From the NCBI GenBank assembly GCA_018817385.1, contig JAHIUA010000053.1, forward strand, positions 1-38,648: 38,648 bases of DNA. Direction: 5' to 3'. Below, one piece after another: positions 1-38,648 of the stretch. The translations under genes and the position numbers were made by a program. Each line of letters starts with the position of its first letter. Position 1 is the stretch's first letter. Source of the DNA: Pseudomonadota bacterium. GTDB taxonomy: Bacteria > Desulfobacterota > Desulfobulbia > Desulfobulbales > Desulfocapsaceae. The notes below the pieces were generated by a model. It ran no database searches. It saw nothing but the letters and a program-made list of their open reading frames with translations, and was not told where the DNA came from.

Positions 1-97
1 CATAAAATACCTCCGTGATGGATTGGGGCAACCGGAATAGTTGTCCTTCAAGAGATATTTTACTGAATAAAATCAGAAGAGTGAATAAAAACAGGAG

Positions 98-1627
98 GTG
101 GGGGCCGGGATGTCTTTTCCGCGCCAGCGGTTCAGTTCAACCCTGGTTAGCCAGATACTCCCCTCCTTTTTACTCATAGTCGGCATTGGTGATACAGTCC
201 ATATTCTCACCATTTTTTATCGAAATTATAACCGGCATGGCGACAAGAAAAAGGCCATCATCGATGCCGTTGGATTTTCCGGCTTACCGGTTCTGATGAC
301 CAGCGTCACTACGGCCTGCGGCCTTTTGTCTTTTGCCTGGGCGGATGTTGCCACGGTTGCTCAACTTGGCTATGTGGCGCCGGTGGGAGTTATGCTTGCC
401 TTTGTCTATACCATAATTCTTCTGCCGATCTTCATAGCGATCTTTCCCGTCAAACAAAAAAAGAGCAAAACAGTAGCTATCAACTCTTTTGTCGACACGC
501 TCTTTGACTGGATCGCCCGCACAACAACACGACGTCCCCTGGTAGTGACTCTGATTTTCGGGGTTATTGTCACTGTGGCTTTTTGCAGTGCCTTAACTGT
601 ACGCTTTTCCCATAACATATCCACCTGGTTTCCCGAAGATTCCGATATCCGTGTGGCGACAAATCTGCTTGATTCTGTTAATGGCGGGTCGGTCATGCTG
701 GAGGTCCTGATAGATTCCGGAGAGGAAAATGGGCTGCATAATCCCGAGTTTCTACAGCGTCTGGATCAGGCCGTTGCCGTTATCAGCGAATTAGAGGTAT
801 CCGGAATTAAGGCCGGCAAAGTCTGGGCACTCTCCGATGTACTCAAAGAAACGAACAGAGCCCTGAATGAGGATAAACAGAGCGCCTACACGGTACCGGA
901 TAGTCGTGAACTCATTGCCCAGGAGCTTATTCTTTTTGAGTCAAGCGGCAGTGATGACCTGGAAGATTTTACAGACAGCAGCTACCGGACCGCGCGCATT
1001 TCTATCGTTGCCCCTTTTGCTGACGCCATTCTTTATGCCGATTACACGGAAAAGGTATTGGAGTATTTGACCCAACAGTTTCCTGGTGATCCTGTGACCT
1101 TAACGGGAAAAATTCAGCTTTTTGTGCACATCATTAGCAACTCCTTGACAAGCATGGCCAAAAGTTACACCTTTGCCATTGTTATCATTACCCTGTTGAT
1201 GATTGTCCTGGTGGGCCGTGTTCGTATTGGTCTGATGAGTATGGCAGCCAATGTAACGCCCATTATCTGTATACTGGGTGTGATGGGGATGCTCCGCATC
1301 CCTCTTGACTTGAGTACCATGCTCGTGGGGAGTCTGATTTTAGGAATTGTGGTTGATGATACCATCCATTTTCTCCACCATTTTCGCCGGGCCTTCGAGG
1401 AAACGGCCGATGTGGAAGAGGCAGTTCGTGAGACCCTGTATACTACCGGCAGGGCATTGTTTATCACCAGCATGGTCCTCTGCGGTGGGTTTTACATCTA
1501 CACCGTTGCCTATCTCGCCAACAATGTTCGTTTTGGTATCATAAGCGGCACAGCTGTGCTCTTTGCCCTGGCGGCTGATTTCTTTCTGGTACCGGCATTG
1601 CTCACCCTTGTGTATAGACGCAGGTAA
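98..1627 (+). CDS. MMPL/RND-superfamily transporter, N-terminally truncated
   Basis: The product resembles the last two thirds of an RND-superfamily (MMPL/HAE3-type) inner-membrane exporter. It opens inside the first sterol-sensing-like membrane domain (ILPSFLLIVGIGDTVHIL). A periplasmic loop follows (about residues 165-340), then a second membrane domain with the matching GILGIVVDDTIHFLHHF-type motif and four or five more helices. Full family members are usually about 750-850 residues with two complete halves; this one has 509, so the first helix, the first periplasmic domain and part of the first membrane domain are absent. An in-frame stop lies at 86-88. GTG 98 directly abuts an AGGAGG, and ATG 110 is an alternative start about 11 bases after it. 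Bases 1-97 carry no family-like residues in any plus frame. The gene is followed at 21 bp by a LolA-like protein and then a barrel, a usual setting for lipid or hydrophobe exporters. It may be a broken gene or a remnant split from sequence outside the window. Confidence 0.75.
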   Translation: MGAGMSFPRQRFSSTLVSQILPSFLLIVGIGDTVHILTIFYRNYNRHGDKKKAIIDAVGFSGLPVLMTSVTTACGLLSFAWADVATVAQLGYVAPVGVMLAFVYTIILLPIFIAIFPVKQKKSKTVAINSFVDTLFDWIARTTTRRPLVVTLIFGVIVTVAFCSALTVRFSHNISTWFPEDSDIRVATNLLDSVNGGSVMLEVLIDSGEENGLHNPEFLQRLDQAVAVISELEVSGIKAGKVWALSDVLKETNRALNEDKQSAYTVPDSRELIAQELILFESSGSDDLEDFTDSSYRTARISIVAPFADAILYADYTEKVLEYLTQQFPGDPVTLTGKIQLFVHIISNSLTSMAKSYTFAIVIITLLMIVLVGRVRIGLMSMAANVTPIICILGVMGMLRIPLDLSTMLVGSLILGIVVDDTIHFLHHFRRAFEETADVEEAVRETLYTTGRALFITSMVLCGGFYIYTVAYLANNVRFGIISGTAVLFALAADFFLVPALLTLVYRRR

Positions 1628-1648
1628 ATCGTTTGAGGATAAATTGAT

Positions 1649-2527
1649 ATGAAAATGGGCTTGTTCAAAAAAAGCTGTCTCGGTTGTCACTATTTGGCTT
1701 TTGGAAATAACACAAGGCAGGTACTTCTGTTGCTCGTTATCGGCCTGTTCCTGGTCGAGCCCACCTCGCCAGCGCATGGTGCTGAGTATAGTGCCAGAGA
1801 AATAATGGAGATGGTAGATGGCCGCGATGATGGAGACAGGTCTATTGCCGATATGCAAATGGTTCTTTTTGACCAGCATAACAGTCAACGTCTCCGTTCT
1901 ATTCGTTCCTTCGGTATTGATCAAGGGGAAGACCGCTACAACCTCATGTTTTTTCATTCCCCGGCAGATGTGAAAGGAACCGGTTTTATGACCTACGATT
2001 ATGAGGAGGAGGGGAAAGACGATGATCAGTGGCTTTACCTGCCTGCCCTCAGGAAGATAAAAAGAATTGCTTCCAGTGATAAAAGCGGCAGTTTTATGGG
2101 GTCTGATTTCAGTTACTCCGATTTAACCAAGAATCGACTCAATGACTACACCTACACCTTTCATAAAAAACAGGCCGAGGTTTCGGTCTATGGCAAGCAA
2201 TGCTGGGTCATTGAGAGTGTTCCTAAAAACGTGAAGATTATAAAAGAGACTGGCTATACCCGTTCTATTCTCTTTGTTCGTCAGGATAATATGATGGTGG
2301 TTCGAGCAATCAACTATGTCAAAGATGGTGGTGATCTCAAATATTTTGATGTCAAAAAGGTTAAAAGAATTGATGACATCTGGACTGCTCTTGAAATTCA
2401 TATGACCCGGAAAAAGGGGGTACAGACAGTTCATCGTACTATCCTCACTCTCACTAATGTCAAATATAACCAGGATTCGGTTGATGAGACGCTCTTTACC
2501 ATCCGTCGCCTTGAAAAAGGTCTGTAG
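1649..2527 (+). CDS. Outer-membrane lipoprotein-sorting protein, LolA-like
   Basis: This is a predicted exported periplasmic protein of the LolA_like group found beside MMPL transporters. The N-terminus has a long signal peptide: basic residues, then QVLLLLVIGLFLVEP, ending near AHGAEYS. The body shows family landmarks: a DMQMVLFD strand, the segment FHSPADVKGTGFMTYDY, a WLYLPALRKIKRI stretch, and the block SGSFMGSDFSYSDL. Length (292 residues) fits the family. Start ATG 1649 follows GAGGAT. By analogy with LolA it probably carries a lipid or lipoprotein between the MMPL pump and the outer membrane; the cargo cannot be read from sequence. The downstream barrel gene begins inside its 3' end, suggesting one transcript. 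Confidence 0.85.
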   Translation: MKMGLFKKSCLGCHYLAFGNNTRQVLLLLVIGLFLVEPTSPAHGAEYSAREIMEMVDGRDDGDRSIADMQMVLFDQHNSQRLRSIRSFGIDQGEDRYNLMFFHSPADVKGTGFMTYDYEEEGKDDDQWLYLPALRKIKRIASSDKSGSFMGSDFSYSDLTKNRLNDYTYTFHKKQAEVSVYGKQCWVIESVPKNVKIIKETGYTRSILFVRQDNMMVVRAINYVKDGGDLKYFDVKKVKRIDDIWTALEIHMTRKKGVQTVHRTILTLTNVKYNQDSVDETLFTIRRLEKGL

Positions 2528-3863
2528 AGAAGTTCTTATCGTCCTTGGTCTCGTCTCCTTTCCAGCATGGGGGGGCGCTGTTGTGGAAGCGGGTGATCCT
2601 TTTGCCGGATTTGACAGTCCAGACTCTTTTGCGGAACCAGTTGCACCATCTTCTGCCAGTCCTTTGCGGTATTTCAATGGCTATGCCAAGGTGTTATCCG
2701 TCTGTAATACTACCCACTATTATCCAGAAGAGGGCTATGGAGACTGGCAGGGCCTTTCCAAGCTGCGCCTGGAAGGCTTGGTGGAGGTGGATTTTCGTAT
2801 TGTTGAATGGAAAGCATTTGCCAGTATCAAGGGATTTTATGATGTTGCCTATGGTCTGAACGGGCGTGATGGGTATAGCGAAGAGGTCCTTGATACCTAT
2901 GAAAAAGAGATAGAAATAGGGGAAGCCTACCTCCAGGGCAAGCCCACCTCTTTTGCTGATCTGAAAATTGGCAGACAGGTTGTAGTCTGGGGACGTTCCG
3001 ATAATTTTCGGGTAACGGATGTCCTCAATCCGTTGGACAACAGAGATCCTGGCCTGGTGGATATTGAAAATCTGCGACTGCCCCTGGCAATGGTCAAGCT
3101 TGATTTTTTTTCAGGGGCCTGGAGCCTTGGCCTCATTTCGGTCCATGAACATCGTTATGATGAAAATCCGGTATTCGGTCATTTCTTCTATCCCTCAAGT
3201 GCGCAACTCCCAGCTGAAACCGTACCAGCCCATACCCTGGAGAATACTGAGATCGGGGCAGAACTCAACGGAACCTTTGCAGGCTGGGATCTCTCTCTGT
3301 ACGGTGCACGAGTTTTTCAGGATCAGGCGAATTTTGTTCATTCGCCTTTGCTTGGCAGGGAGCATCAAAAAATAACTATGCTTGGTGCGGCAATGAGTCT
3401 TGCCCAGGGAAATATACTTTATATTGGTGAAGTGGCTCATCTGCGAGGGCTGCACTTTTTAGAGGGGGAGCAAACAAATTATAATCGAAATGAATTGCTA
3501 GTGGGCATTGCATATAGTGGCCTGTCAGAAACAATCATCAGCCTCGATTTTGTCAGTCGTCATTTCCATAATTATACTCCAGACCTGGATACTTCTCCTG
3601 AAGGCCCACGAAGTACGGTCAATGAGATTGCCTGCAGGGTGACCAGCAATTTCATGAATGACACCTTGGAACTTGCCGGGATGATAATCCTGAACGGCGT
3701 TCGGGGACAGTATGGGGCTCTGCAGCGTTTTACCGCCACCTATAACCTTGCTGACAACTGGAGTGTGAATGGAGGAGTGTTGCTGTATCAGACCAGAAGT
3801 GGAGCAATGGTCCCTGTTGGTGACAGCAGCAGAGTGTTTTGTGAGTTGCGCTATGATTTTTAG
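2484..3863 (+). CDS. Outer-membrane beta-barrel protein, DUF1302-like
   Basis: The protein has a signal peptide (RRSLPSVALKK basic region, core VLIVLGLVSFPAW) and a long body of alternating strands ending LRYDF, a typical C-terminal aromatic barrel signal. The stretch around GRQVVVWGRSDNFRVTDVLNP and NLRLPLAMVKLDF resembles DUF1302 barrels found next to MMPL exporters. ATG 2484 is preferred because CAGGA lies 8 bases upstream and the signal peptide is then of normal length. ATG 2457 is possible but adds an odd N-terminus. The gene overlaps the LolA-like gene by 44 bp, so translational coupling is likely. Inferred role: the outer-membrane partner of the MMPL/LolA-like export system. Confidence 0.75.
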   Translation: MRRSLPSVALKKVCREVLIVLGLVSFPAWGGAVVEAGDPFAGFDSPDSFAEPVAPSSASPLRYFNGYAKVLSVCNTTHYYPEEGYGDWQGLSKLRLEGLVEVDFRIVEWKAFASIKGFYDVAYGLNGRDGYSEEVLDTYEKEIEIGEAYLQGKPTSFADLKIGRQVVVWGRSDNFRVTDVLNPLDNRDPGLVDIENLRLPLAMVKLDFFSGAWSLGLISVHEHRYDENPVFGHFFYPSSAQLPAETVPAHTLENTEIGAELNGTFAGWDLSLYGARVFQDQANFVHSPLLGREHQKITMLGAAMSLAQGNILYIGEVAHLRGLHFLEGEQTNYNRNELLVGIAYSGLSETIISLDFVSRHFHNYTPDLDTSPEGPRSTVNEIACRVTSNFMNDTLELAGMIILNGVRGQYGALQRFTATYNLADNWSVNGGVLLYQTRSGAMVPVGDSSRVFCELRYDF

Positions 3864-4193
3864 CGGAAAAAGAGGGGTAACTGGTGATGATAAGCAAATG
3901 GATCGGTCAGTCTATAGGGGGGACTGGAACTATTCCATAAAATAAAATATTGATGGGAGTGTTGTCTCTCCGCTTCACTCCGGTTAATTTCCCGATTCTA
4001 AGGCGTTTTTTCGCTTCCAGGTAAGAGTTTGGAATAATTGTTTGTTTATTCGATAAATCAAGGTGTCGTTTCCGTATCTGGCCACCCTGTAATCCTGATT
4101 CTACGTGAGAGGGTTCTTGAGGGATGTCGGCTGGTTGTAGATTCAAGGCGATACCGGGAAAAGTGCTCTGTTAACTCTAATGGAGATCGCACA
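3864..4193. other. Intergenic stretch, nothing recognised
   Basis: The 330 bases between the barrel gene and the methyltransferase hold no convincing gene, RNA or strong hairpin. The reading frame of the next gene stays open upstream to about 4038, but that extension lacks a ribosome site and reads like non-coding DNA. Confidence 0.5.
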
Positions 4194-4805
4194 ATGGGAT
4201 TGAGGACAAGGACAAAAGCATTTCTGCTGAAGGCCTTAACAAAGAAACAGGATCGTCAAGATTTCGCCCGATGGCAAAGTCTGTATGGCCATTTTGACCA
4301 GAAAGGGTATGAAAAATTTTCTGTCAGTGATCTTAACAGTGAATCCTGTATGTATCATGGAGAGATCATTAAATGGGCCACGGACCTTAAACCAAAATGT
4401 ATCCTTTTTGCAGGTGAAACTAAAGAGACCGCGAGTCGGTTAAAAAAGATCATGAATGCTGAAGAAGTTTTCACAACGGGGTTAGACGATACCGATTTTA
4501 AATGGGATTTTGAGAAGGATGCCCCAGTTATTGAAGCAAATTTCGATCTGATTGTCAGCCAGGCGATTTTAGAGCATCTTTTAAACCCATATAAACATGT
4601 GGAAGATTTAAGTCATCTGCTTCAGAAAAACGGACATCTCATCCTGCACACGGTTATGCCGGGCTTTCTTTATCATCGTTATCCAATCGATTCAGTACGA
4701 TTTTTTCCAGACTGGTTTGAGGAGGTAGCATTACGAATGAACTTGAAAGTAGAGAGAAAGAGAATCAACGAGACTCATATTTTTTATATGTATCAAAAAA
4801 GATGA
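4194..4805 (+). CDS. SAM-dependent methyltransferase-like protein
   Basis: This 203-residue soluble protein has the second half of a class I SAM methyltransferase fold. FDLIVSQAILEHLLNPYK (about residues 117-134) is the motif-IV-like segment, followed by a helix and HLLQKNGHLILHTVMPGF, the usual post-catalytic strand. The SAM-binding motif I is poor: where a GxGxG is expected it has CILFAGETKETASRL (about 69-83). Catalysis is therefore not assured. ATG 4194 was chosen because GGAG sits 8 bases upstream. The frame runs further upstream without a ribosome site. The gene stands alone and is followed by a hairpin at 4908-4944. The substrate is unknown. Confidence 0.65.
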   Translation: MGLRTRTKAFLLKALTKKQDRQDFARWQSLYGHFDQKGYEKFSVSDLNSESCMYHGEIIKWATDLKPKCILFAGETKETASRLKKIMNAEEVFTTGLDDTDFKWDFEKDAPVIEANFDLIVSQAILEHLLNPYKHVEDLSHLLQKNGHLILHTVMPGFLYHRYPIDSVRFFPDWFEEVALRMNLKVERKRINETHIFYMYQKR

Positions 4806-5127
4806 GCAAAGTAGTTCGGATTTATTGGTGAACCCATAAGGTGAATGACCGTCAATCTTGGGCCGACCGATGGCAACAAGGGCAGACCGGGTCAACAATT
4901 AGGGATTGAAAAGAGTCCCCCAGCAAAGCCGGAGGACTCTTTTCAAGTGGCCTGCAGGTTGTTTGAACAGTATCTCACAATTTCAACACCGTTTATATCA
5001 CTTTTCCCTCTTGTAACGGACTGGAATGTTGAGGATTAAAGGTAAGTGAATATTCTTGGTTGGTCATGCTCTCTATGGGTAGACCTTGATTCAGGCAGAT
5101 TTTCCACTTTGTACTCTCACAAATCTT
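4806..5127. other. Intergenic stretch with one hairpin
   Basis: Apart from the hairpin at 4908-4944 I see no supported feature here. A 64-codon plus-strand frame (4845-5039) runs straight through that hairpin and has no family resemblance. Confidence 0.5.
4908..4944. terminator. Perfect 11-bp stem-loop, probable bidirectional terminator
   Basis: GAAAAGAGTCC at 4908-4918 is the exact inverse complement of GGACTCTTTTC at 4934-4944. CC/GG pairs can extend the stem into the loop. The T-run on each strand lies within the stem arm, so it could serve the methyltransferase on plus and the small secreted gene on minus. Confidence 0.65.
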
Positions 5128-5457
5128 TTAATCAGTCACTCGCAGCTCAATCGTGGCGTCACCCACCGTTATTGTGCTAGCCATGTTCTTGGTTGTCCCG
5201 TCCTGACAGAGAAATTCGTAATATGAAATGGTGACGGGGTCGCCTTCTTCTAGGCAGATGGTATATTGGTTGCACAAGTAATTGAACTTTATGCCAAAAA
5301 TTTCAGTTCCGTCAACCACGACCATATTAGGTTTATAAGAAATTGATTCAATCGTTCCTGTGACATCAGTGGTTTCGACGGCGCTGACGTTTTGTACGGT
5401 TACGAAAGTCGCGACAATTGTCAGGATTAAAAACATTATTTTGAGAGTGCTCTTCAT
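5128..5457 (-). CDS. Small secreted protein of unknown function
   Basis: The 109-residue product has a clear signal peptide (basic MKSTLK, core IMFLILTIVATFVTV, cleavage near VSA-VE). A mature domain of about 80 residues follows, rich in beta-forming residues. It contains three cysteines (in YLCNQYTICLEEG and FLCQDG), compatible with a disulfide in the periplasm. The start is well supported: GGAGGA sits 6 bases before the ATG. No family was recognised. It is monocistronic and convergent with the methyltransferase across a hairpin. Confidence 0.7.
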   Translation of the reverse strand: MKSTLKIMFLILTIVATFVTVQNVSAVETTDVTGTIESISYKPNMVVVDGTEIFGIKFNYLCNQYTICLEEGDPVTISYYEFLCQDGTTKNMASTITVGDATIELRVTD

Positions 5458-5758
5458 AATTGTCCTCCAATAGGTATAATTTTTTTCTCAGGCCATCTTA
5501 TAGGTATCCTGTCTTTCTTTGCTTACTGTAAACGCATATAATAAATGAAGGTTACAGCTTGATTGCCAGTATTGGTTCTTTTTCGGATAGATATTGAATT
5601 GTCATCGCATAAGGGAATAACCAGGATTCAGCCACGGTTTTTTTTAAACATCAAAACTGTGGCATCCCCTTTACGAGTTCCTGATTATTTCAGCTTGCTG
5701 GTTTCAAGGTGATCACCAGCACTCACGAGGACATCTGTCCTTTTTTACAGGGGAGGCC
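5458..5758. other. Intergenic stretch with inverted repeats
   Basis: The region has an 11-bp inverted repeat (5631-5641 with 5653-5663, one G-U mismatch) and a short AGGAC/GTCCT hairpin followed by six T on plus (5728-5746), and nothing coding. The second hairpin has the look of a plus-strand terminator although no plus-strand gene precedes it. Either could lie in the 3' end of the 5759-5998 transcript. Confidence 0.4.
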
Positions 5759-5998
5759 TTACCAGCCACTGCCATCAGAAATACCGTCACCAGAATTCGG
5801 CGCAGGTCCATCTCCATCTCCTACAGAATCAGTATCATGATCGAATCCACTGCCGTCAGGGTCACCATCACCCGAATTCGGCGCACCAGGAGCTGAGTCA
5901 TCATGGCCAAAAGGACTACCATCTGCGCTTCCAATTGCCATACTGACGTTACCGACCATAAACATTACAAGACACATCACCAAGATCCATTTCTTCAT
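5759..5998 (-). CDS. Small secreted Asp/Gly-rich repeat peptide
   Basis: A 79-residue product starts with a signal peptide (MKKWILVMCLVMFMVGNVSMA). The mature part is about 56 residues, almost wholly Gly, Asp, Ser, Pro and Asn. It contains two copies of a unit APNSGDG-xx-DGSG-(F/W), the first followed by DHDTDSVGDGDGP. At DNA level the two copies share a CCxGAATTCGGCGCA core. The D-x-D-G spacing resembles calcium-binding loops of thrombospondin-3 or dockerin type, but that is only a resemblance. AAGGAGA lies just upstream of the ATG, a strong ribosome site. The mature peptide has no cysteine. No family recognised. Confidence 0.7.
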   Translation of the reverse strand: MKKWILVMCLVMFMVGNVSMAIGSADGSPFGHDDSAPGAPNSGDGDPDGSGFDHDTDSVGDGDGPAPNSGDGISDGSGW

Positions 5999-6458
5999 CT
6001 GTTCTCTCCTTTTGAAAAAAAAACTACGGGTCAGGTTGTCCTTTATTTACTGCTGAAGCTCTTTTTCATTTAAAATGACGCCTGGTGAAGGAAATAGTTA
6101 CACTGCGAGGTGAAAAAAGGAGGCGGCAAGTCTTCTTATTGATATTCCGATCTGTATTCATTGCTTGCCCAATGAAGAAAATTCATTCGTGTTAACAAGG
6201 TGTTACTTGTGGTTCCGGGTGTTTTTTGCAAGGAGCAAACTTGAAAAAAACTGCTGAAAGAGTTTTTTTGTTCATCAGTAATAGTTAAGAGAGCAAGCTT
6301 GTATTTGCTCTTTATATTGATAGAATGCATTATATGGGGGGCTCTTTTGTTTTGTCTGTTGGGTGGTGCAATATTCTAAATTGACAACCCTTGTTCATAA
6401 ATTCTGCTATCCGGTCAGGTTTGAAGTCACTCACTAAATTAAATCAAGGAGAGGTTCC
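5999..6458. other. Intergenic stretch, divergent promoter region
   Basis: This 460-base AT-rich stretch separates a minus-strand gene from a plus-strand gene. The only candidate signal is TTGACA at 6381-6386 with TGCTAT 18 bases on (6405-6410), upstream of the thioredoxin-like gene. A 64-codon minus frame (6136-6330) has no supporting signal. Confidence 0.35.
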
Positions 6459-7049
6459 ATGAAAAACACAACCATCTTGGCCCTGATTATCTCTATCCTG
6501 TCTTTCTTTTTCCCTGCTCCTTCAAACGCTGAAACTTCATCTGATGTCGAGGTCCTTCCCGAAATCACCCTTACTGTCCCTGACAACAAAGGATATATCC
6601 AGTATCTGGGGCTTAAAGGGGAGCCGGGTACATCCTTTAGCCTCAATGATATCGATGCCGATATCTTGTTGATTGAATTGTTCAGCATGTACTGTCCTTA
6701 TTGTCAAAATGTTGCTCCGACCGTTAATGAACTCTATGAAAAAATAGAACAGACTAAACGACCGGACCTGAAGCTTGTGATCATCGGTATAGGTGCGAAT
6801 AATACCGACCTTGAGGTGGATATCTTTCGCCAAGGTTTTGATATTGCCTTTCCTCTTTTTTCCGATTCGGACATGTCCATCTATAACACTCTGGCCGGCG
6901 CTGGAACTCCAGGCTTTATCGGATGCAGAAAAGATGGGGAGAAGAGCGTTATCTTCTTCAGAGAATCAGGTGGATTTACTGACCACTCTCAGTTTCTAGC
7001 CGATCTGTTGCATCGTGCTGGAGTAAAAGAGGTGGACCGTGTTCGCTAA
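6459..7049 (+). CDS. Exported thioredoxin-like protein with CPYC active site
   Basis: A 196-residue protein of the TlpA/thioredoxin fold begins with a signal peptide ending near SNA-ET. The redox motif C79-P80-Y81-C82 sits after a strand (DILLIELFSMY). The cis-proline is at T150-P151 in GAGTPGFIG. CPYC is the glutaredoxin-type dithiol rather than the CPxC of most TlpA proteins. AAGGAGAGG precedes the ATG. It overlaps by 11 bp with an exported peroxiredoxin-like gene, so the two are probably translated together and may form a periplasmic peroxide or disulfide reduction pair (inference). Confidence 0.8.
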   Translation: MKNTTILALIISILSFFFPAPSNAETSSDVEVLPEITLTVPDNKGYIQYLGLKGEPGTSFSLNDIDADILLIELFSMYCPYCQNVAPTVNELYEKIEQTKRPDLKLVIIGIGANNTDLEVDIFRQGFDIAFPLFSDSDMSIYNTLAGAGTPGFIGCRKDGEKSVIFFRESGGFTDHSQFLADLLHRAGVKEVDRVR

Positions 7050-7659
7050 TCCTGTGCTGGCAGTGCTGGCTGCCCTGACCGTTTTTCTCTGCCCTGAAAG
7101 CATTCAGGCCGCTGAACCGAAAAATTTTCGTGACCTTATTTTTGCTTCAGAACCTCTCAAACCGATCGACAGTGAGTTGAAGATTAAGATCGGTGATGTG
7201 GCGCCAGACTTTATCCTGCCCTCCATTCAGGGAGAAAAGGTGCAATTGAGCCAGTTTAGAGGGAGAAAAAATGTTGTGCTCTCCTTTGTCCCCGCTGCCT
7301 GGACACCAGTTTGCTCCGATCAATGGCCTGGCTACGTTTTCGCCAGGCACCTGTTCGAGGCTCAGGAGGCCATCATTCTGGGTATTACGGTGGATAATAT
7401 CCCAACGCTTTATGCATGGACCAGGCAGATGGGAGAAGTCTGGTTTCCTATCCTCTCCGACTTCTGGCCGCACGGAGATGTCGCTGATACCTATGGAGTG
7501 CTTAGAAATGATGGAACCACGGAGAGGGCACTTGTCATAATTGATAAACAGGGGGTTATCCGCAATATAAAGGTTGAAGACATAAATGTCAGGCCGCCTC
7601 TCGATTTCATCGTCACATCCCTTATCCGAATCAATAAGAAAAAGGGAGGCACTGAATAG
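7039..7659 (+). CDS. Exported peroxiredoxin-like protein (1-Cys AhpC/TSA)
   Basis: The 206-residue product has an N-terminal export signal (PVLAVLAALTVFLCPESIQA) and an AhpC/TSA domain opening KIGDVAPDFILPSIQGEKVQL. The PxxxTxxC peroxidatic motif is present (P85, T89, C92 in VPAAWTPVC). No second cysteine remains in the mature protein, so it would be a 1-Cys enzyme needing an outside thiol donor. The upstream CPYC protein is the obvious candidate. The start is GTG 7039 with AGAGG 6 bases upstream, inside the previous gene. No in-frame ATG gives a proper signal peptide. Confidence 0.8.
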   Translation: MFANPVLAVLAALTVFLCPESIQAAEPKNFRDLIFASEPLKPIDSELKIKIGDVAPDFILPSIQGEKVQLSQFRGRKNVVLSFVPAAWTPVCSDQWPGYVFARHLFEAQEAIILGITVDNIPTLYAWTRQMGEVWFPILSDFWPHGDVADTYGVLRNDGTTERALVIIDKQGVIRNIKVEDINVRPPLDFIVTSLIRINKKKGGTE

Positions 7660-7687
7660 GAAAGATCCTGTTTGTTGAAAGGTTGTT

Positions 7688-8293
7688 TTATTTCGTGAGG
7701 AGGAGCTGGAGGATAGGCATGAGTCCATTCATAGTTGCAGGTGCTGGCGGCTCTTCTTCATTACCGGGGGTGGGGGGGAATACATTTTCGGCGAAGTCAC
7801 CAATGTAATTTCCTGGTGGGTTATACTGACATACCCAAACGTTAGGCATCCAGGGCCAATCGTTGCCACAACCTGTTGCAGCGCCGCAGCCAATTTCCGT
7901 AGTTCCTCTCCAGACGATTTGGGTGAAATGTCCGGTTTCAGAACTGAAACCAGGGTCATAGTAGTCATAAAGCGGTTCTTCGTCGTACCACATCTGAACA
8001 ACAGCACTCTCTCCCATTTCATATGTTGCCCAGGCCAAGTTTTCTCCATACACTGCATTCGAATGAGCGGAAGGACAGGTGTTGGCATACGCCTGAGCAC
8101 TGGCAGCAACCGTTGCGGACCACGTCACGGGAGGGACGTTGTGGAGTATGCGGTAAGTGTTGTGGGCCTGCAACCAGTTTTGGATCTCTTCTGAAGAGGC
8201 CGCCAGAGAAGATGCTGACCAGAAAAGGAGCAGGGAAAATCCCAGCAAGGTGAGCCATTGTGAAGAAATTTTATGAGCCTTGGCGTGTTGCAT
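7688..8293 (-). CDS. Secreted CAP-domain (SCP/PR1-like) protein
   Basis: After a signal peptide (core LTLLGFSLLLFWSAS, cleavage near LAA-SS) comes a full CAP domain: HNTYR at 44-48, then H77 and E84 in the AHSNAVYGENLAW block. GHFTQIVW (121-128, H122) and VCQYNPPGNY (154-163) follow. The usual cavity residues H77, E84 and H122 are retained. Five cysteines fit an extracytoplasmic fold. The tail is unusual: an acidic-proline linker (GNEEEPPAPA) then a hydrophobic end (GLMPILQLLL), possibly a surface anchor. The ATG has only a weak ribosome site. It is convergent with the peroxiredoxin gene. CAP proteins in bacteria have varied and mostly unproven roles. Confidence 0.85.
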   Translation of the reverse strand: MQHAKAHKISSQWLTLLGFSLLLFWSASSLAASSEEIQNWLQAHNTYRILHNVPPVTWSATVAASAQAYANTCPSAHSNAVYGENLAWATYEMGESAVVQMWYDEEPLYDYYDPGFSSETGHFTQIVWRGTTEIGCGAATGCGNDWPWMPNVWVCQYNPPGNYIGDFAENVFPPTPGNEEEPPAPATMNGLMPILQLLLTK

Positions 8294-8880
8294 ACTCGTG
8301 AGTTGTAATAAAAAGAAGTTTTCAGTGCCAAGGGCACTTGATAGAAAAAGGCACAGTCAGAATGGATTTTCTCCTCCATTCATGGGAATAGGGATTTTTA
8401 GGAATCTGCTTCTAATATTAAATTCCAAAGCCAGTAGGGTTGTCAATCCATTTACTCCCTCCAACCGAGTTAAAGAGTCTCAACTCACTTGAAAAGGGGA
8501 GCAATTGCGAGTGGAAATAAACTTTCAATGAAAAATATCTTTTGTTTCAAGGCCACATTCCTCAGAAAATCAACTGGGAAGCAGGTAAGGATAACATGTC
8601 TTTTGTTACGTGTAATATGTTTATATTCCGGCATGTTACCGGTATTTGTTTTGTCCCTGTTGGTTGGTCCTGTGCCACTTTCCGGCTTCTCGTAACGATA
8701 TCTGGATGAGAAATATGGGACAAAGGCAGCGTCAAACAGAATGACGTCTTGAGTGGAAAAAAGGGGGCAGCATCTTGAGATTATTAGGCAATACCTTTTG
8801 AAATAACTTGATTTTTTGTTTTGCTTATTGCTAGCATATGGATGGAGAAAAAACTAAACTTTAAGAAAGGGGGAATACGA
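8294..8880. other. Long intergenic region before the omptin gene
   Basis: These 587 bases hold no gene I can support. A possible 55-codon frame at 8528-8695 would give a short hydrophobic peptide but has no good ribosome site. A weak TTGATT/TAGCAT pair (8808-8837) could be the omptin promoter. The size suggests a regulated 5' region. Confidence 0.35.
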
Positions 8881-9882
8881 ATGAGTCAATTAAAGCTTTC
8901 TGCAGGCCTGGTAATAGGCCTCACCGCATTGGCTGCTCTGCCTGTCAGTGCTGGAACGAATACCATTAATGTTGAACCGGTGGAAGTCGTCACTGGGGTC
9001 GCCAAGGCTCAGTTAATGGTCGGCGTTGAATCCTGGTCAGGCGACAATACTTACCAGATAGGGAACCCGGTTCATTGGTTTGATGGAACCGTTGACCAAG
9101 GGTATTTTCCATTCAGTGAACTCGCTTTTCCGCTGGATATCGCCATGGTGACCGCACAGGCCAATGTGGAATTTTATGACACCTGGATGTTTATGGGTTC
9201 TGTAAAAAAGAATGTCACGGATCCTGATGATCAGATGATTGATAAAGACTGGATTACAGATGCAAACCCCAGTCAGCTTGATGTCTATTCCAATAGTAAT
9301 ATTACTGATTTTGATGGATACGAGTTTGATTTCAGTGTGAAATACAAATTCCTTCAAGGCGAAAATTGGTCATTGGACGGTGGTGCCGGATATCTTTACC
9401 AGAACTGGCAGTATGAAGCATCAGTGGTCAGGCAGTACTCTCCATCCGGCTTGGATGGCTTTGATTATCTGGGTGATGGCCGTCCGGCAATTCGTTATAC
9501 ACTTGAGTATAATATCCCTTACTTCCAGGTGGGTGGTAAGGTCAAGCTCGGTAACAAGGTGAGTCTGCTTTCCCGTCTCAGTTATTCTCCCTGGGTGGAT
9601 GCGGAAAATGTCGATCAGCATATGCTCCGTTACAAGGTGAACAAGGGTGATTTGGATGGCTATTCATGGATGTTCAAGGTAGAGGGGCAGTATGACTTCA
9701 GTGAACATTGGTTTATGACCGCCTCATATGACTATAAGCAGATGAAGGTCGATGGTACGATGCGTGCTGAGTTTGCTAACTTTTATGAGTATATCTATGG
9801 CGTGGTTCCAAACCACACGGTATGGGAAGAGATAGAATCAGTACAACATGCCATGGCCATAACTGTGGGGTATCATTTTTAA
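8881..9882 (+). CDS. Omptin-family outer-membrane protease (OmpT/Pla-like)
   Basis: The 333-residue precursor has a signal peptide (LSAGLVIGLTALAALPVSAG) and strand-rich repeats ending VGYHF, an outer-membrane barrel signature. Two segments line up with omptins. MIDKDWITDANP (119-130) matches the OmpT block holding Asp83 and Asp85; here these are D121 and D123. YSPWVDAENVDQH (235-247) matches the block holding Asp210 and His212; here D245 and H247. The spacing between blocks and the motif IRYTLEYNIPYFQVGG between them also fit. All four catalytic positions are thus kept, so activity is plausible. Length is close to OmpT, slightly longer. ATG 8881 follows AAAGGGGG; an earlier in-frame start at 8821 lacks a site. 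Omptins are best known from gammaproteobacteria, so this lineage is notable. Confidence 0.78.
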   Translation: MSQLKLSAGLVIGLTALAALPVSAGTNTINVEPVEVVTGVAKAQLMVGVESWSGDNTYQIGNPVHWFDGTVDQGYFPFSELAFPLDIAMVTAQANVEFYDTWMFMGSVKKNVTDPDDQMIDKDWITDANPSQLDVYSNSNITDFDGYEFDFSVKYKFLQGENWSLDGGAGYLYQNWQYEASVVRQYSPSGLDGFDYLGDGRPAIRYTLEYNIPYFQVGGKVKLGNKVSLLSRLSYSPWVDAENVDQHMLRYKVNKGDLDGYSWMFKVEGQYDFSEHWFMTASYDYKQMKVDGTMRAEFANFYEYIYGVVPNHTVWEEIESVQHAMAITVGYHF

Positions 9883-10437
9883 GAGCCGTTAGGAAATAAT
9901 CTGGCCATTTTTATCCATTTTGCCACAGATTCTTATGCCGTTCCGTGCATTACTCTGGCCATGTTATTTATTGACAACGGCTTAGTGTTCGATAGGGTGT
10001 TCTTTTATTGTTTGTGAAGCGAAAATTAATTTCTCTCCATAACCATGAGATGCTCCCTTCCTGCGAAGGTTTCTTTTCCCTCAATCGATATTGAAAAGAA
10101 TCTTTGCAGTGCAGGTTTTCGCAACAGAGTCTTATCTAAAAAGGCGGTCGATGCTATTGCATCTGCCGCCTTTTTATTCTGGAGAAGAATAGCCTGTTTG
10201 TCTTTTAGATGAACAGCATCTTGTTGTTGCGGCAAATGGGATGCTGTGCGGCTGAAAAGAAGAGAGGAAAATAGGTGGTGACAGTATTTGTGGGAGTGGC
10301 TGAAGCCGAAACTCCATTTTCTGTGGTACACTGCTTGCTGCGGCATGACCTCTATTGTGGTTTTCGTCAGTTCCTGAAATGGTCTCGTGCCAATATTGAA
10401 GGATTTTCAGGCGCTGCAATCAAGACGACCGTAGCGT
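9883..10437. other. Intergenic region between convergent genes
   Basis: This 555-base stretch holds the strong hairpin at 10138-10175, an 8-bp inverted repeat ACAGCATC/GATGCTGT (10213-10247), and no convincing gene. Frames on either strand here run across the hairpin and have no family resemblance. Confidence 0.45.
10138..10175. terminator. Strong bidirectional terminator
   Basis: The sequence AAAAAGGCGG, then ATGC, TATT, GCAT, then CCGCCTTTTT forms a long stem with one internal mismatch zone and a 4-base loop. It has an A-run on one side and a T-run on the other, so it can stop transcription both ways. It lies beyond the end of the cytochrome b operon (minus) and the omptin gene (plus). Confidence 0.85.
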
Positions 10438-11313
10438 TTATCGGTTCAGACCTATAGTTGTCAATATCGCATAGGCCAGTAACCAGATTAAGGTATAGAG
10501 CATGTACCAGCGGTAGCCTCTGTTTTTCTTTTGCAGAAGGGCGAGACTGATGAGGAAAGAGGAGGGAAAAAAGAATCCAGCGAGAAGAGGATGAAGGTGT
10601 ATCAGGAGTTCCTGGAGACCGAGAAAAAACCATGGTCCCGAGATATGAAATACTCCGAGGTGCTCTGGGTCAAAAGGGGCGGCGACACCTACAGAGAACA
10701 GCAGGGTGGCGATGGTCAAGGGGATGTGCTGGGTAAAAGGGACCATGTATTTTTTTATATGAGTCCATGCCAACCATCCCCACAAAACACCAAGTCCGAT
10801 GATATGATTGACGTATATCCTTTTCATTCCATTGTCGGAGATGGAGAAAAAAAGGTCATTCAATGGTTGCCCTATGAAGGGGAGGTCGAGGAGTATTGCC
10901 TCTGCTATCAAGCCGGCTGAGGAGCCGGTACTGTCGCCACGCAGAATATAGCCGGTAAAGAGGAGGAGGAGGGCTATGGGAAGGGTGGCTGTCAGTTTGA
11001 TCCATTGTTTTGTGGAGTAGGCCTGGGTCTGTTCAAATACGGCTATCAGGTGGAGAATGGAAAAGAGAAAAAAGAGCTGGCTGGAGTAAAAATGGAGTGA
11101 ACGGAAGTACGCCCCAAAAGGAACCAGCAGATCCATGGTCGATATCGAGTAGAGGGGTGTTTCCGGGCTATATTGAAGTGCAACAACGACACCAGACAAG
11201 ACAGAGATGTAGAGGGAGATGAGTGACCATCCTCCCCAGCGAATTTCTCTAAATATTTTGAGTATGGCTGTCACTGTATTCCGAATATCAGATGCTGATG
11301 ATATAGCCGCCAT
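10438..11313 (-). CDS. petB: Cytochrome b subunit of a b6f/bc-type complex
   Basis: This 291-residue multi-helix membrane protein carries the four haem-ligand histidines of cytochrome b: H74 and H88, and H170 and H185. The 15-residue spacing of the second pair is that of b6f-type proteins. The opening RWGGWSLISLYISVLSG and GYILRGDS are family segments. The C-terminal third adds about two helices with GPWFFLGLQELL, which sits where the Qo-site PEWY motif of subunit IV is normally found. Here it reads GPWF, so the quinol site is altered, as in other anaerobic-lineage cytochromes. It overlaps the Rieske gene by 26 bp. Together they would oxidise a quinol and reduce a periplasmic carrier. No cytochrome c gene is adjacent. 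Confidence 0.85.
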   Translation of the reverse strand: MAAISSASDIRNTVTAILKIFREIRWGGWSLISLYISVLSGVVVALQYSPETPLYSISTMDLLVPFGAYFRSLHFYSSQLFFLFSILHLIAVFEQTQAYSTKQWIKLTATLPIALLLLFTGYILRGDSTGSSAGLIAEAILLDLPFIGQPLNDLFFSISDNGMKRIYVNHIIGLGVLWGWLAWTHIKKYMVPFTQHIPLTIATLLFSVGVAAPFDPEHLGVFHISGPWFFLGLQELLIHLHPLLAGFFFPSSFLISLALLQKKNRGYRWYMLYTLIWLLAYAILTTIGLNR

Positions 11314-11722
11314 TGTCTTTTAGTTTTTCCACTTTGTAGCGAGGCAGTTCTTTTTCGGCTGGGCCATGGAGAACCTTGCCCTCGGGTGAGAAACGACTCT
11401 GGTGACAGGGACATTCCAGTAACCCATCTTTTTCACGGTAATTGACGGTACAGCCAAGGTGGGTACAACGCCTGGAAAGTGCCCATGTTTTTTCCCCATT
11501 GTCAAAAAGGATGTAGTCGGCTCCAAGGTGAAATCCTCCGATGGGCAATGGCGCAGGTACTTCAATGATTCTGGGTTTACGGGGAATAGAATATCCCAGG
11601 AAACGGAAGAACGGATAGAGGGCGGCAAGGCCTGCACAAAAGAAGAGAAAACGTCGCCGTTTTTCGGGCGAATGAACTGTATCTGCTGGAAGTGGCATCG
11701 AAGAGCTGGAATGCAAGGTCAA
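11288..11722 (-). CDS. petC: Rieske [2Fe-2S] protein
   Basis: The 144-residue product has a twin-arginine-like N-terminus (EKRRRFLFFCAGLAALYP) that would act as a Tat-dependent membrane anchor. The Rieske cluster motifs are CTHLGC (C86, H88, C91) and CPCH (C104, C106, H107). These give two Cys and two His ligands plus the disulfide pair. The longest reading starts at TTG 11722, whose TTGA overlaps the coaD stop. ATG 11698 is an alternative with a similarly weak ribosome site, and either keeps the whole Tat signal. It is encoded just before and overlapping cytochrome b. Placement behind asd, rsmD and coaD means the complex is probably transcribed with housekeeping genes. Confidence 0.9.
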   Translation of the reverse strand: MTLHSSSSMPLPADTVHSPEKRRRFLFFCAGLAALYPFFRFLGYSIPRKPRIIEVPAPLPIGGFHLGADYILFDNGEKTWALSRRCTHLGCTVNYREKDGLLECPCHQSRFSPEGKVLHGPAEKELPRYKVEKLKDNGGYIISI

Positions 11723-12219
11723 GATTTGGCGAACGCTGCCCGCAGATGTTGGTTGACATGTTCAGGCACCAGGTCGCTGACATCTCCACCATGTCTGGCA
11801 GCATCTTTGATGATCGAAGAACTGATATATATCCAGCGAAATCCGGGCATGAGAAAAACGGTATCCACCTCCCTTTGCAGTTTTTTATTCATGAGGGCGA
11901 GCTGAAATTCGTAATCAAAGTCTGAAACAGCACGTAAACCACGGATGATGGCTTTTGCTTTTCGCTTTGCTGCATACTCTACTAAGAGCCCTGAAACAGC
12001 AACGATTTCGATTCTGGAATAGTCCTCGGGAAAGCATTTCCTGGCCATTTCCAGTCGATGTTCCAGTGAAAAGAGAGGTGTTTTGGCAGGATTAATGGGA
12101 ACGGCAATGATGATTTTGTCAAAAAGGTTCAATGCACGATCAATGATGTCCAGATGGCCCATGGTAATGGGATCAAATGTTCCAGGGTAGACTGCGAGGG
12201 TTTTTTTTGCTGAGGGCAT
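11719..12219 (-). CDS. coaD: Phosphopantetheine adenylyltransferase
   Basis: CoaD transfers AMP from ATP to 4'-phosphopantetheine, the fourth step of coenzyme A synthesis, in the cytosol. The nucleotidyltransferase signature is clear: YPGTFDPITMGHLD with its T/HxGH element near the N-terminus. ISSSIIKDAARHGGDV is the second ATP-binding motif. IRGLRAVSDFDYEFQLALMN is the phosphopantetheine-binding segment. Length (166) is normal. It lies 21 bp after rsmD, the usual bacterial rsmD-coaD neighbour pair, and its stop overlaps the longest Rieske reading frame. Confidence 0.97.
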   Translation of the reverse strand: MPSAKKTLAVYPGTFDPITMGHLDIIDRALNLFDKIIIAVPINPAKTPLFSLEHRLEMARKCFPEDYSRIEIVAVSGLLVEYAAKRKAKAIIRGLRAVSDFDYEFQLALMNKKLQREVDTVFLMPGFRWIYISSSIIKDAARHGGDVSDLVPEHVNQHLRAAFAKS

Positions 12220-12240
12220 GATAAGTTAAAAATTAGAGTG

Positions 12241-12831
12241 TTACTTGGTTTCTTTCACAGTGTAAAACCAGAAGGCCGTGTCACCGTACCGTCTGCGGTC
12301 TGAAAGAATGAGATGAGAAAAATCGTCGGGTAATATTTCTCCGCTACTTTCCTCGGCAATAATGAGTGTTTTCGGCCCACAGAGGTCGCTCTTATCAATA
12401 TTCTTCAGAGTTTCTTCTGCAAGTCCTTGGCTGTATGGTGGGTCGAGAAAAATAAAATCGAAAAATGGCGGAATAGTTTTTTTCCCGAAGTTCAGGTCGA
12501 GGCCGCGACGGAGGTCGTGTCTGAGAATGATCAATGCCTCTTCTGGAGAGGGGGCCATGTTTTGTAAGCAGGCTAAACAGTTTTTTTTGATTAGCTCCAA
12601 GGCCTTAGCTTGATGATCTACGAAAACGACTTGCTTGGCTCCTCTGCTCCAGGCTTCGAGACCTAATGCTCCGGTGCCGGCAAACAGGTCAAGGACAAGG
12701 GCAGAAATGATCCGCTCTCCTATGATACTGAATATGGCTTCTTTGGCCCGGTCCGCAGTGGGACGAATAGTTTTTGACTGGCCCGGAGAGCAAAGGGTTC
12801 TGCCTCGAGCCAGTCCGCTGATTATCCGCAA
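12241..12831 (-). CDS. rsmD: 16S rRNA (guanine966-N2)-methyltransferase
   Basis: RsmD methylates N2 of G966 in 16S rRNA. Family signs are the start RIISGLARGRTL, RPTADRAKEAIF, the SAM site LVLDLFAGTGALGLEAWSRGA (motif I, about 46-66), and the catalytic FLDPPY near the middle. Length (196) is usual. It starts with TTG placed immediately after the TAA of asd. No in-frame codon upstream is possible because of that stop, and the TTG gives the canonical RIISG opening. So translation probably depends on coupling to asd. It is followed by coaD. Confidence 0.95.
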   Translation of the reverse strand: MRIISGLARGRTLCSPGQSKTIRPTADRAKEAIFSIIGERIISALVLDLFAGTGALGLEAWSRGAKQVVFVDHQAKALELIKKNCLACLQNMAPSPEEALIILRHDLRRGLDLNFGKKTIPPFFDFIFLDPPYSQGLAEETLKNIDKSDLCGPKTLIIAEESSGEILPDDFSHLILSDRRRYGDTAFWFYTVKETK

Positions 12832-13860
12832 TTATTTATATTTCGCCACAAAAACTTCGGCGATCTGAACGGCGTTCAGGGCCGCACCTTTGAGAATATT
12901 ATCAGAAACAACCCACATATTGATCCCGTTGGCGATGGATTCATCTTCACGAATTCGGCCGACAAAGGTCTCAAATTTGCCGGCACAGTTGATGGCCAGA
13001 GGGTATTTGCCGTGTTCGGGGTCGTCAAGCAGTTCCACGCCAGGAGCAGTTGCCAGCAGTTTTTTTACCTCGGCTGCACTGATTTTGGAGTTCGTCTCGA
13101 TGTTTATGGCCTCGGAATGTCCATAAAAAACGGGTACTCGGACGGCGGTTGCGGTGACCCCGATGGAACTGTCTTCAAAGATCTTTCTGGTTTCGTTCAC
13201 CATCTTCATCTCTTCCTTGGTGTATCCATTCTCCATGAAGACATCAATCTGAGGCAGACAGTTAAAGGCTATCTGGTGAGGATATACTGCGGCCTCCATG
13301 GGGGTACCTGCTGCATAGGCCAAAGTCTGATTGTGTAGTTCTTCTATGGCCTTGGCACCGGTTCCGGAAACAGCCTGATAGGTGGAGACGACAATCCGTT
13401 TTATACCGACCTTATCGTAGATGGGTTTCAGGGCAACCAGCATTTGGATGGTGGAGCAGTTGGGATTGGCAATAATTCCGTGCTTGCTATATTGTCCAAT
13501 GGCATGACCATTGACTTCGGGCACCACCAGTGGAATTTCGGGATCCATGCGATAAGCGCTGGAGTTGTCGATGACCACTGCTCCGGCTGCAGCAGCTGCA
13601 GGGGCAAAGTCAAAGGAACGGGTTGCTCCTGCTGAAAAAAGGGCGACGTCAATATCAGTGAAGGCGTCTTTGCTGAGGAGCTGCACCTCTATTTCCTGGC
13701 CTTTAAAGGTGATTTTTTTACCAATGGAACGCTCTGAGGCGAGAAGTCGCAATTGATTGATGGGAAATTCACGTCGTCTCAGCACATCCAGCATGGCACC
13801 GCCAACTGCTCCAGTGGCACCAGCTATGGCAACATTATACTTTTTCTGATTGTTACTCAT
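12832..13860 (-). CDS. asd: Aspartate-semialdehyde dehydrogenase
   Basis: Asd reduces aspartyl phosphate to aspartate semialdehyde with NADPH, feeding lysine/diaminopimelate, threonine and methionine synthesis. The Rossmann opening VAIAGATGAVGGAMLDVL, the catalytic cysteine C135 in ANPNCSTIQM, and the later GHSEAINIET segment (substrate histidine) are all present. Length (342) is typical. AAGGA sits 7 bases upstream of the ATG. It is first in a tight minus-strand operon: asd, then rsmD with zero spacing, coaD, Rieske, cytochrome b. An inverted repeat at 13901-13924 lies in its leader. Confidence 0.96.
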   Translation of the reverse strand: MSNNQKKYNVAIAGATGAVGGAMLDVLRRREFPINQLRLLASERSIGKKITFKGQEIEVQLLSKDAFTDIDVALFSAGATRSFDFAPAAAAAGAVVIDNSSAYRMDPEIPLVVPEVNGHAIGQYSKHGIIANPNCSTIQMLVALKPIYDKVGIKRIVVSTYQAVSGTGAKAIEELHNQTLAYAAGTPMEAAVYPHQIAFNCLPQIDVFMENGYTKEEMKMVNETRKIFEDSSIGVTATAVRVPVFYGHSEAINIETNSKISAAEVKKLLATAPGVELLDDPEHGKYPLAINCAGKFETFVGRIREDESIANGINMWVVSDNILKGAALNAVQIAEVFVAKYK

Positions 13861-13900
13861 CTTGTATCCTTATTCGTATTTCAGGGCTAAATGGTGGTAA

Positions 13901-13924
13901 CCTGAAAATGATATTCATTTCAGG
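13901..13924 (-). promoter_or_regulatory. Imperfect inverted repeat in the asd leader
   Basis: CCTGAAA and TTTCAGG arms enclose a further AATGA/TCATT pair, 40 bases before the asd start. It could be an operator or a small RNA hairpin. No lysine-riboswitch features were seen. Confidence 0.35.
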
Positions 13925-13996
13925 GGATGTTAAGTTATAAGAAAAAAGAAACTAACAAATTTTTCCAGTGGGAGCAATATGGATTGTTTCAGAGAT

Positions 13997-14037
13997 AAAA
14001 AAAGGGCGTATCCGGGTTAGAATAAGCGGAGACGCCC
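13997..14037 (-). terminator. Terminator of the ilv-psd-pssA operon
   Basis: On the minus strand GGGCGTCTCCG pairs with CGGATACGCCC (one mismatch in 11), with a 12-base or so loop, followed by seven T. It lies 22 bases past the pssA stop and separates that operon from asd. Confidence 0.9.
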
Positions 14038-14059
14038 AGTTAACAAGAGACAGGATGTG

Positions 14060-14818
14060 TTATCGATCCTGGTTTCGTAATCGGAAATTTGATTTCTTCA
14101 TATGCCTGATTTTTCTGTAAAGGGCATAACCAGGTCCGGAGATAAGATAGCCCAGAAAAAGAGCAAAAATCATAATCTGGGGTTCTGCTGCAATGAGCAT
14201 AAAGAGCAGGAGAAAACCAACAAGAATCTGAAAGCGGTTTGCTTTGATCTGAGGAACTTCTTTAAAACTATAATAGCTGTGGGTGGATACCATCAGGTAG
14301 GAAAGGATGTAGACGAGCAAGAGCAGGGAGATATGTTTGACTTCGCCGGTGATCCCGAGGAAATTACAAAAAAGGATGGATGCCGAAATCATGGCAGCAG
14401 CTGCAGGGCAGGGCAGGCCAACGAAATTTTTTGTTGCTGCGGCAACATCCTGAGAGTTGAAACGGGCAAGGCGTAACGATGTCATGGCCACATAAAGAAA
14501 GGCCGCGAGCCAGCCATAGCGGCCATAGGGGTGAAGAGCCCAGAGGAAGGCAACAACTCCAGGAGCAACCCCAAAAGAGATCATGTCGCAGAGTGAGTCC
14601 AGTTCAACTCCAAACCTGCTTGTCGTTCCGGTCATTCGTGCCACACGACCATCAAGTCCATCAAATACGGCGGCCACAAGAATAGCAATGGCAGCTGTCT
14701 TAAAGTCGGTGTTAATTGCGGCAATAATAGCGTAAAAGCCACAGAAAGAACTGGCCAGGGTAAACATACATGGCAAAGGGTAAAAACGGTTGCTCATGTT
14801 TTGAGAATTATCTTCCAT
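14060..14818 (-). CDS. pssA: CDP-diacylglycerol-serine O-phosphatidyltransferase
   Basis: PssA makes phosphatidylserine from CDP-diacylglycerol and serine in the inner membrane. The CDP-alcohol phosphotransferase signature D-x2-DG-x2-AR-x8-G-x3-D-x3-D is complete in DGLDGRVARMTGTTSRFG followed by VELDSLCD. Several hydrophobic helices follow. ATG 14818 was chosen: GGAG lies 9 bases upstream, and a TTG five codons earlier lacks a site. The 252-residue length fits the Bacillus-type family. It follows psd and ends the operon before the terminator at 13997-14037. Confidence 0.95.
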   Translation of the reverse strand: MEDNSQNMSNRFYPLPCMFTLASSFCGFYAIIAAINTDFKTAAIAILVAAVFDGLDGRVARMTGTTSRFGVELDSLCDMISFGVAPGVVAFLWALHPYGRYGWLAAFLYVAMTSLRLARFNSQDVAAATKNFVGLPCPAAAAMISASILFCNFLGITGEVKHISLLLLVYILSYLMVSTHSYYSFKEVPQIKANRFQILVGFLLLFMLIAAEPQIMIFALFLGYLISGPGYALYRKIRHMKKSNFRLRNQDR

Positions 14819-14912
14819 AAAAATAAACTCCAAAGAAGATGAGGTGAATGAGTATCTATCTACTCATATTGTATATCTTTTTGTAACAAAAGCAAAAAAA
14901 GAAAGGTCTCCG

Positions 14913-15557
14913 TCAGGAGAATGAGGCAAGTGCTGTCTCTCCAGCTCGTACTTTCTGTCCTATTTTGACAGCAATTTTAGTCTCTAACGGCAGATAGAGA
15001 TCAACACGAGACCCAAAACGAATGAGACCAAAACGTTTACCACGCTGTACCGTATCTCCCGGTTCGAGCCAGTTGACGATTCTCCTGGCGATCAGTCCGG
15101 CAACCTGGACAAAAACCATGCGTTCTCCTTTCTCAGTTCGGAGGATAGCGCCGCAGTGTTCATTGAGCAGGGCTCCTTTGTCGCTGTCTGCAGAATAGAA
15201 TTTTCCAGGGGTGTAGCGGATGGCTTCAATTGTTCCATCCACCGGGATACGGTTGACATGAACATTGAAGACGTTCATGAAAATGGAAATTTTAATAACC
15301 TGCTGCTGCAGATATTTATCATCAAACTGTTCTTCAATGAGGATGATCTTTCCGTCTGCAGGTGAAAGTAAGGCCTCAGGAGGAGCAGGACTTATTCTTT
15401 CAGGATCACGAAAAAAAGCCAGAATAAAAGTTGTCAGGATAAGACAGGGCCAGGTCAGGAAGTCATAGCCAAGTATGGCGGTGATCAAGGTAATAAAAGC
15501 TGAAAAACCAATAAAAGGATAGCCTTCCAATGCAAGAGGAATCCGGGGGGATGTCAT
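14913..15557 (-). CDS. psd: Phosphatidylserine decarboxylase proenzyme, short type
   Basis: Psd converts phosphatidylserine to phosphatidylethanolamine. This is the short form (214 residues). It has two N-terminal hydrophobic helices, SPADGK (D68), the histidine-containing VFNVHVNRIPVDG, and the self-cleavage site FGSRVD. Cleavage between G182 and S183 would create the pyruvoyl cofactor. The ribosome site is weak. It precedes pssA, so both steps of ethanolamine-lipid synthesis sit together behind ilvN, an arrangement common in deltaproteobacteria. Confidence 0.95.
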   Translation of the reverse strand: MTSPRIPLALEGYPFIGFSAFITLITAILGYDFLTWPCLILTTFILAFFRDPERISPAPPEALLSPADGKIILIEEQFDDKYLQQQVIKISIFMNVFNVHVNRIPVDGTIEAIRYTPGKFYSADSDKGALLNEHCGAILRTEKGERMVFVQVAGLIARRIVNWLEPGDTVQRGKRFGLIRFGSRVDLYLPLETKIAVKIGQKVRAGETALASFS

Positions 15558-15590
15558 AGTAGTTTTGTACCGGAATTGAAGAAGTTCTTA

Positions 15591-15638
15591 CACGCCAAAA
15601 GCAGGTAGCGACTTTCGTCGTCACCTGCTTTTGGCGTG
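15591..15638 (-). repeat. Perfect 16-bp inverted repeat between ilvN and psd
   Basis: CACGCCAAAAGCAGGT (15591-15606) is exactly inverse to the arm at 15623-15638, with a small GCGAC/GTCG pair in the loop. The stem is long and stable but has no T-run after it on minus. An RNA-processing or partial-termination element in the ilvN-psd gap fits better than a classic terminator. Confidence 0.75.
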
Positions 15639-15679
15639 ACTCAGTTACTGAATGTCAGCGAAGACAATCTGTTACTGGA

Positions 15680-16162
15680 CTATTTTTTCGGGGCTCGAGC
15701 CATGGCAATGGTGCCGGTGCGGACAATTTCTTTAATTCCGATTGGACGGAGAATATCAATAACGGCCTGGATCTTTGAGGCTGAGCCTGTAAGTTCAACG
15801 GTATAGGTTTTGGGGCTGACATCGACAACCTTTCCGCGAAAAATATCGATAACTCGTAAAACTTCAGCACGGGTTGTGGACTCGGCCTTGACTCGGATGA
15901 GAACCATTTCTCGCTCAACATACTCACTCTCGCTGATATCAGTGACTTTAATGACATCAATGAGTTTGTGCAGCTGTTTTGTGATCTGTTCAATAATGGC
16001 TTTATCACCGCTGGTAACCAGCGTGAGACAGGAGATGGTGGAGTCCAGAGTCTCTGCAACACTGAGGCTTTCAATGTTAAAACCACGGCCACTGAAAAGC
16101 CCGGTGACCCGGGAAAGTACGCCTGGTTTATTTTGAAGAAGGACTGAGATCGTATGTTTCAT
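15680..16162 (-). CDS. ilvN: Acetolactate synthase small (regulatory) subunit
   Basis: IlvN/IlvH activates the large subunit and confers valine feedback. It opens with the ACT domain (ISVLLQNKPGVLSRVTGLFS, then GRGFNIESLSVAET), typical of IlvH. A second ACT-like domain covers about residues 80-155 (TYTVELTGSASKIQAVIDIL). Length (160) is normal. AGGA is 8 bases before the ATG. It lies 81 bp after ilvB. In related genomes ilvC often comes next; here a hairpin and then psd follow instead. Confidence 0.96.
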   Translation of the reverse strand: MKHTISVLLQNKPGVLSRVTGLFSGRGFNIESLSVAETLDSTISCLTLVTSGDKAIIEQITKQLHKLIDVIKVTDISESEYVEREMVLIRVKAESTTRAEVLRVIDIFRGKVVDVSPKTYTVELTGSASKIQAVIDILRPIGIKEIVRTGTIAMARAPKK

Positions 16163-16243
16163 CGGTTTATCCTGTACAGAAAAATATGTTTAAGAGGCAC
16201 CAGCAGGTGCCGCAAAATTATACTACTAGCAGACAGTGGTGTA

Positions 16244-17941
16244 TCAGACCAGAAGCATCTCTGTGGTGGCTTTACCAGCCGGCACCATAGGGAAGACGCC
16301 TTCTTCTCTGGCGATACGGAAGTCCATGAGGACAACGTTGTCTATGGATAATGCCTCTTTGATAACACTTTCGACTTCACTGGTTTTTGTGGCTCGAAGC
16401 CCAACAGCACCATAGGCCTCAGCCAGGGCAACGAAATCTGGAGTTACTTCCATGACTGTTGCGGCGTAGCGCTTGTCGTAAAACAACTCTTGCCATTGAC
16501 GAACCATACCAAGATAATTGTTATTCAGGAGACAGATTTTGACCGGGCATTTATACTGTTTGGCGGTGGCCAGTTCCTGAATATTCATTTGGATGGAGCC
16601 GTCGCCGGCAATGTCGACAACGGTAGCATCCGGGAAGGCCATTTTGGCACCAATAGCTGCAGGCAGGCCGTAACCCATGGTGCCAAGACCACCGGAAGTG
16701 ATGAGGCGTCTGGGTTTGCTGAATTTGTAGAACTGGGCTGCCCACATCTGATTCTGGCCGACCTCAGTGGTGATGATGGCATCTCCACCAGTCAATTCGT
16801 CTAGTGTTTCGACGACGTACTGGGGTTTGATGATTTCACCCTCGTTCAGGTAACCCATGGGGTGTTTTCTAGTCCACTCTCCAATGGTCTCAAGCCAAGG
16901 GGTGTGCGTTGCGGCAACCTCATTAAGATTATGGCCACAAGAATCGAGCCAGTTGTTCATTGCTGTGAGGGCATGTTTACAGTCGGCAACAATGGGAATG
17001 TCTACGGCCACGTTTTTACTGATAGAGGTTGGGTCGATGTCAATATGGATAATTTTGGCATGGGGGGCAAATGCGTCAACACGACCGGTAACCCGGTCGT
17101 CAAAACGGGCACCCACAGCGATGAGAAGATCACTTTTGGCCACAGCCATATTTGCGGTATAGCTTCCATGCATGCCGAGCATTCCCATGGACAGGTCGTC
17201 ACGGCCAGGGAAACCGCCGAGACCCATGAGGGTCATGGTTACCGGTATTTTCATTTTTTGGGCGAGCTCGGTCAGTTCTTCGTTGGAATTGGAAAGAATT
17301 ACTCCGCCGCCAACATAAAGAACAGGCTGCTTGGCTTTAAGAATCTCTTTACATGCCTTTTCAATCTGTCCCATATGGGGTTCATAATTGGGCTGATAAT
17401 TCTGCATGCGAATAGGTTTCTTCTCGGTAAACTCAACCATGGAGGCAACAATATCCTTGGGGAGATCGATAAGAACCGGGCCGGGACGCCCGGTGCGGGC
17501 GATGTGAAAGGCCTCACGTATGGTTGGAACAAGGTCTTCCGCCTTGCTCACCAGATAATTGTGTTTGGTGCAGGGTCTGGTGATGCCGACAATATCAACT
17601 TCCTGGAAGGCATCATTACCAATCAGCGGTGTGGGGACTTGGCCGGTGAGAATGACCAAGGGAATGGAATCCATGTAGGCCGTGGCAATTGCTGTTACCC
17701 CGTTAGTGGCCCCTGGGCCAGAGGTAAGAAGAGCAACTCCAACTTCACCGGTAACACGAGCAAAACCATCGGCTGCATGTACGGCACCCTGTTCATGGCG
17801 AACAAGAACATGATTGATATCAGAGTCGTAGAGGTCGTCGTAGAGGTCAATAACTGCTCCTCCGGGAAAACCAAAAATTGTCTTAACCCCTTCTTCCTTG
17901 AGGCATCTTATAATGGCAATTGAGCCCTTAACTTTTTCCAT
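16244..17941 (-). CDS. ilvB: Acetolactate synthase large (catalytic) subunit
   Basis: IlvB is the thiamine-diphosphate enzyme that condenses pyruvate with pyruvate or 2-oxobutyrate, the first common step to valine, leucine and isoleucine. It contains the catalytic glutamate region RHEQGAVHAADGFAR, LTSGPGATNGVTAIATAYMD, and the TPP/Mg motif GDGSIQMN with NNNYLGMVRQWQELFY downstream. From ATG 17941 it is 565 residues, as expected. A TTG six codons earlier is less likely. A good promoter lies at 18125-18153. Long open frames on the opposite strand are shadows. Confidence 0.97.
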   Translation of the reverse strand: MEKVKGSIAIIRCLKEEGVKTIFGFPGGAVIDLYDDLYDSDINHVLVRHEQGAVHAADGFARVTGEVGVALLTSGPGATNGVTAIATAYMDSIPLVILTGQVPTPLIGNDAFQEVDIVGITRPCTKHNYLVSKAEDLVPTIREAFHIARTGRPGPVLIDLPKDIVASMVEFTEKKPIRMQNYQPNYEPHMGQIEKACKEILKAKQPVLYVGGGVILSNSNEELTELAQKMKIPVTMTLMGLGGFPGRDDLSMGMLGMHGSYTANMAVAKSDLLIAVGARFDDRVTGRVDAFAPHAKIIHIDIDPTSISKNVAVDIPIVADCKHALTAMNNWLDSCGHNLNEVAATHTPWLETIGEWTRKHPMGYLNEGEIIKPQYVVETLDELTGGDAIITTEVGQNQMWAAQFYKFSKPRRLITSGGLGTMGYGLPAAIGAKMAFPDATVVDIAGDGSIQMNIQELATAKQYKCPVKICLLNNNYLGMVRQWQELFYDKRYAATVMEVTPDFVALAEAYGAVGLRATKTSEVESVIKEALSIDNVVLMDFRIAREEGVFPMVPAGKATTEMLLV

Positions 17942-18124
17942 GAACCCTCGTCCTTTCAATGTTGAGGTTTTTTAGTGTCTTATAAAAATTTGTCATGTTT
18001 TTAATGGGGAATTTCAAAAAATGATCCTCATCAATCACAGTGAAATTTTGAGACACGTATTCGTTGGGATTTGAGAAAATTATCATCGCTGCAGGCAACA
18101 TCTGTTTCGTTATCGAAAGAAGGA

Positions 18125-18153
18125 AATATATCTTTCAATGAGATGGATGTCAA
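18125..18153 (-). promoter_or_regulatory. Sigma70-type promoter for ilvB operon
   Basis: Read on minus, TTGACA (18153-18148) and TATATT (18130-18125) are separated by exactly 17 bases, a near-consensus promoter. Transcription would begin near 18118, leaving a leader of about 175 bases before ilvB. No terminator-like hairpin or branched-chain-rich leader peptide was seen in that leader. Confidence 0.75.
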
Positions 18154-18260
18154 TATTGAAGGTGTTACTGTTTTGCAAACGGCACAAAAAGCGCATGAGT
18201 TAACGGGAAAACGTCAATATTTTTTTTGTCTGTGGAATCGTTTGCTCAGAAAAAAGGTGC

Positions 18261-18289
18261 TTGACAACAGTCGATTCCAGTGATTATCT
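18261..18289 (+). promoter_or_regulatory. Candidate leuA promoter
   Basis: TTGACA (18261-18266) is followed after 17 bases by TTATCT (18284-18289), with a TG-extended -10 (TGA before it). The -35 is perfect and the -10 weak. A start near 18296 would precede the leader peptide at 18329. The spacer holds one arm of a 12-bp inverted repeat whose other arm lies in the leader peptide gene. Confidence 0.5.
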
Positions 18290-18387
18290 ATGCTGTATCA
18301 ATCAAAAACAAATTTGCCAGAGACTACTATGTTTTTCAATACCCTTCTATCTCTATTCCTATTGACCCTGCTTAGGGAATCGACTGT
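18267..18387 (+). repeat. 12-bp inverted repeat, 97 bases apart, spanning the leuA leader
   Basis: ACAGTCGATTCC (18267-18278) is the exact inverse complement of GGAATCGACTGT (18376-18387). The second arm lies just after the leucine codons and overlaps the segment that can pair with the terminator (18383-18390). If the transcript begins upstream of 18267, the first arm could sequester that segment. If it begins near 18296, the repeat would act only as DNA. Confidence 0.6.
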
Positions 18388-18409
18388 GGTAGAGAGTGGA
18401 GAGTTGTGA
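18329..18409 (+). CDS. Leucine-rich leader peptide of leuA
   Basis: The 26-codon frame reads MFFNTLLSLFLLTLLRES then TVVESGEL and stops at TGA 18407-18409. Seven of ten codons from 18344 to 18373 encode leucine, three of them the often rare CTA. This is the composition of leuL-type leader peptides: scarcity of charged leucyl-tRNA would stall the ribosome there. The stop is 30 bases before a terminator hairpin, and leuA begins 112 bases after it. The ribosome site is weak (AGAG 7 bases upstream). Supporting RNA structure: ACTGTGGT (18383-18390) can pair with GCCGCAGT (18446-18453) as an antiterminator, and TCTCTA (18350-18355) can pair with TAGAGA (18390-18395) as the competing stem. Confidence 0.75.
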   Translation: MFFNTLLSLFLLTLLRESTVVESGEL

Positions 18410-18439
18410 AGCATATACTGTAATAGCAACGAAAACTCG

Positions 18440-18474
18440 AAAAAGGCCGCAGTGAGAAACTGCGGCCTTTTTTT
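18440..18474 (+). terminator. leuA attenuator hairpin
   Basis: A perfect 14-bp stem (AAAAAGGCCGCAGT with its inverse, 18440-18453 and 18459-18472), a 5-base GAGAA loop and a run of seven T ending at 18474 form a strong intrinsic terminator. It lies between the leader peptide and leuA with no other gene between, so it can only act on leuA transcription. Confidence 0.88.
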
Positions 18475-18521
18475 GTTTGTGCCCTGTTTCAAACGTGTTG
18501 GCATAGAAAAAAGGAAAAGGT

Positions 18522-20201
18522 ATGAGACCAGAAGCAGTAAGAAAATACAGGCCCTATCCAGCAATTGATCTTCCGGATCGCACCTGGCCGGGGAAAACGA
18601 TAGCCAAACCACCGATCTGGTGCAGCGTTGACCTTCGCGATGGAAATCAGGCCTTGGTTCAACCCATGGATCTGGAAAAGAAACTTGAACTTTTTCAGTT
18701 ACTGATAGATGTCGGTTTTAAAGAAATTGAGGTAGGTTTTCCCTCGGCATCACAGGTTGAATATCAATTCACCAGGACTTTGATTGAGAATGGGTTGATT
18801 CCCGATGATGTCTTCATTCAAGTCCTCACTCCAGCCAGAGAACCTCTGATAAAAAAGAGCTTTGAGGCCTTAAAGGGTGCAAAACGTGCTGTGGTTCATC
18901 TTTATAATTCTACTTCTACCCTGCAACGGCGTGCTGTTTTTAAGATGAATAGAGATGAAATCACGGCACTTGCTGTGCAGGGAGCAACAATTATTCGCGA
19001 TGAGGCCGCCCGGTATCCAGAAACTGATTTTCGATATGAGTATTCTCCAGAAAGCTTTACTGGTACAGAATTGGATTTTGCCCTTGCCATCTGTGAAGCG
19101 GTGATGGATGTGTGGAAACCGACACCTGAAAAACCTGTGATTATCAATCTTCCTGCAACTGTGGAGATGGCTACTCCCAATGTCTATGCCGATCAGATCG
19201 AGTGGTTTTGCAAAAATATGAAAAATCGTGATTGTGCTATCATAAGTCTGCATGCCCATAACGATCGCGGATGTGCAGTTGCTGCAACCGAGCTTGCTCT
19301 TATGGCTGGAGGAGATAGAGTCGAGGGGACACTCTTTGGTAATGGTGAGCGTACTGGTAATGTGGATGTGGTGACCCTCGCCCTTAATATGTTCACCCAG
19401 GGAATTGATCCCAAACTGGATCTGCATGATATCAGTCGGGTGGTCAACGTCTCCGAACATGTTACTGACATTCCTGTCCATGTTCGTCATCCTTACGCTG
19501 GAGAATTGGTTTATACCGCCTTTTCCGGGTCGCATCAGGATGCAATTAACAAGGGGATAACTCTTTGTGAGCAGAATAAGGAGTGCAGGTGGGAGGTGCC
19601 CTACCTGCCCATTGATCCTACTGATCTGGGAAGAAGTTATGAATCGATAATCCGCATCAACAGTCAATCGGGAAAGGGTGGTGTGGCCTATGTGATGGAG
19701 AGAGAGTTCGGGGTGAAGATGCCCAAGGATATGCATCCTGAATTTGGGGCAATTATCCAGAAAGTGACCGACAAAGCCGGTCGGGAACTTCAGCTCTCCG
19801 AGATATGGGAGTCCTTTGAAAAAGAGTATTTAGCCATCCGTTCTCCTTATGCCCTGAAAAAATTTAACGTGATCAAGCGTCACATTGACCGTGATGAGCA
19901 GGGCTCCATGGCTGAGATTGAAGCCGTTATCGAGGTTGAGGGAGTTGAGAGGACAATTGCAGCAACGGGCAATGGGCCCTTGGATGCATTTTGTACGGCC
20001 CTGCGAAATCAGCTCAGTGGAGATTTCTCTCTGTGCCAGTACCATGAGCATGCCTTGACCAAGAGCTCAAGCTCTAAAGCAGTGGCATTTATTCAGATAG
20101 AGATGTCCGATGGCAGGAAAAAATGGGGTGTAGGGGTGGATACCGATATTATCGTGGCCTCCATCAAGGGCGTACTGAGCAGTCTGAACAGGATCCGTTA
20201 A
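18522..20201 (+). CDS. leuA: 2-isopropylmalate synthase, long (LeuA type 2) form
   Basis: LeuA condenses acetyl-CoA with 2-oxoisovalerate, the first committed step to leucine. Landmarks are WCSVDLRDGNQAL (catalytic Arg and metal Asp), FKEIEVGFPSASQ, SLHAHNDRGCAVAATELALMAGG (metal His-x-His), and LFGNGERTGNVDVVTLALNMF. A C-terminal LeuA dimer/regulatory domain covers about residues 430-559. The N-terminus (KYRPYPAIDLPDRTWPGK) and the 559-residue length mark the type-2 form of actinobacteria and fungi rather than the E. coli type. AAGGAAAAGG precedes the ATG. Regulation is probably by the attenuator upstream. A terminator-like hairpin follows at 20221-20259. Confidence 0.96.
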   Translation: MRPEAVRKYRPYPAIDLPDRTWPGKTIAKPPIWCSVDLRDGNQALVQPMDLEKKLELFQLLIDVGFKEIEVGFPSASQVEYQFTRTLIENGLIPDDVFIQVLTPAREPLIKKSFEALKGAKRAVVHLYNSTSTLQRRAVFKMNRDEITALAVQGATIIRDEAARYPETDFRYEYSPESFTGTELDFALAICEAVMDVWKPTPEKPVIINLPATVEMATPNVYADQIEWFCKNMKNRDCAIISLHAHNDRGCAVAATELALMAGGDRVEGTLFGNGERTGNVDVVTLALNMFTQGIDPKLDLHDISRVVNVSEHVTDIPVHVRHPYAGELVYTAFSGSHQDAINKGITLCEQNKECRWEVPYLPIDPTDLGRSYESIIRINSQSGKGGVAYVMEREFGVKMPKDMHPEFGAIIQKVTDKAGRELQLSEIWESFEKEYLAIRSPYALKKFNVIKRHIDRDEQGSMAEIEAVIEVEGVERTIAATGNGPLDAFCTALRNQLSGDFSLCQYHEHALTKSSSSKAVAFIQIEMSDGRKKWGVGVDTDIIVASIKGVLSSLNRIR

Positions 20202-20220
20202 TCTTGGGCAAAGGTAAAGA

Positions 20221-20259
20221 ACAATCCCATGGTGAAATTGCCATTCACTATGGGATTGT
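20221..20259. terminator. Stem-loop between convergent leuA and YjfB-like gene
   Basis: ACAATCCCAT (20221-20230) pairs exactly with ATGGGATTGT (20250-20259), and GTGAA/TTCAC extends the stem to about 16 bp around a 7-base loop. T-richness afterwards is modest. Its place 20 bases past leuA and beyond the minus-strand gene fits a shared terminator. Confidence 0.65.
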
Positions 20260-20302
20260 TGGTTGCGGAATGGTAATAGGTTGAGGTGGTAAGAGAACCT
20301 GG

Positions 20303-20482
20303 TCAGGCGTAAAAATCTATCCTTCCCTGATTGTCGGCCGTCACCTGTTCAACTGGTTTTGTTGCATCTGATTGTTGTGATTGTTCTGCTTTTTCAAGGG
20401 TTTTCTGTAGGATATCCTGTTCTACATTCGCCTTGTTTAATGTCATTTCCCGAGCAGCCATAGAGCTTGCGCTGATTTCCAT
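20303..20482 (-). CDS. Small YjfB-like protein (putative motility-associated)
   Basis: A 59-residue protein begins MEISASSMAAREMTLNKANV and continues EQDILQKTLEKAEQSQQ before a polar tail ending GRIDFYA. The pattern of an N-terminal (M)xISxxSM followed by a helix with Q/A/K-rich heptads and a KTLEKAEQ segment matches the small YjfB family, linked to motility in other bacteria but of unknown mechanism. GGAG is 6 bases upstream of the ATG. It is monocistronic and convergent with leuA. No flagellar gene is in view, so the role is open. Confidence 0.65.
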   Translation of the reverse strand: MEISASSMAAREMTLNKANVEQDILQKTLEKAEQSQQSDATKPVEQVTADNQGRIDFYA

Positions 20483-20880
20483 AATGTTCTCCTGTGCAGT
20501 ATAGAGCGAGTCTTATGCTCCATGTTTTGCAAAGTGTATTGCATCAAAGAAAAAATCTTCTTTTTTCCCCAAGGGGAGATTTTATTGAAATACATTCATC
20601 TGTGAGAAGAGAGAGAATTTGCTGCACAGCAATGCAACTCTATTCTCCTCTACCATTCGCCCTCTTTGTAACCCTTGGATTGTAATTCCAGGGTTGGCAG
20701 ATTTATCCTCCCCGTCCGATATTCAGGAGAAAAAGACACACTCCTGCCATTTGAAATGGGTTCTCTCCTGCTTGGCAGCTGTCAATGAATTCCATGGCCT
20801 GCAGGCTGTGATGGATATGCGTATCTTGGTGACTCTTGTTTCGTCACTGTACCTATGACAAGAAACAAAATACTCTTGAC
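20483..20880. other. Intergenic stretch, nothing recognised
   Basis: These 398 bases between two minus-strand genes contain only weak open frames with no family resemblance and no clear hairpin. The promoter of the small YjfB-like gene should lie here. Confidence 0.4.
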
Positions 20881-21723
20881 CTATTTGGCCCACAGATAAA
20901 ATCCTACACCGCTTGCCGCTAGCCAGATATTGGTGATATTGGAGACCGTGATGTTGAGGATGGCGGCCAGAGGTTTGTTGCGGCTGAGCAGAGCCAGGCA
21001 GGACTTGAATTCAGGCCAGGAAGTGAGTGTGGCCAGGACTAGAAAACCAATTACTCCCTTTGGTGTCTTGGAATGTTCGGCGGCAAAAGAGACCACAGGG
21101 TCGAGAAAAAAACCGGCTCCGCAAAGAAGGATGATGGCAGGGAAAAACCAGGCTCTGGCCTCGGGATGATACATTTCGTCGCTCTCCTCTTCCCCTTCTG
21201 TGGGCCTGAAGAAAAAGAGAGGAATGGTTACAAGCAAGGCGGCAAGGAGCCAGAATGGGTAGAGCGACTTGTCTAGCAGGTAAAAACCAATGGCCAGGGA
21301 GGCAGTTGAGAGAATGGTGATCAGGCTGTAGATGGGCCTTGTCTTGAAAGTCTGTAAAGTTCTCCCGCAGATGATGGCAGCAGTGAGGAGCAGAATTGGG
21401 TTTATGAAATTTGACCCCAACGGGGTGGAGGCCGCAAAAAGGACATCGCCGACCGCCAGACCTGCAATAAGGCAGAGGGCCTCCGGGCCATTGGTGATAA
21501 ATCCGGTGATGGTTCCGATCCCTTTGATGTGCTTGATGGACTCGATGATGATCTCTATGGACAAGCCGATGATCATCATTTCAACAATAATACCACAAGC
21601 CCCGATAAATGAGAGTTGTACGTTTCCGTGAAAAAACAGGGAACTGCCGCAGAAAAATGCGAGAACCAGCAGCCAGACCACCAGGTCCAGAGTGTTTACC
21701 GAGTTCAGCATAAGCTGTTTCAT
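20881..21723 (-). CDS. CaCA-family (sodium/calcium exchanger-like) membrane protein
   Basis: The 280-residue protein has about ten hydrophobic helices and two related alpha-repeat-like motifs. The first is TGFITNGPEALCLIAGLAVGD then STPLGSNFINP. The second is LATLTSWPEFKSCLALLSRN then NITVSNITNIWLA. They replace the usual GTSLPE and GSNIFN signatures of CaCA exchangers, keeping the acidic residue after Pro (PE in both) and the SN pair. So it is a divergent cation/proton or cation/sodium antiporter; the ion cannot be told. An acidic loop (PTEGEEESDE) splits the two halves. Its ATG overlaps the stop of the upstream UGA-containing thioredoxin-fold gene (ATGA), implying co-translation. Confidence 0.75.
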   Translation of the reverse strand: MKQLMLNSVNTLDLVVWLLVLAFFCGSSLFFHGNVQLSFIGACGIIVEMMIIGLSIEIIIESIKHIKGIGTITGFITNGPEALCLIAGLAVGDVLFAASTPLGSNFINPILLLTAAIICGRTLQTFKTRPIYSLITILSTASLAIGFYLLDKSLYPFWLLAALLVTIPLFFFRPTEGEEESDEMYHPEARAWFFPAIILLCGAGFFLDPVVSFAAEHSKTPKGVIGFLVLATLTSWPEFKSCLALLSRNKPLAAILNITVSNITNIWLAASGVGFYLWAK

Positions 21724-21971
21724 GAGTGGTGTACTCTTTGTAAAAATGCTTCTATTTGGGCACGATTAAGTAATATTCCACTTAATTGTTCATCGCCATA
21801 CTTGAGAGTGGGGATAAATTTAACCCCGTCCCTAAGGGTACGCAGGGGATTAGTGAGCACCTCAACTTCTTCCAGGTGAGCATCATCCAAGTTTAGTAGC
21901 AACTCATCCAGAGCTTTTTTAGCCATGCGGCAGCGAGGTCAGAGGGTGGAATGATAGAAGGTCAGATTCAT
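21720..21971 (-). CDS. Thioredoxin-fold selenoprotein, UPRC active site (UGA read as Sec)
   Basis: Reading from ATG 21971, the frame gives MNLTFYHSTL, then TGA at 21941-21939, then PRCRMAKKALDELLLNL and onward to a stop at 21722-21720. If TGA is selenocysteine, the product is 83 residues. It has a first strand (LTFYHS), a U-P-R-C redox motif at 11-14, the following helix, EEVEVLTNPLRTLRDG, the cis-Pro loop KFIPTLKYGD, and the last strand and helix. This is a complete minimal thioredoxin/glutaredoxin fold with the redox cysteine in exactly the expected place. Starting at ATG 21926 would give 68 residues lacking strand 1 and both catalytic residues. AGGAG lies 14 bases upstream, a long spacing. 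A short GC-rich stem-loop can form just after the UGA but I cannot confirm a SECIS. Its stop overlaps the exchanger start. Confidence 0.82.
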
Positions 21972-22071
21972 GGTTTCTGTTACAGCTCCTTTTCTGATGT
22001 TTTGTGATATGCTGGGGTGTTAGGGAGTATCTTGTGTGCCGGGATAATGAGATGTTTTGTACCAATAGTAG

Positions 22072-22101
22072 TTGACAAAAGGTTCTTGTACACAGTACAC
22101 C
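22072..22101 (+). promoter_or_regulatory. Candidate promoter of the deacetylase cluster
   Basis: TTGACA (22072-22077) with TACACC 18 bases later (22096-22101) lies 50 bases before the deacetylase start in the gap between divergent genes. The -10 is weak. A small TGTAC-ACA-GTACA palindrome (22088-22098 region) overlaps the spacer and could be an operator. Confidence 0.4.
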
Positions 22102-22151
22102 GAATGCTGGAATATGATCAATGAAAGTTTTACGCTTCGGGGAATGTGACA

Positions 22152-23108
22152 ATGTCTGCACCTCTTACTATTATTACTGATCAACGCTACCTTGAGCATG
22201 ATACAGGTGGAGGACAACATCCAGAATCCCCGGCCAGGCTTAAGGCTATTTATCAGGCATTGGAGGCAAGTTCTTGTTTTAGCGATCTCTCTTATGTCCT
22301 TCCTCGTGTTGCTGAGCGCGAATGGCTTATGAAGGCCCATAGCGAGGACTGGCTTTTTCGTTTTGAGGAATCAGTTCTTACCGGTAGAACCTATATTGAT
22401 CATGATGATAACCAGATCTGCTACGACTCCTTTGATATTGCCTGCCTTTCTGCAGGTGCCGGCCTTACCGCTATAGATCTGATCGAAGAAGAAAAGGCTC
22501 GCAATGTCTTCTGCCTGATTCGTCCACCAGGGCATCATGCTGAACGTAACATTCCTTTTGGCTTCTGTTTTTTAAACAACTGTGTTATCGCGGCTCGATA
22601 CTGGCAACACTGTTACGGTAAAAAACGTATCCTGGTTTTTGACTTTGATGGCCACCATGGGAATGGCATTCAGTCTGCTTTTGAAGATGAGGCTGCCGGC
22701 TACTATATCAGTATCCACGAACATCCAAGTTTCAGTTATCCGGGTACCGGTTATGGAGATGAACATGGATTGGGAGAGGGCAAAGGAACAATCCTTAATC
22801 TCCCTCTCTCACCAGGTGCCGATGATGCGAAAGTCATAAAACTTCTTCGCGAAATCATCCTGCCGCAGGTTGAGGAGTGGCAGCCGGACGCGATCATTGT
22901 GGCAGCAGGATTTGACGCTCATCGAGAAGACGATATGACAGGGCTGCAATACTCCACGGAACTGTACCATACCATAGGCTTGGCCATGCGTCATTGGGCT
23001 GAGCGTTTCACCGAGGGCAGAATTCTCTCTATTCTAGAGGGTGGTTATGAAATTTCTGTGCTTGGAGACTCAGTGGAAGCCTATGTCAGGGGACTTCTGG
23101 GTAGATAA
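22152..23108 (+). CDS. HDAC-family deacetylase (AcuC/HdaH-like)
   Basis: The 318-residue protein is an arginase-fold zinc amidohydrolase of the class-II/bacterial histone-deacetylase family. It has the substrate-channel opening DTGGGQHPESPARL, RPPGHHAER (catalytic H128, H129), FDFDGHHGNG (zinc ligands D166, H168), GFDAH (D255) and LEGGYE near the end. All metal and catalytic positions are present. Targets in bacteria are acetyl-lysine on proteins or small acetylated amines. ATG 22152 has GGGGA 9 bases upstream. It heads a plus-strand cluster with an acyl-CoA synthetase and a GNAT fusion, consistent with removing acetyl groups that the GNAT adds (inference). Confidence 0.9.
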   Translation: MSAPLTIITDQRYLEHDTGGGQHPESPARLKAIYQALEASSCFSDLSYVLPRVAEREWLMKAHSEDWLFRFEESVLTGRTYIDHDDNQICYDSFDIACLSAGAGLTAIDLIEEEKARNVFCLIRPPGHHAERNIPFGFCFLNNCVIAARYWQHCYGKKRILVFDFDGHHGNGIQSAFEDEAAGYYISIHEHPSFSYPGTGYGDEHGLGEGKGTILNLPLSPGADDAKVIKLLREIILPQVEEWQPDAIIVAAGFDAHREDDMTGLQYSTELYHTIGLAMRHWAERFTEGRILSILEGGYEISVLGDSVEAYVRGLLGR

Positions 23109-23137
23109 CATGTTTTTTTTACCGATAAAGGCGGATC

Positions 23138-23776
23138 ATGTATATTTCACGACATATGACAGCTGAGCCGATTACTGTTTCTCCGGCCATGCTTCTCCCC
23201 GAGGCCAGAGCCTTGCTCAACGAATATCAATTTCGACACCTGCCTGTGGTCGATGGCGATGGCGTCTTGTTAGGAATGCTCACGGACCGTGATTTACGAT
23301 CCGCGTATCCCTCATCAGTTCTCAGTAACAGTGAGCGTCGACTGATCTACGAAAAAGTTGAAAAGACCACTGTTGCCGAGATCATGTCCACAAATTGTGT
23401 TACCCTGGGACCCGATTCCACCTTGGATGATGCCCTTTTTCTCTTTGATCGGGATCAGATGGGTGCGCTGCCGGTTCTCGAAGATGGGAGAGTGGTCGGT
23501 GTCTTTTCTATCAGAGATTTAACCACAGCCTATAAAAATCTTTTTGGTGTTGGAGAAAAAGGATCTATACTTATAGGTATTATAGATGATGGTAGTCCTG
23601 GTATCATGACTCGGATAGTTACCCTGCTGGAAGAACACGATATACCTTTTACCAGGCTGTTGCGTATTCAATATAAGAAGGATGGGAACACCATCTTTCT
23701 GCGGATTAATACATTTAAGGTCGGGAAAGTATACAAACTCCTGGAGAACGCGGGGTTAGTTATAAAACGAGCCTGA
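23138..23776 (+). CDS. Two-CBS-domain protein with C-terminal ACT-like region
   Basis: Residues about 1-60 and 75-132 form a pair of CBS motifs (MTAEPITVSPAMLLPEA, HLPVVDGDGVLLGMLTDRDL, then EIMSTNCVTLGPDSTLDDA, ALPVLEDGRVVGVFSIRDL). These normally bind adenosyl nucleotides. Residues about 140-212 (ILIGIIDDGSPGIMTRIVTLLEEHDI) look like an ACT small-molecule domain. There is no catalytic domain. It lies 29 bp after the deacetylase and 51 bp before the ADP-forming synthetase, so a role sensing AMP/ATP for this cluster is an inference. The same CBS-ACT pairing is often beside such synthetase genes. Confidence 0.85.
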   Translation: MYISRHMTAEPITVSPAMLLPEARALLNEYQFRHLPVVDGDGVLLGMLTDRDLRSAYPSSVLSNSERRLIYEKVEKTTVAEIMSTNCVTLGPDSTLDDALFLFDRDQMGALPVLEDGRVVGVFSIRDLTTAYKNLFGVGEKGSILIGIIDDGSPGIMTRIVTLLEEHDIPFTRLLRIQYKKDGNTIFLRINTFKVGKVYKLLENAGLVIKRA

Positions 23777-23827
23777 TTTTATAATCGAACCAGTTACCTT
23801 TCCTTCTCTTTTTTCAAAGGTATTGTT

Positions 23828-25936
23828 ATGACTATAGATACACTTTTTCATCCCAAGAGTATCGCCATTGTTGGGGCTTCAAGAACAGCCGGAAAGGTTG
23901 GTCATGATATCCTGGCCAATTTGATACGCGATGGGTATCAGGGAACAATTATTCCCATCAATCCTTCTGCCGAAGAGCTGCTCGGGCTCCCTTGTTTTCC
24001 ATCTCTGCAAAAATATGGAAAAGATGTTGATCTCGTGGTGGTGGCAGTTCCACAGGCCCTGGTCAGGGAAGTTGTGAAAGAGTGTGTGAAGGTAAAGGTC
24101 AAGGCTATGGTTCTTACCAGTGCTGGCTTTCGGGAGTTGGGTCCGGAAGGATTAGCTCTGGAACAGGAGCTGCTGGACCTCTGCAGGCGTCATGATATCC
24201 GCCTTCTGGGGCCCAACTGCCTGGGTCTCATTAATACTGAAAATCATATGAACGCCTCTTTTGCCGGGAATATGCCCGCATCTGGTGGAATTTCTATTTT
24301 TTCCCAATCTGGTGCCCTGTGTACGGCCATGCTTGATCTTGCGGCAGAACGACATCTTGGTCTTGCCAAATTGATTAGTATCGGGAATAAGGCAGATATT
24401 TCTGAGGTGGATATTCTCTCTTATCTGGCAAAAGATGAACAGACAAAAGTCATAGTCGGGTATCTGGAAGATATTTCCACCGGCAAGAATTTTGTAAAAG
24501 CTGCAGAAGACGCTTCTTCACAGAAACCTGTGGTTATCCTTAAAGCAGGCACCACTGCTGCCGGTTTGCGGGCTGCGGCCTCCCATACCGGGGTGCTGGC
24601 AGGAGCCGATACAGCTTATGGAGCGGCTTTTAAACGGTCCGGTGTTGTTCGGGCAGATAATTTTGAAGCCCTTTTTGATTATGCAACGGCCCTTTATATG
24701 CAGCCTCTGCCTAAAGGGAATAATATTCTAATCATAACCAACGCAGGTGGTCCAGGAACGATGGCCGCCGATGCCGTGGAACGAGCTGGAATGCGAGTGG
24801 CCGAACTGGATCGCAATACGTCCAGTGCCCTTCGTGATCGACTTCCCCGGGTAGCCAGTGTCGGCAATCCCATTGATGTCTTGGGAGATGCAGATCCTGA
24901 ACGTTACGTGGCAGCCATTGAGGCGGCCCAATCTGACCCTGCTGTGGATGCAATCCTTGTAATTCTTACTCCCCAGGCCATGACTCGTTCTACAGAAACT
25001 GCCCTTGCCATCGCTAAGACCATTGACGGCACTAAACCGGTGGTGGTCTCTTTTATGGGAGGAACCAATGTTATGCCTGGGCGAAAAGAGCTGGCAACAG
25101 CCGGCTTCCCGGATTATGACTCTCCGGAACGGGCTGTTGCAGCCCTCAAGGGAATGCGTGAATATGCGGCTTGGAAACAGCGGCCCCCCCGGAGAGTGAC
25201 CCGTTTCCGGGTCAACAGAAGGAGGGTGGAGCGAATCCTCTCACGTCGTCAACGCATTGGTCTCTTGCAGCTGGGTGAGATCAAGGGCAAGGATGTCCTT
25301 GGTGCTTATGGATTTCGTATTCCCATAGGAGCCCTTGCCTCTTCCTCCGAAGAGGCAAGAGAAATAGCAGAACGTATCGGGTTTCCGGTGGCCATGAAAA
25401 TCGTCTCTCCTGATATTGTCCACAAAAGTGACCTGGGTGGCGTTCACCTCAACGTGGCTAATGGAGAGGCCGCCGAAGATATCTATGATCTGATGACCAT
25501 AAAGATTGGCAAAAAGGTTCCAGATGCCAAGATTGAGGGGGTCTATGTGGAGAAGATGGCCTGTAAAGGCCTGGAGGTCATTATCGGTATGACCCGTGAT
25601 CCTCAGTTTGGCCCCATGCTGATGTTTGGTCTGGGTGGTATTTTTGTCGAGGTAATGAAGGATGTCACCTTTCACCTGGCACCTATCACAGCCCAGGAAG
25701 CAATACAGATGCTTATGACTACCAAGTCCTATGCGATGCTTGAGGGACGGCGTGGGAATAAGGGGGTTGATATTGCAGCCATCGCTTCAGGTCTCCAGCG
25801 CATAAGTCAGCTGACCACAGACTTTCCACAGATTTTGGAATTAGACATTAATCCGTTTATTGTTGGCGACTTTGGCTCCGAACCAGTGGTGGCAGATGTA
25901 CGAATGACATTGGCACCATTGCCGGAAGAGAAATAG
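23828..25936 (+). CDS. Acetate-CoA ligase (ADP-forming) / acyl-CoA synthetase, alpha-beta fusion
   Basis: The 702-residue protein fuses both subunits of NDP-forming acyl-CoA synthetase, which interconverts acyl-CoA + ADP + Pi with acid + CoA + ATP. The CoA-binding Rossmann domain opens FHPKSIAIVGASRTAGKVG. The phospho-histidine lies in ASHTG (H253). SQSGALC is the ligase-CoA signature. A linker rich in Arg follows (about 430-465), then the ATP-grasp beta domain with VLGAYGFRIP and MKIVSPDIVHKSDLGGV. It resembles Pat/AcdA proteins but has no GNAT of its own; the GNAT is on the next gene. It starts 51 bp after the CBS gene with AAAGG upstream, and the next gene is 8 bp away. Confidence 0.92.
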   Translation: MTIDTLFHPKSIAIVGASRTAGKVGHDILANLIRDGYQGTIIPINPSAEELLGLPCFPSLQKYGKDVDLVVVAVPQALVREVVKECVKVKVKAMVLTSAGFRELGPEGLALEQELLDLCRRHDIRLLGPNCLGLINTENHMNASFAGNMPASGGISIFSQSGALCTAMLDLAAERHLGLAKLISIGNKADISEVDILSYLAKDEQTKVIVGYLEDISTGKNFVKAAEDASSQKPVVILKAGTTAAGLRAAASHTGVLAGADTAYGAAFKRSGVVRADNFEALFDYATALYMQPLPKGNNILIITNAGGPGTMAADAVERAGMRVAELDRNTSSALRDRLPRVASVGNPIDVLGDADPERYVAAIEAAQSDPAVDAILVILTPQAMTRSTETALAIAKTIDGTKPVVVSFMGGTNVMPGRKELATAGFPDYDSPERAVAALKGMREYAAWKQRPPRRVTRFRVNRRRVERILSRRQRIGLLQLGEIKGKDVLGAYGFRIPIGALASSSEEAREIAERIGFPVAMKIVSPDIVHKSDLGGVHLNVANGEAAEDIYDLMTIKIGKKVPDAKIEGVYVEKMACKGLEVIIGMTRDPQFGPMLMFGLGGIFVEVMKDVTFHLAPITAQEAIQMLMTTKSYAMLEGRRGNKGVDIAAIASGLQRISQLTTDFPQILELDINPFIVGDFGSEPVVADVRMTLAPLPEEK

Positions 25937-25944
25937 GGAAAATC

Positions 25945-27822
25945 ATGGAATACGACGCGAATTGGAAAGAAACCTATAAAGACATGATCATGACCCCGAA
26001 ACGTGCCTTGTCTCACCTGAAATCAGGGCATCGGGTGTTTCTCGGTACTGGCTGCGGTGAACCGACGGTACTGGTCGAGGCCATGACCAAGATGGCAGGA
26101 AATCTGGCAGATGTGGAAATTGTGGAGTTGCTGACCAAAGGAAATGCACCCTATGCCGATAAAAAATATAGCAGCTGTTTTAAGATAAATTCCTTTTTTA
26201 TCGGTCATAATGTTCGCGATGTTATCCAGGAAGGAAGAGGAGATTATACCCCTATTCTCATGTATGATATCCCGCGCCTTTTTAATTCAGGACAGCTGCC
26301 CCTGGATGTGGCCCTGATTCAGGTTACCCCTCCCGATGCCCGGGGAAAAATGAGTTTAGGGGTGTCCGTGGATATTGTTAAAAGTGCCGCTGAAAATGCC
26401 TCTTTGGTTATTGCCCAGGTCAATCCGCAGATGCCCTGGACCAGAGGTGATAGTCTCATTGATGTGTACGATCTCGATATCCTGGTTCCGGCCGATGTTC
26501 CGCTCCTGGAGCGTAAGTCCCAGCCGGCACACGCGGTCAGTGAAAAGATTGCCGAATTGGTTGCAGCTCTGGTTCCCAGTGGCTCTACAGTAGAGTTCGG
26601 CATTGGCCGAGTCCCTGGAGTCGGTCGGATTTCACAGGCCGTCATGGCTGCCCTCAAAGGAAAACATGATCTGGGGATTCATACGGAAATGATCACCGAT
26701 GATCTTCTCGATCTGATCAAGTCAGGAGCTGTGACAGGTAATAGGAAATCCACAGATCGTGGCAGGATAGTGACCAGCTTTTGTATGGGGACCAAGGAAC
26801 TCTATGACTTTGTCAATGATAATCCTCTGTTTTCCTTCAGGCCCACAGAATACGTAAATGATACAAATGTGATCGGCAAACAGACTCGCATGGTTTCCAT
26901 TAACATGGCTCTGGAAATTGACCTCACAGGACAGGTTTGCTCCGATTCGGAAGACGGTGTCTTTTATTCAGGAGTTGGCGGACAGGTGGACTTTAATCGA
27001 GGGGCAGCCCGTTCCGATGGGGGAAGGGCCATCATCACTCTTCCATCGACCACCCGGGATGGTAGATCGAGAATTAATGCCCGACTGAGCGTGGGATCCG
27101 GGGTGGTAGTAAGCCGGGCCACTGTTCATTACGTGGTCACCGAATACGGCGTAGCATATCTGCACGGGAAATCGGTACAGGATAGGACCTTGGCTCTTAT
27201 TGCCATTGCCCATCCTGATCATCGTGAACGACTTCTCAAAGACGCCATTGAGGCAAAATTTATTCGTCAGGATTTTGTTCAGATCGAAGGAAAATTCGTA
27301 GTGGCACCCCAGGATATGATGAGGACCACGTATCTCCTTGATGACGGGACCCAGTTTCATTTCAGGCCAATCCATCCCACGGATGAGCCGCTGATGCGTG
27401 ATTTGCTCTATGCCCTTTCTCAGGAAACTTTGTACTACCGTTTCATGAGCCATAACCAGCGATTCGGGCAGCGTGAAATACAGAATTTTGTCTATGTGGA
27501 CCATCGTAAGGATGTGGCCATTGTCGGCACCCTGCCTGAGGCCCATGGCGATAACATGGTAGCCGTGGGAAGATACTATCTTGATGAGAGTACAAACCTG
27601 GCCGAGGTGGCCTTTATCATCCGTGATGAGTGGCAGAATAAGGGACTGGGAACCTTCCTCTTCCGACATCTGATTACCCTTGCCAAGGCGAGCGGTATAT
27701 CCGGTTTCACTGCCGAAGTTCTGCGTGATAATAAGCGGATGCAGGCTATATTCAATCACTCTGGATATAAGGTGCAGAGTGTGGTGGAAGAGGGTGTTTA
27801 CAGCTTCAAAATTGAGTTTTAA
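25945..27822 (+). CDS. Acetyl-CoA hydrolase/transferase fused to GNAT acetyltransferase
   Basis: Residues about 1-440 are an acetyl-CoA hydrolase/CoA-transferase of the 4-hydroxybutyrate CoA-transferase type: HRVFLGTGCGEPTVLVEAM, DGVFYSGVGGQVDFNRGA, and VTEYGVAYLHGKSVQDR with the catalytic glutamate. Residues about 455-625 are a GNAT domain (FHFRPIHPTDEPLMRDLLY, then the acetyl-CoA loop WQNKGLGTFLF and a final HSGYKV). So one chain both transfers CoA and may acetylate a protein or small molecule. It follows the ADP-forming synthetase by 8 bp, which in this setting would supply or consume the same acetyl-CoA. GGGAA precedes ATG 25945. Confidence 0.92.
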   Translation: MEYDANWKETYKDMIMTPKRALSHLKSGHRVFLGTGCGEPTVLVEAMTKMAGNLADVEIVELLTKGNAPYADKKYSSCFKINSFFIGHNVRDVIQEGRGDYTPILMYDIPRLFNSGQLPLDVALIQVTPPDARGKMSLGVSVDIVKSAAENASLVIAQVNPQMPWTRGDSLIDVYDLDILVPADVPLLERKSQPAHAVSEKIAELVAALVPSGSTVEFGIGRVPGVGRISQAVMAALKGKHDLGIHTEMITDDLLDLIKSGAVTGNRKSTDRGRIVTSFCMGTKELYDFVNDNPLFSFRPTEYVNDTNVIGKQTRMVSINMALEIDLTGQVCSDSEDGVFYSGVGGQVDFNRGAARSDGGRAIITLPSTTRDGRSRINARLSVGSGVVVSRATVHYVVTEYGVAYLHGKSVQDRTLALIAIAHPDHRERLLKDAIEAKFIRQDFVQIEGKFVVAPQDMMRTTYLLDDGTQFHFRPIHPTDEPLMRDLLYALSQETLYYRFMSHNQRFGQREIQNFVYVDHRKDVAIVGTLPEAHGDNMVAVGRYYLDESTNLAEVAFIIRDEWQNKGLGTFLFRHLITLAKASGISGFTAEVLRDNKRMQAIFNHSGYKVQSVVEEGVYSFKIEF

Positions 27823-28445
27823 TGGGTAGTAAAAGGGAGACATCATTTTCTTGAAGGTGATATTTGAGGCTACCTTGAAAAATTAGAATTTTCCTTCAAA
27901 ATCGAGGTATGAGAAAAAAATACCGCAGGCATTTGTCTGATATTCCATGGATAAAATCCTTCTCATACCAGAGAGTTTGAGCGAAAAGGCGATGTAGCAA
28001 GGTGGCCTTAAGAGAAACTCTCTCGTTTTTTCGGTTATGCAAGATACCGAATCACCGACCCATATCTTGCCTCCTGTCCGAGAATACCCTTTTTTCCCAA
28101 ACTCTTCGGTATGTTAAAAAAATAATGCTCGCAATAGTAACTCTATGGTTGCGCTTATTTTTCAGAAATGCCTCGATTTTGGATACCAGGCCTGTTCCCG
28201 GACAAACTCCCAGGGACCGACGGAGCAGGTAATCTTTTTGACATGTTGGCTTGCCAACAAAGCTCCCTTGCGCTGTTTGGTCGTAGTTGCTTCTCACCGT
28301 GATGTGTTTCGATACTTCCTTAGTTGCTGGACATAAAGCGAGTCTGTAGGGGGGTCCCTTCAGAACGTAATATCGTAGCGCCCTAATAGTCCTCCCTTCT
28401 TTCGTTGTCTTCTCCTTTACCTCAGCAAAATATGGTTATAATAAC
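27823..28445. other. Gene-poor stretch with structured repeats
   Basis: The region holds a 10-bp inverted repeat GGTATGAGAA/TTCTCATACC (27906-27915, 27960-27969), the terminator-like structure at 27970-28031, and the palindrome TGTTGGC-TT-GCCAACA (28244-28259). No gene is supported. An 81-codon minus frame (28052-28297) has no family resemblance. Confidence 0.45.
27970..28031 (+). terminator. Probable terminator of the acetyl-CoA cluster, nested stem
   Basis: AGAGAGTTT (27970-27978) pairs with AAACTCTCT (28015-28023). Inside, AAGGC pairs with GCCTT around a loop. A run of six T follows at 28026-28031. The outer loop is longer than usual for an intrinsic terminator, so a folded 3'-UTR element is also possible. 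Confidence 0.55.
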
Positions 28446-28485
28446 TTGACATTTTCGCGAGTTTGTATAGGGTATACCCCTATAC
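28446..28485 (+). promoter_or_regulatory. Promoter and CsoR-type operator of the metal repressor gene
   Basis: TTGACA (28446-28451) precedes a near-perfect palindrome at 28465-28485, GTATAGGG-TATAC-CCCTATAC. G-tract palindromes with A/T flanks of this kind are typical operators of CsoR/RcnR-family repressors. It covers the expected -10 position, so binding would block transcription. The repressor start is 20 bases downstream, implying autoregulation. Confidence 0.8.
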
Positions 28486-28505
28486 ACTAAGGAGGGGCGA
28501 CATTT

Positions 28506-28784
28506 ATGGGACTATGCGGAACAGACCAGGACAAAAAACGTCTGGTGACACGACTTAAACGAATCGAAGGGCAAATCAGGGGCGTATCCAAGATGGTTGA
28601 ACAGGATAAGGACTGTATGGACGTTCTCAGGCAGGTTACTTCGGTGTCCGGCGCCATGCGCGGTGTGTGGTTGCAAATTGTTGGTGATCATATCCGTGGG
28701 TGTGTCCAAAATGCCAGCCTGGATGTGACCAATCGTGACCAGCTCATTGATGAGTTGATGGAACATTTAGGGAAAATACGATAA
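28506..28784 (+). CDS. CsoR/RcnR/FrmR-family metal-sensing repressor
   Basis: The 92-residue all-helical protein carries the family signature KRLVTRLKRIEGQIRGVSKMVEQDKDC. Metal-ligand positions are C37, H62 and C66 (DHIRGCV), the Cys-His-Cys set of CsoR (copper) rather than the His-rich set of RcnR (nickel/cobalt). Spacing of 25 and 4 matches CsoR. It is likely a tetrameric repressor that releases DNA when metal or another effector binds. AAGGAGG lies 10 bases before ATG 28506. The operator is immediately upstream. The nearest target after it, on the same strand, is a DmeF-type efflux gene, but a mobile element lies between them. Confidence 0.9.
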   Translation: MGLCGTDQDKKRLVTRLKRIEGQIRGVSKMVEQDKDCMDVLRQVTSVSGAMRGVWLQIVGDHIRGCVQNASLDVTNRDQLIDELMEHLGKIR

Positions 28785-28900
28785 TCTCTTAGAGAGTTGC
28801 ATCCGAGGCTGATTGGCATTGGCTGCAACGAATCGGTGACCGTTTATGGGAAGGACACATCCCTCGGTAACGGTTCAGGACAATGGACTGAAGGCTGGTC

Positions 28901-29056
28901 GTCTGTCGGATTTAGACATAACTCTGCTCCAAATTTGATAGGTCGGCCCATATTCCCATGGTTCTTCATTAACTGGTCCTCCTGTTCGCCTCAACTCCAT
29001 GAAAATCTGGTTTTGATTTCTCTAACTTTTGCTGCGATTCTCTAAATCCGACAGAC
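28901..29056. mobile_element. MITE-like element, copy 1 (complete)
   Basis: The 156-bp element is bounded by perfect 16-bp terminal inverted repeats: GTCTGTCGGATTTAGA at 28901-28916 and its inverse at 29041-29056. It encodes nothing. A second copy, about three quarters identical over most of its length by eye, starts at 38515, which shows the unit moves or has been copied. The outer flanks carry AGGAG-like extensions on the right side and in copy 2, so the true repeat may be a little longer. No clear target-site duplication was found. It lies between the metal repressor and the efflux gene. Confidence 0.82.
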
Positions 29057-29204
29057 TCCTGGGGCTGGTAATGAATGGTGCTTTGATCTGTCTGGATAAA
29101 AAACAATTATAACAGTTAGATAAAAAGGTCTTTTGCTTTAGCGCACAGCCTTGTTACTGAAGGCTGACCGCCTACAATTTTTCATTTTTAGCCTTTGGTT
29201 TGTT

Positions 29205-30122
29205 ATGCATAGACTATCCCGACAAGAATTGAATCATAGTCACAATTTTGATCAGTGCAGTAAAAGTAATGAACGGAAAACCATGGCGGTTATCATTCTC
29301 ACTATCCTCACCATGGGGGCAGAAATCAGTACTGGTATTCTTACCGGCTCCATGGCCCTCCTGGCCGATGGCTGGCATATGGGGACGCACGCCTTTGCTC
29401 TTGGTATCACCTGGTTCGCCTATATTATGGCTCGACGTTATGCCAATATCAGCACCTTCAGCTTTGGCACCGGCAAGTTCGGTGTTTTGGCGGGGTATAC
29501 GTCGGCGCTCTTTCTTGGTGTTACCGCCGTATATATGATTGTTGAATCCACTAAACGTTTTTTGTATCCAGTGGATATAGGCTTTAATGAGGCAATCATA
29601 GTTGCCATCATCGGTTTGCTGGTCAATGTCCTCAGTGTTTGGTTGCTCCGTGCTGATAAGGATCACCATCACCATGATCATAATCTCAAAGCTGCTTATC
29701 TCCATGTCCTGGCAGATGCCCTTACATCGGTGTTGGCCATCATTGCCCTCCTGTTTGGAAAATACTTTGGTCTGGTTTTTCTTGATCCAGTTATGGGATT
29801 GGTAGGGGGAGTGCTTATCGGCAGCTGGTCCTGGGGACTTCTGAAATCCAGCGGCTTCATCCTCCTTGATGGAAATCAGGACCAAAAAACAAAACAGGCC
29901 ATCATAGAGGCTATTGAAGCGGACCAGGACGCCAAAATTGTTGATCTTCATCTGTGGAAGCTTGGCTCAAACAGCCTTGCGGTTCTTATTACCCTGGTTG
30001 CCAGTAATCCCAGTTCGCCGGAAGAGTACCGCAGCCGTCTGAACCGGATTCATCACCTGGACCATATCACAATTGAAGCACATAGTTGTCTGGATACCAG
30101 ATGTATTTGTCAGCGAGAGTGA
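29205..30122 (+). CDS. dmeF: DmeF-like cation diffusion facilitator (divalent metal efflux)
   Basis: This CDF transporter (305 residues) exports divalent metal ions from the cytosol in exchange for protons. Its N-terminus NHSHNF, the TM2 metal-site segment LLADGWHMGTHAFALG, FSFGTGKFGVLAGYTSALFL, a His-rich loop (KDHHHHDHN), and the TM5 site YLHVLADALTSVLAI are those of DmeF, known for cobalt/nickel. The C-terminal domain has extra cysteines (HSCLDTRCIC). ATG 29205 gives the normal N-terminus, although the ribosome site is weak; a TTG 18 codons earlier is less likely. It lies about 420 bp after the CsoR-family gene, most of it occupied by the MITE. Confidence 0.88.
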   Translation: MHRLSRQELNHSHNFDQCSKSNERKTMAVIILTILTMGAEISTGILTGSMALLADGWHMGTHAFALGITWFAYIMARRYANISTFSFGTGKFGVLAGYTSALFLGVTAVYMIVESTKRFLYPVDIGFNEAIIVAIIGLLVNVLSVWLLRADKDHHHHDHNLKAAYLHVLADALTSVLAIIALLFGKYFGLVFLDPVMGLVGGVLIGSWSWGLLKSSGFILLDGNQDQKTKQAIIEAIEADQDAKIVDLHLWKLGSNSLAVLITLVASNPSSPEEYRSRLNRIHHLDHITIEAHSCLDTRCICQRE

Positions 30123-30598
30123 AATACGTTCAAGCAAAAAAAACTTAAAAATAATCAAATATGAGTATCAAAAATATTTATATTTGAGGGCGTGGTTTGC
30201 TTGTATTTTGTCATTTTGTTTGCGGAAAGTGAACGGTCTGTAGGTCGTTAAAGTCACTTGATAACAAATAGATAAGCGTATCGAGAAGTGGTTCTAAAAT
30301 GTGATCCTGCAGTTTTTTCGCATCGCAGCAGTGATGATTAGCCCTGTTGGGGCCATCTTGATATTTACTCTGAGTTACGGTATATAAGGCTCCAGAAAGA
30401 GATATACCGGCTTGCGGATAGCCATTATTTGAAAGACGATTATCCGTTATGTTACTTTGACATTGACCGTATTGATTTTATCCTTGTATTCATATCATCA
30501 TTTCTAGATCTCATCTGGTTAGTGCTCATGGAAGTGTAAACTGCGCTCTGAGGAAATGGCTCATGGAGTGGTGACGAGAAAAAGAAGAGAGGGGTAAA
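30123..30598. other. Intergenic stretch with one inverted repeat
   Basis: The region holds an 8-bp inverted repeat CGGTATAT/ATATACCG (30378-30385, 30402-30409) and no gene I can support. It is AT-rich near the dmeF end. Confidence 0.4.
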
Positions 30599-30685
30599 AT
30601 GACTCCTGGCAGGGAGACAGAAAGATACTTGCACAAACAGTTGAATGTAAAAGAGGAGAGTATATGCAGGGTGCGGAGTATATGA
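30599..30685 (+). CDS. Possible 28-codon upstream peptide
   Basis: ATG 30599 has a strong GAGAGGGG site 4 bases before it. The frame reads MTPGRETERYLHKQLNVKEE then SICRVRSI and stops at TGA 30683-30685, overlapping an ATG at 30682 in the frame of the next gene (ATGA). It could be a coupling leader or a chance frame. Confidence 0.35.
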   Translation: MTPGRETERYLHKQLNVKEESICRVRSI

Positions 30686-30966
30686 TTAAAAGGGCTGAAT
30701 ACCGGAAAACAAAAGAAGCCCATCTCTTTGACCAGGTCATTCAGTGGGCTCTTGAAGATAAGGATGATCTTATAGTAGAAATTGTTCAACGTGCTTTCGC
30801 GGACGATTATGCGGAACACTGGTTGACTATTCACCCGACTAGTTCCTTTTCAGGTCTCACCGGCTATTACATGGAGATTGTGGCCAATGAAAAAGAACTA
30901 AACGGTAATGAGCGGCGACTTCTCAATAACAGGTTGAGTGCTTACAGCAAACGACTTATCTCATGA
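30664..30966 (+). CDS. Conserved-looking small cytosolic protein, unknown
   Basis: The 100-residue hydrophilic protein is rich in Glu, Lys, Tyr and Leu and probably mostly helical (KTKEAHLFDQVIQWALEDKDD). It has no signal peptide, membrane segment or cysteine. GAGGAGA lies just upstream of ATG 30664, and ATG 30682 (MIKRAEYRKTKE) is an alternative overlapping the stop of the small upstream frame. No family recognised. The neighbours (dmeF before, gene-poor DNA after) give no clue. Confidence 0.55.
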   Translation: MQGAEYMIKRAEYRKTKEAHLFDQVIQWALEDKDDLIVEIVQRAFADDYAEHWLTIHPTSSFSGLTGYYMEIVANEKELNGNERRLLNNRLSAYSKRLIS

Positions 30967-31804
30967 GGGTTATTGCAGGCCATAACAGTGTTCTCATCTT
31001 TTATAGCCAAGCAAAGGGCATAGCATCAGGAACCACCTGACTTTTTCCATCAGTCAGTCCCTGCGTTTTCCGTGGTCGGTTCCAACTGCTTTTTTGCGAG
31101 ATACTGAGTAGAGAAAGGGGCTTTGTTTGAGGTGGTCACGATTTTAGCAGATAGAGAGTTCATCGTTGGCCACAGCAAAAATTCCTGGCAAAAGTTCAGG
31201 ATGGATGATGGACGGAACCAGCCACAAGAAGATCTGGCTCGAATCGCTTATGTCGACTCATGTGGCTGAGTCATTGGAGAATAATCTCGGCCTAACCGGT
31301 GATTAGATTTTCCAGCGCTGCTGATCCTCTTTACCTCTTTATGATGAGTACAAAAATCATATTGGCAGCTTTTATTCTCCCCCCTGGAACTCTTTCGGCA
31401 GATCTTTCCGGAAAGCATGGTTGAAAAAAAGATCTGACCGTTATCCGCTGGATTCTCTCAAACACTGGCAAAAAACAAGGAAAGGGCAGGCAGGTCAGAA
31501 AAAATACCCTCCAAGAACTTGGGTACAAACCGGGCCATGGTAAGGAATCCAATAACAGCATCCGCAACCATCTGTTAACACAACTGGGAGGAGAAAACCT
31601 CGCGCCACTCTCATCTGTGCTTTCTCTCCTTTGGAGTCGCTCAGACCAGGGGCCATCCCCCCTGGTCAAACTGGTCGCAGCGACACGCGGTTTATGCAGC
31701 AGGCCTCCTGGGCACATTGGGCCTGCGGCCTTTGCCAGGTAGGTGTCTCCTGCATGAATAGGACTTCGGATCACTGAGGAGGAACCACTCCTGGCTGAAA
31801 GAGT
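30967..31804. other. Gene-poor stretch
   Basis: No supported gene in 838 bases. A plus frame beginning near 31340 opens with a signal-peptide-like stretch (TKIILAAFILPPGTLSAD), stops after about 27 codons, and a different frame carries on (FRKAWLKKRSDRYPLDSL). This may be a decayed secreted-protein gene, but no homology was recognised. A 147-codon minus frame (31331-31774) is unlikely to be real. Confidence 0.35.
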
Positions 31805-31924
31805 CTACTCTTTGGTCATAAACGTTTTGGACTCTTTTTTGGACTTCTTTGCCGCTTTTTTTTCTTTCGTGGTCATTGCTGGTTTCTTCTTTTCTGCCTT
31901 CTTACTATTCCGTTCTTTACTCAT
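31805..31924 (-). CDS. Very small lysine-rich basic protein
   Basis: ATG 31924 is preceded by GGAG 7 bases away and encodes 39 residues: MSKERNSKKAEKKKPAMT, then TKEKKAAKKSKKESKTF and MTKE. About 40% of residues are lysine, with no hydrophobic core. Similar short KKP-x-MT-KEKKAAKK proteins occur in many proteobacteria as uncharacterised genes; a nucleic-acid-binding or disordered role is only a guess. The frame extends 36 codons upstream, but that part lacks a ribosome site and has normal non-coding composition. Confidence 0.6.
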   Translation of the reverse strand: MSKERNSKKAEKKKPAMTTKEKKAAKKSKKESKTFMTKE

Positions 31925-32526
31925 TGTTTTTGCTCCTGATAATTGATGAATGTACTTGAGGTCAGCTACTGTCGTATCTGACCCCTGAGCTGAATCTATC
32001 CTGTTTTGGTGAAGTCTCTTCCAAGATACCAAGTGTCGAGAGAGTAATCTCTTCAGTGGAAGTCTTGGTCATCAACGCTATCTGGCAAGGGAAAAGTCAC
32101 AGCTGGTCAAAGAAGTTGTTCTTTACTTATTATACCATAAAAAAGAATAACTGTTCAGGTTAATAGACTGAAGACCAAAGAAAGAAGATTTGAACTATTC
32201 AGCAACCAGCAGCATTCCCTCTTCGTCCATTTGGGTCTTCTCGAATAGCACCAGTATGGCTTCGAAGTCTTAATTGAACAAGTATAAAGCACTGCTAAAC
32301 AGGTACAGAGCGGTTGTTGGTCAAGTATTGGCCATTCCCTGAATACGGATGAAGATTCAACACCACCGGTTATGGCATTTTGCAATGAGGGGTACTAATC
32401 AACCAGCATTGTATCTGCATCGTGTTATCTCTTTATCCGGCTTTCGGCTTGTATGTCGGTCTTTGTTTCTGTGAAACTGAAAAATCTGGTTATTCAGGCC
32501 AAGTCTCCTCACCCGTATTCTTACTC
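31925..32526. other. Gene-poor stretch
   Basis: About 600 bases with no recognisable gene, RNA or strong hairpin. The upstream signals for the lysine-rich gene lie at its left end. Confidence 0.4.
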
Positions 32527-33303
32527 TTATTTCATCATGGTCGTTAAGATTTTCTGTGTGATATGACCTTCAACAAGTCCGGCAAGCAACAGGCAGGATA
32601 TGACAATCAGAATGATTTTTTTTAAGGGAACTTCCTCTTTATAGTTCTCTAGAGTTGTAAAAAATTGTTCTGTCCTGTTTTCCCTGACCTTTTTTTTGAT
32701 TAATAAGTGTCCGGCAAAAGTCACCGCCCCAGCAAAGGAAATGGTTGGGATCTCTATGATTCCGTGTGGAATGAAGGAGACAAAGCCAATGACATAGGAG
32801 CCAAAGAGATAGGTAGATGTTGAGACAGTGAGGCCGCTTTCTATTCCCAGGAGTATCATACCCAGCCAGGGTATCATTAACCACACATAGAGTCTGCGCA
32901 GAGACTCGTCCTCAATGCTAAGGCATCCAGGCAGATAACAAAATAACTTCATCCTTTTTTGGCCACAGAATGCTTTTCGTATGTATTGGGGAAATAATGT
33001 CATGTGCTGGCGATTAAAGAGATGGGCCGTATAAAGAAATGAAATTGTGAATAATGTACCCAGAGTATTCCAGGCAAATATCAATATTCCTCTGTCGATC
33101 CCCAGTGCTGCCCCGGTTTCAAAAACAGGAAATACATAAGAAAGACGCTTGGTGGAAATTTCCAGTATCGTTTCTGGCGCGATGTTGAGGCATTTTATAA
33201 AGAAAATCCCTGCAACAAGACTCAGGACAAATGAAATGAGATATGCAGAAATTAATTTTATCCAGGCCCTGCAAAAAAGGGATTTATTGTTTTTGTTAAA
33301 CAT
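32527..33303 (-). CDS. SpoIIM/DUF95-like membrane protein
   Basis: The 258-residue protein has about six hydrophobic helices and the DUF95/SpoIIM signatures GYVIGFVSFIPHGIIEIPTI-type segment (near residues 175-195) and GLVEGHIT near the C-terminus. In sporulating Firmicutes SpoIIM works in engulfment, but the family is wide in non-sporulating bacteria with unknown roles, so no function is inferred. ATG 33303 gives a proper N-terminus (MFNKNNKSLFCRAWIKL); the open frame extends 34 codons further but with non-membrane filler and a TTG start. The ribosome site is weak. It stands alone. Confidence 0.8.
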   Translation of the reverse strand: MFNKNNKSLFCRAWIKLISAYLISFVLSLVAGIFFIKCLNIAPETILEISTKRLSYVFPVFETGAALGIDRGILIFAWNTLGTLFTISFLYTAHLFNRQHMTLFPQYIRKAFCGQKRMKLFCYLPGCLSIEDESLRRLYVWLMIPWLGMILLGIESGLTVSTSTYLFGSYVIGFVSFIPHGIIEIPTISFAGAVTFAGHLLIKKKVRENRTEQFFTTLENYKEEVPLKKIILIVISCLLLAGLVEGHITQKILTTMMK

Positions 33304-33500
33304 AAGCTTTGATCTGGTTCGGCCCTGGAAAATGGGGTTGCAGGGAGGCAATCTTTTGGCAAAGTGAGACCCGTAATCCCAGCAGGAGAATGGCTTGCCT
33401 GACAAAAAAAATATCCCATTGCCCTGAGAGCCTGTTCGTACCTTAGAAATTCATTCTGTGTTTTTTTGAAAAGAATTTCGTGAAGGTACTTTCACCGTTC

Positions 33501-33600
33501 AAGGGGGTACTGTACTGAGTGCCGGCTTACCGTTCATCACCGGTGCGAGAAAATAACCTGGCCCAAATCTAAGCCTAATTATCAGCCAGGGTACCCCCTT
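33501..33600. repeat. 100-bp unit bounded by 10-bp inverted repeats
   Basis: AAGGGGGTAC (33501-33510) and GTACCCCCTT (33591-33600) are exact inverses. An inner ACCTGG/CCAGG pair adds further pairing. It is non-coding and sits between the SpoIIM-like gene and the dehydrogenase gene. It may be a short mobile unit or a folded RNA end. Confidence 0.4.
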
Positions 33601-33642
33601 CCAGGTCCGCAGTGAGAGCAATGGAATGGGTGGAAGGAACGT

Positions 33643-34497
33643 TCATTTTTTAAAAATCTTATAAATGGCTGAAAAATCTTCCTCGGCGATGTCCTCTTCA
33701 AAGGTTCTACTATACAGCTGTTTGACCATGGCCCCGGTAAAAAGCGGTTTTTGCAGGCTATTGGCCAAATCGAGGAGACAGTGAAGGTCCTTGGCAATCA
33801 GGGCGCAGGAGAAGTGAGTGGAAAAATCTTCTTCCAGGAGTTTGGTCTTTTTGGCGTTTAACACCAGAGAACTGCCACCTCCCACCGAGAGTATTTCCAG
33901 TATATCCTTTTTGCTGATGCCTGCTTTTTCACCCAGGGCAGTGGCCTCGGCCAGAGTCGCCATAAAGGTTCCCAGTACCAGGTTGTTGATCAGTTTCATC
34001 TTGGTGGCCAGTGCCGGTGCCGGAAGATAGAATATGTTACTGCCGATATCCTGTAATATTGCTTGAACCCGTTCATAGGCGATTGTGCGGCCACTGACCA
34101 GGACGGTCAGCTTGCCTTGTGTGGCCGGGACCACACTGCCGAGGACAGGTGCTTCCAGGTAGTCTCCGCCTGCTGAGCGGCACATGTCGTGAAAGGCGGG
34201 CACTTCACTGTAGTGGTTGGTTGTCAGGTCAACGATGATTTTGCCGCTGAGGTCGTTGGCAGAGAGGAGGCCGTCGCTGCCGGTCAGCACCTCTCTTACT
34301 GCTGCAGAGTCAAAGAGGCATACAAAAATTATTTCCGCTTTGCTTATGATTTCTGCCGGAGAAGTGGCGATTTCGGCTTTCAGTCCTTCGGCCTTGCCAG
34401 GGCTTCTGTTATAGACGACCAGTGAATGATCGCACTCAATGAGTCTACCGGCGACGGCTTTTCCAAGATGACCAAGTCCAATAAATCCAATGTTCAT
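33643..34497 (-). CDS. NAD(P)-dependent beta-hydroxyacid dehydrogenase
   Basis: A 284-residue member of the 3-hydroxyisobutyrate dehydrogenase superfamily. It has the N-terminal GFIGLGHLGKAVAGRL dinucleotide fold (GxGxxG), DLTTNHYSEV, the substrate-binding EAPVLGSVVPATQGKLTVLVSG, and the catalytic lysine in ATKMKLINN, with C-terminal helices. The substrate may be 3-hydroxyisobutyrate, tartronate semialdehyde or a related acid. AAGGAG is 6 bases before the ATG. Its start overlaps the stop of the NapH-NapG fusion gene, so it is probably co-transcribed. Confidence 0.88.
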   Translation of the reverse strand: MNIGFIGLGHLGKAVAGRLIECDHSLVVYNRSPGKAEGLKAEIATSPAEIISKAEIIFVCLFDSAAVREVLTGSDGLLSANDLSGKIIVDLTTNHYSEVPAFHDMCRSAGGDYLEAPVLGSVVPATQGKLTVLVSGRTIAYERVQAILQDIGSNIFYLPAPALATKMKLINNLVLGTFMATLAEATALGEKAGISKKDILEILSVGGGSSLVLNAKKTKLLEEDFSTHFSCALIAKDLHCLLDLANSLQKPLFTGAMVKQLYSRTFEEDIAEEDFSAIYKIFKK

Positions 34498-36086
34498 GAT
34501 ATGCTCCTTTGCTGTATGATGGTTGTTTGTGTGTGTGCCCCATATCCATATTCATCATCTTCTGATGTCGTTCTGCTGCTGAGTACTCGGATGGCGGAAT
34601 GACCGGGAAGGGGGCATTTATTCTCGCAGATACCACAGCCGATGCAGAGTTCAGGAATGAGGTAAGGCTGCCTCAAGTCAATGGCTTCTCCTTTGTGGTT
34701 GATTACAGTGACCTCCTTGAATTTGATGGCCTTGTCATGGGTTGGACAGTGTTCCTCGCAGACAATGCAGGGGCTGTGGGCAGCGAAAGGCAGACACCGT
34801 TCCTTGTCAAAGACCGCCATGCCGATAACAAAGGTCTGCTTTGCAGGCTGGCTCAGTTTGTGGATGGCGCCGGTGGGACAGACCTGGCCGCATAGGGTAC
34901 AGTTGAACTCACAGTAACCGATCCGGGGGATAAGTCGTGGGGTAAACATGCCCTCATAGCCACTCTCTAGAAAGCAAGGCTGCAGCGCGTTCTGGATACA
35001 GACCTTCATACACTCGCCGCAACGTACGCATTTGGAGAAAAACTCTGCTTCGGGAGCAGCCCCTGGCGGTCGGAGGAGGGTGGGGCGAGGGAGTCTGCCA
35101 CCGGCATTGACCTGGGACAGCAGCGGCAGAGTGATCCCTGCCAGTCCGGCCCCGATAAAGGTGCGACGGCTCATGTCGATCTGGAGCCGGTTGTCCGGCA
35201 GGGCAAAGTGAAAGCGGGACGCTTGCTTGACACAGTTATCGACGCAATCCAGGCACAGATTGCATTCTTCATGGCGTACCTGTCTACTCTTCGGGTCAAA
35301 GGCATCCATCCTGCAGGAGGGGGCGCAGTGCTGACAGTCTTTGCAGGATAGCCCCGGGAAACGGCGAAAAAGAGAAAAGCGGGAAAGGATCGCCAGCAAA
35401 GCACCCAATGGACAGAGATTGCGGCACCAGAAACGCTTGGCCAGCTTTTCCAGGGCAACAACTGCAATGAGAATAGTGGTAGACAAAGTGCTTAACAGAA
35501 AAAATGATTGTTTGTGGGGCAGCACGCTGTTCTGGAGGACTGTATAGATAGGTTCGCTCAAATTGCTGAGCCACTGTGGTGCATAGCGGTAGATTGGGTC
35601 AAAAAAACCGCTGACCAGAAGGTTGAAGAGTGGATCAAGGCCCAGGGTCAGCCCTCGAACCAGGAGAGAAAAGGGGTCAAAAAAACCGACCAGCTGTAAT
35701 CCGAAGAGACTGGAGGTCAGAATAACGGCGAGGAGGATGTATTTGACCGAGCGCAGGGAGCGACCTTGTCGAGGAGAGGTTTGGATGAGTTTGCCAACCC
35801 CGTCCAGCAGTGTTCCCATGGGACACAGCCAGCCGCAGAATACCCGTCCGAAAATAATGGTCAAGGCAATGATAAAGAGAGACGGCAAGAGGAGCGCGAC
35901 AAAGGTCTTGGTGGCTAGGACCACGGTGGCGGTAACCAGCGGGTCCCAGCGAAAAAAGATATTGACCGCATAGGGGATCTCGTCAAGGCCGGAGTAATCA
36001 GTGAGACGAAAGAAAAGGAGAAAAAGGAAAAAGAAGAGGACCTGGGAGAGTTTGCGGCAGGTGCGCAGGGTGACTTTGGTCGCCAT
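34494..36086 (-). CDS. NapH/NapG-type membrane iron-sulfur protein (fusion)
   Basis: The 530-residue protein fuses two units. Residues 1-290 form a NapH-like membrane protein with several helices, two CxxxCP motifs (FCGWLCPMG at 83-91 and CRNLCPLG at 221-228), then two ferredoxin-type sets at C248-C258 and C275-C285. Residues about 304-530 resemble NapG: an internal twin-arginine sequence MSRRTFIGAGLAGITLP at 305-321, then further [4Fe-4S] sets at C353-C363, C392-C403, C431-C447 and C481-C491. It probably passes electrons from the quinone pool or cytosol to a periplasmic partner. The true start is ATG 36086, one base after the DUF362 stop. The frame extends 74 codons upstream inside DUF362, which is not coding. 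Confidence 0.85.
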   Translation of the reverse strand: MATKVTLRTCRKLSQVLFFFLFLLFFRLTDYSGLDEIPYAVNIFFRWDPLVTATVVLATKTFVALLLPSLFIIALTIIFGRVFCGWLCPMGTLLDGVGKLIQTSPRQGRSLRSVKYILLAVILTSSLFGLQLVGFFDPFSLLVRGLTLGLDPLFNLLVSGFFDPIYRYAPQWLSNLSEPIYTVLQNSVLPHKQSFFLLSTLSTTILIAVVALEKLAKRFWCRNLCPLGALLAILSRFSLFRRFPGLSCKDCQHCAPSCRMDAFDPKSRQVRHEECNLCLDCVDNCVKQASRFHFALPDNRLQIDMSRRTFIGAGLAGITLPLLSQVNAGGRLPRPTLLRPPGAAPEAEFFSKCVRCGECMKVCIQNALQPCFLESGYEGMFTPRLIPRIGYCEFNCTLCGQVCPTGAIHKLSQPAKQTFVIGMAVFDKERCLPFAAHSPCIVCEEHCPTHDKAIKFKEVTVINHKGEAIDLRQPYLIPELCIGCGICENKCPLPGHSAIRVLSSRTTSEDDEYGYGAHTQTTIIQQRSIS

Positions 36087-36087
36087 G

Positions 36088-37002
36088 TCAAACCATCCGG
36101 ATATCCATTTTATTGAGATCCATCTCTCCCAGACCCATTTTCGCGGCAACCCTGGTGGAGTCGATCTGTTCCGGCTTGAATCCAAAGAGGGTCGTGGCAT
36201 AGGCATCAGCGGCCACCGGATCGGCGGAGGCAATAACTGTATCCAGTATCTTGACGTCTTTGAGGCTTCCCCCCTGGGGACCGTTACGGAGAAGAATCCG
36301 GGTGGCATCTATAATGGTCAGATCTGCCCGGATCACAGTGTTGAGATCGGCAAGGTTCTGGCTCATGTTGCCGTGAATCTTGCCGCGGTTGCCGCCAATG
36401 ACCCCCATGGTGTTTTTCAACCCCAGGGTGAGTCGCGCCAGGCCATGGTGTTTTGCCACCGGAATGTTGATGTAGCAATCGGCTTGGAGGGCATCTTTAT
36501 AAAAGGACCACTTGCTAAGAGAGAGTCCTTTTTCAATCGTCACAGGAATAAACTTCCTCTGGTCGATGTAGTTACATTGAACCTTGCTGTTCCCCATGCC
36601 ATCGAGGGCCGATTTGATGCCGCTGTTCATGTAGCAGCGCCGCTCTTCGTTGCAGGTGCGGTCAAAGACCTGTACTGTTTTGGCACCGGCCATAATGGCC
36701 AGTTCCACCACCGCTCTGACGATTTCCGGATGGGTTGTAGCCGCCTGTTCAGGTCGTCGATCCCAGCCGATATTGGGTTTGACGACCACATGGTCACCGG
36801 GCTTGACAAAGGCAGCTATTCCTCCCAGGGGTTGTAAAACCGAAGAGACCAGAGAAGTATAATTCTTTCCGGTACCAACACTGAGTATTGGTGTACCTGT
36901 TTCAGCAGCCAGCAGATCTGGGGTAATCCGGAAGACTGGTTCCGCCAGGAGGATGCCGCTGGACCATACCGCGACCTGTTTTAAAAAATTGCGTCTGTCC
37001 AT
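36088..37002 (-). CDS. Tat-exported DUF362 protein
   Basis: The 304-residue protein opens with a Tat signal (MDRRNFLKQVAVWSSGILLA). It carries the DUF362 core: GDHVVVKPNIGWDRRPEQAATTHPEIVRA, DRTCNEERRCY, INIPVAKHHGLARLTLGLKN, and DPVAADAYATTLFG. DUF362 proteins are often linked to iron-sulfur ferredoxin domains. Here the domain is separate, but the next gene encodes a seven-cluster membrane protein in the same operon with a 1-bp gap. A periplasmic metallo- or redox function served by that protein is plausible; the substrate is unknown. AGGGAAG is close upstream of the ATG. Confidence 0.88.
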   Translation of the reverse strand: MDRRNFLKQVAVWSSGILLAEPVFRITPDLLAAETGTPILSVGTGKNYTSLVSSVLQPLGGIAAFVKPGDHVVVKPNIGWDRRPEQAATTHPEIVRAVVELAIMAGAKTVQVFDRTCNEERRCYMNSGIKSALDGMGNSKVQCNYIDQRKFIPVTIEKGLSLSKWSFYKDALQADCYINIPVAKHHGLARLTLGLKNTMGVIGGNRGKIHGNMSQNLADLNTVIRADLTIIDATRILLRNGPQGGSLKDVKILDTVIASADPVAADAYATTLFGFKPEQIDSTRVAAKMGLGEMDLNKMDIRMV

Positions 37003-37107
37003 GTTCTTCCCTTTGTAATGGTTGTTCTTGACCTCTTTAGGCGGTTAGGCCGTAGAGAGATTTTATCACCAATAGACTCTGGTTGGAAATGCTATCAGGC
37101 CAGGAGC

Positions 37108-37704
37108 CTAGTTATCGCTCAGCAGCTCAAGGGTGATCCGCGCATCGACATCTTTGCCGATGATACCCAGATCGGCAAATTTCCCTGTTCCCACCTTGTA
37201 TAGCAGACGGTCGAGTATGATACTGCCATTGAAGCCGAGAATATCCTTTTTATTATCCATTGGGTGCTGTTTTATTCCAGCGAGTGTAAGCGGCAGCACT
37301 AAATCATATTTCACTCCTTTCACCTCGAACTCTCCGGCAACGTCATAGCTGTTCTCACCAGTTTTTGTGATCTTTTTCGAAGTAAAGGTCATTGTCGGGT
37401 AGGTTGCGGCATCAAAGAAATCAGGAGACTGAAGATGCTTGTCGCGTTTTTCGATATTGGTATCAATGCTGGCAACCTTGATGGTGAACACCATCTGAGA
37501 GGCTTTGAGGTCACTTGGATCAAATTGCATCTCGACTTCAAAATCGTTAAAGAATCCGTTTATTGTGGAAAAAATGTGGCCAACGCTGAAATGAAAGCCG
37601 GAATGTGCCTTGTCCACTTCCCATTTTCGTGCCGCAGCATGGAGGGGATTGTTGCTGACAAGCATGAGAACGACAGCGTAGATGAGCAGTTGAAATGTTT
37701 TCAT
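37108..37704 (-). CDS. YceI-like periplasmic lipocalin-fold protein
   Basis: From ATG 37704 the protein is 198 residues with a signal peptide (MKTFQLLIYAVVLMLVSNNPLHA). Its YceI domain has WEVDKAHSGFHFSVGHIFST at the start, FDPSDL, DKHLQSPDFFDAATYPTMTF, and KGVKYDLVLPLTL. YceI proteins bind long isoprenoids such as quinones or carotenoid-like lipids in the periplasm. GGAGAAAG is 7 bases upstream. The frame runs 30 codons further but without a site. It precedes the DUF362 group on the same strand. Confidence 0.9.
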   Translation of the reverse strand: MKTFQLLIYAVVLMLVSNNPLHAAARKWEVDKAHSGFHFSVGHIFSTINGFFNDFEVEMQFDPSDLKASQMVFTIKVASIDTNIEKRDKHLQSPDFFDAATYPTMTFTSKKITKTGENSYDVAGEFEVKGVKYDLVLPLTLAGIKQHPMDNKKDILGFNGSIILDRLLYKVGTGKFADLGIIGKDVDARITLELLSDN

Positions 37705-37795
37705 ATTCTTTCTCCAGATGTGTGATGATCGTAATGCCGGGGGCAGCATACCTGGTTGTTTTTTTGCGACCTGACTTTTGTCTTTTGAGTACATG

Positions 37796-38400
37796 TTAAG
37801 TCAGCTCTTCGACTTTCGCCATAAAATCATCACTACTCAGCGGCCAATCAATTCTTTCATACTGGAGCAGTTTTTCGTACGCTTCGGTGGTCAGGTCGCT
37901 TGTCAACAGGTCTTGCCAATCTGGAAGTATTGAAGGTTATGGCTCAATCTTTTCCTGAGTTGCCGCCTTACCTTGAAGATGGGCTTCGGCATTACTCCAT
38001 TTGTAATCTTCAGGCATTATGACGATTCCTGTTTTGAGGGATTTAATGTTATGGAGCGAGGCGTGGTGATCAGGTTACTGCTCGTTTATGGGAAAAAAGC
38101 CGCATCTTCCCTGCCAGAGATGCCCATTCCAACCCTGATGAAAATTGATAGACCTTAGCGGCGGTGGGCTTCCCCTGTCGCCCGACGCAATCCGTTTTCC
38201 GACTCAGGGACAACGATAAGATGAAGATGAGTGGTCATCAGGCCGTATAACCAGAGATGAATACAGTTACACCCTTTGGCCATTAAATACAGACAGTAAT
38301 GGGAGTCAGTTTCGGAAAAGAATGTCTCCATCAGCCGATTACCGCGTTGGGGGATGGGGTGCTAAATGGTGCCGATAGCGATTCTTGCTATGTGTATCAT
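37796..38400 (-). pseudogene. Decayed RAYT (REP-associated Y1 transposase)
   Basis: Pieced across frames, the minus strand reads like a full RAYT. MIHIARIAIGTI then TAG, HPIPQRGNRLMETFFSET, and LYGLMTTHLHLIVVPESENG (the HLH of the HUH nuclease) come first. GLRRATGEAHRR follows, then TAA. After a frame change come INFHQGWNGHLWQGRCGFF, then PEDYKWSNAEAHLQGK, and a tail LQYERIDWPLSSDDFMAKVEEL ending in TAA at 37798-37796. Intact relatives run QRGNRR-, -LMPNHVHLI-VPE-, GEAHRRYTR, LWQGRF and PEDYRWSSA-AH. At least two stop codons and two or three frameshifts make it a pseudogene. It lies directly after the YceI gene's upstream region. Confidence 0.85.
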
Positions 38401-38514
38401 CGCAAAATGCTGTTCTGCCAATCACAAGGTGCCAATATTTAGGATGGTGTCCCCGGAATTTGTGTAATTTGTCATTTGTGATGAACGGGCTCCATTCACA
38501 TTCAGGTCCTAGGA

Positions 38515-38648
38515 GCCTGTCGGACTTAGACATAAATCTGCTGCAAATTTGACAAATCGGCCCATATTTCCATAGATTTTCGTTAAATAGGCCTGCTATT
38601 CGCCTCAAATCCATGAAAATCTGGTCTCGATTTCTCTAATTTTCGCTA
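38515..38648. mobile_element. MITE-like element, copy 2 (cut off by window end)
   Basis: GCCTGTCGGACTTAGA at 38515-38530 matches the left terminal repeat of the element at 28901 (two changes). The following 118 bases align with it along their length, including TCGGCCCATATT and CCATGAAAATCTGGT. The right terminal repeat would lie about 20 bases beyond the window. AGGAG directly before the repeat is also seen, inverted, after the right end of copy 1. Confidence 0.8.

Follow-up and report, generated by a model that had tools for sequence, protein, structure and literature searches.

Introduction

Trx, Grx, SaoT and UXX-star are included as Sec-containing forms in the accessible part of a table from 2026 that covers 119 selenoprotein families (PMC13188914), and the accessible part of an account of Desulfotalea psychrophila gives 12 selenoproteins for this organism, none of them named Trx or Grx (PMC1794560). 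In the bSECIS model, as set out in the sections of the former source available to us, an upper stem of 4-16 bp carries a loop of 3-9 nt with a G within the first two loop positions, 16-37 nt from the UGA, and the MFE is <= -7.5 kcal/mol (PMC13188914).

In this study, we analyze a stretch of 38,648 nucleotides (hereafter the window) from a genome placed by NCBI taxonomy in the Desulfocapsaceae, Desulfobulbales, Desulfobulbia. Judged from sequence comparison, the window very probably encodes a small thioredoxin-like selenoprotein in which UGA is decoded as selenocysteine (Sec) at the active site. We recognized no entry as this redoxin in the part of the 2026 table that we could compare; because Grx and Trx are defined broadly in the accessible part of that source, through their Pfam domains, some of the family may be counted under those entries (PMC13188914). 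Neither the redoxin family nor its pairing with an exchanger gene, described below, was present among the literature matches listed, in a search that left subscription papers mostly outside its scope. The redoxin and its relatives, with UGA read as Sec, appear to form a Desulfocapsa-type selenoprotein family not recognized in the catalogues compared.

Results

The redoxin gene encodes an 83-residue thioredoxin-fold protein on the minus strand, in the frame MNLTFYHSTL-UGA-PRC-RMAKKALDEL and onward to a terminal TGA at 21720-21722 (Table 1). A sequence-only reading of this DNA had proposed that the TGA of the U-P-R-C motif lies in frame on the minus strand as the first residue of the motif, which was confirmed by translation and by the codons of homologues. 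It had also predicted that conventional annotation would give a truncated 68-residue protein; this was borne out by ORF calling without read-through, which returned only a 68-aa ORF (21720-21926) starting at an internal ATG.

Table 1. Positions of the redoxin gene, the exchanger gene and associated elements in the window
Feature	Position	Strand	Basis
Putative Sec-containing thioredoxin-like redoxin gene, motif U-P-R-C, 83 residues	21720..21971, including TGA stop	-	Translation, homologues, AlphaFold2 model
In-frame UGA, predicted to be read as selenocysteine, residue 11	21939..21941	-	UGA/Cys codon comparison
Apical hairpin resembling bSECIS, stem of 5 bp (with one G-U pair in the window), loop UGGAU, 28 nt from UGA to loop	21901..21915	-	RNAalifold, 31 sequences
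Short 3-bp hairpin between UGA and apical hairpin	21922..21931	-	Paired in 31/31, nearly invariant, hence uninformative
Possible ribosome-binding site AAGGAG, 14 nt upstream of the ATG, a long spacing	21986..21991	-	Sequence; absent from some relatives
Gene for a CaCA-like cation exchanger of 280 aa, downstream of redoxin and co-directional with it	20881..21723	-	PF01699 31.3 bits, cut-off 24.9
ATGA, redoxin stop overlapping exchanger start (4 nt)	21720..21723	-	Sequence; similar overlaps in genus

Redoxin matches, nearly full-length and spanning the UGA, were found in 98 of 144 related genomes, most of them draft assemblies and the window's own genome included. The best match in each genome contained a single inner TGA or no stop, with the sole exception of G138 (one TGA and one TAG), in which the TAG is the terminal stop of that gene. 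The codon at the UGA position was TGA in 39, TGC in 35 and TGT in 23 of 97 sequences, and the 98th homologue, G065, has the motif CPRC, so that position 11 is UGA in 39/98 and an aligned Cys codon in 59/98 genomes. G065 was read separately and left out of the protein alignment, tree, neighbor comparison, 97-sequence codon reading, folding z-scores and motif and overlap counts; L120 and L123, missed by tblastn, were left out of the 95-row protein alignment and tree and included in the codon reading. The second Cys of the motif is retained in 96/97. In the window's genus the gene is present in 18 of 20 genomes, always with TGA, and the assemblies of the two members lacking it are 76% and 72% complete. 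A Met at the internal position (codon 16) occurs in 32/39 Sec forms versus 9/58 Cys forms; relatives do not, as a group, start at the internal ATG, this Met being rare in Cys homologues.

A profile search across the class matched 161/257 genomes at E <= 0.001, with further in-frame TGA matches among them (matches without a codon-level reading), and in a phylum-wide draw 7/395 genomes matched at E <= 1e-10, all seven from the same order as the window. No redoxin relatives were found among the viral contigs scanned.

Homologues align from the first residues, upstream of the UGA. Among the 18 copies of the window's genus, pN/pS is 0.186 for codons 2-10, before the UGA, 0.166 for the 14 codons after it, and 0.92 for the 27 nt upstream of the start; by these ratios, the codons preceding the UGA are under purifying selection.

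Exchange between Sec and Cys can be followed among close relatives. Within genus g5, the 57 nt from the position-11 codon are identical save for TGC versus TGA between G039 and both G080 and G074, and the same single difference separates G023 from G071; G116 and G130 of genus g39 make a looser Sec/Cys pair. Parsimony places nine Sec/Cys changes on the 95-row tree, which is built on few columns and leaves 26 forks open, and at least five of them are forced by well supported branches. The Cys-form copies L126 (in G039) and L128 (in G023) retain the hairpin sequence found downstream in Sec-form relatives, which is likely, from the sequences compared, to be a fossil SECIS left after a UGA-to-UGC change.

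The machinery for Sec insertion is present in the window's own genome, in which selA (606.8 bits), selB (373.1 bits), tRNA-Sec (75.8 bits) and two selD genes (376.2 and 347.4 bits) score above their cut-offs and ARAGORN reports a tRNA-SeC with anticodon TCA. The two selD paralogues (L145 and L146) each contain one in-frame TGA, and both are probably Sec-containing themselves. Among the 144 relatives, selB is above cut-off in 125, including 35/39 Sec-form versus 54/59 Cys-form genomes; the Sec-form genomes in which it falls under the cut-off (G003, G016, G017 and G071) are all draft assemblies. Because selB is similarly common with either form, it permits Sec and does not predict it.

When 31 Sec sequences from the window's family, in genera g1, g5 and g9, were folded jointly with RNAalifold, a hairpin with a 5-bp stem emerged downstream of the UGA, from +27 to +41 with the UGA counted as +1 to +3. 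It is paired in 31/31 sequences, with changes on both sides in two pairs and with loops UGGAN or UGUAN. With the 29 non-identical rows, 0/500 shuffles reached the observed covariation score, the paired percentage or the number of double-changed cells, but 84/500 reached the count of double-changed pairs (2), and 84/500 that of additional pair types (6); kinship among the Sec sequences weakens these tests. Eight Sec sequences come from other families of the order, and six of them have a hairpin with loop NGGNN at +21 to +33; in the remaining two (G130 and G136, genus g39) one hairpin pair is broken. For these eight genes the double-changed pairs were reached by 348/500 shuffles and the further pair types by 478/500. 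The difference in register (+27 to +41 versus +21 to +33) suggests separate origins.

Compared with synonymous recodings over 45 nt, the mean folding z is -1.64 in Sec genes (n = 39) and +0.29 in Cys genes (n = 58), a contrast inflated by relatedness. The hairpin of the window itself is weak (57-nt MFE -8.4, z about 0), and its support comes from the alignment. Checked by hand, it fits the bSECIS model in loop, spacing and stem length, and the energy limit of that model is reached only over 57 nt, the best 24-nt stretch having -4.6. Rfam SECIS_1 (RF00031) had no match in the genome and none in 14 control genomes either, and is therefore uninformative; no Rfam family matched at its gathering score anywhere in the window.

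The AlphaFold2 model of the redoxin, built from 12 sequences, is thioredoxin-like (mean pLDDT 88.2) with a helix starting at residue 12; a Foldseek search with it ranked thioredoxins first, and the best solved relative of the 12-sequence profile is the thioredoxin 1fo5 (E 2.8e-9). Pro54, invariant in 37 redoxin members, is the candidate Pro of the cis-Pro loop. As far as the model predicts, the protein has the marks of a thioredoxin fold: helix 1 opens with a (C/U)xxC motif, and the predicted cis-Pro loop carries a conserved Pro.

Directly downstream of the redoxin gene lies the CaCA-like exchanger gene. PF01699 matches only its C-terminal part, and the Glu of the PE motif is invariant, where present, in both putative alpha-repeats (Glu81 43/43, Glu238 42/42). 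A phmmer search of the exchanger against the PDB gave no match at E <= 1, and its AlphaFold2 model is poor (pLDDT 48.5), so that fold and Cys geometry in it are unreliable. The sequence-only reading had linked the redoxin to this gene through an overlap of the redoxin stop, and this part of the claim stood; it had called the exchanger divergent, which was wrong, the two genes being on the same strand.

Strong exchanger matches (E below 1e-70) occur in 43 of 144 genomes and weak matches alone in 19 more. In 41 of the 43 the redoxin gene immediately precedes the exchanger gene and shares its strand (40 genomes from the neighbor comparison, plus G065 from match positions), and these span 10 genera of one family. 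In G030 and G066 no redoxin was seen upstream, and each retains three of the four exchanger cysteines. The redoxin stop overlaps the exchanger start in 17/18 members of the window's genus, as ATGA in 5, GTGA in 10 and TTGA in 2, with start codons assigned by position. The redoxin beside an exchanger is a Sec form in 20 cases and a Cys form in 21, and the redoxin without one is a Sec form in 19 and a Cys form in 38; an association of Sec with the exchanger was looked for among the 98 homologues and not found.

The cysteines of the exchanger are conserved as Cys84 in 43/43, Cys25 in 39/43, Cys119 in 39/43 and Cys242 in 39/42. Cys119 and Cys242 are lost jointly in G020, G037 and G049, all of genus g2, and G030 lacks Cys119 alone; this pattern, perhaps from one event, is a hint in the sequences that the two may form a pair.

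Clusters that include the HDAC-like gene are neighbors of the redoxin in 36/97 genomes and those that include the CBS gene in 47/97. On the plus strand beside the operon, 22146-27822 holds what we take to be HDAC/AcuC-like, CBS-domain, acyl-CoA synthetase-like and acetyl-CoA hydrolase/GNAT-like genes. Other neighbors common to the unlinked redoxins presumably include cupin, peptidyl-prolyl isomerase, folP and ftsH genes, which they resemble.

Discussion

The proposal that this locus encodes a selenium redox protein had been accompanied by calls for Cys homologues at the UGA, for homology upstream of it and for sel genes. All three were found, and together with the conserved hairpin they argue for the proposal. 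SelB and tRNA-Sec would decode the UGA, aided by the hairpin, with 28 nt between the UGA and the hairpin loop. By the chemistry of the thioredoxin family, the active site Sec-Pro-Arg-Cys may then cycle between a selenol/thiol and a selenenylsulfide.

What such a protein does for the cell is a matter of lesser confidence. The redoxin gene is probably cotranscribed and translationally coupled with the exchanger gene, and the redoxin might reduce or sense thiols of the exchanger, so that cation exchange would answer the redox state. Tentatively, we regard this role as likelier than any other in these genomes. It is also quite possible that the selenoprotein is a general thiol reductase and that the exchanger is an operon neighbor without functional tie. 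The redoxin family is indeed broader than the exchanger (98 versus 43 of 144 genomes), and 57/98 homologues do not adjoin an exchanger of this family and have other common neighbors instead. However, the exchanger is seldom found without the redoxin, the adjacency recurs across genera, stop and start overlap in nearly all members of the window's genus, and the exchanger cysteines are conserved.

An extension of the exchanger-thiol role, in which selenium supply gates exchanger production and the selenoprotein then controls the exchanger by thiol exchange, is in our view unlikely. It is suggested by the overlap of the exchanger start with the redoxin stop in the genus, where 12 of the 17 starts are GTG or TTG: a ribosome terminating at codon 11 for want of Sec may not couple to exchanger translation. 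If true, such gating would make the locus a selenium- and redox-gated transport operon.

Returning to the UGA itself, it is very improbable that it is an ordinary stop, with a 68-residue product made from the internal ATG and the upstream codons left untranslated or forming a tiny leader. Such a product agrees with the mechanical ORF and with the internal Met of most Sec forms, but that Met is scarce in Cys forms, the homologues align from their first residues with Cys in place of UGA in the majority, codons 2-10 are under purifying selection, and the truncated form would be left without strand 1 and without either active-site residue. Although the sources are mostly draft assemblies, there is next to no chance that the TGA is a sequencing error or the mark of a pseudogene, since 39 genomes share this TGA, among them G008, an assembly of two contigs, and selection is maintained on both sides of it in the genus. 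All three readings, ordinary stop, pseudogene and sequencing error, are rejected.

Gene callers that stop at UGA would yield no more than the 68-residue piece, or would overlook the gene, in the window as well as in other Sec-form genomes. The natural single-base Sec/Cys switches, the nine changes of which five are forced, and the two hairpin registers make this family a good system for studying the gain and loss of Sec. Moreover, its recurrent pairing with the exchanger makes control of ion transport by a selenoprotein directly testable.

It remains to compare the locus with described families. At cut-off, no Pfam or NCBIfam model was listed for the window redoxin; in the scans of 37 redoxin members, the 36 besides the window protein were compared by E-value only, and some may pass a cut-off. 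The redoxin has the thioredoxin fold and a UxxC motif in common with Sec-containing glutaredoxin (PF00462) and thioredoxin (PF00085), yet falls below the cut-off of both (20.7 versus 22.9 bits and 17.6 versus 23.5, respectively). From the Sec-containing Trx and Grx in the accessible part of the 2026 table it is distinguished by its 83 residues and its motif U-P-R-C (PMC13188914). Mycoredoxin (TIGR02200) is its best NCBIfam match, at 28.1 bits far under the cut-off of 89.5, and is matched by 25/37 redoxin members at E <= 0.01. The MJ0307 family thioredoxin (TIGR00411; PDB 1fo5) is of similar length and is matched by 35/37 at E <= 0.01, although the window redoxin, at 22.9 bits, remains below the cut-off of 92.75. 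The UXX-star and distant Grx-like selenoproteins (NF041114, NF041211, NF041212 and NF047338) are likewise small and Grx-like; at E <= 0.01, NF041212 and NF047338 are each matched by 5/37 redoxin members and NF041211 by 1/37, and NF041114 does not appear in the list of 18 families from that scan. According to the part of the source available, NF041114 and NF041211 carry other Sec motifs, UxxT and GxGU (PMC13188914). The partner gene, finally, has the C-terminal repeat in common with CaCA exchangers (PF01699, TIGR00367), whereas its score with TIGR00367 is far under the cut-off (19.7 versus 179.65), and its family is set off from CaCA exchangers by four conserved cysteines.
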